From Ferrovibrio sp. MS7 (GTDB taxonomy: Bacteria > Pseudomonadota > Alphaproteobacteria > Ferrovibrionales > Ferrovibrionaceae), in the NCBI RefSeq assembly GCF_038404985.1, contig NZ_JBBKBA010000001.1, positions 2,694,001 to 2,758,000 on the forward strand: DNA of 64,000 nt, in the 5' to 3' direction. The notes beneath the pieces are model-generated. The model did not search any database. It had not been told where the DNA came from and saw only the letters and a program-made list of their open reading frames with translations. The position numbers and the translations under genes are program-made. Shown here piece after piece: positions 1 to 64,000 of the stretch; within the stretch, counting starts at the first letter, position 1; the number at the start of each line of letters is the position of its first letter.

Positions 1-1468
1 CTGCCTGCCCGCGCAAGGCAGAGAATGCGGCAAGGGCCAGTGCGCGCGCCTTATCATGCTCCACCATGGGCATCGGGTAGGTTGCGCCCAGCGTTACGCC
101 GGCTTCGCGCAGCACCAGGGCGGGGGCTTCCCACGGTTTGTGAATGAAGCGAGCCGGCAGGGCCTGCAATTCCGGCACCCAGCGACGCACATAATCCCCT
201 TCGGGATCGAAGCGTTCACCCTGCAATATCGGATTGAAGATGCGGAAATACGGCGCGGCATCGGCGCCCGAGCCTGCCACCCATTGCCAGCTCGAGGCAT
301 TGTTGGCGAGGTCGGCATCCACCAGCGTGTCCCAGAACCAGGCCTCGCCTTGATGCCAATGCTGGCGCAGATGCTTCACCAGGAATGACGCAACCACCAT
401 GCGCACCCGGTTGTGCATCCAGCCTGTGTGCCACAATTCGCGCATCCCGGCATCGACGATCGGATAACCGGTTTGGCCCCGCTGCCAGCGTTTCAGTGCG
501 GCTTCATCATGATCCCAGGGGAAGTCATCGAAATCGGCACGGAAATTCTGCTGCGGCAATGCCGGGAAATGATAGAGCAGGTGATGCGAGAATTCGCGCC
601 AGCCCAATTCTGATAGATATTTCTCGCCATGCTTGGCGATTGAGGCCTTGCCGGACTGCATGGCCAGCTGCACGGCATGCCAGACCTGACGCGGGCCGAT
701 CTCGCCGAAATGCAGGTGCGGTGACAATCGAGAGGTGCCTGTCATATCCGGGCGGTCGCGCTGCTCGGCATAGCCATTGAGGGCATGGCCGAGGAATGTG
801 GTGAGCAGCGTTTCCGCTCCCAGGCTGCCCGGCACCCAATTATCGCGCATGCCGCCAGCCCAATCGGGTTTGCTCGGCAGCAAGCCCCAGGTCTCCAACT
901 TATCGCTGGCAATGCCGGAAACGCCGGTCATCTGCTTTGGTACGGGCAATGGTGTTGGGGGATCGCCCAGGGCGCGGCAGGCACGCCAGAAGGGTGAGTA
1001 AACCTTGAACCAAGAACCACCCTGGGTCTGTACGGTCCAAGGCTCATAGAGCAGCGCGGCATTATGGCTTGCGACATCAACGCCGATTGCCTTCAGAGCC
1101 GCCTTGATTGCCGTGTCGCGCGCAATTGCCGCCGGTTCGTAGCACCGGTTCCAATGCACGGCCTCGGCGCCAATTTCCTCAACGATAGCTGGCAGGATAG
1201 TCTCTGCCCGGCCACGCCGCAGGGTCAGGCCGAAGCCGTATTGCCGGCGCAACTCTGCATCCAGGGCGTTGAGAGAATGGTGCAGCCACCAGCGGCTGGC
1301 GCCGCCCATGCTCCAGGGCAGGGTATCGTCGAGCACATAGAGCGCCACCACCGGACGGCCGCTGGCCGCCGCCGCACAGAGCGCGGGGTTGTCCGCGAGG
1401 CGCAAATCCTGGCGGAACCATACCAGGGCGCCGCCGCCGGGGGGGGCCACCTGTTTCGACTGTTTCAC
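1..1468 (-). CDS. phrB: Deoxyribodipyrimidine photolyase, 3' end cut by window edge
   Basis: Light-driven repair of cyclobutane pyrimidine dimers by a cytosolic FAD flavoprotein. I translated it from the minus strand: 489 codons are open from a GTG at 1468 to the left edge, so little of the C-terminus can be missing, as class I photolyases are about 470-490 residues. The N-terminal antenna domain starts with VWFRQDLRLADNPAL. The C-terminal FAD domain has the class I signatures GYPIVDAGMRELWHTGWMHN and NNASSWQWVAGSGADAAPYF, then RIFNPILQGERFDPEGDYVR. The GTG was chosen because GAGG lies about 8 bases upstream; a second in-frame GTG lies at 1450. The gene sits 101 bp downstream of a response regulator on the same strand. 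I saw no SOS-type operator. Family assignment is firm; substrate (CPD rather than 6-4 product) is inferred from the class I signatures. Confidence 0.93.
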   Translation of the reverse strand, partial: MKQSKQVAPPGGGALVWFRQDLRLADNPALCAAAASGRPVVALYVLDDTLPWSMGGASRWWLHHSLNALDAELRRQYGFGLTLRRGRAETILPAIVEEIGAEAVHWNRCYEPAAIARDTAIKAALKAIGVDVASHNAALLYEPWTVQTQGGSWFKVYSPFWRACRALGDPPTPLPVPKQMTGVSGIASDKLETWGLLPSKPDWAGGMRDNWVPGSLGAETLLTTFLGHALNGYAEQRDRPDMTGTSRLSPHLHFGEIGPRQVWHAVQLAMQSGKASIAKHGEKYLSELGWREFSHHLLYHFPALPQQNFRADFDDFPWDHDEAALKRWQRGQTGYPIVDAGMRELWHTGWMHNRVRMVVASFLVKHLRQHWHQGEAWFWDTLVDADLANNASSWQWVAGSGADAAPYFRIFNPILQGERFDPEGDYVRRWVPELQALPARFIHKPWEAPALVLREAGVTLGATYPMPMVEHDKARALALAAFSALRGQA

Positions 1469-1569
1469 CTAAAGCCTCGACCTGTCTCGACTTTCATTGC
1501 CAAGGATACGCCGTTTCGGCGCCACCGGATCAGTCCGGCGCTTGACTATTTAGTGAGTCCAGGGAGGGA

Positions 1570-2379
1570 TCAGTCCTGCTCGTTCATGCGCAGGGCGAGG
1601 GAGGCCGCTTGGGTGCGGTTGAACACCTGCAGCTTGGCGAATATCTGGCGCAGATGCGCCTTCACGGTTACTTCCTGCACGCCGAGCCGCAGGCCGATGG
1701 CCTTGTTCGAGTCGCCGTGGCTGAGCCATTTCAGCACTTCGCGCTCGCGCTCGGTGAGGCTGAGCAGGCGCGGATCCGGTGTCGGGCTGGGTGCTTCAGG
1801 CATATCGCCGCCCTGGGCCTCGCCGCGCAGCAGCCGCAGCAATTCGCGGTCATCGGCACCGGAACGGGCCCGTTCGATCAGTTCATCGAGCTTTGCCGCC
1901 GCCTCAAAGGTCGGCAGCAATTCCTCATAGAGGCGCAACGCCTTCACCACGGTAAGCAGCATGCTTTGCTGCGTCAGCTCGGTCTTTTCCTTGTAATCGT
2001 TGATGGCGTGGTTGCTCACCACATCCAGCGCCGGCGCCTGACCCGGCTGGCCGGTGCGGATCACGATCTGCACTGTCTTGTTGCCCAGCACCTCGCGAAT
2101 GTAATTCACCAGTTCGATGCCGGCATGCTCGGTTTCCATCACCACATCCAGCAGGATCAAGGCGATGTCCGGGTTACGCTCCAGGATCGGCCGCGCCTCG
2201 GTGGCGGAATGGGCTGAAAGAAACTCCAGGCCGCGCTCGCGGTAGGTGAAATTGCGCAACAGCAGCTTGGTCAGCGCATGCACGTCGGGTTCATCGTCGA
2301 CAATCAACAGCTTCCAGGGGGGAGCTGGTGCGTCGGTGGAGCCGTCTTTCGTGGCAATGTCGGGAGTAGGATTGGGCAA
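1570..2379 (-). CDS. Response regulator: receiver domain plus LuxR-type HTH
   Basis: A two-component transcription factor of 269 residues. The receiver domain covers about residues 23-145: acidic pocket VDDE (27-30), phospho-acceptor D78 in ILLDVV, conserved T109 in VIRTGQ and a lysine in DYKEK (130-132). A linker follows, then a LuxR/FixJ-type HTH (about 203-265) beginning LTEREREVLKWLSHG. The receiver, with HALTKLLLRNFTYRERGLEF, looks like the N-terminal part of the DUF3369-type regulators, but the output here is DNA binding. The start is a TTG at 2379; an in-frame TAG just upstream and the lack of any in-frame ATG before the receiver leave few alternatives, and the ribosome site is weak. 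No histidine kinase gene is in the window, so its partner and target are unknown. The downstream neighbour is the photolyase gene. Confidence 0.88.
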   Translation of the reverse strand: MPNPTPDIATKDGSTDAPAPPWKLLIVDDEPDVHALTKLLLRNFTYRERGLEFLSAHSATEARPILERNPDIALILLDVVMETEHAGIELVNYIREVLGNKTVQIVIRTGQPGQAPALDVVSNHAINDYKEKTELTQQSMLLTVVKALRLYEELLPTFEAAAKLDELIERARSGADDRELLRLLRGEAQGGDMPEAPSPTPDPRLLSLTEREREVLKWLSHGDSNKAIGLRLGVQEVTVKAHLRQIFAKLQVFNRTQAASLALRMNEQD

Positions 2380-2687
2380 GGGAAATCCGGGGTCAAAGTG
2401 CGACGTCTACTGTAGCGCATGCCATCAATTAAGATGCAGCTAATTCAATCCCTGCGATGGAAATTTCCCAAATTCCAAGATATTTGCCCGTCAGGGCAGG
2501 GAGCGTGACGGGGCAGTTCTATTCAAGGTCGGGAATTCCCGCCGAGGCTGTGGCCGAATCCTATTCTCCCGGGGTTCTGGCCATAGGCGGCAGCCCATGC
2601 CCCGGTTTCCGGGGTAATTTGCTTGGGCTCGATTTGCCCGCCTGGACGGTTCACACTTGAAAAATCGGGAGCGAGGGGAGGGGTTGA
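2380..2687. other. 308-bp divergent intergenic region
   Basis: Lies between the response-regulator gene (leftward) and the lipoprotein gene (rightward), so it should hold both promoters. I found no convincing -35/-10 pair, no long palindrome and no coding sequence with codon usage like the neighbours. A purine-rich ribosome site, GGGGAGGGG, sits just before the lipoprotein start. Confidence 0.5.
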
Positions 2688-3374
2688 ATGAATATGAACC
2701 TGGGAGCGTTTGCCGCTGTGAGGGCGTTCGCTGCCCTGGTCCCGCTGGCGCTGCTGGGCGGCTGCGCACCAAAGGCGCCAAGCCCCCCGGTTGCCCTGGC
2801 CTGCGAGGGCGGACCGGCAATCAGCATCGCCTTCGATGGCGGCGCGGCCCGGCTCACCGCCGGGGAGGTCAAGGTGCGGCTCGCCGAGCAGCCGGCGGCC
2901 TCCGGCATCCACTATGCCGGTGGCGGCCATGATCTGCGCGGCGAGGGCCTGGACCTGACCTGGACCGACCCATCAGGCCGCGTGCTGCAATGCCGCGAAA
3001 TGCCGCTGATTGGCACTGCCTGGCGGCTGGTACATTTCCAATCTTCCGACGATGCCATCGGCATCATCGTGCCGCCCCGCCTCGAGCGCTACGCGATGGC
3101 GTTTGGTTCCGATGGCCGTGTGGTGCTGCAGCTCGACTGCAACCGCGCCAGCGCGCAATGGCAGGGCAGGGCAACGACGCGGGCAGGCGGCAGCCTCACC
3201 ATCCAGTCCGGTATGATGGCCCGGGCGATGTGTGGTCCGGGTGCCATCGATAGCCGGTTGGCCCGCGACCTCGGCTATGTTCGGTCCTACACCCTGCTGC
3301 CGGATGGTCGCCTCAGCTTGGCGCTGCAGGCGGACGCCGGGATTTATTTGTGGGCACCGGCGGCACCCGATTAA
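2688..3374 (+). CDS. MliC-META two-domain lipoprotein
   Basis: A predicted lipoprotein of 228 residues. The signal peptide ends in the lipobox LLGGC, with C26 as the lipidated residue. Residues about 38-103 resemble MliC, the membrane-bound inhibitor of C-type lysozyme (paired cysteines in ACEGG and LQCRE, and a GIHYAGGGHDLRGEGLDLTW core). Residues about 108-225 resemble the META/HslJ domain: GTAWRLV at the start, VVLQLDCNRASAQW, a MARAMCGPG segment and a closing LSLALQ strand. The start has a strong GGGGAGGGG ribosome site; a second ATG lies two codons in. It is probably anchored to the outer membrane, facing the periplasm. A role in resisting host or predator lysozyme, or in envelope stress, is inferred only from the domains. 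It stands alone, with tRNA-Asn next on the other strand. Confidence 0.8.
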   Translation: MNMNLGAFAAVRAFAALVPLALLGGCAPKAPSPPVALACEGGPAISIAFDGGAARLTAGEVKVRLAEQPAASGIHYAGGGHDLRGEGLDLTWTDPSGRVLQCREMPLIGTAWRLVHFQSSDDAIGIIVPPRLERYAMAFGSDGRVVLQLDCNRASAQWQGRATTRAGGSLTIQSGMMARAMCGPGAIDSRLARDLGYVRSYTLLPDGRLSLALQADAGIYLWAPAAPD

Positions 3375-3434
3375 GGCATAAGGCATCGCCGCCCGGTTAG
3401 GGCGTGGGGAAGCTGATGCGATTGTTTGGGAGAA

Positions 3435-3509
3435 TGGCTCCCAGGGAGGGATTCGAACCCCCGACCGGGCGGTTAACAGCCGCCTGCTCTACCACTGAGC
3501 TACCTGGGA
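3435..3509 (-). tRNA. tRNA-Asn (anticodon GTT), CCA encoded
   Basis: Read on the minus strand, the acceptor arms TCCCAGG and CCTGGGA pair perfectly. The D arm contains AGCTCAGTGGTAGAGC, the anticodon stem GGCGG/CCGCC encloses the loop CTGTTAA with anticodon GTT, and the T arm is GGGGGTTCGAATCCCTC. The discriminator base is G at 3438 and CCA is encoded at 3435-3437. There is no intron. Confidence 0.97.
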
Positions 3510-3641
3510 TCAGCGCGGCGCGGAAAGTAGCCTCGGCTCCCTCGATCCGCAAGCCTTGCGTTTGAAAATTTCGTTCGCCACCCCAGGGGTGGTTTCGGAC
3601 CGCTCTGGCCCATGCTAATCGGGATGGTGAGGAGACCCGAG

Positions 3642-4064
3642 ATGCTGATGACGATTGCCGAGCTGCAAAGCTTCATGGCGCGCGAATTCCCGCAAATGGC
3701 GCCACTTAACATGAAGGTGGAGGCCTTTGACGGCGACATGCTGCGGCTCTCCCTCCCGGTCGGCGAGGCACAGTTGCGACCCGGCGGCACGGTCTCCGGC
3801 CCCACCATGATGACCCTGGCAGACTGCGCCGCCTACCTGTTGCTGCTCGGCCAGATCGGCCCGGTGGCCCTGGCGGTGACGACGAATCTGAACATCAACT
3901 TCCTGCGCAAGCCGGAGCCGAAGGCGCTTTCTGCCGAAGCGCGCATGCTGAAACGCGGCAAGACCCTGGCGATCATGGAGATCGGCATCTTCTCCGAAGG
4001 GGTGGAAGATGGCCCGGTGGCGCATGCGACGCTGACCTACGCCATTCCGCCTGCCAGGAAATAA
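3642..4064 (+). CDS. Hotdog-fold PaaI-type thioesterase
   Basis: A 140-residue acyl-CoA thioesterase-like protein of the hotdog superfamily. Typical features are the central helix region GGTVSGPTMMTLADCAAYLLLL, the following strand VALAVTTNLNINFLRKPEP, and the final strand pair EGVEDGPVAHATLTYAIP. The ATG at 3642 is preferred because GAGGAG lies 7 bases upstream; an upstream in-frame ATG at 3612 lacks such a site. The substrate cannot be told from sequence; related proteins hydrolyse aromatic or medium-chain acyl-CoA. It precedes rplM but is separated from it by a promoter, so it is probably transcribed on its own. Confidence 0.85.
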   Translation: MLMTIAELQSFMAREFPQMAPLNMKVEAFDGDMLRLSLPVGEAQLRPGGTVSGPTMMTLADCAAYLLLLGQIGPVALAVTTNLNINFLRKPEPKALSAEARMLKRGKTLAIMEIGIFSEGVEDGPVAHATLTYAIPPARK

Positions 4065-4145
4065 AGTAACGCATTGATTTTATTGCATATGATTGGCGGT
4101 GTTATATTACCACTCGATAAATCATTGAAAAACGCTGGATTTCGG

Positions 4146-4174
4146 TTGACGCGCCACACATTTGCGCGCATAAC
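4146..4174 (+). promoter_or_regulatory. Predicted rplM-rpsI promoter
   Basis: TTGACG (4146-4151), a spacer of exactly 17 bases, then CATAAC (4169-4174), a good match to a housekeeping sigma70 promoter. It lies 76 bp before the rplM start. AT-rich DNA at 4060-4140 just upstream could serve as an UP element. Confidence 0.6.
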
Positions 4175-4216
4175 CCGGCCCCGATCGCCCTGGGTGCTTG
4201 TCGCCCATGGCCCGAC

Positions 4217-4230
4217 CCCCTGATCAGGGG
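4217..4230 (+). promoter_or_regulatory. Palindrome in the rplM leader
   Basis: CCCCTGATCAGGGG is a perfect 14-bp palindrome between the predicted transcription start and the rplM start at 4250. It could be an operator, or a small hairpin in the mRNA leader acting on L13 autoregulation. Its role is an inference. Confidence 0.35.
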
Positions 4231-4249
4231 CCAAAATTAGGACAGTGCA

Positions 4250-4717
4250 ATGAAGACCTTTTCCGCCAAAGAATCCGAGGTCGAAAAGAAGTGGGTGTTG
4301 ATCGACGCTGATGGCCTGGTACTGGGCCGTCTGGCCAGCCTGATTGCCATGCGTCTGCGTGGCAAGCATAAGCCGATCTTCACTGCCCACGTCGACACCG
4401 GCGACAACGTCATCGTCATCAACGCCGACAAGGTGCGCGTGACCGGCCGCAAGGCGCAGCAGTCCGTGTTCTACTGGCACACTGGCTATCCGGGCGGCGT
4501 CAAGGGCGCCACCGTGGGCCAGCGCCTGCAGGGCCGCTTCCCCGAGCGCGTCATCATGAAGGCCGTGGAGCGCATGCTGCCGAAGGAGAGCCCGCTGGCT
4601 CGCCGTCAGCTCACCAAGCTCAAGGTCTACAAGGGTGCCGAGCATCCGCACGCCGCGCAGCAGCCGGTGACGCTGGACGTGGGCGCGTTGAATCCGAAGA
4701 ACAAGAGGACTGACTGA
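4250..4717 (+). CDS. rplM: 50S ribosomal protein L13
   Basis: A 155-residue ribosomal protein, a primary assembly protein of the large subunit. The family core is clear: [18 protein letters not shown] near the N-terminus, the [15 protein letters not shown] strand, [16 protein letters not shown], and [20 protein letters not shown]. The length suits an alphaproteobacterial L13, with a C-terminal extension over the E. coli protein. It starts at an ATG preceded by an AGGAC-type site. Two bases separate it from rpsI, the almost universal partner, so the two form one transcription unit. Confidence 0.99.
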
Positions 4718-4719
4718 TC

Positions 4720-5202
4720 ATGGCTGAGTCCCGCACTCTCGCCGACCTGAGCAAGACCAAGGCCGTTGCCGCGGTTCAGGCCGCCGATCCCGTTCATGAG
4801 CGCAAGGTCGACAAGCTCGGCCGCGCCTATGCCACCGGCAAGCGCAAGGACGCGGTCGCCCGCGTCTGGATCAAGGCCGGCACTGGCAAGTTCGTGGTGA
4901 ACGGCAAGGAAAGCAACACCTACTTCGCCCGCCCGGTTCTGCGCATGCTGCTGCAGCAGCCCTTCGTGCTGACCAACCGCGCCGGCCAGTTCGACATCTA
5001 CGCCACCGTCACCGGTGGTGGTCTGTCGGGCCAGGCGGGTGCGCTGCGTCACGGTATCTCGAAGGCGCTGACCTATTATGAGCCGGCGCTGCGTCCGGCG
5101 CTGAAGGCTCAGGGCTTCCTGACCCGCGACCCGCGCGTCGTCGAGCGCAAGAAGTACGGCAAGCCGAAGGCCCGCCGCTCCTTCCAGTTCTCGAAGCGCT
5201 AA
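4720..5202 (+). CDS. rpsI: 30S ribosomal protein S9
   Basis: A 160-residue ribosomal protein of the small-subunit head, whose C-terminal tail reaches the P-site tRNA. The core begins at [19 protein letters not shown] (about residue 37), includes [19 protein letters not shown], and ends in the expected basic tail FQFSKR. The N-terminus is about 30 residues longer than the E. coli protein, as in other alphaproteobacteria. It is co-transcribed with rplM and followed by a strong terminator hairpin. The usual follower argC is absent here. Confidence 0.99.
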
Positions 5203-5240
5203 GCGACCAAAAGCTGCTAATTGCCACCAATTGCTACGAA

Positions 5241-5267
5241 GGCCGGGGTGCAACCCCCGGCCTTTTT
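5241..5267 (+). terminator. Rho-independent terminator after rpsI
   Basis: GGCCGGGG (5241-5248) pairs with CCCCGGCC (5255-5262), followed by a run of T. It ends the rplM-rpsI unit 39 bp after the rpsI stop. Confidence 0.85.
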
Positions 5268-5401
5268 GCTTACGTGCGGTTGCTATTACCAATTGCTTCG
5301 CGATAACCGGCACTCAACTGTTGATTCGCTATTCTGAATACCTCACAGTCTGCGCAAGGGGCGGATTCGTCCGCAGGGTCCAACAGGGAAGCATAATCGC
5401 C

Positions 5402-5956
5402 ATGACTTTGGCCGATATGGTCTTCGCCTTGCTGCCGGCTATCGGGCTCTTTTTCATCGTCGGCCTTACAGCCAACTGGCTGGAAGAGGCGGCGCAGCAT
5501 TACGCGCGCCGTGAACTCAAGTTTGACGAAGAAAACGAGCGCCTGCGCGCCGCCTATGATGCCGTGAATGAGCGCGCGCTGCAGATCGAAGCTGAACAGG
5601 AGAAGCGCGCCGAGCGCGAGCGCAGCCTGTTGCAGCTCCAAAACGAGCACGCCAATGCCATGGCGCAAGAGATCAAGCTGACCGATCCGCGCAATATCAC
5701 CGTGTTCGAGCATGGCATCCCGACGCCGAATGCCGTCGGCTATTATGCCAAGGCGGTCGGTCCGGCCAACGCCTACCCCTTCGATGGCAAGGGCTCTGGC
5801 ACCAGCGGTGTGCATGGCCGCCGCTATGCCCGCTTCATCGTCTGGGGTACCAATCAGGCCAATGCAGACAGGCTGATCAAGCAGTGGATCGGCCCGCAGG
5901 GTCAGGTTCTGGAATTCCGTCCGTTCACCGGCAAGCTCAAGATGACGGAGATCTGA
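5402..5956 (+). CDS. Membrane-anchored coiled-coil protein of unknown function
   Basis: I do not recognise a named family. The 184-residue protein has one transmembrane helix near the N-terminus (about residues 5-24, FALLPAIGLFFIVGLTAN). A charged coiled coil rich in E, R and A follows (about 28-92), then a compact C-terminal domain (about 95-184) with FEHGIPTPNAVGYYAK and ARFIVWGTNQANADRLIKQW. The ATG at 5402 is chosen because it immediately precedes the membrane helix; longer readings upstream look non-coding. Only two bases separate it from the next gene, which has the same anchor-coil-globular layout, so the two proteins probably work together. Location is predicted to be the inner membrane; the orientation of the globular part is not certain. 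Confidence 0.75.
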   Translation: MTLADMVFALLPAIGLFFIVGLTANWLEEAAQHYARRELKFDEENERLRAAYDAVNERALQIEAEQEKRAERERSLLQLQNEHANAMAQEIKLTDPRNITVFEHGIPTPNAVGYYAKAVGPANAYPFDGKGSGTSGVHGRRYARFIVWGTNQANADRLIKQWIGPQGQVLEFRPFTGKLKMTEI

Positions 5957-5958
5957 CG

Positions 5959-6501
5959 GTGACCTTGACCGACTTCATCGAGACCCTGGTCGTCGCCGCC
6001 AATCTGGGTATCTTCCTGCTGGTGGTGCTGACCATCTCCGAGCGCCTGCGCGCCGGCTGGCGCTTTGTCGAGCGCCAAGTACAGGAGATCGTTTCACGCC
6101 GCGAACAGGCCGAGAAGGACCAGTCGCATTACGACGACACGCTGACCGACGAGCGCAAGAAGGTGGCCGAGATCGAGAGCCAGATTTCGCGCGCGCGTTC
6201 CGAGCTGGAGTCGCTGGAAGGCCGCCATGGCGAGACCGACCTGCCATTCTTCTATACCGCGACACCGATCGAAGGCGTCGATCCGCGCTTCCCGTCCTGG
6301 CGCCTGATGGCGCATAATCCCCAGCTCGGCCAGCGCGCCATGCAGCTTTCGGAAACCGCCTACCAGTGGAACGAGGGCCGTTTCTACGAAATCCCGGCGC
6401 CGACCCATGCGGCGGCCCGTGCCGCGCTGGAGCGCATCCTGCCGCCGCAAGACGGCTTTTTCGTCCGCGTCGTCGACGACGAAAAGAGTGGTGTGGCTTA
6501 A
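5959..6501 (+). CDS. Second membrane-anchored coiled-coil protein, partner of 5402-5956
   Basis: A 180-residue protein with the same plan as its upstream neighbour but little sequence likeness. It has one membrane helix (about residues 11-27, VVAANLGIFLLVVLTIS), a coiled coil (about 35-92, including KVAEIESQISRARSELESLE), then a small C-terminal domain (about 95-178) with RFPSWRLMAHNPQLGQRAM and YEIPAPTHAAARAALERILP. A GTG at 5959 is the likely start, right after the upstream stop; the ATG at 5884 would overlap the previous gene by 73 bases. No known family was recognised. Close coupling suggests a hetero-complex at the inner membrane. Confidence 0.72.
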   Translation: MTLTDFIETLVVAANLGIFLLVVLTISERLRAGWRFVERQVQEIVSRREQAEKDQSHYDDTLTDERKKVAEIESQISRARSELESLEGRHGETDLPFFYTATPIEGVDPRFPSWRLMAHNPQLGQRAMQLSETAYQWNEGRFYEIPAPTHAAARAALERILPPQDGFFVRVVDDEKSGVA

Positions 6502-6627
6502 AGCCGCATCCGCATCCATCAGCCGTCTGGCTGCGTATACCTCCTGTTGAAACTAGCGGCGGCCAGCCTATTTCCCTGGCTGCAACGCCATGGAAGGCGG
6601 GATAGCGGTATTTTAGTAGCCAGGGCC

Positions 6628-7581
6628 ATGATCGACTCAATCCATACGGCTGCGTCATTGCCGGATCGCTTCGATTTCGCGCATCCGGAATTGCGTCGGG
6701 CCGGGGCGTATTTTGCCCGCGGTGAGAATCGGGAGCCGTTACTGGCGTTACCGATAGGTAGCCTGACTGGCTCGGTGACGCTGGGGGCATTGGCGAGCAG
6801 CCTTAATCTGCCGGCCGATGACCCGGACTGGCTGCTGCTCGAACTGGTGCCGTTGGCACTGCGCTATCGGCGGAAAGTCGAGGCTGGCTCGGCGATGCCG
6901 AGTGAACTTGCCGATGGCAGCCCGTCCTGGCTGCCCCAGGCACATGTGCAGCAGCGTGGCGCCGCTCTGGTCTGGCGGGCGTTGCAGCCGTCAGAAACTG
7001 CGGGGGAGGCGCTGTCGGCGGCGGGGACCACGCCTGAACAACTCCGAGATATGGCCCTGCGCCTTAAACCTATGTTGCCGCAACTGAATGCCGATGCCTT
7101 GGAGCGGCATTTGCGGCAGGTGATTCTTGATCTGGCCCGCAGTGATTGGGTGCGGCGGGCGACAAGCGCCTTGCAACGCACGGTGGGCGAGATGGCGCAA
7201 TTCGCGGCGGCAAGGCCAAGTGATCCGCTTGGCGATACAGCGCGGCGCACTGCCATGCTGCTGCGCAACGTTGCCATCTGGGGTACGCGCCGCGCCATGC
7301 TGTGTGATGCCGCGACATCAGATGTCCGCCGATTGTTGCAGGAGCCGCAAATCCTGCGGCATCGCGCATGGCCTCTGCTTGGTGAAATGCGAGCCATGGC
7401 ATTGGATGTCGAACCGATTGTCACTCAGTGGCAACAGGCGCGCGGTAGAGGCGATGGCGTCAGGATACGCGATCTGGACAATATTCTGCGATTGACCGTG
7501 GCACGCTACAGCAGTTTCGACCCAGAGATTTTCTCCAGGCCGAAACTACCCGACCCGTCGAATGAAACATTCGATGCATGA
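6628..7581 (+). CDS. Conserved-looking hypothetical protein, mostly helical
   Basis: I do not recognise this 317-residue protein. It has no signal peptide and no membrane helix, and reads as mostly alpha-helical, with many R, L and A residues. Notable stretches are FDFAHPELRRAGAYFARGE near the N-terminus, ALRYRRKVEAGSAMPSELAD, a long helical middle (about 160-260), and RIRDLDNILRLTVARYSSFD near the end. The ATG at 6628 is preferred; an upstream in-frame TTG at 6547 would add 27 residues of low quality. Codon usage fits the neighbours, so it is probably a real gene. It lies 26 bp before a PAS-domain gene and could be co-transcribed with it. Confidence 0.6.
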   Translation: MIDSIHTAASLPDRFDFAHPELRRAGAYFARGENREPLLALPIGSLTGSVTLGALASSLNLPADDPDWLLLELVPLALRYRRKVEAGSAMPSELADGSPSWLPQAHVQQRGAALVWRALQPSETAGEALSAAGTTPEQLRDMALRLKPMLPQLNADALERHLRQVILDLARSDWVRRATSALQRTVGEMAQFAAARPSDPLGDTARRTAMLLRNVAIWGTRRAMLCDAATSDVRRLLQEPQILRHRAWPLLGEMRAMALDVEPIVTQWQQARGRGDGVRIRDLDNILRLTVARYSSFDPEIFSRPKLPDPSNETFDA

Positions 7582-7607
7582 TCGGGCTATGAGGATGGGG
7601 ACTTGCA

Positions 7608-8141
7608 ATGAACAATGAGCACCCTGCCGATGCGGGGCGCGGCCTGACGCTGGAGCCGCTCAGCCTGCGTGGTTATGAGGAATTGCCGTTGCAGGCCTTG
7701 AAGGATTATCCATCTCTCATGGCCTGCCATCAGGCGTGGTTGGCGGCACAATCCGATGGCCACCTGCCGGCAGTCATCGAGGTTGATACCCTGCCGCCCG
7801 AGGTGATGCCCTATACCATGCTGCTCGACTATTTGCCGGAAGAGGCCGATGTTCGCGTGCGGATTGCCGGCCTCTATGTCGGCGAACGCAGCCATCAAGC
7901 CGGCGGTGGCCAGCGGTTGCGCAACTTCTTCAGCGAAGAAGATGCGCGCATCGTCTTTGCATCCATGCGCAGGGTTGCTGAAACCCGTCAGCCGAGCCTG
8001 GCGCGCAGGAGCTATGTGGCGCTGAACGGCACGCAATACACTTATGTGCGGCTGATCCTGCCGCTTTCTTTGGACGGCAGCACCGTGACCGGGTTCTTCA
8101 AGACCATTGAGCCGGAAACCTTGCATATGCAGTCGGCCTGA
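7608..8141 (+). CDS. PAS-domain protein (PAS_5-like)
   Basis: A 177-residue protein matching the single-domain PAS_5 type common in alphaproteobacteria. Evidence is the linear order of LKDYPSLMACHQAWLAAQSD, LPPEVMPYTMLLDYLPEEADVRVRIAGLYVGE (the start of the PAS core), RLRNFFSEEDARIVFASMRR, and a closing beta sheet YTYVRLILPLSLDGSTVTGF. It has no output domain, so it may sense a small ligand or bind a partner protein. It starts at an ATG with a GGGGA site. A palindromic intergenic element lies right after its stop. Confidence 0.75.
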   Translation: MNNEHPADAGRGLTLEPLSLRGYEELPLQALKDYPSLMACHQAWLAAQSDGHLPAVIEVDTLPPEVMPYTMLLDYLPEEADVRVRIAGLYVGERSHQAGGGQRLRNFFSEEDARIVFASMRRVAETRQPSLARRSYVALNGTQYTYVRLILPLSLDGSTVTGFFKTIEPETLHMQSA

Positions 8142-8157
8142 CGGCGTAGTGCTGACC

Positions 8158-8244
8158 GTCATGCCCTGCGGAAGCAGGGCATCCACGCGTTATCTTTTCT
8201 AAAGCAAAGCAAATCGTGGATGGTCGGCCTTCGCCGACCATGAC
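8158..8244. repeat. Cloverleaf-like intergenic palindromic element, copy A
   Basis: The 87-bp element is closed by GTC/GAC ends. Inside are hairpin 1 (ATGCCCTGC / GCAGGGCAT, loop GGAA), a central stem CCACG / CGTGG around a 27-base loop, and hairpin 2 (ATGGTCGGC / GCCGACCAT). It sits between two convergent genes and may also help end both transcripts. The same layout with different arm sequences recurs at 30989-31060. Confidence 0.75.
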
Positions 8245-8273
8245 GATGCGATGGGAATGGTCAGAAGCCAACC

Positions 8274-9452
8274 CTAGCGGTTCAGTTCCTTCATCGCGCC
8301 TTCGAGGCCGCCGAGCGTGAGCGGGAACATGCGCTGGCTCATCAGCTGGCGCACCACGCCGACCGAGGGCGTGAAATCCCAGTATTTCTCCGGCACCGGG
8401 TTGAGCCAGGCGGCTTTCGGCCAGGTGTCGAGCAGGCGCTGCATCCACACCGAGCCGGCTTCCTCGTTCCAATGCTCGACGCTGCCGCCCGGCTGCACGA
8501 TCTCATACGGGCTCATGGTGGCGTCGCCGACGAAGATCAGCTTGTAGTCGCTCTGGTATTTGCGCAGCACTTCCCAGGTCGGCTGGAATTCGTTGTGGCG
8601 GCGGCGGTTGTCCTTCCACAGCTTTTCGTAGACGCAGTTATGGAAGTAGAAGAATTCCATATGCTTGAATTCGGCGCGCGCGGCCGAGAACAATTCCTCG
8701 CAGACCTTGATATGGTCGTCCATCGAGCCGCCGATATCGAACAGCAGCAGTACCTTCACCTTGTTATGCCGTTCCGGCACCAGCTTGAGGTCGAGATAGC
8801 CGGCATTGTTGGCGGTCGACTTGATGGTGTCCGGGATATCCAGTTCCATCTCGGCGCCATCGCGCGCGAATTTGCGCAGGCGGCGCAGCGCGACCTTGAT
8901 GTTGCGGGTGCCGAGTTCGACGCTGTCATCCAGGTTCTTGTATTCGCGTTTGTCCCACACCTTCACGGCGCGGCGGTTGCGCGACTTGTCCTGGCCGATG
9001 CGCACGCCTTCCGGATTGTAGCCATAGGCGCCAAAGGGAGAGGTGCCGGCGGTGCCGATCCACTTGCTGCCGCCCTGGTGGCGCTCCTTCTGCTCCTCCA
9101 GGCGTTTCTTCAGCGTCTCCATCAGCTTGTCCCAGCCGCCGAGCGCCTGGATCATCGCCTTTTCTTCTTCCGTCAGGGTCTTTTCGGCCAGCTTGCGCAG
9201 CCACTCCTCGGGAATGTCAGCCGAGACGGTGTCGGAGACGAATTCCAGGCCGTTGAACACCTGGGAGAAAACCCGGTCGAACTTGTCGAGGTTGCGCTCG
9301 TCCTTCACCAGGGCAGAGCGGGAGAGATAGTAGAAATCCTCCACGCTGTAATTCGGCACGCCCTTTTCCATGGCCTCGATCAGCGTCAGGTACTCGCGGA
9401 GCGTCGCGGGCACCTTGTTCTTGCGCAGTTCGAGAAAGAAATTGATGAACAT
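8274..9452 (-). CDS. VWA-domain protein of the CoxE type, partner of the MoxR ATPase
   Basis: A 392-residue protein with a CoxE-type start, MFINFFLELRKNKVPATLRE, and a C-terminal von Willebrand A domain. The metal site (MIDAS) is intact: DIGGSMDDH lies in the VLLLFDIGGSMDD strand, and the later GDATMSPYE segment carries more metal-site residues. The family pairs with MoxR AAA ATPases, and the ATPase gene is 31 bp upstream on the same strand. Such pairs act as chaperones that insert metals or mature large enzymes; the CoxD/CoxE pair of CO dehydrogenase is one case. No CO dehydrogenase genes are in the window, so the client is unknown. A strong AGGGAGGG site precedes the ATG. Confidence 0.9.
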   Translation of the reverse strand: MFINFFLELRKNKVPATLREYLTLIEAMEKGVPNYSVEDFYYLSRSALVKDERNLDKFDRVFSQVFNGLEFVSDTVSADIPEEWLRKLAEKTLTEEEKAMIQALGGWDKLMETLKKRLEEQKERHQGGSKWIGTAGTSPFGAYGYNPEGVRIGQDKSRNRRAVKVWDKREYKNLDDSVELGTRNIKVALRRLRKFARDGAEMELDIPDTIKSTANNAGYLDLKLVPERHNKVKVLLLFDIGGSMDDHIKVCEELFSAARAEFKHMEFFYFHNCVYEKLWKDNRRRHNEFQPTWEVLRKYQSDYKLIFVGDATMSPYEIVQPGGSVEHWNEEAGSVWMQRLLDTWPKAAWLNPVPEKYWDFTPSVGVVRQLMSQRMFPLTLGGLEGAMKELNR

Positions 9453-9483
9453 GGCGCCCTCCCTGGAAGGCCTCGTTCAGGTC

Positions 9484-10329
<846 letters not shown>

Positions 10330-10377
10330 CGTCGTTTCCTGAGTTTTGTTGGTCTGGGTCGGTTTCAAACGCTGGTT

Positions 10378-10406
10378 AGGCTAATGCGCGCGGGCGTGCG
10401 GCGCAA
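10378..10406 (-). promoter_or_regulatory. Possible promoter of the moxR-coxE unit
   Basis: On the minus strand TTGCGC (10401-10406), a 17-base spacer, then TAGCCT (10378-10383). The -10 match is modest. It lies about 50 bp before the MoxR start. Confidence 0.3.
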
Positions 10407-10480
10407 TATTGACCCTACGGTAATCAGTGATAGGGCGGTCATCGGCAATACGGGAAGGGGGAAGGGGACGCGGGGCCGGG

Positions 10481-11134
10481 CTATTCGGCGCTGCCGGCGG
10501 TATCGTGGCTCTTGTAGCTGACGCAGAGCTGGTTGCGGTCGGTGTGGCTCAAGGCGTCGCCGGTCTTGCCGCAATGATGCGTGGTTTCCGCCGGGGTGAG
10601 GTGGTTGACGCAGAACAGCGAGCAATCCTGGCAGATACCGTATTGCATCACCGAATGACGGTTCTGCAGTTCGTAGAGCAGCTTGGACAAGCCGCGCACC
10701 AGGGAGGCGCCGCAATCCATGGCCATGTCGTCGATGGCCTTTTCCAGCGTGCGCATCGGATCGCGCGCCAGCATGGCCCGGCCTTCATCGGTCAGGCGCA
10801 GTTCCACGCCACGGCGGTCGCAGGTTTTTTTCACCCGGTCGACCAGGCCCTTGTTCTCCAGCGCGATCAGCGTCTGGGACACCGTGCCCTTGGTTGACCC
10901 TAGGTAATCCGCCAGGGCGGAGGGAGTGCGGGAATAGCGGTTGGCCTGAGCCAGGAAGCGCAGTACTTCCCACTGCGCCGGATTCAGGCCATCGACGAAC
11001 TGGAGTTCGCGGGTGAGCCGGCCCAGGCGGTCGAGCAATAGGGTAACCCTTTGCGCCAGCATGGTTTTCGCGGCAACTTCGGGCTCCGGCGTTGGCGCCT
11101 CGAGCGGCATGTCGTGCAGTGGTGTGACAGCCAT
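10481..11134 (-). CDS. MarR-family regulator with C-terminal cysteine cluster
   Basis: A 217-residue transcription factor. The winged helix lies at about residues 50-130 (LNPAQWEVLRFLAQAN, TPSALADYLGSTKGTVSQTLIALENKGLV, then the wing RGVELRLTDEGRAM). A C-terminal extension holds five cysteines: in CQDCSLFC, then HHCG, then NQLC. This pattern recurs in a proteobacterial MarR subgroup and could bind zinc or an iron-sulfur cluster, or act as a thiol switch; none of this is shown by the sequence alone. The start is an ATG at 11134, directly preceded by a GTG; the ribosome site is weak. The gene is divergent from rpoH across about 150 bp, so it may control rpoH, itself, or both. Confidence 0.87.
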   Translation of the reverse strand: MAVTPLHDMPLEAPTPEPEVAAKTMLAQRVTLLLDRLGRLTRELQFVDGLNPAQWEVLRFLAQANRYSRTPSALADYLGSTKGTVSQTLIALENKGLVDRVKKTCDRRGVELRLTDEGRAMLARDPMRTLEKAIDDMAMDCGASLVRGLSKLLYELQNRHSVMQYGICQDCSLFCVNHLTPAETTHHCGKTGDALSHTDRNQLCVSYKSHDTAGSAE

Positions 11135-11288
11135 CACAAGTTCGTATCGACTCTAAATTATCATTTGCCAGAACACGGGACCGGGTGCAGGATCATAGCG
11201 ACCCGATACCAGTCCATGCCGTGTCCCTACGGCCCGTCGAATCAAGATGGTAGTGCGGACGGGTGGGAAAGTCGATGGAGGATGTACC

Positions 11289-12236
11289 ATGAGCCTGCGC
11301 AACACACCGAGCCGCTCCCTGGAAGGCGCTGACCGCCGCTACCTCTCCACGGTCATGAACAAGGCCATGCTCACCGAGGAACAGGAACTGTCGCTGGCTA
11401 AGCGCTGGAAGGAACACGGCGACCAGCAGGCCATGCAGGAGATGGTTTCCGCCTACCTGCGCCTGGTCGTCGCCACCGCCGGCCGCTTCCGCAATTACGG
11501 CCTGCCGATGTCCGACCTGATCCAGGAGGGCAATATCGGCCTGATGCTGGCGATCAACCGCTTCGATCCGGAGCGCGGCGTGCGCTTCTCCACGTACGCC
11601 ACCTGGTGGATCCGCTCCTCGATGCAGGAATACGTGCTGCGCAACTGGTCGATCGTGCGCTCCGGCACCTCGGCCGGCCAGAAGGCGCTGTTCTTCAATC
11701 TGCGTTGGCTGCGCGCCAAGCTGGAGCGCAACGGCGGCAGCCTGACGCTGGATGACGCCAACCGCAATGAAATCGCGGCCACGCTGAAGGTTTCGCCGAA
11801 CGAGGTTTCCGCCATGGCGATGCGGCTTTCGGGCCGCGACCATTCGCTGAACGAGCCGATGGGCGGCGAGGAGGGCGGCGAGGCGTTCCAGGATTTCCTG
11901 GTCGATCCCGGCCCGAATCCGGAGCAGCAGGTCGAGGCCCGCCATGACGGCGCGCTGCGCCATACCTGGCTCACCGAATCACTGGACCAGCTCAACCCGC
12001 GCGAACGCCTGATCGTTTCCGAGCGCATGCTCAACGACGACAAGGTGACGCTGGAAGAACTTGGCGAGCGCCTCGGCGTGACCAAGGAGCGTGTGCGCCA
12101 GATCGAGACCAAGGCCTTCGCCAAGCTGCAGAGCCTGGTGCTGAAGAAGAGCCGTGAGGCCGGCGAAACCTCGCTGATCGAGGGCTTCCTGCCGGCCAAG
12201 GTGAAGGCTGAAACCGGTAACTGCGCCTATTGCTGA
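11289..12236 (+). CDS. rpoH: RNA polymerase sigma-32-type factor
   Basis: A 315-residue heat-shock-type sigma factor. Region 2 reads LPMSDLIQEGNIGLMLAINRFDPERGVRFSTYATWWIRSS, the RpoH-box-like segment is QKALFFNLRWLRAKL, and region 4 is VTLEELGERLGVTKERVRQIE followed by TKAFAKLQ. It directs RNA polymerase to stress promoters. The ATG at 11289 has GGAGG 8 bases upstream; longer readings start in the intergenic region. An oddity is the C-terminal end NCAYC, a CxxC pair on the last residues. Alphaproteobacteria often have two RpoH paralogues, one tied to oxidative stress; I cannot tell which this is. The divergent neighbour is a cysteine-rich MarR regulator. Confidence 0.93.
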   Translation: MSLRNTPSRSLEGADRRYLSTVMNKAMLTEEQELSLAKRWKEHGDQQAMQEMVSAYLRLVVATAGRFRNYGLPMSDLIQEGNIGLMLAINRFDPERGVRFSTYATWWIRSSMQEYVLRNWSIVRSGTSAGQKALFFNLRWLRAKLERNGGSLTLDDANRNEIAATLKVSPNEVSAMAMRLSGRDHSLNEPMGGEEGGEAFQDFLVDPGPNPEQQVEARHDGALRHTWLTESLDQLNPRERLIVSERMLNDDKVTLEELGERLGVTKERVRQIETKAFAKLQSLVLKKSREAGETSLIEGFLPAKVKAETGNCAYC

Positions 12237-12305
12237 AAAAGCGCCTCGCCCGCCCGCCCTGTGCTTGACATGGGGCGGGCGGGGAGGTACACCGACCGCC
12301 GCTGC

Positions 12306-12382
12306 GGGGGTGTAGCTCAGTTGGTTAGAGCGTCGGCCTGTCACGCCGAAGGTCGCGGGTTCAAGTCCCGTCACTCTCGCCA
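12306..12382 (+). tRNA. tRNA-Asp (anticodon GTC), CCA encoded
   Basis: Acceptor arms GGGGGTG and CACTCTC pair with two G-U wobbles. The D arm is AGCTCAGTTGGTTAGAGC, the anticodon stem TCGGC/GCCGA encloses CTGTCAC (anticodon GTC), the T arm is GCGGGTTCAAGTCCCGT, the discriminator is G and CCA is encoded. The total of 77 bases is normal. It lies 69 bp after rpoH. Confidence 0.97.
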
Positions 12383-12415
12383 CTTTTTCAGTGGTTTAGC
12401 GCAGCAAAGCGATCC

Positions 12416-12446
12416 AAAAAGGGCGGTCCCACGGGCCGCCCTTTTT
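12416..12446 (+). terminator. Rho-independent terminator after tRNA-Asp
   Basis: AAAAAGGGCGG (12416-12426) pairs with CCGCCCTTTTT (12436-12446), enclosing a 9-base loop. The A-run on one side and T-run on the other could make it work in both directions. Confidence 0.85.
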
Positions 12447-12784
12447 CGTTGCGCCATCCCCCCTAGATATTCGCGCCGCTGCCCGGGCTGCTGTAGGCGC
12501 CATTCCGGCCGCCTGATCGCCGCGGAGAGGGCCTCTGTATGCAATGCCTTGCAACCACTGGGGGGAGCGACTCCGAGGCTTCGGGCAAGGCTTTGGTGGG
12601 ACTCTCGGCAGGGCTCCGGCATGGCTGGAGGCTGGTGCTTTGCCGGCCGCAGGCAGAGGCATTGGCTGGGCCATCCGATACGCCGCCAGGCAAAGGCGCT
12701 AGGTACTTGATTTGCTGCTGTTTAACGCCTCTTGCGAGTCACTCGCAAAGGGCCGTTTACAGAGATTATCCAGGGGCTAAATTA
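12447..12784. other. Intergenic region upstream of the nuo promoter
   Basis: No convincing gene is present: open frames here have no recognisable content and no ribosome sites. The only clear signal is the 17-bp palindrome at 12732-12748, listed separately. GC drops near 12700-12785, which fits a control region. Confidence 0.5.
12732..12748. promoter_or_regulatory. 17-bp palindrome upstream of the nuo promoter
   Basis: TTGCGAGT and ACTCGCAA form a perfect inverted repeat around one C. Its centre is about 45 bp upstream of the predicted -35 box, near -80 relative to the likely transcription start, a usual place for an activator site. The binding protein is not known. Confidence 0.5.
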
Positions 12785-12813
12785 TTGCGGTGCGGCAGAT
12801 AACGGTCTAATAC
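12785..12813 (+). promoter_or_regulatory. Predicted nuo operon promoter
   Basis: TTGCGG (12785-12790), 17 bases, then TAATAC (12808-12813), a close match to a sigma70 promoter. The implied leader before nuoA is about 70 bases. Confidence 0.65.
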
Positions 12814-12887
12814 TCCGGAGCCTCCGGTGGGTGGGACTGCCAGGGGCTGACTTCTTGCTGTTTCCTAATACAGAGGAGAGTGCAACC

Positions 12888-13253
12888 GTGGACGCCCTAC
12901 TGCGGGAGTACCTGCCGATCCTGCTGTTTCTTGGCCTGGCAATCGTCCTGGCCTTGGTGATGGCGCTGCTGCCTTTCGTTGCCGCCAAGCGCAATCCCGA
13001 TCCGGAAAAGAATTCCACCTACGAATGCGGCTTCGAGCCGTTTTCGGACTCGCGGCGCCAGTTTGATGTGCGCTTCTACCTTGTGGCCATCCTCTTCATC
13101 ATCTTCGACCTTGAAGTCGCCTTCCTGTTCCCCTGGGCGGTGGCGCTCGGCGATATTGGCGTGTTCGGTTTCTGGTCGATGGTGGTTTTCCTCGGCGTGC
13201 TGACCGTCGGCTTCATTTATGAGTGGAAGAAGGGGGCCTTGGAATGGGAGTGA
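12888..13253 (+). CDS. nuoA: NADH-quinone oxidoreductase subunit A
   Basis: A 121-residue membrane subunit of complex I, at the junction between the peripheral and membrane arms. Three transmembrane helices are visible ([57 protein letters not shown]). The signature loop [20 protein letters not shown] lies between helices 1 and 2. The start is a GTG at 12888 with AGAGGAGAG upstream; the earlier in-frame ATG would add 52 residues that overlap the promoter. It is the first gene of the complex I operon and overlaps nuoB. Confidence 0.96.
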
Positions 13254-13810
13254 GCGGCGCCATGGACAAGACCCCGGCTACCCCCGCCGCAGGCGGCATG
13301 CAGCTTGGCTCGCCCCAGGACACCTTCTTCAAGGATCTGTCGGATGAACTCGCCGACAAGGGCGTGGTGGTTTCCTCGCTGGACAAGCTGGCCAACTGGG
13401 CCCGCACCGGCTCGCTTTGGCCGATGACCTTCGGCCTTGCCTGCTGCGGCGTGGAGATGATCCATGCCTACATGGCGCGCTACGATCTCGACCGTTTCGG
13501 TTCCATGCCGCGCGCCTCACCGCGCCAGTCGGACGTGATGATCGTGGCCGGCACCCTGACCAACAAGATGGCGCCGGCCTTGCGCAAGCTCTATGACCAG
13601 ATGGCGGAGCCGCGCTACGTCATCTCCATGGGAAGCTGCGCCAATGGCGGCGGCTATTACCACTATTCCTATTCCGTGGTGCGCGGTTGCGACCGCATCG
13701 TGCCGGTGGACATCTACGTACCCGGCTGCCCGCCCACGGCGGAAGCGCTGGTCTACGGTCTGCTGCAGTTGCAGAAGAAGATTCTGCGCACCACCACCAT
13801 CGCGCGCTGA
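13244..13810 (+). CDS. nuoB: NADH-quinone oxidoreductase subunit B
   Basis: A 188-residue peripheral subunit carrying cluster N2, the last iron-sulfur centre before ubiquinone. The four ligands are visible: C67 and C68 in [10 protein letters not shown]132 in [11 protein letters not shown], and C162 in [12 protein letters not shown]. The ATG at 13244 overlaps the nuoA stop by 10 bases and has GAAGGGGG upstream; an ATG at 13262 is a possible alternative and would remove six poorly conserved residues. An N-terminal extension of about 30 residues is usual in alphaproteobacteria. Confidence 0.97.
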
Positions 13811-13821
13811 GCGGGGACCGC

Positions 13822-14454
13822 ATGACGGATCAAAAAGCGCTGATCGCCGAGCAGGAGCAGGCGCTCAAGGAACTGGGCGAGCATATCGCTGCCAGTGTGC
13901 CGAATGACGTTACCAGCTTCCGCGTCAGCCATGGCGAGTTGACCCTGGCGGCGCCGGCCGAGCGCATTGTCAGCCTGCTAACCTTCCTGCGCGATGACGG
14001 CAACTGCCAGTTCGTGCAGCTGATCGACGTGCTTGGTGTCGACTGGCCGGAGCGCGAGAAGCGGTTCGACATCGTCTATCACCTGCTCAGCCTGAAGCTG
14101 AACCAGCGCGTCCGCATCACCGTGCAGACCGACGAAGATACTCCGGTGCCGTCCGTCACAGGCGTCTATTCCGCTGCCGGCTGGTTCGAGCGCGAGACCT
14201 GGGACATGTATGGCGTGATGTTCTCGGGCCATCCGGACCTGCGCCGCATCCTTTCGGATTACGGCTTCGAGGGTCATCCGCTGCGCAAGGATTTCCCGCT
14301 CACCGGCTATGTCGAAGTGCGCTACGACAACCAGCAGAAGCGCGTGATCTACGAACCGGTGCAGTTGCCCCAGGAATTCCGCCGCTTCGATTTCATGAGC
14401 CCGTGGGAAGGCGCGAAATACGTGCTGCCGGGCGACGAAAAGGCAAAGGCGTAA
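13822..14454 (+). CDS. nuoC: NADH-quinone oxidoreductase subunit C
   Basis: A 210-residue hydrophilic subunit of the connecting module (30-kDa type). Family marks are [23 protein letters not shown], then [24 protein letters not shown] and [23 protein letters not shown]. It is a separate gene, not fused to nuoD as in E. coli. The ATG at 13822 lies 11 bases after nuoB with a GGGGA site; an upstream in-frame start would overlap nuoB for 120 bases. Roughly 30 residues near the N-terminus are variable. Confidence 0.97.
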
Positions 14455-14455
14455 C

Positions 14456-15637
14456 ATGGCTGAAGTCGCGATTGCCAATTACACCCTGAATTTCGGCCCG
14501 CAGCATCCGGCGGCGCACGGCGTGCTGCGCCTGGTGATGGAGCTGGATGGCGAAATCGTCGAGCGTTGCGATCCGCATATCGGCCTGCTGCATCGCGGCA
14601 CCGAGAAGCTGATCGAGAACAAGACCTACCTGCAGGCGGTGCCGTATTTCGACCGGCTCGACTATGTCGCGCCGATGAACCAGGAACATGCCTTCGCGAT
14701 CGCCACCGAGCGCCTGCTCGGCCTGGAAGTGCCGCGCCGCGGCCAGTTCGTGCGCGTGATCTTCTCCGAGATCGGCCGCCTGCTGAACCACATGCTGAAC
14801 GTGACCACCCATGCCCTCGATGTCGGCGCCACCACGCCGGCTTTGTGGTGCTTCGAGGAGCGCGAGAAGCTGATGGAATTCTACGAGCGCGTTTCCGGCG
14901 CCCGTATGCATGCCGCCTATTTCCGTCCCGGTGGCGTGCACCAGGACATGCCGAAGGGCCTGGCCGAGGATATCTACAAGTATTGTGAACGCGTGCAGCC
15001 GGTGCTCACCGACGTTGAGAACCTGCTCACTGAGAACCGCATCTACCGCCAGCGCAATGTCGATATCGGCGTGATCTCGGCCAAGGATGCGATGGACTGG
15101 GGCTTTTCCGGCGTGATGCTGCGCGGTTCGGGCGTCGCCTGGGATCTGCGCAAGTCGCAGCCCTACGAAGTCTACGACGAACTGGATTTTGATATTCCGG
15201 TGGGCAAGAACGGCGATTGCTTCGACCGTTACCTCTGCCGCGTGGAAGAGATGCACCAGTCGGTGCGCATTATCCGCCAGTGCATTGAGCAGATGCCGGA
15301 AGCCGGCCCGGTCTCGTCGGACGACCGCAAGGTGGTGCCGCCGAAGCGCGGTGAGATGAAGACCTCAATGGAAGCGCTGATCCATCATTTCAAGCTCTAC
15401 ACCGAAGGCTATCGCGTGCCGGAAGGCGAAGTGTATGCCGCGGTGGAAGCGCCGAAGGGTGAGTTCGGCGTCTATCTGGTGTCGGACGGCTCCAACAAGC
15501 CGTATCGCTGCCGCATCCGCGCCCCGGGCTTTGCCCATCTGCAGGCGACGGATTTCATGTCCAAGGGCTACATGCTCGCCGATGCCGTCTCGATTGTCGG
15601 CAACATGGATATCGTGTTCGGAGAGATCGACCGATGA
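14456..15637 (+). CDS. nuoD: NADH-quinone oxidoreductase subunit D
   Basis: A 393-residue subunit (49-kDa type) that forms the quinone pocket together with NuoB and NuoH. Signatures include [55 protein letters not shown] and the C-terminal [16 protein letters not shown] with a final DIVFGEIDR. Full length for the family. One base separates it from nuoC, and its stop overlaps the nuoE start by 4 bases (ATGA type), which suggests translational coupling. Confidence 0.98.
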
Positions 15638-16278
15638 GTGGCGTCCATATCGCACCGCCCGAGCAGCAGCCCAAGGATTTCGCCTTCACGGCGGAAAACC
15701 TGGAGAAGGCCAAGGCCTTCATTGCCAAATACCCGGCTGGCCGCCAGCGCAGCGCCACCATGCCGCTGCTGGATCTGGCGCAGCGCCAGCATGGCGGCTG
15801 GTTGCCGCTGGCCGCGATCCGCGCCGTGGCTGACATGCTGAGCGTGCCGGAAATCCGCGTGCTGGAAGTCGCCAGCTTCTACACAATGTATAACCTGGCG
15901 CCTGTCGGTAAGCATTTCGTGCAGGTCTGCACCACCACGCCCTGCTGGCTGCGCGGCTCGGAGCAGATTGTTGCCGCCTGCGAGAAGCATCTCGGCATCC
16001 ATTGCGGCGAGACCACCAAGGACGGCCAGTTCACCCTGATCGAGGTGGAATGTCTCGGTGCCTGCGTGAATGCACCGATGATGCAGATCGCCGATGATTT
16101 TTACGAGGATCTCGATGCCGCCAGCACGGTGAAGATCCTGGAGGCCCTGCAGCGCGGCGAAAAGCCGAAGCCAGGGCCGCAGAATGGCCGTATCGCGTCG
16201 GCGCCGCTGGGCGGCCCGACCACGTTGCAGAGCTTCAACCAGCCGGCCGGTAGTGCCCCGGCCGGTGGCGGCGAATAA
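15634..16278 (+). CDS. nuoE: NADH-quinone oxidoreductase subunit E
   Basis: A 214-residue subunit (24-kDa type) of the NADH-oxidising tip, carrying the 2Fe-2S cluster N1a. The ligands are C99, C104, C140 and C144, in [11 protein letters not shown] and [12 protein letters not shown] thioredoxin-like fold precedes. The last 40 residues or so are rich in P, A and G and look disordered, an extension often seen in alphaproteobacteria. It sits 13 bases before nuoF, its direct structural partner. Confidence 0.97.
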
Positions 16279-16291
16279 GCGGAGCCCGGGC

Positions 16292-17590
16292 ATGTTGCAG
16301 GATAAGGACCGCATCTTCACCAATCTCTACGGCCAGCAGCCGTGGAACCTGGCCGCCGCGCGCCGTCGCGGCGACTGGGATGGCACCAAGGACATCATGG
16401 CCAAGGGCCAGGACTGGATCATCGAAGAGATGAAGAAGTCCTCGCTGCGTGGCCGTGGCGGTGCCGGCTTCCCCACCGGCCTGAAGTGGTCCTTCATGCC
16501 GAAGCAGTCCGATGGCCGGCCGAGCTATCTCGTGGTCAATGCCGACGAGGGCGAGCCGGGCACCTGCAAGGACCGCGACATGATGCGCCACGATCCGCAT
16601 AAGCTGATCGAGGGCTGCCTGCTCGCCGGCTTCGCCATGCGTGCCGTTGCTGCCTACATTTATATCCGTGGTGAATTCCACCACGAAGCCAATGTGCTGG
16701 AAGCCGCCATCGACGAAGCGCGCGATGCCGGCCTGCTCGGCAAGAATGCCTGCGGTTCGGGCTATGATTTCGATGTCTTCGTGCATCGCGGCGCCGGCGC
16801 CTATATCTGCGGCGAGGAAACCGCGCTGATCGAAAGCCTGGAAGGCAAGAAGGGCCAGCCGCGCCTGAAGCCGCCTTTCCCGGCCAATGTCGGCGTTTGG
16901 GGCTGCCCGACCACGGTGAACAACGTCGAAAGCATCGCGGTGGCGCCGACCATCCTGCGGCGCGGCGGCGAGTGGTTCGCCAGCATCGGCCGTCCGAACA
17001 ATACCGGCACCAAGGTTTTCTGCATCTCCGGCCACGTCAACAAGCCGTGCAACGTGGAAGAGGAGATGGGCATCCCGCTCAAGGAATTGATCGAGAAGCA
17101 TGCCGGCGGCGTGCGCGGCGGCTGGGATAACCTGCTGGCGATCATTCCGGGCGGCTCCTCGGTGCCGCTGCTGCCGAAGTCGATCTGCGACGACGTGCTG
17201 ATGGATTTCGACAGCTTGCGCGCCCAGCGTTCCGGCCTCGGCACCGCCGCCGTGATCGTGATGGACAAGAGCACCGACGTGGTGCGCGCCATCGCCCGGC
17301 TCTCGAAATTCTACAAGCATGAATCCTGCGGCCAGTGCACGCCGTGCCGCGAAGGCACTGGCTGGATGTGGCGCGTCATGGAGCGTCTGGTGAAGGGCGA
17401 AGCCGAGAAGCATGAAATCGACATGCTGCTCGAAGTCACCACGCAAGTGGAAGGCCACACCATCTGCGCCCTTGGCGATGCCGCTGCCTGGCCGATCCAG
17501 GGCCTGATCCGGCATTTCCGCCCCGAGGTGGAGCGCCGCATCGACGCCTATCACGCCGGCAAGCCGGTCCTTCCCGTGGCTGCGGAGTAA
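16292..17590 (+). CDS. nuoF: NADH-quinone oxidoreductase subunit F
   Basis: A 432-residue subunit (51-kDa type) that binds NADH and FMN and holds cluster N3. The nucleotide motif [10 protein letters not shown] is at 54-63. The FMN region includes [22 protein letters not shown] cut here as two parts, [12 protein letters not shown] and [10 protein letters not shown]. The N3 ligands are C346, C349, C352 ([11 protein letters not shown]) and C392 (TICALGD). The ATG at 16292 is chosen over a frame start inside nuoE, since the shorter form begins with the family-typical [14 protein letters not shown]. Confidence 0.98.
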
Positions 17591-17594
17591 GCCC

Positions 17595-19649
17595 ATGCCG
17601 ACTTTGACCATCGACGGCATCCAGGTAACGGTCGAGCCCGGCACCACCGTGCTGCAGGCCTGCGAACTGGCCGGCAAGGAAATCCCGCGCTTCTGCTACC
17701 ACGAACGCCTCAGCATCGCCGGCAATTGCCGCATGTGCCTGGTGGAACAGGAGAAGGCGCCGAAGCCGATCGCCTCCTGCGCTATGCCGGCCGCCGATGG
17801 CATGGTGATCAAGACCGACACGCCGCTGGTGAAGAAGGCGCGTGAAGGCGTGATGGAATTCCTGCTGATCAACCACCCGCTGGATTGCCCGATCTGCGAC
17901 CAGGGCGGCGAGTGCGACCTGCAGGACCAGTCGATGGGCTACGGCAAGGGCGCCTCGCGCTACGACGAGCACAAGCGCGCGGTGAAGGACAAGAATATGG
18001 GTCCGCTGGTGGCTACCACCATGACCCGCTGCATCCATTGCACCCGCTGTGTCCGCTTCGCCACCGAAATCGCCGGCGTGCCCGATCTCGGCGCCATTGG
18101 CCGTGGCGAGGATACCGAGATCACCACCTATCTCGAGAAGGCCTTCGCCTCCGAGCTTTCCGGCAACGTGATCGACCTCTGCCCGGTCGGCGCGCTGACC
18201 TCGAAGCCTTATGCCTTCACCGCCCGTTCCTGGGAATTGCGCAAGACCGAGAGCGTCGATGCTATGGACGCGCTGGGCAGCAATGTCCGCATCGATGTGC
18301 GTGGCCGCGAAGTGATGCGCGTACTGCCGCGCCTGAATGAAGCGGTGAACGAGGAATGGATTTCCGACAAGACCCGCTTCGCCTATGACGGCCTGAAGAA
18401 GCGCCGCATCGACCAGCCCTATGTGCGGGTGAACGGCAAGCTGCAGCCGGCGACCTGGAACGAGGCGTTTGCCGCTGTTGCCGCCGGCCTCAAGGGCCTC
18501 TCTGGCAGCGAGATTGCTGCTGTGGCCGGCGACATGGCCTGCGCCGAAAGCGTGATGGCGCTGAAGGACCTGCTTGGCAAGCTTGGCTCGACTTTGACCG
18601 AATGCCGCCAGGATGGCGCGAAGGTGGACCCGGCCAACCGCGCCAGCTACCTGTTCAACTCAGGCATTGCCGGCATCGACCAGGCCGATGCGATCCTCAT
18701 TGTCGGCAGCAACCCGCGCAAGGAAGCCGCCGTGCTGAACGCGCGGCTTCGCAAGCGCTATCTGCGCGGCAACGTCAAGATCGCGGTGATCGGCGAAGCC
18801 GCCGACCTTACCTACAAGTATGAGCATCTCGGCACCGGTCCGATGACGCTGAAGGCCATCGCCGATGGCAGCCACGCTTTCGCTGATGTGTTGAAGAATG
18901 CCAAGAACCCGCTACTGATCCTGGGGCAGGGCGCTGTGGCCCGCACTGACGGCGATGTGGTGCTCGGCCTGGCCTGGCAGGTGGCGGATCGCTGCGGCCT
19001 GGTGAAGGATGGCTGGAACGGTTTCTCCGTGCTGCATACGGCGGCTGGTCGCGTTGGCGCGCTCGACCTCGGCTTCGCGACGGCAGGCGGCATCGACAGC
19101 ATTCTCGCCGGCACGCAGTCCGGCGCCATCAAGGCGCTTTACCTGCTCGGCGCCGATGAGTTCGACACCGCCAAGATCGGCAATGCCTTCGTGGTCTACC
19201 AGGGCAGCCATGGCGATGCCGGTGCACGCCGCGCCAATGTGGTGCTGCCGGGCGTGGCCTATACCGAGAAGGACGCGATCTGGGTCAACACCGAGGGCCG
19301 CGTGCAGCTCGGTCGCCGCGCCGCTGCGGCGCCCGGCGATGCCCGCGAGGATTGGGCGATCCTGCGTGCGCTCTCCGAAGTGCTGGGCCAGAAGCTGCCC
19401 TATGACAATCAGGGCGCGCTGCGCCGCCGCATCCTGGAAGTGGCGCCGCATTTCGGCGCTGTCGACCGCGTCACCCCGGCGGCCTGGGGCGTGTTCGGCG
19501 TCAACGGCATACCGAATGATGTGCCGTTTGCTTCGACTGTGGCCGATTTCTACCTCACCAACCCGATCGCCCGCGCCTCGACCACCATGGCCGAGTGTTC
19601 TGCGGTGATGCGCGGCGAAACCCTGGCGATGACGGGCTCCGATGACTGA
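17595..19649 (+). CDS. nuoG: NADH-quinone oxidoreductase subunit G
   Basis: A 684-residue subunit (75-kDa type) of the electron-input module. The N-terminal ferredoxin domain holds N1b (C34, C45, C48, C62). The His-Cys motif for N5 follows (H94, C98, C101, C107, within [19 protein letters not shown]), then the N4 site in [15 protein letters not shown] and DLCPVGAL. The rest is the molybdopterin-oxidoreductase-like fold without cofactor. The ATG at 17595 comes 4 bases after nuoF; the stop overlaps nuoH by 8 bases. Confidence 0.98.
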
Positions 19650-20673
19650 TACGCTGTTTCAGACTCTGTGGCAGGGCTATATCTGGCCGGGTGGCCTGAT
19701 TCTGGCCAACATCCTGGCGCTGGTGGTGCCGCTGCTGATCGCGGTGGCCTACCTCACGCTGATGGAGCGCAAGGTGCTGGCCGCCATGCAGCTCCGCATG
19801 GGCCCGAATGTGGTCGGCCCCTTCGGCCTGCTGCAGCCCTTCGCCGATGCCGTGAAGCTGATCTTCAAGGAACCGATCATCCCGTCGGGCGCCAACAAGA
19901 TCCTGTTCATCCTGGCGCCGTGCCTCACCTTCATTCTCGCGCTGATCGCTTGGGCTGTGATTCCAGTGGCGGAAGGCTGGGTGATCTCGAATATCAATGT
20001 CGGCGTGCTCTACCTGTTTGCGATTTCCTCGCTCGGCGTCTACGGCATCATCATCGCCGGCTGGGCCTCGAATTCGCGCTATGCCTTCCTTGGCGCGCTG
20101 CGTTCCTCGGCGCAGATGGTGTCTTACGAAGTCTCCATGGGCTTCGTCATCATCACCGTGCTGCTCTGCGTCGGTTCGCTGAACCTTACCGCCATTGTCG
20201 AAGCCCAGCGCACGGTGTGGTTCGCCATCCCGCTGTTGCCGATGTTCGTGATCTTCTTCATCTCGACGCTGGCCGAGACCAACCGGCATCCGTTCGATCT
20301 GCCGGAAGCGGAAGCCGAACTCGTTGCCGGCTATCAGGTGGAATATTCGTCGATGCATTTCGCCCTGTTCTTCCTGGGCGAATACGCGAACATGATCCTG
20401 ATGTGCGGCATGACCACGATCTTGTTCCTCGGTGGCTGGCTGCCGCCGTTCAACGTCGCGCCCTTCACCTGGGTGCCGGGGATCGTCTGGTTCTTCCTCA
20501 AGATTTTCATCCTGCTGTTCATCTTCATCTGGATCCGCGCCGCGCTGCCGCGCTACCGCTACGACCAGTTGATGCGGCTGGGCTGGAAGGTGTTCCTGCC
20601 GATCTCGCTATTCTGGGTGATCGCGACCGCCGGTGTGCTGGTTGCCTTCGACCTCCTGCCGAAAGGGATGTAA
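19642..20673 (+). CDS. nuoH: NADH-quinone oxidoreductase subunit H
   Basis: A 343-residue integral membrane subunit that joins the quinone site to the proton-pumping arm. About eight transmembrane helices are apparent. Hallmarks are [35 protein letters not shown], and the quinone-channel loop [20 protein letters not shown] followed by [17 protein letters not shown]. The ATG overlaps the nuoG stop by 8 bases. Three bases separate it from nuoI. Confidence 0.98.
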
Positions 20674-20676
20674 GCC

Positions 20677-21165
20677 ATGGCACTGCTCGATCGCGGCGCC
20701 CGCGCCATCTTCCTCACCGAAATGCTCGGCGGCCTGTGGCTGACCTTCAAGTACATGTTCCGGCCGCGCGCCACCCTGAACTACCCCTATGAAAAGGGGC
20801 CGCTGAGCCCGCGTTTCCGCGGCGAGCATGCGCTGCGCCGCTATGCCAATGGCGAGGAACGCTGCATCGCGTGCAAGCTCTGCGAGGCGATCTGCCCGGC
20901 CCAGGCCATCACCATCGAGGCCGAGCCGCGCGACGACGGTTCGCGCCGCACCACGCGCTACGACATCGACATGACCAAGTGCATCTATTGCGGCTTCTGC
21001 CAGGAAGCCTGCCCGGTGGATGCCATCGTCGAGGGTCCGAATTTCGAGTTCGCCACCGAAACCCGCGAGGAGCTGTTCTATGACAAGAACAAGCTGCTGG
21101 CGAATGGCGAGCGCTGGGAATACGAAATCGCGCGCAATATCGCCGCCGATGCGCCTTACCGGTGA
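20677..21165 (+). CDS. nuoI: NADH-quinone oxidoreductase subunit I
   Basis: A 162-residue 8Fe ferredoxin-type subunit holding clusters N6a and N6b. Two full motifs are seen: C63, C66, C69, C73 in [12 protein letters not shown] and C102, C105, C108, C112 in [12 protein letters not shown]. An N-terminal amphipathic helix ([16 protein letters not shown]) leans on the membrane. Full length, with the usual order between nuoH and nuoJ. A 29-bp gap follows with a GAGGGGG site for nuoJ. Confidence 0.98.
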
Positions 21166-21194
21166 AGAGCAGCGACGGGCGAGGGGGATAGAGT

Positions 21195-21806
21195 ATGATC
21201 GTACAGGCCTTGGCCTTCTATCTGTTCGCGGCCATCACGGTGGCCAGCGGCGTCATGGTGATCGCGGCGCGCAATCCCGTGCATAGCGTGCTGTTCCTGA
21301 TCCTGGCTTTCTTCAATGCCGCCGGCCTGTTCGTGCTGATGGGTGCTGAATTCCTGGCGATGATCCTGGTCATCGTCTATGTCGGTGCCGTGGCGGTGCT
21401 GTTCCTGTTCGTGGTGATGATGCTGGACATCAACTTCACCGAACTGCGCCAGGGCTTCCTGCAATACCTGCCGGTCGGCGCGCTGATCGGCCTGGTGCTG
21501 CTGGTGGAACTGATCCTGGTGCTGGGTGGCCTGGTCGCCGTGCCGCAGACCGCGCCGGCGCTGCTGCCGATCCCCGATCCGGCCAAGGTGCATAACACCG
21601 CCGCCTTGGGGCAGGTGCTCTATACCAAGTACATCTATCTGTTCCAGGGCTCCGGCCTGATCCTGCTGGTGGCCATGATCGGCGCCATCGTGCTGACCCT
21701 GCGTCATCGCCCGGGTGTGCGCCGCCAGGATATCGGCGTGCAGGTCGGCCGCCGCCGCGACGAGGCGGTGGATGTCCGCAAGGTCGAGCCGCGGAAGGGA
21801 ATCTGA
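21195..21806 (+). CDS. nuoJ: NADH-quinone oxidoreductase subunit J
   Basis: A 203-residue membrane subunit with five predicted helices. It contributes to the central hydrophilic axis and the pi-bulge helix that takes part in coupling. Recognised from the N-terminal [20 protein letters not shown], the [20 protein letters not shown] segment, and [21 protein letters not shown] polar C-terminal tail (about residues 170-203, rich in R, V and D) is common in this group. Two bases separate it from nuoK. Confidence 0.97.
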
Positions 21807-21808
21807 TC

Positions 21809-22120
21809 ATGCTGACCATCGGCCTTGGCCATTACCTCACCGTTGCCGCCATCCTGTTCACGCTCGGCATCTTCGGCATCTTCCTCAACCGGAAGAACGT
21901 CATCATCATCCTGATGTCGGTCGAACTGATGCTGCTGGCGGTGAATATCAACCTGGTGGCTTTCTCCACCCATTTGCAGGATCTGGTCGGCCAGGTCTTC
22001 GCCCTGTTCGTGCTCACCGTGGCAGCGGGCGAGGCGGCGATCGGCCTGGCGATCCTGGTGATCTATTTCCGCAACCGCGGCTCCATCGCGGTTGAGGACA
22101 TCAACATGATGAAGGGCTGA
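21809..22120 (+). CDS. nuoK: NADH-quinone oxidoreductase subunit K
   Basis: A 103-residue membrane subunit with three helices, related to MrpC antiporter subunits. It carries the conserved membrane glutamates: one in [18 protein letters not shown] and one in [18 protein letters not shown], both needed for proton transfer in studied homologues. Normal length. The ending VEDINMMKG is typical. Eight bases separate it from nuoL. Confidence 0.98.
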
Positions 22121-22128
22121 GGCCAGCG

Positions 22129-24069
22129 ATGACGATGTATCATCTGATCGTTTTCCTGCCGCTTCTGGCCGCGATCATCGGCGGTTTGGGCGGTCGGCGC
22201 ATTGGCGATGCGGCCGCCATGGCGGTGACCACCGGCGCGGTCTGCGTCTCGGCCATCCTGTCCTGGTTCGCCTTCTACTCGGTGATCTACAAGGGCGGCT
22301 CCACCAATGTGGTGGTGCTGCACTGGATCAGCTCCGGCGCCTTCGTGGTTGACTGGGCGCTGAAGATCGACCAGCTCACCGCCGTGATGCTGGTGGTGGT
22401 CAACACCGTGTCCGCCCTGGTGCATATCTATTCGATCGGCTACATGAGCCACGATCCGCACCGCGCCCGCTTCTTCTCGTATCTGTCGCTGTTCACCTTC
22501 GCCATGCTGATGCTGGTGACGTCGGACAACTTCGTGCAGCTTTATTTCGGCTGGGAAGGTGTCGGTCTGGCCTCCTACCTGCTAATCGGCTTCTGGTTCA
22601 AGAAGCCGTCCGCCAATGCCGCCGCGATCAAGGCCTTCGTGGTCAACCGCGTCGGCGATTTCGGCTTTGCGCTCGGCATCATGTGCCTGTTCTGGGCCAC
22701 CGGCTCGGTGGCTTTCGACACCGTGTTCAAGGCGGCGCCGGATCTCGCCGGCAAGACCTTCCATTTCCTGTGGAAGGACTGGGACATCCTCACCGTTGGC
22801 ACCTTCCTGCTGTTCCTCGGCGCCATGGGCAAGTCGGCCCAGCTTGGCCTGCACACCTGGCTGCCGGACGCCATGGAAGGCCCGACCCCGGTTTCGGCGC
22901 TGATCCATGCCGCGACCATGGTCACCGCCGGCGTCTTCATGGTCGCGCGCTGCTCGCCGATCTTCGAATACGCCCCGGCAACGCTGCAATTCGTCACCAT
23001 CGTCGGTGCCACCACGGCGTTCTTCGCCGCCACGGTCGGTCTGGCTCAGAATGACATCAAGCGCGTCATCGCCTATTCGACCTGCTCGCAGCTTGGCTAC
23101 ATGTTCTTCGCGCTCGGCGTCTCGGCCTATCCGGCGGCGATCTTCCACCTGTTCACCCATGCCTTCTTCAAGGCGCTGTTGTTCCTGGGGGCCGGCTCGG
23201 TGATCCATGCTGTCGACGGCCAGCAGGACATGCGCCACATGGGCGGCCTGTGGAAGCATATCAAGGTGACCTATGCGATGATGTGGATCGGCAGCCTGGC
23301 GCTGGCCGGTTTCCCGATCTTCGCCGGCTATTATTCCAAGGATATGATCCTGGAAGCCGCCTTCGGCGTCGGCACCGGCGTCGGCCAGTATGCCTATATC
23401 ATGGGCATGGCGGCGGCGATCCTCACCGCCTTCTATTCCTGGCGCCTGATCTTCATGACCTTCCATGGCGAGCCGCGCGCGGATCATCATGTGATGGAGC
23501 ATGTGCATGAAAGCCCGATGGTGATGCTGTTCCCGCTCTTCGTGCTGGCTTTCGGCGCGGTCTTCGCGGGCATCACCTTCTACAATGGCTTCGTCGGCCA
23601 CCATTGGCAGGAATTCTGGGGCAATGCCATCCTGGTGCTGCCGGCCAACAAGGCGATGGAAAACGCACATCACGTGCCATTCCTGGTCAAGGTCGGCCCG
23701 ATCATCGTCGGCGTCATCGGCATCGCGGTGGCCTGGTGGGCCTATGTCCGCGACACCACCATTCCTACCGCCGTGGCCAAGCAGCAGCACATGCTTTACA
23801 GCTTCCTGCTCAATAAGTGGTATTTCGACGAACTGTATAACGTCATCTTCGTTCGTCCGGCGTTGTGGCTCGGCCGTGTGCTATGGAAGGGCGGCGATGG
23901 CCGCATCATCGATGGCCTGGGGCCGAATGGCTTTGCCGCCACGGTAGCGAAGCTGGCCAAGCGCGCCAGCGTGCTGCAGACCGGCTACGTCTACCACTAC
24001 GCTTTCGCCATGCTGATCGGCGTGGCGGCCCTGGTCACTTACTTCTTCACCAAGCTCGGGGCGCACTGA
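22129..24069 (+). CDS. nuoL: NADH-quinone oxidoreductase subunit L
   Basis: A 646-residue antiporter-like proton-pumping subunit at the far end of the membrane arm. The antiporter core is seen in [40 protein letters not shown] (with the key glutamate), [20 protein letters not shown] and the [17 protein letters not shown] region. The C-terminal part should form the long lateral helix and last membrane helix ([20 protein letters not shown]). Start ATG 22129 has a GGCCAGCG-type weak site; translation is probably coupled to nuoK. One base separates it from nuoM. Confidence 0.98.
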
Positions 24070-24070
24070 G

Positions 24071-25579
24071 ATGTCCGGTATGCCGCTCCTCTCCATCGTC
24101 ACCTTCCTGCCGCTGGTCGGCGCCGCCTTCATCCTGCTCGCGCGCGGGCCGGAAGAGATCGTCGCCCGCAATGCCCGCAACGCGGCGCTGTGGACCACGG
24201 TGATCACCTTCGCGGTGTCGCTGCTGATCTGGATCAACTTCGACAACTCGACCTCGGCCTTCCAGTTCGTGGAAAAGCACGAATGGCTCGGCGCCGGGAT
24301 CAACTACCATATGGGCGTGGACGGCATTTCGATGCTGTTCGTGATCCTCACCACCTTCCTGATGCCGCTCTGCATCCTGGCTTCCTGGGAAGCCATCGAG
24401 CATCGCGTCAAGGAGTACATGCTCGCCTTCCTGGTGATGGAAACCCTGATGATTGGCGTGTTCTGCGCACTCGATCTGGTGCTGTTCTATCTGTTCTTCG
24501 AAGCCGGCCTGATCCCGATGTTCCTGATCATCGGCATCTGGGGCGGCAAGAACCGCATCTATGCCACCTTCAAGTTCTTTCTCTACACGCTGCTTGGTTC
24601 GCTGCTGCTGCTGCTGGCGCTGCTCTACATGTACTTCAAGGCCGGGACGACCGATATTCCGACCCTGATGGCTTTCCGCTTCGATGCGGATGTGCAGAAG
24701 TGGCTGTGGCTGGCCTTCTTCGCCTCCTTCGCCGTGAAGGTGCCGATGTGGCCGGTGCATACCTGGCTGCCTGACGCCCACGTGGAAGCACCGACCGCCG
24801 GTTCCGTGATCCTGGCCGGCGTGCTGCTGAAGATGGGCGGTTACGGTTTCATCCGTTTCTCGATCCCGATGTTCCCGGATGCCAGCGTGTATTTCACGCC
24901 GTTGGTCTTCGCCTTCTCGGTCATTGCCATCGTCTATACTTCGCTGGTGGCCCTGGTGCAGGAGGATATGAAGAAGCTGATCGCATATTCCTCGGTGGCG
25001 CATATGGGTTTCGTCACCATGGGCACGTTCAGCCTTACCATGCAGGGCGTGCAGGGCGCGATCTTCCAGATGCTGAGCCACGGCATCGTCTCGGGCGCGC
25101 TGTTCCTTTGCGTCGGTGTGGTCTATGACCGCCTGCATACCCGCGAGATTTCGCGCTACGGCGGCCTAGCTAACAACATGCCGAAATACGCCGTGGTGTT
25201 CATGCTGTTCACCATGGCCAATGTCGGCCTGCCGGGCACCGCCGGCTTCGTCGGCGAAATGCTCACCCTGGTTGGTGCCTTCAAGGCCAATACCTGGGTG
25301 GCCATGATCGCCACCTCCGGCGTGATCCTCTCGGCCGCCTATGCCCTGTGGCTCTATCGCCGCGTGGTGTTCGGCGAACTGACCAAGGATGATGTGAAGT
25401 CGATGCTCGATCTCAGCCCGCGCGAGATCGCCACGCTGGCACCGCTGGTGGTGCTGGCGCTGTGGATGGGCATCTATCCTGGCCCGTTCCTCGATGTGAT
25501 GGCGGTGTCGGTGAAGAACCTGTTGGATCAGCATCAAACCGCGCTGGCCGCCGTCAAGGCGGCGGTGGCGGCCCGCTAG
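24071..25579 (+). CDS. nuoM: NADH-quinone oxidoreductase subunit M
   Basis: A 502-residue antiporter-like pumping subunit with about 14 membrane helices. Motifs include [40 protein letters not shown] (conserved glutamate), [20 protein letters not shown] and [16 protein letters not shown], then [15 protein letters not shown]. The length is normal. Eleven bases and a TAGGAG site separate it from nuoN. Confidence 0.98.
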
Positions 25580-25590
25580 GAGTTGGCATC

Positions 25591-27030
25591 GTGACTTTCG
25601 CTTCGCTCGCTCCCGCCTATCCGGAACTCTGGCTCAGCGTTGCCGCCATGGCCTTGCTGCTGCTCGGTGTATTCAAGGGTGAGGGTTCTACTCGCCTGGT
25701 CGCCTGGCTCAGCGTCGCCGCCTGCGCCATTGCCGTGCTGCTGATCCTGCAGCAGCCGTCCGGTCCGCGCCCGGCCTTCGAGAACCTGTTCATCGCCGAT
25801 GGCTTCGCGCGGTTCGCCAAGGTGCTGATCCTGATCGGCTCCGGCTTCGCCATCGTGCAGTCGCTCGGCTATATCCGGCATCACCGCATGGATCGCTTCG
25901 AGTATCCGGTGATCGTGCTGCTGGCCACCATCGGCATGATGATGATGGTGTCGGCCAACGACCTGATCGCGCTCTATCTCGGCCTCGAATTGCAGAGCCT
26001 GTCGCTCTACATCCTCGCCGGCTTCAAGCGTGATTCCGCCCGCGCCACCGAGGCCGGCCTGAAGTATTTCGTGCTCGGCGCGCTGTCGTCCGGCATGCTG
26101 CTCTATGGTTCGTCGCTGATCTATGGCTTCACCGGCGCCACTGGCTTCACCGATATCGCCGCCGCCCTGAAGGGCAGCCAGGGGGCTTCGATCGGTCTGA
26201 TCATCGGCATCGTGTTCCTGGCTGCCGGCCTGGCCTTCAAGGTTTCCGCCGTGCCGTTCCACATGTGGGTGCCGGACGTCTATGAAGGTGCGCCGACCCC
26301 CGTCACGGCCTTCTTCGCCGTGGCGCCGAAGATCGCCGCCATGGCGTTGTTCTGCCGCGCGCTGCTCACGCCGTTCGGCGGCATTTCCGGCGACTGGCAG
26401 CAGATCATCATCGTCATCAGTGCGCTTTCCATGGTGCTGGGTGCCTTCGCCGCCATCGCGCAGTCGAATATCAAGCGCCTGATGGCCTATTCCTCCATCG
26501 GCCATGTCGGCTATGCCCTGCTCGGCCTCGCTGCCGGCACGGAAGAGGGCGTGCGCGGCGTGCTGATCTACCTCGCCATCTATCTGGCGATGAATGTCGG
26601 CACCTTCGCCTGCATTCTCTCCATGCGTCAGCGCGATCGCATGGTGGAAGGCGTCTCCGATCTCGCCGGCCTGGGCAAGACCCATCCCGGCATGGCTTTG
26701 CTGCTGGCCGGCTTCATGTTCTCGCTTGCCGGTGTGCCGCCGCTCGCCGGCTTCTTCGGCAAGTTCTATGTCGTGATGGCGGCAATCAACGCCCAGCTCT
26801 ATGTGCTGGCGGTGATCGGCATGCTCTCCAGCGTCGTCGGTGCCTATTACTATCTTCGCATCGTCAAGGTGATGTATTTCGATGAGGCTTCCGAGCCGCT
26901 GGCCAAGCCGGTGCGTACCGAACTCGGCGCCGTCATGGGCATCACCGGCCTGTTCACGCTGCTCTACTTCGTCTATCCGGCGCCGCTGGTGACGGCTGCG
27001 GGCGTCGCCGCCAAGGCGTTGTTCCCGTAA
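25591..27030 (+). CDS. nuoN: NADH-quinone oxidoreductase subunit N
   Basis: A 479-residue antiporter-like pumping subunit, the third of its kind here. Recognised by [20 protein letters not shown] (conserved glutamate), [40 protein letters not shown] and [20 protein letters not shown]. The GTG at 25591 fits the TAGGAG site; an open frame reaching back into nuoM is non-homologous. It ends the complex I genes, but the next gene is only 9 bases on, so transcription very likely continues into birA. Confidence 0.97.
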
Positions 27031-27039
27031 GGACAGGCA

Positions 27040-27789
27040 TTGCACTGGCGCCCGCTCGGCTTCGCCGAGATCGACAGCACCAACGAGGAAATCCGCCGCC
27101 AGGCCGAAAGCGGGGCGGCGGAAGGATTGGTGGTGACGGCCCGGCGTCAGACCGCAGGGCGCGGGCGCCGTGGCCGTGCCTGGGATAGCCCGGAAGGCAA
27201 TCTTTTCGTCTCGGTGCTGCTGAAGCCACGCCGCCCGGCGCATGAGGCGGCGACGCTTTCCTTCCTGGTCAGCCTCTGCGTTGCCGAGGCCGTGCTGGAA
27301 GCGGCTCCCGCGCTGCAGGGCCGCATTTCCTGCAAATGGCCGAACGATGTGTTGATCGATGGCGCCAAGCTTTCCGGCATCCTGCTTGAGTCCCGCACCG
27401 CTCAAGGGGCTGGCCAAGGTGGCGGCCTGCTGGACCACTTGATCGTCGGCATCGGCGTCAACCTGGTCTGGAACCCGGCCGACACGCCTTATCCGGCAAC
27501 CAATCTCGCCGTGCTGGGAGTGGCGGAAACGCCGGAAAGCTTCCTGCCGCGACTGCTGGGGCGCCTCGGCTTCTGGTATGATCGCTGGCAGGACGAAGGT
27601 TTCGCCCCGGTGCGCCAGGCCTGGCTCGGTCTGGCCCAGGGTGTTGGCAAGCCGGCCGTGGCGCGGCTTGGAACCGAGGAAGTGCGCGGCCGCTTCATTG
27701 CCCTGGATGAGGGCGGCGGCCTGATCCTGGAACTGGCCGATGGATCTCGCCGCACCATTACTGCCGGTGACGTTTTTCCCGCTGCTTGA
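27040..27789 (+). CDS. birA: Biotin--[acetyl-CoA-carboxylase] ligase, without HTH domain
   Basis: A 249-residue enzyme that makes biotinyl-5'-AMP and attaches biotin to the carboxylase carrier protein. The catalytic signature GRGRRGRAWDSPEGNLF is at about residues 40-56, followed by CKWPNDVLIDGAKLSGILLE. The C-terminal SH3-like domain includes RGRFIALDEGGGLILELADG. It lacks the DNA-binding domain of E. coli BirA, so it should be an enzyme only. The start is a TTG at 27040 behind a GGACAGG site; the next methionine would be too deep. This position after nuoN is familiar in alphaproteobacteria. Confidence 0.93.
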   Translation: MHWRPLGFAEIDSTNEEIRRQAESGAAEGLVVTARRQTAGRGRRGRAWDSPEGNLFVSVLLKPRRPAHEAATLSFLVSLCVAEAVLEAAPALQGRISCKWPNDVLIDGAKLSGILLESRTAQGAGQGGGLLDHLIVGIGVNLVWNPADTPYPATNLAVLGVAETPESFLPRLLGRLGFWYDRWQDEGFAPVRQAWLGLAQGVGKPAVARLGTEEVRGRFIALDEGGGLILELADGSRRTITAGDVFPAA

Positions 27790-27801
27790 TAGGAGAGCGA
27801 C

Positions 27802-28572
27802 ATGCTGCTCGCGATCAATGCCAACAACACCAACGTCAAATTCGGCGTCATCGATGGCGACCGCATCATTGGCGAATGGCGTCAGCATACTTCCGCCATG
27901 CGCACCGCCGATGAACATGCGGTGTGGCTGCTGCAACTGATGCAGATTGAGGGCATCGACCCCAAGACCGTGCGCGAGGCGATCATCGCTTCTGTGGTGC
28001 CGCAGGCCACCTTCAACCTGCGCCGTCTCTGCACCCGCTATTTCGATACCGAGCCGCTGGTGCTGGGCGAACCAAACGTGGTCTACGGCATCCAGGTGAA
28101 GGGCGCCGGTGCTGGCGCCGACCGTATCTGCAACACCATCGGCGCCTCGGTGATGTTTCCCAAGACGCCGATGGTGATTGTCGATTTCGGCACCGCCACT
28201 ACTTTCGACGTGGTGGATGAGGAGGGCAGCTATTGCGGCGGCGTGATCGCGCCGGGCATCAATCTCTCCATTGAGGCGCTGGTCAATGCCACGGCTTTGC
28301 TGCCGCGTATCGTGGTGGAGAAGCCGCAGAAGGTGATCGGCCAGACCACGGTGGCCTGCATGCATTCCGGTGTCTTCTGGGGTTATGTCGGCCTGATCGA
28401 AGGCATCGTGGCGCGCATCAAGTACGAATTCGGCCGGCCGATGCGGGTGATCTCTACCGGCGGCTTGGCGCCGGTATTCGATGGCGCCACCGATGTGATC
28501 GAGCAGATTGTGCCGGATATCACCGTGCGCGGGCTGATCGAGATCAACCGCCGCAGTCGCAAGGCCGCCTGA
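27802..28572 (+). CDS. coaX: Type III pantothenate kinase
   Basis: A 256-residue enzyme for the first step of coenzyme A synthesis, of the CoaX (ASKHA-fold) type. Two of the three conserved aspartates are present: D107 in GAGADRICN and D128 in VIVDFGTATTFDVV. The first motif, usually DxGNT, reads NANNTN here, so the first aspartate is N6 and the glycine is N8; AAT and AAC codons support this directly. The rest of the fold (PNVVYGIQVKGAGAG, GVIAPGINLSIEAL, VISTGGLAPVF) looks normal. Expected role and operon place between birA and rnj both favour a working enzyme, but the altered motif should be kept in mind. Confidence 0.9.
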   Translation: MLLAINANNTNVKFGVIDGDRIIGEWRQHTSAMRTADEHAVWLLQLMQIEGIDPKTVREAIIASVVPQATFNLRRLCTRYFDTEPLVLGEPNVVYGIQVKGAGAGADRICNTIGASVMFPKTPMVIVDFGTATTFDVVDEEGSYCGGVIAPGINLSIEALVNATALLPRIVVEKPQKVIGQTTVACMHSGVFWGYVGLIEGIVARIKYEFGRPMRVISTGGLAPVFDGATDVIEQIVPDITVRGLIEINRRSRKAA

Positions 28573-28574
28573 TC

Positions 28575-30236
28575 ATGGCAGCCACCAAGGCCGATGACGG
28601 CCTGTATTTTCTCCCCCTGGGCGGCGCCAACGAGATCGGGATGAATCTCAATCTCTATGGCTACCGCGACCAGTGGCTGATGGTGGATCTCGGCACCAGC
28701 TTCGCCGACGACACCGCGCCGGGCGTCGACATGATCGTGCCCGATGTCACCTGGATCGCCGAACGCAAGGACAAGCTGCTCGGCTTGGTGCTGACCCATG
28801 CCCATGAGGACCATCTCGGCGCCATCAGCCATTGCTGGCATGAACTCGGCTGTCCGATCTGGGCCACCGGCTTCGCGGCCTCGGTGCTGCGGCGCAAGCT
28901 GGAGGAGAAGGGCATCGAGGAACTGGTGCCGATCACCATCTACCAGCCGGGCGAGGTGATCCAACTCGGGCCGTTCCGCATCACGCCCATAGGCATCACC
29001 CATTCGACACCGGAAAGCCAGGCACTTGCCATCGAGACGCCGCAGGGCACCATCCTGCATACCGGCGACTGGAAGCTCGATCCCGACCCAGTGCTGGGGC
29101 CGGCCACCGACCGCGCGGCGATCCAGCGCTTCGGCGACCAGGGCGTGCTGGCCATGGTCTGCGACAGCACCAATGTGTTCAGCCGCGGCCGCTCCGGTTC
29201 GGAAGGCGAGGTGCGCGACAGCCTGCTGAAGCTGCTGGCCGGGCGCGAGGGCCGCATCGCCGTCACCACCTTCGCCTCCAATCTGGCGCGGCTGGAGACG
29301 CTCTATGACGTCGCGAAGCGGATCGGCCGCTCGGTCTGCCTGATTGGCCGCTCGCTGCACCGCTTCACGGCGGCGGCGCATGAGAATGGCTATCTGCGCG
29401 AGGTGCCGCATCTGGTGGACGAGCGCGAGGCCGGCTACCTGCCGCGCGACAAGGTGATGTATGTCTGCACCGGCTGCCAGGGCGAAGTGCGCGGCGCCAT
29501 GGCGCGCATCGCCTTCGACCAGCATCCGCATGTGGCATTGAGCCCCGGCGACCTGGCGCTGTTTTCCTCCAAGATCATTCCCGGCAACGAACGCACGCTC
29601 TACCGGCTGCATAACGAACTGGTGCTACGCGGCATCGAGGTGATCACCGAGAAGGATGCCTTCGTGCATGTCTCCGGCCATCCCTCGCGCGATGAACTGG
29701 CGGAGATGTATGCCCTGGCCCGGCCGCAGATCGCCATCCCGGTGCATGGCGAACCGCGCCATCTGGTGGAGCATGCCCGCTTCGCCCAGAGCCTGCAGGT
29801 GCCGCATGGCATCGTGCCGCGCAACGGCGACCTGATCCGCATTGCGCCGAATGGGCCGGAAATGGTGGAGGAGGTGCCGGCCGGGCGCCTGGCCATCGAC
29901 GGCGACGACCTGATCCCGCTGCAGGGCGGCACGCTGCAGGCCCGCCGCAAGCTCAGCTTCAACGGTACCGCCCTGGTATCCCTGGCGGTGGACGAGAAGG
30001 GCTACCTGGAGGCCGATCCGATGGTAACCCTGTCCGGCGTGGTCAACGGCGATGCCGCGGAGCTGGCCGAGACGATTGCCGAGCAGATCGGCAACGCGGT
30101 GGACAAATTGTCGCGGCGCCAGCGTTCGGATGCCGATCTGGAGGAAACCGCGATAAAGGTGTTGCGCCGGGCGTTGAAGCCGGTGACGGAGCGGAAACCG
30201 CTCTGCCAGGTGCATATCATCCGCTTGTCAGATTGA
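28575..30236 (+). CDS. rnj: Ribonuclease J
   Basis: A 553-residue RNA-degrading enzyme with 5'-to-3' exonuclease and endonuclease activity in studied members. The metallo-beta-lactamase motif is THAHEDHLGAI at about residues 75-85, and further metal-site parts are HTGDWKLDPDP, SGHPSRDEL and PVHGEPRHL. A beta-CASP insertion (VCDSTNVFSRGRSGSE, SLHRFTAAA) and a C-terminal domain follow. RNase J is found in alphaproteobacteria, where it works beside RNase E in rRNA and mRNA processing. It follows coaX by two bases and sits well inside the same transcription unit. Confidence 0.95.
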   Translation: MAATKADDGLYFLPLGGANEIGMNLNLYGYRDQWLMVDLGTSFADDTAPGVDMIVPDVTWIAERKDKLLGLVLTHAHEDHLGAISHCWHELGCPIWATGFAASVLRRKLEEKGIEELVPITIYQPGEVIQLGPFRITPIGITHSTPESQALAIETPQGTILHTGDWKLDPDPVLGPATDRAAIQRFGDQGVLAMVCDSTNVFSRGRSGSEGEVRDSLLKLLAGREGRIAVTTFASNLARLETLYDVAKRIGRSVCLIGRSLHRFTAAAHENGYLREVPHLVDEREAGYLPRDKVMYVCTGCQGEVRGAMARIAFDQHPHVALSPGDLALFSSKIIPGNERTLYRLHNELVLRGIEVITEKDAFVHVSGHPSRDELAEMYALARPQIAIPVHGEPRHLVEHARFAQSLQVPHGIVPRNGDLIRIAPNGPEMVEEVPAGRLAIDGDDLIPLQGGTLQARRKLSFNGTALVSLAVDEKGYLEADPMVTLSGVVNGDAAELAETIAEQIGNAVDKLSRRQRSDADLEETAIKVLRRALKPVTERKPLCQVHIIRLSD

Positions 30237-30282
30237 GCCGCCGACCCGATATTAAGCCTGTAAGACTTTCAAGGAGCCCCCC

Positions 30283-30687
30283 ATGATCGGACGCCTGAAC
30301 CACGTTGCCATTGCCGTGCCGGACCTTGCCGCAGCCTCGGCCACCTACCGCGACACGCTCGGCGCCAAGGTCTCGGATGCGCTGGCGCAGCCCGATCATG
30401 GCGTGACCGTGGTGTTCGTCGAGCTCGACAACACCAAGATCGAATTGCTGCATCCGCTGGGCGAGGGCTCGCCGATCGCCAACTTCCTGGCCAAGAACAC
30501 CTCGGGCGGCATCCACCATGTCTGCTACGAAGTAACCGACATCTATGCCGCCCGCGACAAGCTGAAGGCGGAGGGCGCCCGCGTGCTCGGCAGCGACGAG
30601 CCGAAGATCGGCGCCCATGGCAAGCCGGTGCTGTTCCTGCATCCGAAAGATTTCCTCGGCACCCTGGTGGAGCTGGAGCAGGTCTGA
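30283..30687 (+). CDS. mce: Methylmalonyl-CoA epimerase
   Basis: A 134-residue VOC-fold enzyme that interconverts the R and S forms of methylmalonyl-CoA in propionate breakdown. Two paired beta-alpha-beta units are seen: LNHVAIAVPDLAAASATYRD at the start and GIHHVCYEVTDIYAARDKL in the second half. Likely metal ligands are H7, a histidine of GGIHHVC and the glutamate of GTLVELEQV; the fourth ligand is less sure. An AAGGAG site precedes the ATG. Genes for methylmalonyl-CoA mutase and propionyl-CoA carboxylase are not in the window, though biotin ligase upstream would serve the latter. Confidence 0.92.
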   Translation: MIGRLNHVAIAVPDLAAASATYRDTLGAKVSDALAQPDHGVTVVFVELDNTKIELLHPLGEGSPIANFLAKNTSGGIHHVCYEVTDIYAARDKLKAEGARVLGSDEPKIGAHGKPVLFLHPKDFLGTLVELEQV

Positions 30688-30704
30688 GGACCGGCTTTCA
30701 AGTC

Positions 30705-30968
30705 ATGACCTGGTTCAACGCCATCGTTGCTTTCGCCTGCATCTTCATGCTGACCCTGTTCTGCGTGCTGCCGATTGGCGTGCGCACCTCGGAGGAGGCC
30801 GGCGAGCAGATGCTGCCCGGCCAGGCCAGTTCAGCGCCGACCAATCCGCGCATGGGCTTCAAGCTGCTGCTTACCTTCCTGATCAGCTTAGGGGTTTTCG
30901 CCGCTTTCTATGCGGTGGGCTATTTCGGCCTGATCGATACCCACGCGCTGCTCGGGCGCGGGGAGTAA
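30705..30968 (+). CDS. DUF1467 small membrane protein
   Basis: An 87-residue protein with two membrane helices (AIVAFACIFMLTLFCVLPIG and LLLTFLISLGVFAAFYAVGY) joined by a short polar loop with EEAGEQMLPGQASSAP. This is the DUF1467 pattern, often next to mce in alphaproteobacteria. Function is not known. It is the last gene of the long nuo-to-mce run, since a palindromic element and AT-rich gap follow. Confidence 0.85.
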   Translation: MTWFNAIVAFACIFMLTLFCVLPIGVRTSEEAGEQMLPGQASSAPTNPRMGFKLLLTFLISLGVFAAFYAVGYFGLIDTHALLGRGE

Positions 30969-30988
30969 TCTGTTCTACTGAAACCATT

Positions 30989-31060
30989 GTCATGCCCGGG
31001 CCTGCCCCGGGCATCTCACGACACGCGGCCTGAGATGCGCGGCTCAAGGCCGCGCATGAC
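30989..31060. repeat. Cloverleaf-like intergenic palindromic element, copy B
   Basis: A 72-bp element: ends GTC/GAC, hairpin 1 (ATGCCCGGG / CCCGGGCAT, loop of 5), a central stem CTCA / TGAG around 12 bases, and hairpin 2 (ATGCGCGGC / GCCGCGCAT, loop of 5). The topology matches copy A at 8158-8244 while most arm bases differ, so the fold is what is kept. It may end the nuo-mce transcript. Confidence 0.75.
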
Positions 31061-31077
31061 GCTTTCTAGGAGTAGGG

Positions 31078-31110
31078 GTCATGCTCCGGCTTGGCCGGGG
31101 ATGCACGCGT
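31078..31110. repeat. Degenerate half copy of the palindromic element
   Basis: Starts GTCATGCTCCGG and goes on through CCGGGGATGCACGCG, resembling hairpin 1 plus the CCACGCG junction of copy A. The second hairpin is absent and the first pairs imperfectly, as if decayed. Confidence 0.5.
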
Positions 31111-31205
31111 TTCATTTTTCCCGGACTTCAGTGCATAACTGCCTAGTTACTAGGCATAATAAAACAAAAAATTTTGTGAAATAGGCATAAAAATAAGGAG
31201 CAAGG

Positions 31206-31355
31206 ATGAAACCCTGCTCCGTTTCCCGTCTCGCACGGGTAAGTTTAAGCCTCCCCAGACTTGGGCCGCCTGTTTCCAAGCGGTTGCGATACTTTTATAG
31301 CCAAAAGAACGAGCCGTGTCACCGGGTATTTTCACAAAATCTAACAAAATGTTAA
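31206..31355 (+). CDS. Doubtful 49-codon open frame
   Basis: The frame runs ATG to TAA and has AAGGAG just upstream at a fair distance. The product would be basic (starts MKPCSVSRLARVSL, ends QNLTKC) with no signal peptide or family that I can name. The predicted promoter of the next gene lies inside it. Codon use is unlike the neighbours. I list it because of its ribosome site, but chance is a serious alternative. Confidence 0.2.
   Translation: MKPCSVSRLARVSLSLPRLGPPVSKRLRYFYSQKNEPCHRVFSQNLTKC
31273..31301 (+). promoter_or_regulatory. Possible promoter of the secreted-protein gene
   Basis: TTTCCA (31273-31278), 17 bases, then TATAGC (31296-31301), each matching four of six consensus bases. 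It would give a leader of about 70 bases. Confidence 0.35.
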
Positions 31356-31378
31356 GCGAGCCCGGCTAAGCTATTGGA

Positions 31379-31891
31379 ATGTTGCGCAAGGGACTTTTGC
31401 ATATTCTCGCGGCAGCACTGCTCACGGGTCAGGCAATGGCTCAACAGCCGGCGCAGAAGCCCGCGACTCGCTCCACTACCGCAGATACCAAAGCCGAATC
31501 GTCACCCTTGCCGACAGTGGTGGCGCTGGACACCGAATCCTGCCGCAAACTCGTGGCACGGCAGCCGAAAGCCGTGCCCGGTGCGGATTATGTGCCGGGT
31601 GTGGACGTGCGGGGCCGTGCCGTGGCGCCGGCGGATCTGCCGCAAGGCAAGACTGGCGCCAGCATTCTGGATCCGCGCCTCGGCATCTCGCTGAAATTCA
31701 CGCTGGCCGAACTGCTCGGCAGCCGCGCGCCGGCATTGGCGCGGCAGGCGGAAGTGACCGTGGGCAAGCTCGAACTCGATCCCGCCACGGGCAAGCTGAA
31801 TTTCCAGAACCAGCCGGTGGAGAAGCCGGCGGAAGATGCCGTGCTGGCAGCCTGCCGCGAGCATCTGGCGAAGCTGCCATCCCGGCGTTGA
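31379..31891 (+). CDS. Secreted protein of unknown function
   Basis: A 170-residue protein with a clear Sec signal peptide (MLRKGLLHILAAALLTGQAMAQ, cleavage expected after AMA near residue 21). A low-complexity stretch rich in Q, P, A and T follows, then a mature domain of about 120 residues. That domain has two cysteines, in TESCRKLVARQP and AACREHLAK, that could form a disulfide. Other features are VPGVDVRGRAVAPADLPQGK and ISLKFTLAELL. The family is not one I can name. It probably lies in the periplasm. The ribosome site is weak. It stands alone, about 120 bp before proS. Confidence 0.7.
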   Translation: MLRKGLLHILAAALLTGQAMAQQPAQKPATRSTTADTKAESSPLPTVVALDTESCRKLVARQPKAVPGADYVPGVDVRGRAVAPADLPQGKTGASILDPRLGISLKFTLAELLGSRAPALARQAEVTVGKLELDPATGKLNFQNQPVEKPAEDAVLAACREHLAKLPSRR

Positions 31892-31972
31892 ATTCGGCGT
31901 GAAGCCCCGGTGTGATCCTGGCCGGGTGCGCCCTTGCGGGGGCGGGGGCCGCGCCTTAAAAACGCCCTAGTG

Positions 31973-32002
31973 TCGCATCATCAAGTGTCTCGCATCATCA
32001 AG
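31973..32002 (+). repeat. Tandem 13-bp repeat before proS
   Basis: TCGCATCATCAAG occurs at 31973-31985 and again at 31990-32002, with TGTC between. The second copy runs straight into the ribosome site AAGGAAG, and a GCATCATG echo covers the start codon itself. Confidence 0.6.
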
Positions 32003-32010
32003 GAAGCATC

Positions 32011-33336
32011 ATGCGCCTGAGCCGCTTTTTCCTGCCCGTGCTGAAGGAGAACCCCTCCGAGGCGCAGATCGTCAGCCATCGCCTGATGCTGCGTGCCGGC
32101 ATGGTGCGCCAGAACGCTGCCGGCATCTATTCCTGGCTGCCGCTGGGCCATCGCGTGCTGAAGCGGATCGAACAGATCGTGCGCGAGGAACAGGATGCCG
32201 CCGGCGCCCAGGAAATGCTGATGCCGACCATCCAGTCGGCTGAGCTGTGGCAGAAGAGTGGCCGTTACGATGATTACGGCAAGGAGATGCTGCGCATCAC
32301 CGACCGCCACGAGCGCCCCTTGCTCTACGGCCCGACCAACGAGGAAATGCTCACCGACATCGTGCGTGGCGACATCAAGAGCTACCGCGAGATGCCGAAG
32401 ATCATCTACCACATCCAGTGGAAATTCCGCGACGAGGTGCGCCCGCGCTTCGGTGTCATGCGCGGCCGTGAATTCCTGATGAAGGATGCCTATTCCTTCG
32501 ATCTCGACCAGGCCGGCGCGCGCCGCGCCTATAACCGCATGTTCGTTGCCTACCTGCGCACCTTCGCCCGCCTGGGCTTGCGCGCTATCCCGATGCAGGC
32601 CGATACCGGCCCGATCGGCGGCGACTTGAGCCACGAATTCATCATCCTGGCCGAGACCGGCGAGAGCGCCGTGTTCTGCGACAAGGCATTGGTGGAGCGC
32701 GATGTGCTAGGCCAGGGCGTGGATTACGAGGCCGATCTGCAGCCCATCGTCGATAGCTGGACCGCGCCCTATGCGGCCACCGAGGAAAAACATGATGCTG
32801 CCCGCTTCGAGGCGCTGCCGCAGGAGCGCCAGCTTGCCGCGCGTGGCATCGAGGTCGGCCATATCTTCTATTTCGGCACCAAGTATTCCAAGCCGATGGG
32901 CGCGGTGGTGCAGGGGCCGGGCGGCGAGCCGATCACGCTGGAGATGGGCTCCTACGGCATTGGCGTGTCGCGCCTGGTCGGTGCCATCATCGAGGCCAGC
33001 CATGACGAGGCCGGCATCATCTGGCCGATGAGCGTGGCGCCGTTCCATGTCGGCTTGATCAACCTGAAGGTCGATGACGCCGCCTGCGCTCAGGCCGCCA
33101 ACGACCTGCAGGCCAAGCTGGAAGCGGCTGGCCTCACCGTGCTGCATGACGACCGCGACGAACGCGCCGGCGCCAAGTTCGCCACCATGGACCTGATCGG
33201 CCTGCCCTGGCAGGTGACGGTCGGCCCGCGCGGCCTCAAGGCCGGCGTGGTGGAAGTGAAGAACCGCGCCAGCGGCGCCAAGGAGGAACTCTCCGTGGAT
33301 GCCGTCCTCGCCAAACTCGTTGCCGCGAAGGGATAG
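32011..33336 (+). CDS. proS: Prolyl-tRNA synthetase, short alphaproteobacterial form
   Basis: A 441-residue class II synthetase that charges tRNA-Pro. Motif 1 lies in [20 protein letters not shown], motif 2 in [20 protein letters not shown] and motif 3 in [20 protein letters not shown]. The C-terminal anticodon-binding domain includes [20 protein letters not shown]. The editing domain between motifs 2 and 3 in long forms is missing, as is normal for this alphaproteobacterial group. The ATG at 32011 has an AAGGAAG site. Six bases separate it from lolC, part of a conserved proS-lolC-lolD order. Confidence 0.97.
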
Positions 33337-33342
33337 GCATAC

Positions 33343-34593
33343 ATGCCGTTCGGCGCTTTCGAGTGGCTCCTGGCGTTGCGCTACCTGCGTGCTCGCCGCC
33401 AGGAGGGCTTCATTTCGGTGATCGCGGTGTTCAGCTTCCTCGGCATCATGCTGGGGGTGGCGACGCTGATCATCGTTATGAGCGTGATGAACGGCTTCCG
33501 CGCCGAACTGGTCGGCCGCATCCTTGGTCTCAACGGCCATATCATGATCCAGGCCGAACGCAGCGTGACGCTGGATGACTATGCCCGGGTGGCCGAGAAG
33601 GTCGGCGGCCTGGTGCATGTGATCCAGGCCAACCCGATGATCGAGGGCCAGGTGATGGCCACCGCCAACGGCCAGGCGTCCGGCGTTATGGTGCGCGGCA
33701 TCAAGCAGAGCGACCTGTCGCGCGAGACCAGCATCGCCAAGGGCATGCGCCAGGGCAGCCTGAAGGATTTCACCGGCGAGGATGCGGTGGTGATCGGCCA
33801 CCGCCTGGCGCGCAAGCTCGGCGTCACGGTCGGCGACAAGGTGACGCTGATCTCGCCGCAGATCACTGCCACGCCGTTCGGCACCGTGCCGCGTGGCCGC
33901 GCCTACCAGATTGCCGGCATCTTCGATGTCGGCATGTTCGAGTATGACTCAGGCTTCGTCTTCATGCCGTTCGAGGCCGCTCAGGTTTACTTCCGCCTCG
34001 GCGACACGGCGCATGCGGTGGAAGTCCGGCTCGATAACCCGGATCAGGCCCGCCGCATCGGCAACGAGATCATCCAGGCGCTCGGCCCTGGCTATCGCTA
34101 TTACGACTGGCAGCAGGCCAATGCGCATTTTGTCAGCGCCTTGCAGGTCGAACGCAACGTCATGTTCCTGATCCTGACGCTGATCATCGTGGTGGCGGCC
34201 TTCAACATCATTTCCAGCATGATCATGCTGGTGAAGGACAAGGGGCGCGACATCGCCATCCTGCGCACCATGGGCGCGGCGCGCGGCTCGATCCTGCGCG
34301 TCTTCGTCATCGCCGGTGCCAGCATCGGCGTGATCGGCACTTTCTTCGGCTTCCTGCTCGGCCTGGGCTTTGCCACCAATATCGAGCATATCCGCCAGTT
34401 CCTCCAAAGCCTCACCGGCTGGCAGCTTTTCCCCGCCGAAATCTATTATCTGTCACGTTTGCCGGCCAAGGTGGACTCGAACGAAGTCGTCTATGTCGTG
34501 CTGATGGGACTGGCCCTGTCTTTCCTTGCCACGCTCTATCCGAGCTGGCGGGCCGCCCGCCTCGATCCGGTGGAGGCGCTGCGTTATGAGTGA
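33343..34593 (+). CDS. lolC: Lipoprotein-releasing ABC transporter permease, LolC/LolE type
   Basis: A 416-residue inner-membrane protein that extracts outer-membrane lipoproteins and hands them to LolA. Four membrane helices fit the family: one near the N-terminus ([20 protein letters not shown]) and three after residue 270 ([60 protein letters not shown]), with a large periplasmic domain between. A single permease gene, not the LolC/LolE pair of E. coli, suggests a homodimer. The start of lolD overlaps its stop. Confidence 0.94.
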
Positions 34594-35263
34594 TGCGCTG
34601 CGGTTGGAGAATGTCATCCGCACCTTTCGCCAGGCCGGTGAGGAATTGCAGATTCTGCGCGGTGTCGACCTGGCGGTGAAGTCCGGCGAGATCGTGGCTT
34701 TGCTCGGGCCGTCCGGCTCGGGCAAGTCCACCCTGCTGCATACCGCCGGCCTGCTGGAAGCCGCCGATGGCGGTCGCGTAGTTGTTGGTGGCGAGGATTG
34801 CAGCCAGCTTGGCGACCATGGCCGCACGCTGATCCGCCGCCGCCGCATCGGCTTTGTCTACCAATACCACCATCTGCTGCCGGAATTCTCCGCTGTCGAG
34901 AATGCCGCCATGCCGCTGATGATCCAGGGGATCGCTCGCGGCAAGGCCAAGGCCGAAGCCACCCGCGTATTGGAGGGCCTGGGGCTTGGCCACCGCCTGA
35001 CGCATCGGCCGGCGCGTCTCTCCGGTGGCGAGCAGCAGCGCGTGGCGATTGCCCGCGCGGTGATCGCCAAGCCGCAATTGCTGCTGGCCGACGAGCCGAC
35101 CGGCAACCTGGATGAGCGCACGGCGGAAGCCGCTTTCCAGGCCCTGCTGGCACTGGTGCGCGAGACCGGCATCGGTGCCCTGATCGCTACCCATAACCTG
35201 GCCCTGGCGCAGCGCATGGACCGTATCGTCACGCTGCATGAAGGCCGATTGCACGCGGCATGA
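34586..35263 (+). CDS. lolD: Lipoprotein-releasing ABC transporter ATPase
   Basis: A 225-residue ATPase that powers lipoprotein release. Walker A is GPSGSGKST, the Q-loop is in [15 protein letters not shown], the signature is [14 protein letters not shown], Walker B is LLLADEPTG and the switch histidine is in LIATHN. The ATG at 34586 overlaps the lolC stop; a longer frame would start inside lolC. The stop overlaps the next gene's start by 4 bases. In many alphaproteobacteria dnaE follows directly, but here about 5.5 kb intervene. Confidence 0.96.
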
Positions 35264-36357
35264 GTATCCCGCCCGAACCGGTGCCGCCCGCCGAAGCAGC
35301 CAGCCGGGTTTCCTACGACGATGACCTTGCCCTGCGCCTCAGTGGCGACAGCAGCTTCCGGGCGGTCCTGTTCTGCCTGCTGATCCTCGGCCTCAATATC
35401 CTCGACCGTTTCATCGATCCGGTGCATGCCAATGATGCGCTGCTGTGGCGTTCGGTTGTCGCTGCCGCCATCCTGCTGGTGCAGGGCATATGGGTGGTGT
35501 CGAAGCAGAAAAGCTACACGCTCTACCGCCGCCTGGTGCTCACCCATACCATTACCGTGCCGACAGGCCTGACGCTGGCGGTGGCGCAGCTTGATATGGG
35601 TCTGGTCTATGGCCTGGCGAATTTCATCTTCATCTACATCTGGATTCCCAGCGTGCTGCCGAGCCGGCGCGACGCACTGCTTGGTGGCCTGTTTTCCGGC
35701 ACGGCAATCATCGCCATTTCCTGGTTGCATGGCGAACATGGTCTGGCGCTGGCCAATATCATCTGCCTGGTCGGGCTTGGCACCGTGCTGTCGATGCTCA
35801 CCGCCACCAAATTCGAGGCGTCGCTGCGCCGCGCCTGGGATCAGGAGCAGTTAGCCGCCCAGGAAGCCCGCACCGACATGCTGACCGGCAGCAGCAACCG
35901 CCGTCATTTCGAGGAAGTGGCGCTTGCGGAATGGGGCCGTTGCAAACGCTATGGCCGCGATGCCGCCCTGCTACTGTTCGATCTTGATCATTTCAAGCGC
36001 GTCAATGACCAGTATGGCCATGGCATCGGCGACCGCGTGCTGCGCCGGGTGGTGGCACTCTGCCGCGACGAGATCCGCGATATCGACACGCTCGCCCGTA
36101 TTGGTGGCGAGGAATTCGCCCTGCTGCTGCCGGAAACCGATGCCGGCCAGGCAGCAATACTGGCCGAGCGCCTGCGCCAGCGCCTGAGGGACGAACGGAT
36201 CGATACCGGCAAGGGGGCGATCAGCGTTACCGCCAGTTTTGGTATCGCGCCGCTGCTGAACGGCGACGAGGAATGGCGCCAGGCGCTGCGCCGGGCCGAT
36301 GCCGCGCTCTATCGCGCCAAGGCCGGCGGGCGGAACCGCGTCGAGCGGGCGGGCTAG
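35260..36357 (+). CDS. Membrane diguanylate cyclase (GGDEF domain)
   Basis: A 365-residue enzyme that makes the second messenger c-di-GMP. The N-terminal half (about 25-190) has around five or six membrane helices, including [17 protein letters not shown] and [17 protein letters not shown], and may act as a sensor. The GGDEF domain begins at [16 protein letters not shown]. The active site is GGEEF (282-286), so it should be active, and the product-inhibition site RDID (273-276) is at the right five-residue spacing. No EAL domain. The start overlaps the lolD stop by 4 bases, so its translation is probably tied to lolD. The signal it senses is unknown. Confidence 0.92.
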
Positions 36358-36442
36358 ATCACCCACCGCATTTTGGCGTGATCGTTCAAGACCGGGCAGG
36401 CTGCCACCGGCATGTTCAAGCCTCCACCACAGGGAGGCGGTC

Positions 36443-36907
36443 ATGCAACTCAGCATCAACGGACAACAGGTCACGCTGCCGGACGAGCTTGCCGGGGAAC
36501 CTTTGCTCTGGTTGTTGCGGGAGGATCTGGGTCTTACCGGCACCAAGTTCGGCTGCGGCGTCGGGCTCTGCGGTGCCTGCACCCTGCATGTCGATGGCGT
36601 CGCCACCCGCGCCTGCCAGGTGACAGCATTGGACGTCGCCGGGCAGGCGATTGTCACCATCGAAGGCTTGGGCGGCCCAGATGCACTGCACCCGGTGCAG
36701 CAGGCCTGGATCGCCGAGCGGGTACCACAATGCGGCTATTGCCAGGCCGGGCAGATCATGGCCGCCGCCGCCTTGCTCAGCACCAATCCAACCCAGGACG
36801 ATGCTGCCATAGACGCGGCGATGAGCGGCAATCTCTGCCGCTGCGGCACCTATTGCCGCATCCGCCGCGCCATTCATCGCGCCGCAGGTAAGGGGGCCGG
36901 GCAATGA
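36443..36907 (+). CDS. Isoquinoline 1-oxidoreductase-type alpha subunit (2Fe-2S)
   Basis: A 154-residue small subunit of a molybdenum hydroxylase. It carries two 2Fe-2S clusters that pass electrons from the molybdenum site. The plant-type cluster uses C38, C43, C46 and C58 ([16 protein letters not shown]). The second uses C97, C100, C132 and C134 ([10 protein letters not shown] and NLCRCGTYC). The ATG at 36443 has GGGAGG upstream; a longer frame overlaps the cyclase gene. The large subunit follows with a 4-base overlap. Actual substrate is unknown: the family covers isoquinoline, aldehydes, nicotinate and other N-heterocycles. Confidence 0.9.
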
Positions 36908-38916
36908 GAGGGCGAGCCTCCATGTCGCGCCGCCATTTCGGTTTGGGCGTCGTTCGCGCCGCAGCCGGTATCAGCGTATTTGCATCACTGCCGGCTTGTG
37001 CTGCTTCGCTTAATCCGCTGCCGGTGCTGCCGACGCGCGGCGGACCGGAACCCGCGCATAGTATTCAATGGCTGCATCGCGCGGCCGATGGTCGCGTAAC
37101 ACTGCTGCTGCCGCGCCAGGAAATGGGGCAGGGGATTGCCGCCGGCCTCTGCCGCATCGTCGCCGCCGAACTGGACGTGCCGCCGCAGCAGATTGCGGTG
37201 CGGCTGCCCGATACCGGCGAGATTCAGCCAGTGCGCGCCACGGTGGGCAGCGACAGCATCAAGGATTTCGCCCTGCCGGTGGCGCGTGCCGCTGCGCTGC
37301 TGCGCGAGCATCTTGCGGCTGGCGGCGGGGCCGGCAGGCTGGAGGATCGCGGCCAACCGGTAGCCCTGCGCAGCCAGGTGCCGGGTGTGCTGGCGGCGTT
37401 GCCGGACCACGATCCGGCGTTGCAGGCCATCGTCGGCGGCGCACCGCTCTATGCCGGCGATATCCGGTTGCCCGGCATGCTGCACGGCCTGGTGCTGGCG
37501 CCGGACATGGCGCTGCCGGCTGTGATGCCGCCGGGCGTGAAACTGGTGACATTGAGTGATGGCCGGCGCGGCCTGCTGGCGGAACGCGCCGCTGCGCTGC
37601 ATGGCGTAGCGCTCGCACCGTCCGACAAACCTGCCGCCATGCCGGCATTGGATATCGACGCGCTGCAAAGCCAGGGCCGGTTGGAGCATCGCCTGTTGCG
37701 GGATGCCATCGTTGAGGCTGGGCCCTGGAGCCTGGACCGGCGCTACGACATTCCCTTCGCCGCCCATGCCGGCATCGAGACCCGGAGTGCCGTGGCGCAA
37801 TGGCATGCCGGCGGCAGCACGCGGCTGGAAGTCTGGACCGGCAGCCAGGATCTATTCTTCGTGCGCGGCAGCCTGGCGCGGCATTTCGGCCTGTCCACCG
37901 AAGCCGTGAAGGTGCATGGCTGCCGCATCGGCGGCGGTTTCGGCGCCCGCACCATCGTGCGCGCCGAACTGGAGGCTGCCCTGCTGAGTCAGGCGGCGGG
38001 CAAGCCGGTGAAGGTGCAATGGCGGCGGCTGCAGGAATTCACCGAAGGCTTCCACCGCCCGCCGAGTTCGCATCGCATCCGCGCCCGCCTGGATGCAGCG
38101 GGCCGCATCACCGACTGGTGGCATGGCTTTGCTTCCGGGCACGTGATCTTCACCTCGGCGGCGATGCCGCGCTGGATGCAGGCGGTCACCAGCTTTGTCG
38201 CCGATCCTGGTGTGGCACGTGGCGCGGTGCCGCCCTATGGCTTCGCGCGCCGCCGCGTCGAATTCAGCGATGTGCGGCTACCCATCGATACCGGGCCATG
38301 GCGCGGCCTTGGCGCCGGGCCGAACGGCTATGCCATCGAGGCGGCGATGGATGAACTTGCGCGCCTTGCCGGCCAAGATCCGGTGGCTTTCCGCCTCGCG
38401 CATCTGGGCCCCGAACAGGCGAGGCTCGCCGCTTGCCTGCGCCGTGCCGCCGAACTTGCCGGGCCGCCGCCCGCTATCCCGGGCAGCGGGCGTGGTGTTG
38501 CCTGCGGCATCTACAAGGATCATGCCTATGCGGCGGTGATCGCCGACATGGCGGTGGATCCAGCCAGCGGTGCGGCACGGGTGCTGCAAGTCGTCTGTGC
38601 CCATGATTGCGGCCCGCTGGTGGATGCCGACCAGGTGCGGGCCCAGATCGAGGGCAACCTGCATTGGGGCCTGGGCATGGTGCTGCTGGAGGCGCTGCCG
38701 ATTGAGGCGGGGCGGGTGGCTGCCTATACTTTCGCTGATTATCCGATCCCGACCATCGACGTGATGCCGACAATCCATATTGCTTTGCTCGAACCACCAG
38801 AGACAAAGCCGGGCGGTGCCGGCGAAACCGCCATGGTCGGGCTTGCCGCCTTTGCCATTGGCATCGCCGCCGCCACCGGCCGGCCGTTGACGCAACTGCC
38901 CTACAGACCGGCATGA
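36904..38916 (+). CDS. Isoquinoline 1-oxidoreductase-type beta subunit (molybdenum), compact form
   Basis: A 670-residue catalytic subunit of the xanthine dehydrogenase family (cofactor of the molybdopterin cytosine dinucleotide type in studied IOR). A twin-arginine signal ([10 protein letters not shown], then a hydrophobic stretch to ACA) suggests export to the periplasm, as for other IorB proteins. Cofactor-binding segments are [40 protein letters not shown] and the C-terminal [11 protein letters not shown], whose glutamate is the likely catalytic base. Usual length is near 740-780; here the linker after [20 protein letters not shown] is about 60-80 residues short. The start could be 36904 or an ATG at 36922. 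No cytochrome subunit is adjacent. Confidence 0.85.
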
Positions 38917-39881
38917 GCAGCTTCGCCAGCGCCGCCTTTGTCGGCCTGATCCTGCGGCGCATGGCGCTGGCCGGGCTGGAGCCGCCGCCAGACGTGACGG
39001 CCTCCGGCCTGCTGGCGCGCGCGTTGCAGCCCGGCGGCAATGTGCAGGTGGCGCTGGCGCTGAAGCAGGCGCTGCTGCGCCACGCCGCCATCGAGCGCGG
39101 CGCCGGGTTCCTGCTCGGCATCGGCCAGGGCATTCACGACGTGCCGAGCGACCCGACCCTGGACGTGTTGCGCCGTGCCGCCAGCGCCGCCGATTTGCTG
39201 CTGCGCTGGCAGCGACTGGAAAGCTATCACCACTCGCATCACCGCACGCGCATCGAGGCGCTTGATGAAGCCGGCGGCACTGCGTTGCTGCGCCATGTCT
39301 CGCTGGGACCCACACCGCCGGCAGCGGTGGAGGATATCGTGGTGCTGGGTCTGCTGGCGGCCCTGTTCCAGGCCATCGGCTGCCGTGGCCTGGAGATCGA
39401 CCTGATTGCCGGCAATGGCACCGCCCTGGCGGCGATGCGGGATGACCGCATCCTGCTTGATGCTGCCTTGCCGGCGGACGGCACGGCCCAATGGCGTCTG
39501 CGCTGGCGGCAACAGCTGCTCGACACAGTGAGTATCCCCCGGGATGCTGCCGAGGGATTGATCGAGCGGCTCTATGCCCTGTTCGATGATGATCCATTCC
39601 GGCAGTGGAGCTTGGGCGAGGCCGGGCGTGCGCTCGGCCTGTCGTCGCGCAGCCTGCAACGGCGGCTGGCGGAAGCCGGCGCCGGCTATGCCGGCATCCA
39701 GCGCGATGCACGGGTGAAACGTGCCGCCCGCGCCATGCTGGCCGGGCCGGCAACGCTGGCCGAAATCGGCTATGCCGCCGGCTTTGCCGACCAGGCGCAT
39801 TTCACCCGCGAGTTCCGCCGTGTCACCGGCATGCGACCGGCGGAATGGCGCCGGGTTGCGCTGGCGCCGCCGCCGGCTTAA
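38913..39881 (+). CDS. AraC-family transcription regulator
   Basis: A 322-residue regulator. The C-terminal double HTH (about 215-315) is clear: SLGEAGRALGLSSRSLQRRL, then TLAEIGYAAGFADQAHFTREFRR cut as TLAEIGYAAGFADQ and AHFTREFRRVTGMRPAEW. The N-terminal 200 residues are a ligand or dimer domain of the arabinose-binding-like type, with HYHHSHHRT-like histidines seen as SYHHSHHRTRIE. The start overlaps the upstream stop (ATGA), so it is the third gene of the oxidoreductase operon and probably controls it. It converges on the next gene with 11 bases between. Confidence 0.88.
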   Translation: MSSFASAAFVGLILRRMALAGLEPPPDVTASGLLARALQPGGNVQVALALKQALLRHAAIERGAGFLLGIGQGIHDVPSDPTLDVLRRAASAADLLLRWQRLESYHHSHHRTRIEALDEAGGTALLRHVSLGPTPPAAVEDIVVLGLLAALFQAIGCRGLEIDLIAGNGTALAAMRDDRILLDAALPADGTAQWRLRWRQQLLDTVSIPRDAAEGLIERLYALFDDDPFRQWSLGEAGRALGLSSRSLQRRLAEAGAGYAGIQRDARVKRAARAMLAGPATLAEIGYAAGFADQAHFTREFRRVTGMRPAEWRRVALAPPPA

Positions 39882-39892
39882 GCCGCGCCGAC

Positions 39893-40426
39893 TTAACCTT
39901 GCCGGCGTGCGCGCCATTCCGCGCGGCTCTGGCCCCAGAGGTCGAGTTCGAGATTGAATGGCTCGGGCAGGTTGCCCCGGCGCAGGATGCGCGAGCCAAG
40001 GCGCCGGGCCACGGCCTGCGAGGGCGTGTTGGCCGGATCGATGCAGTGGATCACTTCATCCCAGCCGAGATTGTCGAAGGCCCAGTCGATGGCGGCGGTG
40101 GCGCCTTCGGTGGCGTAGCCCTTGCCCCAGGTATCGCGCACCAGGGCCCAGCCGACTTCGTGGCCGGGCCAGCCTTCCGGTTCCCACGGCCCGAGCCGGC
40201 CGATCCAGCGCCCGGTGGCCTTCTCGATCACCGAGAACATGGAATAGCCGTTCACCATCCAGCCGCCGGAAATCAGCGCCATGCTGCGCCAGGCCATCAC
40301 CGGGTCCTTGGCGCCGCCGATATAGCGCTGTGCTTCCGCATCGGCGGAGAAGTTGTACCAATCGGCGCGCTCATCCGCCTGGGGCGGGCGCAGGATCAGG
40401 CGCGGGGTTTCAAGGATGACGGACAT
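39893..40426 (-). CDS. GNAT-family N-acetyltransferase (RimJ/RimL type)
   Basis: A 177-residue acetyl-CoA-dependent transferase. The order fits the RimJ/RimL subgroup: LETPRLILRPPQADERADWY at the start, RWIGRLGPWEPEGWPGHEVG (central strands), VRDTWGKGYATEGATAAIDW (the pyrophosphate-binding loop) and IDPANTPSQAVARRLGSRI. The ATG at 40426 gives the family-typical start; an upstream one adds ten residues. The substrate may be a small molecule or a protein N-terminus; sequence does not tell. Confidence 0.87.
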   Translation of the reverse strand: MSVILETPRLILRPPQADERADWYNFSADAEAQRYIGGAKDPVMAWRSMALISGGWMVNGYSMFSVIEKATGRWIGRLGPWEPEGWPGHEVGWALVRDTWGKGYATEGATAAIDWAFDNLGWDEVIHCIDPANTPSQAVARRLGSRILRRGNLPEPFNLELDLWGQSRAEWRARRQG

Positions 40427-40718
40427 GGCTGACACCCGATGCGGACATGGGAACAAAAGGGCCGGGAGACTACACCGAACGCGGCAAAGCCCAAAGACTA
40501 GAATGGTTTTCTGCTTCGTTCGCCTAAATCTGGGAGTCGTCCGCGCCTGTTCCGAATCGGCTGCGACTCGTGGGCCATCTCAAGGCGGCGCAAGCACAAA
40601 ATCTTGTGGATTGTTCGCGGAATGGCCTGACGGATCTGGGATTCACCCCAGGGGCGTTCTGGCTTCACGGGCCTAGGCGCCGTATCGTATCGGGGCAGAA
40701 CGGGAGTCGCACGCTGCC
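40427..40718. other. 292-bp divergent region before dnaE
   Basis: Should hold promoters for dnaE and for the acetyltransferase. I searched by eye for the alphaproteobacterial LexA motif GTTC-N7-GTTC and did not find it. No good promoter pair or gene was seen. A weak inverted repeat GAGTCG/CGACTC lies near 40531-40570. Confidence 0.4.
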
Positions 40719-43700
40719 ATGGCCCACGCTGATTTTGTCCACCTCCGCGTCCACACCGCCTATTCGCTCACCGAAGGCGCCATCCGGGTGGAAAAGCTTG
40801 CCGATCTCTGCCTCAAGCACCGTATGCCGGCGGTGGCGATCACCGACACCAACAACCTGTTTGGTGCCCTGGAAGGCTCCAAGGCCCTGGCTGGCAAGGG
40901 CGTGCAGCCGATCATCGGCTGTCAGCTCAATGTCTCGCGCCTCGACCAGCAGGCCGGCGGCTTCGGCAAGGCGCTGAAGAAGCCCGACCCTGACCGCGTG
41001 GTGCTGCTGGCCCAGAATGCCGAGGGCTATGCCCATCTGATGAAGCTTTCCACCAAGGCCTATCTGGAAGTGCCGCCGGGCGAGGCGCCGCAGGTGGCCT
41101 GGGAGGACCTGGAAGCCTGGAATGGCGGCCTGATATGCCTCTCTGGCGGCATCGACGGCCCGGTGGCACGGCTGCTTGCCGATGGTCAGGCTGACGCGGC
41201 AAGGGTGGCCCTGCTGCGGCTGCGCGGGATTTTCGCCGACCGGCTCTATGTCGAGTTGCAGCGCCATGGCTGGGCGGCGGAAGCCCGCGCCGAACCGGGC
41301 CTGCTCGATCTCGCCTATGAACTCAATATCCCGCTGGTGGCGACCAACGACTGCTACTTCGCCGACCAGGGCATGTATGAGGCGCATGACGCTTTGCTCT
41401 GCATCGCGGAAGGCGCCTATGTCAGCCAGACCAACCGTCGCCGCGTCACGCCCGAACACCGCTTCAAGTCGGCCGAGGAAATGCGGGTGCTGTTCGCCGA
41501 TCTGCCCGAGGCGATCGACAATACCCTGGTGATTGCGCGGCGCTGTGCCGTGAAGGCCGATGAGCGGGCGCCGATCCTGCCCAACTTCGGCGATGGCTCC
41601 GGCGAGAGCGAAGCCGATACGCTGCGTCGCATGGCGCGTGAGGGCCTGGAAAAACGCCTGGTGCAGATCGGCGTTTCCGGCGAGGCCGCCAAACCCTATT
41701 GGGACCGCCTCGACTTCGAGTGCAACACCATCATCAACATGAAGTTCCCGGGCTACTTCCTGATCGTGGCCGACTTCATCCAGTGGTCGAAGCGCAATGG
41801 CGTCGCGGTGGGACCGGGCCGTGGTTCCGGCGCCGGCTCGGTGGTCGCCTGGGCGCTGACCATCACCGACCTTGATCCGCTCCGCTTCGGCCTGCTGTTC
41901 GAACGCTTCCTCAATCCGGAACGCGTCTCGATGCCTGACTTCGATATCGATTTTTGTCAGGAGCGGCGCGACGAAGTGATCCGCTACGTGCAGCAGAAAT
42001 ATGGTGCTGCCAACGTCGCGCAGATCATCACCTTCGGAAAGCTGCAGGCGCGCGCCGCGCTCCGCGATGTCGGTCGCGTGCTGCAGTTGCCCTTGGGCCA
42101 GGTCGACCGTATCTGCAAACTGGTGCCGAACAACCCGGCCAACCCGGTGACGCTGGAACAGGCCATCACCCTGGAGCCGCGCCTGCGCGAGGAACGCGAC
42201 CGCGACGAGGCGGTGGCGCGCATGATCAACGTGGCGCTGAAACTGGAAGGCCTCTACCGCAACGCCTCGACCCATGCCGCCGGCGTGGTGATCGGTGACC
42301 GTCCGCTGGTGGAGTTGGTGCCGCTCTACCGCGATCCCCATGCCAGCATGCCGGCGACGCAATTCTCGATGAAATACGCCGAAGCGGCCGGCCTGGTGAA
42401 ATTCGACTTCCTCGGCCTGAAAACCCTCGACGTGCTGGAAAAGGCCATCGAGCTGATCCGCAAGCGCGGCGTCGATATCAGCCTGGCGACGATACCATTG
42501 AGCGATAAACCGACCTTCGACCTGCTCGGGCGCGGCGATGCGGTTGGCGTGTTCCAGTTTGAAGGCAGCGGCATGCGCGACATGCTGCGCGGCATGAAGC
42601 CGGACGCCTTCGAGGACCTGATCGCGCTGGTGGCGCTCTATCGCCCCGGTCCGATGGAGAATATCCCGAGCTATATCCGCCGCAAGCACGGGCAGGAAAC
42701 GCCCGACTACATGCACGAAAAGCTCAAGCCGGTGCTGGAGGAGACCTACGGCGTCATCATCTACCAGGAACAGGTGATGGAAATCGCCAAGATCCTGTCC
42801 GGCTATTCGCTCGGCGATGCTGATTTGCTGCGCCGTGCAATGGGCAAGAAGATCAAGGCCGAGATGGACGCGCAGAAGGAGCGCTTCGCCGAGGGCGCCA
42901 AGAAGAACGGCGTCGATCCGGGCCTGGCCGCCGAAATCTTCGAGCGCGTGGAAAAGTTCGCCGGCTACGGCTTTAACAAAAGCCACGCGGCGGCCTATGC
43001 GCTGGTGGCCTGGCATACGGCGTATCTCAAGGCGAACTACCCGGTCGAGTTCCTGGCCGCGTCGATGACGCTCGATATCTCAAACACCGACAAGCTGAAC
43101 GTGTTCCGTCAGGAATGTTCGCGTCAGGGCATCCCCTTGCTGCCGCCGGATATCAACCGCTCGGAAGTCGAGTTTGGCGTCGAGCAGCTTGCCGATGGCA
43201 AGGGCGCGATCCGCTATGCGCTGGCAGCCGTGCGCAATGTTGGCGCCGCCGCGATGGCGCAGGTGGTGGCGGCGCGCAAGGCCGGTGGTCCGTTCAAGAA
43301 CCTGTTCGACATGGCTAGCCGCGTCGATCCCGCGGCACTGAACAAGCGCATGCTGGAGAACCTGGCTAAGGCCGGCGCCTTCGACGGGCTGGAGAAGAAC
43401 CGCGCCAGAACCATGGCTGGCCTCGAAACCTTGATCCGCCATGCCCAGGTGAAAGCGGAGGAACGTGGCAGCAGTCAGGTTTCCATGTTCGGCGGCGGTG
43501 GCCCGGCGCAGGAACGCGAGCCGAAACTGGCCGATGTCGAGCCGTGGAATCCGATGGACCAGCTCGCCAAGGAATTCGAAGCCATCGGCTTCTATCTCTC
43601 GGCGCATCCGCTGGATGCCTACCAGGCAACGCTCAACCGCGTCGGCGCCAAACGCCATGCCGAGATGATGAAGCTGCTGCATAGCGGCGAACAGGTGTTC

Positions 43701-44180
43701 AAGATCGCCGGCACCGTGGTGTCGCGCCAGGAGCGCACCTCGCAGAAGGGCAAGCGTTTCGCCTTTGTCGGCTGCTCGGATGCCACCGGCATGTTCGAGA
43801 TCATGGTGTTCTCGGAGATCCTGGCGGCGCATCGCGAATGGCTCGAGCCGGGCAAGAACCTGGTCTGGACCGTCAATGCCCGCATCGAAGGCGAGCAGGC
43901 GCGCTTCACGGCGCAGAAGGTGGAGTTGCTAGACGATGTGGCGGCGCGCGCCGCTGCCGGCATCCGCATCGTGATCGAGAACGAGAAGCCGATCCCGCGT
44001 ATCCAGGAATTGCTCGGCAAGGCCGGAAGGGGACGCGGCGAGGTGCGGCTCGGCATGCAGCTCGTCACCGAGGAACTGATCGACGCCGATATCAAACTGC
44101 CTGCCACTTTCGCCGTGAACCCGCAACTGCGTGGCCAGATCCGCGTGCTGCCCGGCGTGGTGGAAGTCTACGATATATAA
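40719..44180 (+). CDS. dnaE: DNA polymerase III alpha subunit
   Basis: The 1153-residue replicative polymerase. The PHP domain begins VHLRVHTAYSLTEGAI. The palm holds GPGRGSGAGSVVAWALTITD and the catalytic aspartates of DFDIDF (from residue 407). The finger and tau-binding parts continue to YRPGPMENIPSYIRRKHGQE and AGYGFNKSHAAAYALVAWHT. The C-terminal OB fold is seen in GKRFAFVGCSDATGMFEIMV. It lacks the zinc site and length of PolC, as expected for DnaE1. The ATG at 40719 has a GGGAG site. It is normally next to lolD in related species. Confidence 0.97.
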   Translation: MAHADFVHLRVHTAYSLTEGAIRVEKLADLCLKHRMPAVAITDTNNLFGALEGSKALAGKGVQPIIGCQLNVSRLDQQAGGFGKALKKPDPDRVVLLAQNAEGYAHLMKLSTKAYLEVPPGEAPQVAWEDLEAWNGGLICLSGGIDGPVARLLADGQADAARVALLRLRGIFADRLYVELQRHGWAAEARAEPGLLDLAYELNIPLVATNDCYFADQGMYEAHDALLCIAEGAYVSQTNRRRVTPEHRFKSAEEMRVLFADLPEAIDNTLVIARRCAVKADERAPILPNFGDGSGESEADTLRRMAREGLEKRLVQIGVSGEAAKPYWDRLDFECNTIINMKFPGYFLIVADFIQWSKRNGVAVGPGRGSGAGSVVAWALTITDLDPLRFGLLFERFLNPERVSMPDFDIDFCQERRDEVIRYVQQKYGAANVAQIITFGKLQARAALRDVGRVLQLPLGQVDRICKLVPNNPANPVTLEQAITLEPRLREERDRDEAVARMINVALKLEGLYRNASTHAAGVVIGDRPLVELVPLYRDPHASMPATQFSMKYAEAAGLVKFDFLGLKTLDVLEKAIELIRKRGVDISLATIPLSDKPTFDLLGRGDAVGVFQFEGSGMRDMLRGMKPDAFEDLIALVALYRPGPMENIPSYIRRKHGQETPDYMHEKLKPVLEETYGVIIYQEQVMEIAKILSGYSLGDADLLRRAMGKKIKAEMDAQKERFAEGAKKNGVDPGLAAEIFERVEKFAGYGFNKSHAAAYALVAWHTAYLKANYPVEFLAASMTLDISNTDKLNVFRQECSRQGIPLLPPDINRSEVEFGVEQLADGKGAIRYALAAVRNVGAAAMAQVVAARKAGGPFKNLFDMASRVDPAALNKRMLENLAKAGAFDGLEKNRARTMAGLETLIRHAQVKAEERGSSQVSMFGGGGPAQEREPKLADVEPWNPMDQLAKEFEAIGFYLSAHPLDAYQATLNRVGAKRHAEMMKLLHSGEQVFKIAGTVVSRQERTSQKGKRFAFVGCSDATGMFEIMVFSEILAAHREWLEPGKNLVWTVNARIEGEQARFTAQKVELLDDVAARAAAGIRIVIENEKPIPRIQELLGKAGRGRGEVRLGMQLVTEELIDADIKLPATFAVNPQLRGQIRVLPGVVEVYDI

Positions 44181-44205
44181 GCCTACGACATATAAGGTTT
44201 AAGCC

Positions 44206-46845
44206 ATGGACGCCCGTTTAGCCGAGACGCAGCAGCCCCAGACCATCCGCCGTGAGGATTACCGGCCACCGGATTTCCGTATCGCCACGGTCGATCTGGA
44301 ATTTGATCTGTTGCCGCACACGACCAAGGTGAAGGCGACGCTTGGGGTCGAAGCGGCGCAGCCGGGCAAGCCGCTGGTGCTGGATGGCGAGGCGCTGAAG
44401 CTGCTTGGCCTGGCCATTGATGGCCGCGCTCTGGTAGCCGACGAGTATGCCGTCACGCCGCATGGCCTGACGATCCATAATCCGCCGGCCAAGTTTACGC
44501 TGGTGATTGACACCGAGATTGACCCCGCCGGCAACACGCAACTGACCGGGCTGTACCAGTCGAGCGGCAATTACTGCACGCAATGCGAGGCGCAGGGTTT
44601 CCGCCGCATTACCTATTTCCTCGACCGCCCGGATGTGATGTCGATCTACCGCGTCACCATCCGCGCCGAGAAGAAGTCTTGCCCGGTGTTGCTATCCAAC
44701 GGCAACCTGGTGGGGCAGGGCGATCTGCCCGATGGCCGGCATTTTGCTGTGTGGCACGATCCGCACAAGAAGCCCTGCTATCTCTTCGCCCTGGTGGCCG
44801 GCGATCTCGCCTGCAACGAGGACAGCTTCGTCACCCAATCGGGCCGCACGGTGGCGTTGCGCATCTTCACCGAACATGGCAAGGCGGCGCGGTCGGCCTA
44901 TGCCATGGACGCGCTGAAACGCTCGATGCGCTGGGACGAAACCCGTTTCGGCCTGGAATACGATCTGGACCTGTTCAATATCGTCGCGGTCAGCGACTTC
45001 AACATGGGGGCGATGGAGAACAAGAGCCTCAATGTGTTCAACGACCGCTATATCCTGGCCGACCCCGATACCGCCACCGACGCCGATTATGCCGGCATCG
45101 AGGCGGTGGTGGCGCATGAGTATTTCCATAACTGGACCGGCAACCGCATCACCTGCCGCGACTGGTTCCAGTTGAGCCTCAAGGAAGGGCTGACGGTTTT
45201 CCGTGATCAGGAATTCTCTTCCGACATGCGTTCGCGCCCGGTGGCGCGCATCCAGGAAGTGCGGGCGCTGCGGGCGCGGCAATTCCCCGAGGATGCCGGG
45301 CCTTTGGCGCATCCGATCCGCCCCGATGCCTATATCGCCATCGACAATTTCTACACCGCGACGGTCTACGAAAAGGGCGCCGAGGTCATTCGCATGCTTC
45401 ATACCCTGCTGGGCGAGGCCGGGTTCATGCAGGGCATGAAACTCTACGTCGAGCGCCATGACGGCGAGGCGGCAACCTGCGATCAATTCGTCGCGGCCAT
45501 GGCCGATGCCAATGGCTTCGACGCCAGCCAATTCAAGCTGTGGTACGCCCAGGCCGGCACGCCGAGCCTGGAAGTCGCCGGGCATTACGATGTCGCCAGC
45601 GGCAGTTACGAACTCACCGTGGCGCAATCCTGCCCGCCGACGCCGGGCCAGCCGGTGAAACAGCCGATGCATATGCCGTTGAAGCTCGGCCTGCTCGATG
45701 CCCAGGGGCGCGACATGCCGCTGGTCCTGGAGGGCGAGGCAGCACCGCTTGAAGGTGGCGTGCTTCATATCCGCGCCGAGCGCCAGACTTTCCGCTTCAA
45801 GAATGTCGCAGCCCCCCAGGCGCTGTCGCTCAATCGCGGCTTCTCGGCGCCGGTGCTGATCAAGAATGAAAAGAGTGGCGCCGAGCGCGCCTTCCTGATG
45901 GCACATGACAGCGATGCCTTCGCGCGCTGGGAGTCCGGCCAGCAATATGCTGCCGAGCTGCTGCTGCGCCGTGTGGCTGATGCCGGTGCGGCCTATGACC
46001 AGGCCTTCATCGATGCGGTCGGGCAAATTCTCAAGGATGGCGCATTGGAGCCGGCCTTCGCCGCCGAGGCCATCGTGCTGCCATCGGAAGATTATATCGC
46101 CGACCAGATGGCGGTGGTGGATGTGGAGGCGATCTATGCCGCGCGCAAGGCATTGCGGCGCGAGATTGCCGGGGGGCATCGTGATCTGTTGCTGAAGCTG
46201 TATGCCGCCAACAATGTCACGGGCGCCTACAGCCCCGATGCGGCTTCGGCCGGCAAGCGCAGCCTGAAGAATGTGGCACTTGGCTACCTTGCCGAATTTG
46301 CCGCCGAGGACAAGGCGATCCTCAAGCTGGTAAGCGACCAGTTCGATGCTGCGGACAACATGACCGACCGCATGGCGGCGTTGCGCATCCTGGTCGACCT
46401 GGATGTGCCGGAGCGCGTGCGCGCGCTGGCGGCTTTCCATGACCGCTACAAGGATGATGCCCTGGTGCTCGACAAGTGGCTTTCCCTGCAGGCCATCTCG
46501 GTGCTGCCGGGCACACTTGATCAGGTGCAGGGCCTGCTCAAGCATCCGGCTTTCTCGATGACCAAGCCGAACAAGGTGCGCGCCCTGGTCGGCAGCTTCA
46601 CCGCTAATGCCTTGCGCTACCATGCCGCCGATGGCTCGGGCTATGCCTTCCATGCCGAGCGGATGCTGGAGCTGGACAGGCTCAATCCGCAGGTGGCGGC
46701 GCGGCTGCTGGCACCCTTGGGCCGCTGGCGCCGCTTCGATACCGGACGGCAAGCGAAAATGAAGGCAGAACTGGCGCGCGTGCTGGCGCAGCCGGGGCTG
46801 TCGCGCGAGACCTACGAGATCGCGTCCAAGTCGCTGGCTGAGTAA
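44206..46845 (+). CDS. pepN: Aminopeptidase N
   Basis: An 879-residue zinc M1 aminopeptidase that removes N-terminal residues from peptides in the cytosol. The exopeptidase motif GAMEN is at 268-272. The zinc site HEYFH is at 304-308 with the third ligand E327 in LKEGLTVFRD. The C-terminal alpha-helical domain (about 550-879) is complete. A family-typical early segment is YQSSGNYCTQCEAQGFRRIT. Its last 34 bases overlap the convergent TetR-type gene. The start is a normal ATG shortly after dnaE, so the two may be co-transcribed. Confidence 0.97.
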   Translation: MDARLAETQQPQTIRREDYRPPDFRIATVDLEFDLLPHTTKVKATLGVEAAQPGKPLVLDGEALKLLGLAIDGRALVADEYAVTPHGLTIHNPPAKFTLVIDTEIDPAGNTQLTGLYQSSGNYCTQCEAQGFRRITYFLDRPDVMSIYRVTIRAEKKSCPVLLSNGNLVGQGDLPDGRHFAVWHDPHKKPCYLFALVAGDLACNEDSFVTQSGRTVALRIFTEHGKAARSAYAMDALKRSMRWDETRFGLEYDLDLFNIVAVSDFNMGAMENKSLNVFNDRYILADPDTATDADYAGIEAVVAHEYFHNWTGNRITCRDWFQLSLKEGLTVFRDQEFSSDMRSRPVARIQEVRALRARQFPEDAGPLAHPIRPDAYIAIDNFYTATVYEKGAEVIRMLHTLLGEAGFMQGMKLYVERHDGEAATCDQFVAAMADANGFDASQFKLWYAQAGTPSLEVAGHYDVASGSYELTVAQSCPPTPGQPVKQPMHMPLKLGLLDAQGRDMPLVLEGEAAPLEGGVLHIRAERQTFRFKNVAAPQALSLNRGFSAPVLIKNEKSGAERAFLMAHDSDAFARWESGQQYAAELLLRRVADAGAAYDQAFIDAVGQILKDGALEPAFAAEAIVLPSEDYIADQMAVVDVEAIYAARKALRREIAGGHRDLLLKLYAANNVTGAYSPDAASAGKRSLKNVALGYLAEFAAEDKAILKLVSDQFDAADNMTDRMAALRILVDLDVPERVRALAAFHDRYKDDALVLDKWLSLQAISVLPGTLDQVQGLLKHPAFSMTKPNKVRALVGSFTANALRYHAADGSGYAFHAERMLELDRLNPQVAARLLAPLGRWRRFDTGRQAKMKAELARVLAQPGLSRETYEIASKSLAE

Positions 46846-47462
46846 GCAGCGAGGAAGACGCGCACGGCGCTGCTGACGCGGCGTTCGATCTCGGCCTCCG
46901 GCATGCCGCCGGGTTCCAGCTTGAGCAGGCGGCGGATTGTGTTGTGGCCGATCAGCATGCCGAAGAACTGCTCGGCGGCGAGCCGGGTATCGGTAATGCT
47001 GAGCCGTCCGGCTTTTGCTTCGCGGCCGAGATAATCGGCCAGCCGCGCCAGGCCATTGCCGGGTCCATTGGCGTAGAAGGTCGGGCCGATGCTTGGGAAT
47101 TGCGGCGCCGAGTTGATCAGCAGGCGCTGGAAGCTGGTCGAGCGTTCGGTGGTGAGGACGCGCAGATAGCTTTGCCCAAGCAGTTGCAGCACCTCGCGCG
47201 GTCCGCTGCCGGGTGCGATATCGGCCAGCGGTGCGGTGATCGTGCCGGCGGTGGCCTGCACGATGGCGGCGAAGAGGTCGTCCTTGCCCTCGAACAGATT
47301 GTAGATGGTCTGGCGCGAGACCCCGGCTTCCGCCGCTATCGTCTCAAGCCCGATGCCATAGCCATGTTCCAGGAACAGTCGCCGCGCGGTTTCCAGGATC
47401 GCCTGGCGCTTCGCCGGATCGGCGGGGCGACCGCGCTTCGCTTTCGGCTTTAGGGCGGTCAA
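46812..47462 (-). CDS. TetR-family repressor of the efflux operon
   Basis: A 216-residue regulator. The N-terminal HTH (about 18-62) reads RQAILETARRLFLEHGYGIG, then LETIAAEAGVSRQTIYNLFE. The rest is a helical ligand domain of the AcrR/TetR_C type. The start is a TTG at 47462 that overlaps the emrB stop by 4 bases; no other start is available before the HTH. Being last in the emrA-emrB operon, with a palindrome at its promoter, it most likely represses its own operon. The inducer is not known. The 3' end overlaps pepN by 34 bases on the other strand. Confidence 0.88.
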   Translation of the reverse strand: MTALKPKAKRGRPADPAKRQAILETARRLFLEHGYGIGLETIAAEAGVSRQTIYNLFEGKDDLFAAIVQATAGTITAPLADIAPGSGPREVLQLLGQSYLRVLTTERSTSFQRLLINSAPQFPSIGPTFYANGPGNGLARLADYLGREAKAGRLSITDTRLAAEQFFGMLIGHNTIRRLLKLEPGGMPEAEIERRVSSAVRVFLAAYSASDLDAIS

Positions 47463-49033
47463 TGGCCACCCCCACCACTGCCAACCAGGATCGGTCGCTT
47501 GGCAAAAGCGACGGCAAGGGCGGCGGCGGCGAACAGCAGGGTCAGCAGAAAGAAGCAGTCGCCGAAAGCCATGACATAGGCCTGCTGGCTCACCTTGTTG
47601 CCGAGCAGCTTGGCCGCCAGCACGGTATCGTCGCTTTGCAGCGGCTGCGCCAATCTCACGCCCATGTTGTCGATGTATTCCTGGATTTCCCAGCGGCCGG
47701 GATTCACGGCCTCCACCAGTCGGTTCCAGTGCAGCGCGGTGCGGTCGATCATCACCGTGTTGATGCCGGCAAGCCCGAAGGCGCCACCGAGATTGCGCGT
47801 GAGGTTATAGAGCCCGCTGGCATTCTTCACTTCTTCGGCGGGCAGCGTGCCGAGCGAGATGACATTGATCGGCACGATGCAGAACATCAGTGCCGCGCCG
47901 CGCAGGATCTGCGGCACCAGCATTTCGTTGAACTGCCACTCGGCGGTGAGATGTGCCATGCTCCAGGTGGAAAGCGCCAGCAGGGTGAAGCCGAAGGCCA
48001 GCACCGGGCGCGGATCGACCTTTCGTGCCATGGCGCCGGCGATGGGCGCGGCCATGAACTGCACGATGCCGGTGACGAACATGATCTCGCCGATCTGCAG
48101 GCTGTTGAGGCCACGCACGCGGGCGAGGTAGAGCGGCATCAGGTAGACCAGGCCATAGAGGCCGACGCCGATGGTGAGGCTGAACAGGCAGCCGGTGGCG
48201 AAATTGCGGTTGCGGAACGCCTTGAGGTCGACCACCGGGTTTTCGTGCGTGATGGTGCGCCAGAAAAACAGCACGCCGCCGATGGCGCAGGCGATGGCGA
48301 AGTTGCGGATCGTCTCGTCGGCCAGCCAGTCATGGCGCGGGCCTTCCTCGATCACGTATTCCAGGCTGCCGAGAAACAGGGCCATGGCGGCGAGGCCGAG
48401 ATAGTCGAAGCCCTCGAGCAGGCTGAAATCCGGCTTGTCGATATCCATGAAGCCCCAGACCAGCAGGCAGACGATGACGCCCGGCACCACGTTGATCAGG
48501 AACAGCCAGTGCCAGGACATGAGCTGCGTCAGGTAGCCGCCAAGCGTCGGGCCGATGGTGGGGGCCAGCGTGGCGACCAGGCCGATCACCACCGTGGCGC
48601 TGGCCAAGCGCGAACGCGGAAAGATCAGGTAGACGGTGGCGAACACGGTGGGGATCATGGCGCCGCCGAGGAAGCCCTGCAGGGCGCGCATCACGATCAT
48701 GGCTTCCAGGCTGTTGGCGAAAGCGCAGCCGATCGAGGCAATGGTGAAGCTGGCCGCCGATGCCACGAACAGCACGCGGGTGGAAAGTAGCCGCGACAGG
48801 TAGCCCGAGAACGGAATCATGATCACTTCGGCGATCAGATACGACGTCTGCACCCAGCTTATCTCGTCCGCCGATGCAGCCAGGCCGGCCTGAATCTCGC
48901 TCAAGGATGACGAGACGATCTGGATGTCCAGGATCGCCATGAACATGCCCAGCACCATGGCGAAGTAGCCGATGCGCACACCAGCGCTCGGCATCTTCTC
49001 CGGGATGGTGATGGCTTCGGCAGCCGTGGCCAT
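47459..49033 (-). CDS. emrB: DHA2-family MFS multidrug exporter, EmrB type
   Basis: A 524-residue inner-membrane proton antiporter, with about 14 helices. The DHA2 features are the first helix FAMVLGMFMAILDIQIVSSS, the motif-A-like loop, and motif C in TLAPTIGPTLGGYLTQLMSW. A large soluble segment near residues 450-490 (HWNRLVEAVNPGRWEIQEYI) is also usual. With EmrA it forms a pump that spans the envelope, with an outer-membrane channel usually encoded elsewhere. It follows the emrA-type gene by 28 bp and has a GAGG site. Substrates cannot be predicted. Confidence 0.92.
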   Translation of the reverse strand: MATAAEAITIPEKMPSAGVRIGYFAMVLGMFMAILDIQIVSSSLSEIQAGLAASADEISWVQTSYLIAEVIMIPFSGYLSRLLSTRVLFVASAASFTIASIGCAFANSLEAMIVMRALQGFLGGAMIPTVFATVYLIFPRSRLASATVVIGLVATLAPTIGPTLGGYLTQLMSWHWLFLINVVPGVIVCLLVWGFMDIDKPDFSLLEGFDYLGLAAMALFLGSLEYVIEEGPRHDWLADETIRNFAIACAIGGVLFFWRTITHENPVVDLKAFRNRNFATGCLFSLTIGVGLYGLVYLMPLYLARVRGLNSLQIGEIMFVTGIVQFMAAPIAGAMARKVDPRPVLAFGFTLLALSTWSMAHLTAEWQFNEMLVPQILRGAALMFCIVPINVISLGTLPAEEVKNASGLYNLTRNLGGAFGLAGINTVMIDRTALHWNRLVEAVNPGRWEIQEYIDNMGVRLAQPLQSDDTVLAAKLLGNKVSQQAYVMAFGDCFFLLTLLFAAAALAVAFAKRPILVGSGGGGH

Positions 49034-49061
49034 GGCCGGCCTCTTTTCCTTAACCGCGCCG

Positions 49062-50084
49062 TTAACCGCGACGGTCGATTTCGACCAGCACCGACATGCC
49101 GGGCACCAGGAAGGGCAGGGCGGCGGCGTTATCGAGGGTGAGCTTCACCGGCACGCGCTGCACGATCTTGGTGAAATTGCCGGTGGCATTGTCGGGCGGC
49201 AGCAGGCTGAATTTGGCGCCGCTCGCCGGCGCCAGGCTGTCGATGCGCGCCTTCAGCACCTGATCGGGATAGGCGTCTACCTTGATCACGGCTTCCTGGC
49301 CGGGCTTCAGGCCCTTCAACTGCGTCTCCTTGAAATTCGCCACCACATAGATTTTGTCGGTCGGCACGATCACCATCAGCTGGATGCCGGGCCGCACATA
49401 CTGGCCGACCTGGGCGGTGCGGTTGCCGACCACGCCATCCACGGCGGCGCGCACTACGGCATTATCGAGATCGAGCTTTGCGATCGCGAGTTCGGCCTCG
49501 GCCTGGGCGATCATCGCCACGGCCTGCTCGCGGTTGGCCCGCAGCACCGCCACCTGGCTTTGCTGCAGCACGCGGCCGGCCTCGGCGCGGTCGGTGGCGG
49601 CCTTGGCCTTGCGCTGATCACTCAGGGCGGCTTCCAGCTTCTGGCCTGAGACATACTGGCCGGAGGCGAGGGCGTTATAGCGCTTCAGATCATCATCGGT
49701 GCGCTGCTGGTCGGCGCGGCTGGACCGCAACTGTGCTTCGGCCTCGGCGATGGAGGCCTGCTGGCTGCTGAGCTGGCGGTCGATGATGTCCAATGCCGCG
49801 CGCTTGGTCGCCACCACGGCTTCGGCCTGGGCGGTCTTGGCGCGGAAGTCGCTGTCGTCGATGTGGAACAGCACATCGCCAGCCTTCACCCGCTGGTTCT
49901 CGGCCACCTCCATCTTCTGGATGTAGCCGCTTACCTTGGCGGCGACCACGGTGATGTCGGCGCCGAGATAGGCGTTGTCGGTGCTTTCGATGAAACGGCC
50001 ATGGCTCCACCAGCCCCAGCCGAAATAGCCGCCGCCGCCAAGCAGGGCGGCCAGGAACAGGGTCAGGATGATCTTCTTGCGCAT
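49062..50084 (-). CDS. emrA: Membrane fusion protein, EmrA/HlyD type
   Basis: A 340-residue periplasmic adaptor anchored by one N-terminal helix (IILTLFLAALLGGGGYFGWG). The lipoyl/barrel-sandwich parts are TDNAYLGADITVVAAKVSGY and VRAAVDGVVGNRTAQVGQYV, flanking a long coiled coil (about 90-180). The start is uncertain: an ATG at 50084 gives the normal KKIILTL start, while a TTG at 50120 would add twelve residues. Neither has a good ribosome site, so a leaderless or short-leader message is possible. It is the first gene of the efflux operon. Confidence 0.9.
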   Translation of the reverse strand: MRKKIILTLFLAALLGGGGYFGWGWWSHGRFIESTDNAYLGADITVVAAKVSGYIQKMEVAENQRVKAGDVLFHIDDSDFRAKTAQAEAVVATKRAALDIIDRQLSSQQASIAEAEAQLRSSRADQQRTDDDLKRYNALASGQYVSGQKLEAALSDQRKAKAATDRAEAGRVLQQSQVAVLRANREQAVAMIAQAEAELAIAKLDLDNAVVRAAVDGVVGNRTAQVGQYVRPGIQLMVIVPTDKIYVVANFKETQLKGLKPGQEAVIKVDAYPDQVLKARIDSLAPASGAKFSLLPPDNATGNFTKIVQRVPVKLTLDNAAALPFLVPGMSVLVEIDRRG

Positions 50085-50130
50085 GGGAATACCGGAAGTG
50101 CGGGTAGGGATGGCGGACAATTAATATTCA

Positions 50131-50146
50131 TGGACAAGGTTGTCCA
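50131..50146. promoter_or_regulatory. Operator palindrome of the emrA-emrB-tetR operon
   Basis: TGGACAA-GG-TTGTCCA is a perfect inverted repeat of 7-bp arms just upstream of the emrA start and close to AT-rich DNA that fits a promoter. It is the expected kind of site for the TetR-type repressor encoded at the end of the same operon. The link is inferred from position. Confidence 0.65.
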
Positions 50147-50227
50147 GAAAATACCCTGTGACGGGGGTCACAAGCTAATGCCACCGCAAGAGCCGGATAG
50201 CCTGGCATCCCCGGCTGGCCTAAACCG

Positions 50228-51466
50228 ATGGGCATGACGCACGACTCGAAATCAGCTTTTAACCGCCTCTGGTTTGCCAATCTGGCCGCCCATGGTGCCG
50301 ATCAGCTCAGTCTGGCCGCCTTGCCGCTGCTGGCGGTGCTCAGCCTGGGCGCCAGCCCGGAGGAGATGGGGGCGCTGGGGGCAGCCCAGACCCTGCCGTA
50401 CCTGCTGCTGTCGCTGCTGGCCGGTTTCTGGGCCGACCGTTTCCCGCGCCACTGGCTGATGGCCGGGGCGGAGGCGGGGCGTTCGCTGCTCCTGCTGCTG
50501 TTGCCGCTGCTGGCCATTACCGGGTGGCTGGGCCTCGGCAGCCTCGGCCTGCTCGGTTTCCTGCTGGCGGCGGCCAGCGTGGTGTTCAATGTCGCAGCCC
50601 AGGCTTATCTGCCGGCGCTGGTGGCACGCGAGGGCCTGGCGGCGGCCAATGCCCGGCTGGAATTCGCTCGTGCGGCGGCCGTGTTCCTGGGGCCGGGTGC
50701 AGCGGGTCTGGTGGCAAGCTGGGCGTCGCCGGCCATCGCACTCGGCGTTTCCGCATTCGCTTCAGCCTATGCCGCCTGGCTGCTGCGAGCGCCGGAGATG
50801 CGCCGGCCGGTACCGCCCCAGCCGCGCCAGTCCCTGGCTCCAGCACTGGCCGAAGGTTTCCGCATCGTGTGGCGCGAACCGTTGCTGCGTGCCATCGCCG
50901 GCTGCGCCATGGCATGGAATTTCTCCTGGTTTCTGCTGATGGCGGTGTTCGTGCTGTTCGCGACGCAGCGGCTGGGGATCAGCCCGGCCGGTATCGGTAT
51001 CGTCCTCGGTGTGCAGGGCGTCGGCATGCTGCTGGCCAGTGTCACCCTGCCGCTCTACCAGGCGCGGCTGCCGCTGGGGCTGATGATCGCGGTTGGTCCG
51101 TCGCTTTCAGCGCTCGCGGCGGTTCTGGTCGCCTCGGCGAGCCTGGCGGAGGGCATTGTGGCGATGCTGCTGCTCGGCGCCGGCTTTTTCACCTTCGGCT
51201 ATGGCCCGATGCTGTGGACCATCGGCCAGACGAGTTTGCGTCAGGCGCTGGTGCCGGCACGGCTGATCGGCCGGGTCAGCGCCATCCAGCAGGTAGCGAC
51301 ATTAGGCATGCGGCCCATCGGCGCGCTGGCTGGTGGCCTGGCTGGCGGTGCTTATGGTCTGGAAGCGGCGATGTGGCTGGCGGCTTGCGGCTTCGGCGTG
51401 CAGCTTGCCGTGATCCTGCTCTCCCCGGTGCCGCGCCTGCAGGCGCTGCCGGAGGCCGCAGCCTAG
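50228..51466 (+). CDS. MFS transporter, enterobactin-exporter-like
   Basis: A 412-residue membrane protein with 12 predicted helices. The start NRLWFANLAAHGADQLSLAA and the later LGPGAAGLVASWASPAIALG and RLIGRVSAIQQVATLGMRPI resemble the DHA3/EntS type of exporters. Substrate is unknown. The start could be 50228 or an ATG two codons on. It is divergent from the emrA operon and shares its control region, so the same repressor might act on it. Its stop overlaps the convergent pentapeptide gene by 4 bases. Confidence 0.85.
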   Translation: MGMTHDSKSAFNRLWFANLAAHGADQLSLAALPLLAVLSLGASPEEMGALGAAQTLPYLLLSLLAGFWADRFPRHWLMAGAEAGRSLLLLLLPLLAITGWLGLGSLGLLGFLLAAASVVFNVAAQAYLPALVAREGLAAANARLEFARAAAVFLGPGAAGLVASWASPAIALGVSAFASAYAAWLLRAPEMRRPVPPQPRQSLAPALAEGFRIVWREPLLRAIAGCAMAWNFSWFLLMAVFVLFATQRLGISPAGIGIVLGVQGVGMLLASVTLPLYQARLPLGLMIAVGPSLSALAAVLVASASLAEGIVAMLLLGAGFFTFGYGPMLWTIGQTSLRQALVPARLIGRVSAIQQVATLGMRPIGALAGGLAGGAYGLEAAMWLAACGFGVQLAVILLSPVPRLQALPEAAA

Positions 51467-52779
51467 ACCTTCATCCCGACGACGCCGCGCAGGTCGGCGC
51501 CGTCCAGGTTGGCGCCACGGAAATCGGCATTGGTCAGGTCGGCATCCAGGAAGGACGCGTTCTTCAGGTTGGCCGAGCGGAAATCCGCCATGGTCAGGAT
51601 CGAGCGGTTGAACTGCGCGCCTTCCAGGTCGGCGCCCTGGAATTTCGCCTGGGTCAGATTGCATTCCTGCAGGCTGGTGGTCTGGCGGCGGTGGAAGGCC
51701 CCGCTGATCATCACCGGCGATAGATTGGCGCCACGGAAATCGGCATTGGTCATGATGCCGCGGTCAAACTTCGAGCCCTGCATCTGGGCGCCGGTGAAAT
51801 TCGCGTTCAGCATCATGGCGCCGCGCAGATCCGAGAGCACGAAGCGGCAGCCGGAGAAATCGGTGTTGCGCAGGATGGCATAGGAAAAGTCGCCGGCGGA
51901 GAAGTTGATATTGGCCAGCTTCTGGTCCGATAGGTCATAGCGGCTGAAATCGATCCGCATGCCCTGCTTGCCCAGGGTGTCGATCCAGGTCAGGTGTTCC
52001 TTGACGATGAATTGCAGCGAGCGGTCCAGGCTTTCCAGGCTGCGCGGCATGATCGCCTTGGAAATATCGGCGTCGCGCAAATCAATCGGGCGGAAGTAGC
52101 TCGCCGTCAGGTCGGCGCCTTCGAAATTGGTCTCGTTCAGCACCGCGCCAGCAAGCACCGCGCCATGCAACATGCAATTCGAGAGGTTCGCTTCGGTCAG
52201 GTCGGCACCGGCGAACAGGCAGCCGGAAAGATTGGAGCCGGAGAGATCGGCATTGGTCAGCTTGGCATTGGTGAAGTTCACATTGGTGAGGTCGGTGTTG
52301 CGGCCCACCACCTTGCCGAGCTTCGCCGAGGACAGATTGGCGCCGGCCATCTTGGCATTGTCGATGCTCGCGGAACGCTTCAGCACGGCGATCAGGTTGC
52401 CGTCCTCATCCGGCCGCAGCAGCACGCCATCGCGGATATCGGCGGCGGAGAGATTGGCGCCTTCCAGGTTGGCGTTGCGCAGATTCACGCCGCGCAGATC
52501 GGCCTTGGTCAGGTCGCAGCGACGCATGTCGGCGCCCTGCAGGTCGGCGGCGAAGAAGGAAGCAGAGGTCAGCACCGAATGGCTGAAATCGGCATAAGCC
52601 ATCTTGCTCGAGACGAAATCCGCCGAGGCCAGGTTCTTGCCACTGAAATCCAGCCGCGAGGCATCGCGGAAATGCATCACCAGCCGCTTACCGCCCCGCA
52701 CTCCCTTCACATAGTTGGAGTGTGCCTCGAACATCTCGTCGATTTCGAACTGGGCGATGACCTTGACGGTATTTTCCAT
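51463..52779 (-). CDS. Pentapeptide-repeat protein, second of a tandem pair
   Basis: A 438-residue protein built of A(D/N)LxX pentapeptide repeats that should fold into a right-handed quadrilateral beta-helix. Order: a short helical lead (about 1-35, FEIDEMFEAHSNYVKGVRGG), repeats (about 40-118), a loop RDGVLLRPDEDGNLIAVLKR (about 117-136), repeats (about 140-240), a helical insert (SLESLDRSLQFIVKEHLTWI, about 247-266), then more repeats to the end. It shares this whole plan with the next upstream gene, 27 bp away, and is likely its duplicate. No enzymatic motif. Function unknown; some such proteins mimic DNA and protect gyrase, but this is not supported here. Confidence 0.88.
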   Translation of the reverse strand: MENTVKVIAQFEIDEMFEAHSNYVKGVRGGKRLVMHFRDASRLDFSGKNLASADFVSSKMAYADFSHSVLTSASFFAADLQGADMRRCDLTKADLRGVNLRNANLEGANLSAADIRDGVLLRPDEDGNLIAVLKRSASIDNAKMAGANLSSAKLGKVVGRNTDLTNVNFTNAKLTNADLSGSNLSGCLFAGADLTEANLSNCMLHGAVLAGAVLNETNFEGADLTASYFRPIDLRDADISKAIMPRSLESLDRSLQFIVKEHLTWIDTLGKQGMRIDFSRYDLSDQKLANINFSAGDFSYAILRNTDFSGCRFVLSDLRGAMMLNANFTGAQMQGSKFDRGIMTNADFRGANLSPVMISGAFHRRQTTSLQECNLTQAKFQGADLEGAQFNRSILTMADFRSANLKNASFLDADLTNADFRGANLDGADLRGVVGMKV

Positions 52780-52805
52780 GCAGTGAGCCTAGCTTGGCGC
52801 CGGCC

Positions 52806-54119
52806 TCAGGACAAGTTGACCCCGATGGCGGACTTGAGGTCGGCGCCGGTCAGGATGGCGTCCCGCAGGTCGGCGCCGGTGAGATCCGCCCCGGACAGGT
52901 CGGCGCCGCTCAGATTGGCATCCCGCAAGTCGGCATGCATCAGGATCGAGTAGGTCAGGTTGGCGCCTGTGAGGTCACAACCTGAGAGATTGGCCTGGCT
53001 CAGGTTGGCATTCTCCAGGCTGGTAAACCATTTTTTGCTCTGCAGGCTGCTGATCGGCATGGCGCCCATCTTGGCCTGCTTCATATTGGCGCCGATCATG
53101 TTGGCGCCGGAAAATTTGGAACCGCGCAGGTCGGCGCTGGCCATATTGGCGTTCAGCAGCATGGCGTCGGTGAAATCGGTCATCGACAGCAGCGAGAAGC
53201 TCAAGTCGGTTTCCACCATGGTGCTCTGCACAAAGAGGGCAGCGGAAAGTTCCAGCCGGTGCAGCTTGGCGCCGGAAATGTCCACGCGGCTGAAATCCGC
53301 CCGCTTGCCCTTCTGGCCCATGCTGTCGGTCCAGCTCTGGTGTTCGCGCAGGATGGCCTGCAGCGGCTTGTCCAGGCTATCGAGCGAGCGCGGCATCATG
53401 GCGCCCTTGGTGCGGGCATCGCGCATATCATTGGTGCGGAAGAAGGCGCCAGCCAGGTCGGCATTCTCGAAGATGGTGCCGTTGAGCATCGCACCGGCCA
53501 GCACCGCACCGGAAAGCTTGCAGTTGCTCATGTTGGTGTTGGTCAGATCGGCGCCGACGAAGATAGTGCCGCGCAGGTCGCAGTTCGACAGGTCGGCATC
53601 CACCAGCTTGGCATTGGCCAGGTTGGCATGGCTGAGATCGGCATGCTGGCTGAAGGCGCGGCCCAGCTTGGCGCCGATCAGCTTGGCATGGCTCATATGC
53701 GCCTTCTCGGTTACTGCGCCGCCAGAGGTGACGGCCACCAGGTTGCCATCGGCATCCGGGCGCAGCAGGCGACCATCGCGGATATCGGCACCCGTGAGGT
53801 CGGCGAATTCCAGATTCGCGCCGCGCAGCTTGGCGCCGCGCAGGTCGGAGCGGGTGAGGTCGGTGGAGGAAAGGTCGGCCCCCTCCAGGTCGGCACCGTA
53901 GAAATTGGCCGTGCTGAGCTTGGCGAAGCGGAAAATGGAACCCCGGAAGCAGCCGCCGACCATGTTGGCCTGGCGCAGGTCGCGGTTGGCGAAATTCAGC
54001 CCGGCAGCATCATAGAACTGTAAATTCAAGCGGTTACCACCGCGCTGCCCCTTCGAAAAACGCTCATGGGCCAGCAGCAGGGCATCCAGGGTTTCAGGTT
54101 TCAGCTTCTGCAGGGTCAT
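52806..54119 (-). CDS. Pentapeptide-repeat protein, first of a tandem pair
   Basis: A 437-residue pentapeptide-repeat protein colinear with its downstream neighbour over the full length. Matching landmarks are the N-terminal helix LLLAHERFSKGQRGGNRLNL, the loop RDGRLLRPDADGNLVAVTSG, the shared AVLAGA(V/M)LN and MMPRSLDSLDKPLQAILREH segments, and the C-terminal block LSGADLSGADLTGADLRDAI. Repeats are more regular here, close to the ideal, so this copy may be the more conserved. No signal peptide, so probably cytosolic. The two genes form one unit transcribed away from rpsB. Confidence 0.88.
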   Translation of the reverse strand: MTLQKLKPETLDALLLAHERFSKGQRGGNRLNLQFYDAAGLNFANRDLRQANMVGGCFRGSIFRFAKLSTANFYGADLEGADLSSTDLTRSDLRGAKLRGANLEFADLTGADIRDGRLLRPDADGNLVAVTSGGAVTEKAHMSHAKLIGAKLGRAFSQHADLSHANLANAKLVDADLSNCDLRGTIFVGADLTNTNMSNCKLSGAVLAGAMLNGTIFENADLAGAFFRTNDMRDARTKGAMMPRSLDSLDKPLQAILREHQSWTDSMGQKGKRADFSRVDISGAKLHRLELSAALFVQSTMVETDLSFSLLSMTDFTDAMLLNANMASADLRGSKFSGANMIGANMKQAKMGAMPISSLQSKKWFTSLENANLSQANLSGCDLTGANLTYSILMHADLRDANLSGADLSGADLTGADLRDAILTGADLKSAIGVNLS

Positions 54120-54398
54120 GGCGGCAGTATGCCCGAGGCGGTTCCAGAAATCCCGGTTGTATAGAAAATTATCCCGCTGATCTTTTGGGTGTATCTGGTT
54201 TAATTGGCGTTGCTGAACGCGGCCCCTTGCGCCGGGGGGCGGAAACGGCTAAAAGCCCCGCGTTCAGTAAACCCCACACGCAGGCTTGCGCTTTCCCGGG
54301 GAGACATCCCGAGGAAAGCGTTCCGGTGTCTGTCCGCCCCCAGGGGCGGGGTGCAGACGGCGCTTGCGGCGGACCAACCGGAAAAGGACTTAGAAACG
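54120..54398 (+). promoter_or_regulatory. rpsB promoter region and structured 5' leader
   Basis: AT-rich DNA near 54155-54210 probably holds promoters for both rpsB and the divergent pentapeptide genes, though I cannot fix the boxes. From 54213 the leader could fold into three hairpins in a row: CTGAACGCGG (54213-54222) with CCGCGTTCAG (54258-54267); CGCTTTCC (54289-54296) with GGAAAGCG (54313-54320), extended by CGGG/CCCG; and GTCTG..CCGCCCC with GGGGCGG..CAGAC (about 54331-54360). S2 binds its own leader in E. coli, so autoregulation is a fair guess. Confidence 0.55.
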
Positions 54399-55202
54399 AT
54401 GACCGTCCCGACGTTCACGATGCGTCAGCTCATTGAAGCTGGCGTTCACTTCGGCCACCAGACCCACCGCTGGAATCCGAAGATGAAGCCGTATCTCTTC
54501 GGCGCCCGTAACAATATTCATATCATCGACCTGCAGCAGAGCGTGCCGTTGCTGCACCGTGCGCTGCATGCCGTGCGCGACATCGTCGCCGGCGGCGGCA
54601 AGGTGCTGTTCGTCGGCACCAAGCGCCAGGCTTCCGATGCCGTTGCCGAGGCTGCCGCCAAGTGCGGCCAGTACTACGTCAACCATCGCTGGCTCGGCGG
54701 CATGCTGACCAACTGGAAGACCATCTCGCAGTCGATCAAGCGCCTAAAGGAGCTGGAAGAGCTGCTGTCGGGCGACGCCAATGTGCAGGGCCTGACCAAG
54801 AAGGAAACCCTGAACCTGACCCGCGAGCGCGACAAGCTTAACCGCGCGCTGGGCGGCATCAAGGACATGGGCGGCCTGCCGGCCGTGATGATCGTGATCG
54901 ACACCGTGAAGGAAGACATCGCGATCGCCGAAGCCCGCACGCTCGGCATCCCGGTGGTGGCCGTGCTCGACAGCAACTCCGATCCGTCGGGCATCACCTA
55001 TCCGGTGCCGGGCAATGACGACGCGCTGCGCGCCATCAACCTGTATTGCGATCTCTTCTCGCTCGCCATCGTCGGCGGCATCGAAGAGCATCTCGCCGCC
55101 AGCGGCGCCGATCTCGGCGAGTCCGAGGACCTGCCGAGCGACATCGTGCCGGAAGCTGCCGTTGTCGCCGAAGCCGGCGCCGAAGTGGCTGCGCAAGCCT
55201 GA
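54399..55202 (+). CDS. rpsB: 30S ribosomal protein S2
   Basis: A 267-residue ribosomal protein. Typical segments are [20 protein letters not shown] near the start, [39 protein letters not shown] and [20 protein letters not shown]. The last 20 residues are an acidic, alanine-rich tail, common in alphaproteobacteria. The ATG at 54399 has AAGGA about 10 bases upstream; the open frame extends back through the leader but is not coding. It heads the rpsB-tsf-pyrH-frr block. Confidence 0.98.
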
Positions 55203-55245
55203 TTATTGCGTCAGGCCTGGTTTCAGGCCTGATTTTATGCGTTCA

Positions 55246-55269
55246 GGCGGCGCCCATGGGGGCGCCGCC
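55246..55269 (+). terminator. Hairpin between rpsB and tsf, possible attenuator
   Basis: GGCGGCGCCC and GGGCGCCGCC form a 10-bp stem around a tiny loop, then TTCATCTTT. The T-run is interrupted, so it may only reduce read-through into tsf. Upstream is a direct repeat of TCAGGCCTG (about 55211 and 55223). Confidence 0.55.
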
Positions 55270-55296
55270 TTCATCTTTCCAGACTGAGAGGACGAC

Positions 55297-56220
55297 ATGG
55301 CTGAGATCACTGCGGCCCTGGTGAAGGACCTGCGCGAGAAGACCGGCGCGGGCATGATGGATTGCAAGAAGGCACTGGCCGAGAATGCCGGCGACGTTGA
55401 TGCCGCCGTGGATTGGCTGCGCAAGAAGGGCCTCTCGGCTGCCGCCAAGAAGGCCGGCCGCGTTGCCGCCGAAGGCCTGGTTGCCCTGGCGATAAAGGAT
55501 AACAGCGGCGCGGTGATCGAGCTGAATGCCGAGACCGATTTCGTCGCCCGCAACCCGCAGTTCCAGGTTCTGGCCTCGGGCATCGCCAATGTGGCCCTGG
55601 CCGCTGGTGGCGACCTGGCCGCCGTTGAAGCCGCTGCCTTTCCGGGCTCGGGCCGCAACGTCAAGGACGAGATCACCAACGCCATCGCCACCATTGGCGA
55701 GAACATGACGCTGCGTCGCGTCAATCGCCTGACCGTCGATGGCGGCGCCGTGATCGGCTACGTCCACTCGGCGCTGGGCGACGGCATCGGCAAGCTCGGC
55801 GTGCTGGTGGCGCTGAAGTCGACTGCCAAGCGCGAAGCGCTGGAAGGCATCGGCAAGCAGCTTGCCATGCATATTGCCGCCGCCAACCCGCAGTCGCTGT
55901 CGGTGAAGGACCTGGATCCGGCCGCCGTCGAGCGCGAGCGTACCGTGCTGTCCGACCAGGCCGCCGCCTCGGGCAAGCCGGCTGACATCATCGCCAAGAT
56001 GGTCGAGGGCCGTATCCGCAAGTTCTACCAGGAAGTGGTGCTGCTGGAGCAGACCTTCGTGATCGACGGCGAGACCCAGGTGAGCAAGGCCATCGAGAAG
56101 GCCGCCAAGGAAGCCGGCGCGCCGATCGAACTGGTTGCCTTCACCCGCTTCCAGCTCGGCGAGGGCATCGAGAAGAAGGCGGACGATTTCGCCGCCGAAG
56201 TGGCCAAGATGGCCGGCTAA
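55297..56220 (+). CDS. tsf: Elongation factor Ts
   Basis: A 307-residue nucleotide-exchange factor for EF-Tu. The N-terminal UBA-like part reads [20 protein letters not shown], followed by [20 protein letters not shown]. The core then has [20 protein letters not shown] and VGYVH-type strands seen as [20 protein letters not shown]. The conserved TDF motif is present as residues within AETDFVARN. The ATG at 55297 has a GAGAGGACG site. Full length for the family. Confidence 0.98.
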
Positions 56221-56247
56221 GCCGGTCGATCGGGACCTGATTTCCAG

Positions 56248-56304
56248 GGCCCGCGCCCCGGTCCAGCCCAGGAACCTGCCTGGGCCCGGATTGGAGCGCG
56301 GGCC
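56248..56304 (+). terminator. Long hairpin between tsf and pyrH
   Basis: GGCCCGCGC (56248-56256) pairs with GCGCGGGCC (56296-56304); inside, GCCCAGG pairs with CCTGGGC. The following TTGTTCGTAT is only moderately T-rich, so this could be a terminator, an attenuator or an RNA processing site. Confidence 0.5.
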
Positions 56305-56388
56305 TTGTTCGTATAAGGTTGGGGGCCGGGAATCGACCCCGTTTTCCGCCACCGGGCACCCCCGTCCGGGCCACTAGCCGAGGCATCC

Positions 56389-57111
56389 ATGAGCGCCAGC
56401 TTCAAATACCGCCGCGTCCTGCTGAAATGTTCGGGCGAGGCGTTGATGGGGCCGACCCCTTACGGCATCGATTTCGAGACCGTCGACCGTATCGCCAAGG
56501 AAGTGAAGTCGGTGCAGTCGCTCGGCGCCGAGGTCTGCCTGGTGATCGGCGGCGGCAATATCTTTCGCGGTGTCGCCGGGGCCACCCAGGGCATGCAGCG
56601 CGCTTCCGCCGACTATATGGGCATGCTGGCCACCACCATTAATGCCCTGGCGATGCAGCATGCGCTGGAGCGCCATAATGTCGACACACGTGTGCAGTCG
56701 GCTATCCGGATGGACACCGTCTGTGAGCCCTATATCCGCCGCCGCGCCATCCGCCACCTGGAAAAGGGCCGGGTGGTGATCTTTGCCGCCGGCACCGGCA
56801 ACCCGTTCTTCACCACCGATACCGCCGCCGCGCTCCGCGCTGCCGAGATGGGCTGCGACGCCCTGCTCAAGGGCACCCAGGTGGATGGCGTCTATACCGA
56901 TGACCCGAAGAAGAACCCGGCCGCCACGCGCTACGAGCGGGTCAGCTACCACGATGTGCTGGCCAAGGACCTTAAGGTGATGGATGCCGCCGCCATCAGC
57001 GTGGCGCGGGAGAACAAGATTCCGATCCTGGTCTTCTCCTTGCACGAACCGGGTGGCTTCGCCAAAGTGCTGAAAGGCGAGGGCCGCTGCACCGTGGTTG
57101 AGGGCGAGTAA
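56389..57111 (+). CDS. pyrH: Uridylate kinase
   Basis: A 240-residue UMP kinase of the amino-acid-kinase fold, making UDP for nucleotide and wall synthesis. Motifs are [13 protein letters not shown] (phosphate binding), [16 protein letters not shown], the [17 protein letters not shown] helix, [20 protein letters not shown] and [20 protein letters not shown]. Normal length. The start ATG follows a weak site; frr follows after 66 bases. The order tsf-pyrH-frr is very widely kept. Confidence 0.98.
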
Positions 57112-57177
57112 AGGCCGGGGGCAAGCCGGCCCGTCGGATCAGCTAGCAGATACATCAGGATTACAGGAGAGAGAGCC

Positions 57178-57735
57178 ATGGCCGAACCGGATATCGACGA
57201 TATCGAGCGGCGCATGAACAAGGCGATCGACGTGCTGAAGCAGGAATATACCGGTCTGCGTACCGGCCGTGCCTCGACCAGCATGCTCGACCCCGTGCGG
57301 GTGGATGTCTATGGCAGCTCGATGCCGATCAACCAGGTCGGCACCATCAGCGTGCCGGAACCGCGCATGATCAGCGTCTCGGTGTGGGACAAGTCGAACG
57401 TGAAGGCGGTGGAGAAGGCGATTGCCGCCTCCGGCCTTGGCCTCAACCCGCAGGCCGACGGCACCCTGATCCGTATCCCGATCCCGGAACTGAACGAGCA
57501 GCGCCGCAAGGAGCTGAGCAAGGTGGCCGGCCAGTATGCCGAACAGGCCAAGGTGGCGGTGCGCGGCGTGCGCCGCGATGGCATGGATAGCCTGAAGAAG
57601 CTGGAGAAGGACCACGAGATCGGCGAGGACGATGCCAAGATGTGGCAGGAAGAGATCCAGCGCCTGACCGATGAGGCCACCAAGAAGATCGACGAGATGC
57701 TGGCGGCCAAGTCCAAGGAGATCATGCAGGTCTGA
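57178..57735 (+). CDS. frr: Ribosome recycling factor
   Basis: A 185-residue factor that splits post-termination ribosomes with EF-G. The family pattern is clear: [60 protein letters not shown] and [20 protein letters not shown]. The long alpha-helical bundle continues to the end. It has an AGGAGAGAG site. The uppS start is two bases after the stop. Confidence 0.98.
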
Positions 57736-57737
57736 TC

Positions 57738-58493
57738 ATGGCTGTGGCCGCCCAGGATATCGCGTCGCTTGCGGCGCATGGCAGCGGCCACCCACCGCCG
57801 CGCCACGTTGCCATCATCATGGATGGCAACGGCCGCTGGGCCAAGGCGCGTGGCCTGCCGCGCAATCTGGGCCATCGCCAGGGCGTCGATACCGTGCGCG
57901 ACATCGTGCGCGCCAGCCGCGATTTCGGCATCGAATACCTGACGCTCTACGCTTTCTCGACCGAGAACTGGAAGCGCCCGGCGGCGGAAGTCGCCGGCTT
58001 GATGGACCTGCTGCGGCTGTTCATCCGCCGCGAGCTTGATGAACTGCACCGCAACGGCGTGCGCATCCGCATGATCGGCGACCGCTCGCGGCTTGCTGCC
58101 GATATCGTGCCGATGATCGAGGAGGCGGAGGCCCGCACCCAGGATAATCAGCGCTTGACCCTGGTCCTGGCGCTGTCCTATGGCGGCCAGGATGAGATTG
58201 TGCGGGCGACGCAACGTATCGCCGCCGCGGTGGCCGCCGGCCAGATCAAGCCGGAGCAGATCGACCGCGCGCTGATCGAGCAGAATCTCTACACCGCCGG
58301 TATTCCTGATCCCGACCTGGTGATCCGTACCAGCGGCGAGCAGCGCCTGAGCAATTTCCTCATCTGGCAGGCCGCCTACAGCGAGATCGTGTTCGTCGAA
58401 AAGCTGTGGCCGGATTTCGGCGCCGACGATCTCAAGGCAGCCATCACGGAATTCCATGGCCGCGAGCGCCGCTTTGGCGGCAGCGATGGCTGA
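57738..58493 (+). CDS. uppS: Undecaprenyl diphosphate synthase
   Basis: A 251-residue cis-prenyltransferase that makes the C55 lipid carrier for peptidoglycan and O-antigen. The catalytic D29 is in [20 protein letters not shown], followed by [13 protein letters not shown]. Other marks are [39 protein letters not shown] and [14 protein letters not shown]. It overlaps the cdsA start by 8 bases. About ten extra N-terminal residues precede the conserved core. Confidence 0.97.
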
Positions 58494-59319
58494 AGTGCCG
58501 TCTCATGGCGCCAGCCAGGGCAGCAGTGCCCTGGCCAAGCGCATCGTTTCTGCTGCCGTCATGCTGCCCCTGGCGCTGGCGGCATTGTGGTTCGGGAAAT
58601 GGGTTTTCGCCGGCTTGGTGGCATTGGCGGCCGTGCTGATGCTGCGCGAATGGCAGCGCCTGCCCGATGGTCCCGGCCCGGTTGGCGTAGACCCTCGTGC
58701 GCTGGCGCTGGGCGGTGTTGGCCTGGTGGCCGCGATTGCCCTGATGCGGGTGGATCAGCGGCTGGCTTCCTTCATCATTCTGCTGTTTGGCGCGGCGGCC
58801 TATGTCTGGGCCCTGCCGGCGCGGCGCGCCTGGGCTTTCGGCGGCATTGTCTATGTCGGACTGCCCTGTCTCAGCCTGATCTGGCTGCGCGACATGCCCG
58901 ATCATGGCCGCCTGATTGTGTTCTGGGTGCTGGGCGTGGTCTGGGCCACCGATACCGGTGCCTATGCCTTCGGCCGCGTCATCGGCGGGCCGAAACTGAT
59001 ACCCTCGATCAGCCCGAACAAGACCTGGGCCGGGCTGCTCGGCGGCATGCTCTGTGCCGGCCTGGCCGGCTATGGCATTGCCAGCCTTGATCCGCGCCTG
59101 CCGGCCCAGGCGCTGGGATTTTTCGCGGCCCTCGTTGCCGTGGTGGCGCAGGCCGGCGATTTCTTCGAGTCCGGCATCAAGCGGCGCTTTGGCGTGAAGG
59201 ATAGCGGCGGGCTGATTCCCGGCCATGGCGGTGCCCTCGACCGGCTCGATGGAGTGCTGTTCGCGGCGCCTTTCGTCGCGCTCGGCCTGCTGCTCTGGGG
59301 GCGGGGGTTCTGGTCATGA
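58486..59319 (+). CDS. cdsA: Phosphatidate cytidylyltransferase
   Basis: A 277-residue membrane enzyme that turns phosphatidic acid and CTP into CDP-diacylglycerol for phospholipid synthesis. About seven membrane helices are present. The C-terminal signature is intact: [14 protein letters not shown], then [20 protein letters not shown] and [19 protein letters not shown]. The ATG at 58486 overlaps the uppS stop; an earlier in-frame ATG at 58456 would add ten alanine-rich residues. The stop overlaps dxr by 4 bases. Confidence 0.95.
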
Positions 59320-60533
59320 CGGTGCCCAAGCGTGTCACGGTGCTGGGTTCCACCGGGTCGGTTGGCTGCTCCACGGTCGATCTGCTGCAGCGCGAGCCCG
59401 AACGTTTCACCGTCGAGGCGCTGACGGCGAATGGCAATGTTGCCTTGCTGGCCGAGCAGGCGCGGCTGCTGCATGCCCGGCTGGCGGTGATCGGCGACGA
59501 GACGCTGCTGCCTGAATTGCGCGCCCGGCTGGCCGGCAGCGGCATCGAAGCCGCCGGCGGTCGCCAGGCCCTGGTGGAAGCGGCAACCCGGCCGGCCGAT
59601 TGGGTGATGGCGGCGATTGTCGGTGCCGCCGGGCTGGAACCGACCCTGGCAGCGGTGCGCCGAGGCGCCATGGTCGCCCTCGCCAACAAGGAAACCCTGG
59701 TCTGCGCCGGCGAACTGGTAATGGCCGAAGCGCAGCGCTGCGGCGCCACCATCCTGCCGGTCGATTCCGAGCACAACGCCATCTTCCAAGTCTTTGATTT
59801 CAAAGCCCCGGAGAGTGTCGACCGGATCATCCTGACGGCATCCGGGGGGCCGTTCCGCACCCTCAGCCTGGCGGAAATGCGCGAAGCCACCCCGGCGCAG
59901 GCGATCGCCCATCCGATTTGGAGCATGGGGGCGAAGATTTCGGTCGATTCCGCCACCCTGATGAACAAGGGCCTGGAACTGATCGAGGCAAGCTACCTGT
60001 TTCCGGTGCCGGAAGAGCGGATCGAGGTGCTGATCCATCCGCAATCCGTGGTGCACAGCCTGGTCGCCTATATGGACGGCTCGGTGCTGGCCCAGCTCGG
60101 TACGCCGGACATGCGCACGCCGATTGCCTTCACGCTCGCCTGGCCGTCGCGGATGGCGGCTCCAGCGGCCCGGCTGGACCTTGCGGCCATAGCCAAACTG
60201 ACCTTTGAAGTCCCTGATTCCGCACGCTTTCCGGCACTCAATCTGGCACGGCGAGCCTTGCAAAGCGGGGGGGCGGCGCCTACTATCCTGAATGCTGCCA
60301 ACGAAGTGGCGGTGGAAGCTTTTTTGAGCGGCAGGATCGGCTTCCTGGATATTGCGCGGATTGTCGAGCAGACATTGGCCCGGGTGAACCGCAGGGTGCT
60401 TGGTGATCTGGAGGCCGTGCGGGATGCGGATCAGTCAGCGCGCCGCTACGCGCTTCAGGTGATCGACCCGCTGACCGACGACCGCGTCGGCAATGTGCAT
60501 AAGCTGGCGCGGCGGCCGCGCGGCGAGGCTTGA
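59316..60533 (+). CDS. dxr: 1-deoxy-D-xylulose 5-phosphate reductoisomerase
   Basis: A 405-residue NADPH-dependent enzyme, the first committed step of the MEP isoprenoid pathway, which feeds UppS. The nucleotide site is [15 protein letters not shown]. The metal and substrate site is [10 protein letters not shown], followed by LTASGGPFR and [20 protein letters not shown]. Full length. The ATG overlaps the cdsA stop by 4 bases. A 24-bp gap with a GGGC-rich leader precedes rseP. Confidence 0.97.
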
Positions 60534-60557
60534 GTTCAGAGCAGGGCATTAGGCAGC

Positions 60558-61700
60558 ATGGATTTCATTCTCGGTCTGGCCGGCTACATCATCCCCTTCG
60601 TGGTGGTGCTGACCATCATCGTGTTTGTGCATGAGCTGGGCCATTTCTGGGTGGCGCGGCGCTGTGGCGTGCGGGTGGAGGTGTTTTCCATTGGCTTCGG
60701 CCCGGAGCTGTTCGGCTGGAATGACCGCCATGGCACGCGCTGGAAATTCGCCGCCGTGCCGCTTGGCGGCTATGTGAAATTCTTCGGCGATGCCGATGCC
60801 ACCTCCAGCGGCACCGATCAGGCGACGGTCGACACCATGAGCGCGGCTGACCGCGCGGTGTCGTTCCACCACAAGCGCCTGCCGCAGCGCGCCGCCATCG
60901 TCGCGGCCGGACCGGTGGCCAATTTCCTGTTCGCCATCGTGATCTATACCGGCCTGTTCAGCCTGGTCGGCCAGCCCTACACCCCGCCGGTGATCGGCGG
61001 CGTGGTGGCTGGCAGTGCGGCGGAGGCCGGCGGCCTCAAGCCCGGCGACCGCATCGTCACGGTCGATGGCAGCCCGGTGCAGCGGTTCGAGGAACTGCGG
61101 ACCTATGTCGCGCTGCGCGCCGAAACGCCGATCCGCCTGGCTGTGCTGCGCGATGGCGCCGAGATCACCCTGACCCTGGTGCCGCGCCGCGTCGATGTGC
61201 CGGATGGCTTTGGCGGTACCCAGAAGCTTGGCCAGGTCGGCATCCAGTCCGCTGGCGCCATGGAATTCGTTCGTCACGGCCCGGCCATGGCGATTGTGCA
61301 GGCGGTGCGCCAGATCGGCACCGAGATCAACACCACCTTCACCTATCTCGGCCGCATCATCAAAGGCAAGGAATCGGGCGACCAGCTTTCCGGCCCGCTC
61401 GGTATCGCCAAGATGTCGGGTGATATCGCCAAGAGCGGCTGGTTGGCCCTGGTGTCGCTGATGGCCACCCTGTCGGTCGCCATCGGCCTGATCAACCTGT
61501 TCCCGGTGCCGATGCTGGATGGCGGCCATCTGCTGTTCTACGCCGTGGAAGCCGTGCGCGGCCGCCCGCTGGGCGAACGGGCGCAGGAGTATGGTTTCCG
61601 GGTCGGCTTCGCCCTGGTGCTGTCGCTGTTCCTGTTCGCCACCTGGAACGATTTGAATCGCCTGCCGGTTTTTAATTTCATCGCTGGGCTTTTTTCCTGA
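60558..61700 (+). CDS. rseP: Site-2 zinc metalloprotease RseP
   Basis: A 380-residue intramembrane protease that cleaves anti-sigma factors and leftover signal peptides. The zinc site is H25-E26-L-G-H29 in the first helix (VFVHELGHFWVARR), and the second part NLFPVPMLDGGHLLFY carries the third ligand. One PDZ domain is seen (about 150-220, GVVAGSAAEAGGLKPGDRIV); E. coli RseP has two, so this is the short alphaproteobacterial type. It comes directly before bamA, a conserved order. Confidence 0.96.
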   Translation: MDFILGLAGYIIPFVVVLTIIVFVHELGHFWVARRCGVRVEVFSIGFGPELFGWNDRHGTRWKFAAVPLGGYVKFFGDADATSSGTDQATVDTMSAADRAVSFHHKRLPQRAAIVAAGPVANFLFAIVIYTGLFSLVGQPYTPPVIGGVVAGSAAEAGGLKPGDRIVTVDGSPVQRFEELRTYVALRAETPIRLAVLRDGAEITLTLVPRRVDVPDGFGGTQKLGQVGIQSAGAMEFVRHGPAMAIVQAVRQIGTEINTTFTYLGRIIKGKESGDQLSGPLGIAKMSGDIAKSGWLALVSLMATLSVAIGLINLFPVPMLDGGHLLFYAVEAVRGRPLGERAQEYGFRVGFALVLSLFLFATWNDLNRLPVFNFIAGLFS

Positions 61701-61750
61701 AAACGGGTATGTGGAAACGGCCAGAGCGAGCGATGGAGGCGGGGGTTAAC

Positions 61751-64000
61751 ATGGCCAGGAATTGCCTTAGCAAGGCAGCCCGTGGGCGCCTTTTGCCGGC
61801 AATCGCCGTTGCTCTCGCCTTGGCGGTGACCGGCTTCGCCCACGCGCAGCAGCGCCCGCCCCAGCCAGGATTGGCCGGCCCGATCCAGGCTCCGTCGCTG
61901 ATCATGCGCGATGTGGTGGTCGAGGGTAACCAGCGCATCGAAGCCTCGACGATCCAGAGCTACCTCACAGCCCAGCCGGGTGAGGCCTTCACCGAGGAGC
62001 AGGCCGACCGTTCGCTCAAGGCCCTGTTTGCCACCGGCCTGTTCTCCGATGTGAACCTGCGCATGCAGGGTGCCACGCTGATCGTGCGCGTGACAGAAAA
62101 CCCGGTGATCAACCGGGTGGTTTTCGAGGGCAATCGTCGCATGAACGACGATCAGCTCAACAAGGAACTGACGCTCAAGGCGCGCCAAGTCTATACCCGC
62201 GCCAAAGTGCAGGCTGACACCCAGCGTATCCAGCAGATCTATCGCCGATCGGGCCGCTTTGCCGCCACGGTCGAGCCGAAGGTGATCCAGCTACCGCAGA
62301 ACCGCGTCGATCTGGTGTTCGAGATCAGTGAAGGCCCGGTCACCACGATCAGCCGCATCCGTTTCATCGGCAACCGTGCTTTCAGCGACAGTCGCTTGCG
62401 CGAAACCATCCAGACCAAGGAATCGGTCTGGTGGCGTTTCCTCTCGTCTGACGACAATTACGATCCAGACCGCGTCACTTTCGACCGCGAGAAGCTGCGC
62501 AAATATTACCTTAGCAAGGGTTTCGCCGATTTCCGTGTCACCAATGCGGTGGCGGAACTGTCGCCGAACCGCGAGAATTTCTTCATCACCTTCACTTTGG
62601 ATGAAGGTGATCGCTACAAAGTCGGCAAGATCGACCTGACCAGCGAATTGAAGAATGTCGACCCGCAGAACCTGCGTAAGCTGATCGAGATGACCAGCGG
62701 CGACTGGTATAATGCCGATCTGGTCGAAAAGAATGTACAGACGCTGACCAGCGAGCTTGGCCGTCTTGGCTATGCCTTCGTCGATGTCCGTCCTGAGGTG
62801 CAGAAAAACCGCGAGAAGCGCAGCATCGACGTCACCTTCGTGATCGGCGAGAGCCCGCGGGTCTATGTCGAGCGCATCGACGTGGTTGGCAATGTGCGCA
62901 CGCTCGACAAGGTGATCCGACGGGAATTCCGCCTGGTGGAAGGCGACGCCTTTAACTCGGCCAAGCTGCGCCGCACCCGCACCCGCGTCCGCGCCCTGAA
63001 CTTCTTCGACAAGGCCGAGATCAGCGAGAGCAAGGGCAGCGCGCCCGACAAGGTGATCCTCACGGCTGAAGTGCAGGAACGCTCGACGGGCGAATTGTCC
63101 TTCGGTGTCGGCTACTCGACGGCGGAAGCGGTTATCGGCGACGTTTCGATTCGCGAGCGCAACCTGCTTGGCCGTGGCCAGGATCTGCGTCTTGGTTTCA
63201 GCCTTTCTACCCGCCGCCAGCAGATTGATCTCGGCTTCACCGAACCATACTTCCTCGACCGCGAACTCGCTGCCGGTTTCGATCTGTTGCGTCGCCGCAC
63301 CGACCTCGTGCGCCGTAGCGGTTTCACCCAGACCACCACCAGCGGTACCGTTCGTGCCGCGTTCCCGATCACGGAATACCTGGATAATCAGGTATTCTAC
63401 CGCTTGCGCCTGGATGAGATCGACGATGTCGATTCGACGCAGTCGCGGTTCATCAAGGCCGAAGAGGGCAGCTACACGACTTCCTCGATTGGCAACGCAC
63501 TGGTCTATGACCGTCGCGATGACAAGATTGAGCCGACCAAGGGTTACATTGTCAAGTTGAGCCAGGAACTCGCCGGGTTTGGTGGTTCTGAACGCTTCTT
63601 CCGCAATACCTTGCAGGGCGGGCATTACTTCAGCGTTTCCGACGATGTGGTGTTCTCGGTCTCCGGTGAAACCGGCTTGGTTCATGCCTTCGATGAGCGT
63701 TTGCGCTTGCCGAACCGCTACTTCATCGGCGGTGATACCTTCCGTGGGTTTGCCACCGGTGGTGTTGGCCCGCGCGAAGTTGTGAACAATAAGGCGATCG
63801 GTGCGCAGTATTATTACATTGGTACTGCCGAACTCACGTTCCCGCTTGGCCTGCCGAACGATTTCGGCATCAAGGGGCGCCTGTTCACCGATGCTGGTTC
63901 TGCATGGCATTCCAATGAATCCGGCGCTGACGTGCGCGATGTGAATAGCCTGCGTCTTTCGGTTGGTACGGGTGTATCGTGGAAGTCTCCCTTTGGTCTG
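61751..64000 (+). CDS. bamA: Outer membrane protein assembly factor BamA, 3' end cut by window edge
   Basis: The central protein of outer-membrane beta-barrel insertion. I read 750 codons to the right edge without a stop; the full protein is probably a little longer. A Sec signal (IAVALALAVTGFAHAQ) is followed by five POTRA domains, recognised by IMRDVVVEGNQRIEASTIQS, VINRVVFEGNRRMNDDQLNK, TISRIRFIGNRAFSDSRLRE, RYKVGKIDLTSELKNVDPQN and VYVERIDVVGNVRTLDKVIR. The barrel has the L6 motif as FRGF, in GGDTFRGFATGGVGPRE, where E. coli has VRGF. The ATG at 61751 has GGAGGCGGGG upstream; in-frame ATGs at 61709 and 61733 are possible too. Confidence 0.97.
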   Translation, partial: MARNCLSKAARGRLLPAIAVALALAVTGFAHAQQRPPQPGLAGPIQAPSLIMRDVVVEGNQRIEASTIQSYLTAQPGEAFTEEQADRSLKALFATGLFSDVNLRMQGATLIVRVTENPVINRVVFEGNRRMNDDQLNKELTLKARQVYTRAKVQADTQRIQQIYRRSGRFAATVEPKVIQLPQNRVDLVFEISEGPVTTISRIRFIGNRAFSDSRLRETIQTKESVWWRFLSSDDNYDPDRVTFDREKLRKYYLSKGFADFRVTNAVAELSPNRENFFITFTLDEGDRYKVGKIDLTSELKNVDPQNLRKLIEMTSGDWYNADLVEKNVQTLTSELGRLGYAFVDVRPEVQKNREKRSIDVTFVIGESPRVYVERIDVVGNVRTLDKVIRREFRLVEGDAFNSAKLRRTRTRVRALNFFDKAEISESKGSAPDKVILTAEVQERSTGELSFGVGYSTAEAVIGDVSIRERNLLGRGQDLRLGFSLSTRRQQIDLGFTEPYFLDRELAAGFDLLRRRTDLVRRSGFTQTTTSGTVRAAFPITEYLDNQVFYRLRLDEIDDVDSTQSRFIKAEEGSYTTSSIGNALVYDRRDDKIEPTKGYIVKLSQELAGFGGSERFFRNTLQGGHYFSVSDDVVFSVSGETGLVHAFDERLRLPNRYFIGGDTFRGFATGGVGPREVVNNKAIGAQYYYIGTAELTFPLGLPNDFGIKGRLFTDAGSAWHSNESGADVRDVNSLRLSVGTGVSWKSPFGL

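Follow-up and report, generated by a model that had tools for sequence, protein, structure and literature searches.

A conserved pair of adjacent genes encoding membrane coiled-coil proteins with homologous C-terminal domains in Ferrovibrio and other Alphaproteobacteria, probably a new family

The window, by which we mean the whole stretch of 64,000 nucleotides of Ferrovibrio sp. MS7 DNA that was analysed, carries two adjacent genes, called here A and B, whose features are collected in Table 1. They lie downstream of two genes (4250-4717 and 4720-5202) that we take to be rplM and rpsI, and they are separated from each other by two bases only (5957-5958). A first-pass annotation of this DNA had described two adjacent genes of one and the same plan, and our analysis confirms the two-base gap, a membrane helix at residues 6-24, heptad periodicity and a C-terminal domain of about 85 residues in both products. 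Comparison of the window's genome with that of another Ferrovibrio (G000 vs G006) revealed purifying selection on both genes, with dS 1.05 and dN 0.161 for A and dS 0.92 and dN 0.143 for B, and since dN is well under dS in either case we regard both frames as real genes. The terminator-like stem found after rpsI suggests that the pair forms a transcription unit of its own; sites of this kind are consensus matches, three of which were seen in 5190-6620 against 1.4 expected by chance. Downstream of the pair there is an open frame of 344 codons (6547-7581, +), for which Pfam and NCBIfam gave no match at E up to 1.

Table 1. Features of the A-B gene pair in the window
Feature	Position	Strand	Properties and basis
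Gene A	5402..5956	+	ATG start, 184 aa; membrane helix, coiled coil, C-terminal domain
Gene B	5959..6501	+	GTG start, 180 aa; plan as in gene A, homologous C-terminal domain
Membrane helix of A, residues 6-24	5417..5473	+	hydropathy; N tail without K/R
Membrane helix of B, residues 6-24	5974..6030	+	hydropathy
Coiled coil of A, about residues 31-92	5492..5677	+	periodicity; weak coiled-coil-type Pfam/NCBIfam matches there
Coiled coil of B, about residues 33-92	6055..6234	+	periodicity; weak coiled-coil-type Pfam/NCBIfam matches there
C-terminal domain of A, about residues 98-184	5693..5953	+	predicted beta-beta-alpha-beta core, mean pLDDT 83.9; profile comparison
C-terminal domain of B, about residues 95-175	6241..6483	+	predicted beta-beta-alpha-beta core, mean pLDDT 76.1; profile comparison
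Terminator-like stem and T run after rpsI	5245..5257	+	consensus match only

In both proteins the helix is the most hydrophobic segment of 19 residues (mean Kyte-Doolittle value 2.38 in A and 2.42 in B), and heptad-type periodicity extends over a charged region of about 60 residues behind it, with p=0.03 for A and p=0.003 for B as judged by shuffles of the same segment. Among the Ferrovibrio proteins the periodicity reaches p<0.05 in 14 of 17 B proteins but only in 8 of 17 A proteins. The K+R content of the 20 residues that follow the helix is higher than that of the N-terminal tail in 82 of 86 A proteins (equal in the other four) and in all 83 B proteins, those counted being the ones with hydropathy above 1.6 and a tail of at most 30 residues out of 89 A and 88 B, a few proteins of the genus entering twice. 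Such a charge distribution would place the N terminus outside and the coiled coil together with the C-terminal domain in the cytoplasm. We consider this orientation fair but not firm, because outside the genus an automatic rule set the start to the nearest ATG or GTG upstream, so that N tails are shortened and positive charges possibly hidden, and because the post-helix stretch of the window's own A is more acidic than basic (only 3 K/R vs 6 D/E). Single-domain soluble relatives, which by eye have no evident helix or signal peptide, fit a cytoplasmic place of the domain.

According to our analysis the C-terminal domains of A and B are homologous. Profiles of 71 A and 77 B domains match each other in hhalign at 98.1-98.3% with E of 1.4e-13 to 1.3e-14, against at most 2.0 in 40 column shuffles and 0.6 for the reversed control. 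Among domain-only profiles, those of distant members match at 96.9% (A vs B) and at 98.8% (A vs the small soluble proteins described below), and the distant B profile is matched by Ferrovibrio B at 98.1% and by Ferrovibrio A at 88.8%; shuffled-column or reversed controls of this set of comparisons gave at most 2.9. Profiles made from Ferrovibrio A and Ferrovibrio B domains alone do not match (0.5-0.7%), so the A-B homology depends on the distant members. The Ferrovibrio A domain matched distant A domains at 3.5% at first and at 77.4% when compared with a larger A set, and did not match the small soluble proteins (0.4%). Pairwise BLASTP of the two window proteins gave an alignment limited to the helix and the coiled coil (E 4e-4). 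The first-pass annotation saw no clear likeness between A and B, and for the C-terminal domains this stands at the level of BLASTP and of genus-only profiles, but falls once distant members are added (98%, E about 1e-13). It would be logical to suggest, and we regard it as rather probable, that the two subunits are products of the duplication of one ancestor, which were later inherited and multiplied as a unit.

The models of the two domains have a predicted strand-strand-helix-strand core in common, the model of the B domain being of moderate quality only (pLDDT 76). The best structural match of either model is a ribosome chain, with Z 5.9 and rmsd 3.4 over 56 residues for A and Z 5.4 and rmsd 4.3 over 62 residues for B; the result rows name the ribosome only, and we take the matched chains, of about 170-180 residues, to be eL20/LX. 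PaaB (3egr_B) was matched by the B model with Z 4.9 and rmsd 4.7 over 58 residues. As the Z values of 5.9 and 5.4 stay below 8, the likeness to eL20/LX or PaaB may reflect just a common arrangement. Foldseek gave nothing below E 0.1 with either model (E 0.12 at best), and a sequence search of solved structures with A and B gave nothing below E 0.04.

No family could be assigned to the pair in the first-pass annotation, and this has been borne out: neither A and B of the window nor six distant A and B proteins have a Pfam or NCBIfam match over cut-off. The best match below cut-off for the window's B is DUF6779, with 21.2 vs 28.1 bits, and it covers the coiled coil. PHROGs and PADLOC, which were used without cut-offs, likewise gave for B a best match over the coiled coil (E 0.005). 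For A the best PHROGs profile is an Rz-like spanin (E 0.007, residues 18-90); Rz-type spanins have a similar layout of helix plus coil, and we rejected this identity, as the match covers the coiled coil and ends before the domain. The DUF1043 (ZapG) model was absent at E up to 1 for the window's A and B and for the distant members tested. No DivIC or FtsL model matched A or B of the window over cut-off; matches below cut-off were confined to one distant pair (L053), where the DivIC model scored 22.1 bits with B and 13.2 bits with A (cut-off 28.9) and three FtsL models 13.0-14.7 bits (cut-offs 42-55). Among the matches listed from the open PubMed Central literature no description of the pair was found, which is a weak negative.

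Within the GTDB family of the window, A and B each occur in 10 of 18 genomes, that is, in all ten of Ferrovibrio (the window's included) and in none of the eight from other genera. B stands directly downstream of all 18 A places, and a nineteenth B is partial, at a contig end with no room for A. Five Ferrovibrio genomes have one pair, G012 has two, G007, G011 and G013 have three each, and G009 has two full pairs together with the partial B. Both flanks were read in five genomes (the window's, G006, G011, G012 and G013), and in all of them rplM-rpsI and a CoxE-like/AAA gene pair enclose one or two pairs; in G010 the pair follows rplM-rpsI and different genes lie beyond it, and a third type of paralogue is located elsewhere. 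The paralogue types are distinct both in A distances (at most 0.58 within a type, at least 0.62 between types) and in B distances (at most 0.57 and at least 0.63), and the units duplicated in Ferrovibrio are whole pairs. The window's own genome (G000) also has, on contig C4 at about 198,383-198,877, a lone gene (L208:1228-1722) for a protein of 164 aa with helix, coiled coil and the same C-terminal domain. Nine of the ten Ferrovibrio genomes have a weak match to the domain away from the pairs, for which a protein was read in G000 and G005 only.

Beyond the genus the two Ferrovibrio profiles behave differently. That of B finds 19 of 385 genomes of the class, 15 of them beyond the genus, several of these being coiled-coil or short matches; that of A finds 5 of the 385, with only one weak coiled-coil match beyond the genus, and the distant relatives were reached through B alone. 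Ten distant loci read by eye turned out to be two adjacent genes of the same plan. A profile of such distant second genes matches all 59 genomes and all 13 genera of one family (f52, presumably Azospirillaceae), with 1 to 12 matches per genome when both partners are counted, and several hundred matches to the pair profile were found in total across these 59 genomes; in another family (f61) only 5 of 39 genomes are matched, three of them weakly. Just one relative bears a name, a pair carried by a replicon of Indioceanicola profundi (Azospirillaceae), both genes of which are annotated 'hypothetical protein'. It was the single record returned by a plasmid search with the B protein of locus L104, and the same search with the window's B or with the B of L106 gave no match. 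The B domain profile has matches at E up to 0.001 in 36 of the 385 genomes of the class, which come from 25 of the 276 genera sampled. It also matches in 12 of the 18 genomes of the window's own family and in 8 of 398 sampled across the phylum, one of the latter lying outside the class as a weak match across two stops. The pair belongs to a large alphaproteobacterial family with many paralogous pairs.

How strict the pairing is can be seen from 99 distinct clusters, counted by six-frame domain searches in 127 of 232 fetched loci, clusters that share their last domain being entered once. They comprise 85 pairs, 2 double pairs (both from Ferrovibrio) and 12 single domains, the number of single domains being no census, as many loci of small soluble proteins and most Ferrovibrio loci lie outside this count. 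Eight of the singles have no helix above the cut (two of these near a locus end), three are lone genes with a helix and one is at a contig end; with the helix-less ones and the contig-end one set aside, 90 distinct clusters are left, of which 87 hold a pair or a double pair. An earlier count under a stricter rule for open frames, in which duplicates were retained, had yielded 83 pairs from 99 loci; of its 32 unpaired frames many are pairs with over-long frames. Together with the ten out of ten Ferrovibrio genomes these numbers mean that the pair is conserved across genera and families; the first-pass annotation would have counted against itself neighbours that never keep the pair together, which did not come true, the pair being rarely split.

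According to the profiles, A precedes B in 84 of the 85 single pairs, the remaining one having two domains that both fit the A profile best; the loci were mostly collected with B profiles, which partly match A too. A helix above the cut is present in both members in 77 of 85 pairs and was missed in one or both in the other 8, and in several pairs the stop of the first gene overlaps the start of the second. The window pair fits the A-B family as defined here, with helix, coiled coil, shared domain and adjacent A then B. Distances between A domains correlate with those between B domains at r=0.93 outside the genus (65 non-redundant pairs) and at r=0.99 inside it (16 pairs), values not reached in any of 2000 permutations; such a correlation is expected of any adjacent co-inherited genes. 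At one locus (L142), first taken as an unpaired B, the A gene is split over two frames by a frameshift or an assembly error.

Helix-bearing genes standing alone were found at three loci (L158, L159 and L188), in the first two of which an upstream A was looked for and none seen, and they indicate that the domain is not always in need of a partner. Soluble proteins of about 70-110 aa that consist of the domain only are encoded in various alphaproteobacteria (L054, L055, L057, L058, L062, L070, L071), and further small soluble proteins of this sort were met at L183-L187, L189, L190, L192 and L193. Many of them have an H..L.D.W-like motif. Pfam gave no family at cut-off for four of the small soluble proteins, and the DpnD-PcfM and Icd-like matches of two small proteins (E 0.003-0.005) extend over about 22 residues only.

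Among the neighbouring genes of the window there is a response regulator with LuxR-type output (1570-2379, -). Receivers of that class lie, as judged by eye, within about 3 kb of a pair in G000 and in four genomes of another family (G449, G437, G445 and G450) and 9-15 kb from it in G007, G010, G011 and G013, and are not near the pairs of G191, G399, G407 and G418 among the matches listed. As many neighbours were inspected before this one was chosen, its link to the pair is an unproven lead and may be due to chance. At two loci a molybdopterin oxidoreductase gene (PF00174) stands directly upstream of the pair (L106:3312-4310 and L113:3199-4176), and its product presumably resembles MsrP. In four genomes (L109, L111, L115, L120) one paralogue was found by eye beside a threonine-synthase-like gene or one to two called frames from it, and in at least two of the four an M16-type peptidase gene lies beyond the latter. 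At L225 a pair is directly beside phage-shock genes, as judged by the position of pspB.

We propose, with a probability of about 0.6, that A and B form an obligate hetero-complex of the inner membrane with two sister heads in the cytoplasm, which would serve as an adaptor or scaffold. Each subunit would have a short N terminus outside, one helix and, on the cytoplasmic side, a coiled coil with the small beta-beta-alpha-beta domain at its end; A and B would be joined through their coiled coils, which would bring two different sister heads abreast at the cytoplasmic tip, where the heads may bind a cytoplasmic protein, making the complex a membrane-tethered adaptor or scaffold. Each paralogous pair would serve its own client, and the many parallel pairs suggest that there are several clients. 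Computation shows that the genes are paired and inherited together, that the domains are homologous and that no Pfam or NCBIfam match lies over cut-off; we infer the orientation, from charges, as well as a direct contact of A with B, an adaptor role and a client. The first-pass annotation had said that the pair looks like a dedicated hetero-complex, and the retention of the pair across genera and families supports this view.

The hetero-complex has to be weighed against the suggestion that A and B form no complex and act as separate membrane proteins, adjacent since an ancient duplication. Solo membrane versions of the domain, at the three loci named and in the second gene of the window's own genome, speak in its favour, but both members are kept in 87 of 90 clusters (soluble singles and the contig end aside) over very divergent sequences, and the Ferrovibrio duplicates are whole pairs, so we consider separate action unlikely. 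A slightly better chance, though still a low one, may be given to an accessory role in envelope stress, where cytoplasmic heads would sense or dock PspA-type proteins of the phage-shock (Psp) system. PspB has a layout of one helix followed by a coiled coil, as A and B do, and of the 22 genomes of one f52 genus 10 have a pair at less than 3 kb from pspB and 8 more have one at 15-20 kb among the matches listed, one of these genomes having PspC, PspB, PspA and a sigma-54 activator as neighbours of the pair (L104:4247-8614). In the remaining 4 of the 22 no pair was on the pspB contig among the matches listed. Against this role, the closeness was observed for a single paralogue of a single genus and may reflect old synteny, in five genomes from four further genera (G191, G286, G399, G407 and G418, by eye) no pair was near pspB among the matches listed, and the Ferrovibrio locus adjoins rpsI. 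PspB itself is a separate gene in 58 of the 59 genomes of f52, and its model (PF06667) was not among the Pfam matches of the window's A or B.

The pair may also be compared with PilN and PilO of type IV pili, whose genes are adjacent, and with GspL and GspM of type II secretion. A divergent module of this kind, with N termini in the cytoplasm, coiled coils and domains in the periplasm and the task of aligning a secretion or pilus machine, is the least probable of the three alternatives. PilN and PilO each begin, by prediction, with a short tail in the cytoplasm, behind which come a single helix, a periplasmic coiled coil and a core of two ferredoxin-like motifs, and they form homo- and heterodimers (PMC5805733). 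The plan of A and B is the same. The charges of A and B, however, point in the opposite direction (82 of 86 A, 83 of 83 B; a prediction), and the domain has soluble relatives with no evident signal peptide. No pilus or secretion gene was recognised by eye beside the pairs, whose neighbours are annotated only in part. The PilN, PilO and GspL/GspM families were absent at E up to 1 for the window's A and B and the six distant A and B proteins, in lists that are incomplete above E 0.1, where HMMER filters remove most matches.

If we return to the cytoplasm-facing hetero-complex, its significance is that one domain occurs in three architectures (soluble, solo membrane and paired membrane), and that with a name for the family many such genes could be annotated as belonging to one paired system. 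Should the orientation be true, the two proteins form a membrane scaffold turned towards the cytoplasm, not the periplasm.

Several known systems share features with the pair. ZapG/YhcB (DUF1043) starts, in the excerpt of PMC8163987, with a membrane helix, behind which a coiled coil lies in the cytoplasm, as predicted for A and B, and a scaffold-type role in the envelope was proposed for it; unlike A and B, it was crystallised as a homotetramer, is conserved in gamma-proteobacteria and absent elsewhere, and is described in that excerpt with no partner of a pair and no C-terminal alpha-beta head (PMC8163987). The domain models of A and B may have a small alpha-beta arrangement in common with the ribosome chains that we take to be eL20/LX and with PaaB, with no sequence match to solved structures below E 0.04. 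The comparison with FtsL/FtsB (DivIC) of the divisome, made already in the first-pass annotation as one of layout, holds for the small paired membrane coiled-coil proteins as such and would break down in orientation: the coiled coil of FtsL/FtsB is periplasmic, opposite to that which the charges predict for A and B, whose heads are of about 85 residues and which occur as several paralogous pairs per genome. PilN and PilO come close to the pair as two small inner-membrane proteins with one helix each, a coiled coil and an alpha-beta core that form heterodimers (PMC5805733); A and B differ from them in the absence of a family match, the reversed predicted orientation and the existence of soluble and solo relatives. 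The conserved pair is probably a new family, with no described family in what was searched, in which a known general layout is used in a probably reversed orientation. We may even suggest, tentatively, that it is a mirror image of PilN/PilO, namely heterodimeric adaptors facing the cytoplasm and multiplied in one alphaproteobacterial family to several parallel pairs per genome; each pair would dock a client of its own, and soluble heads would compete with the pairs or bridge them.
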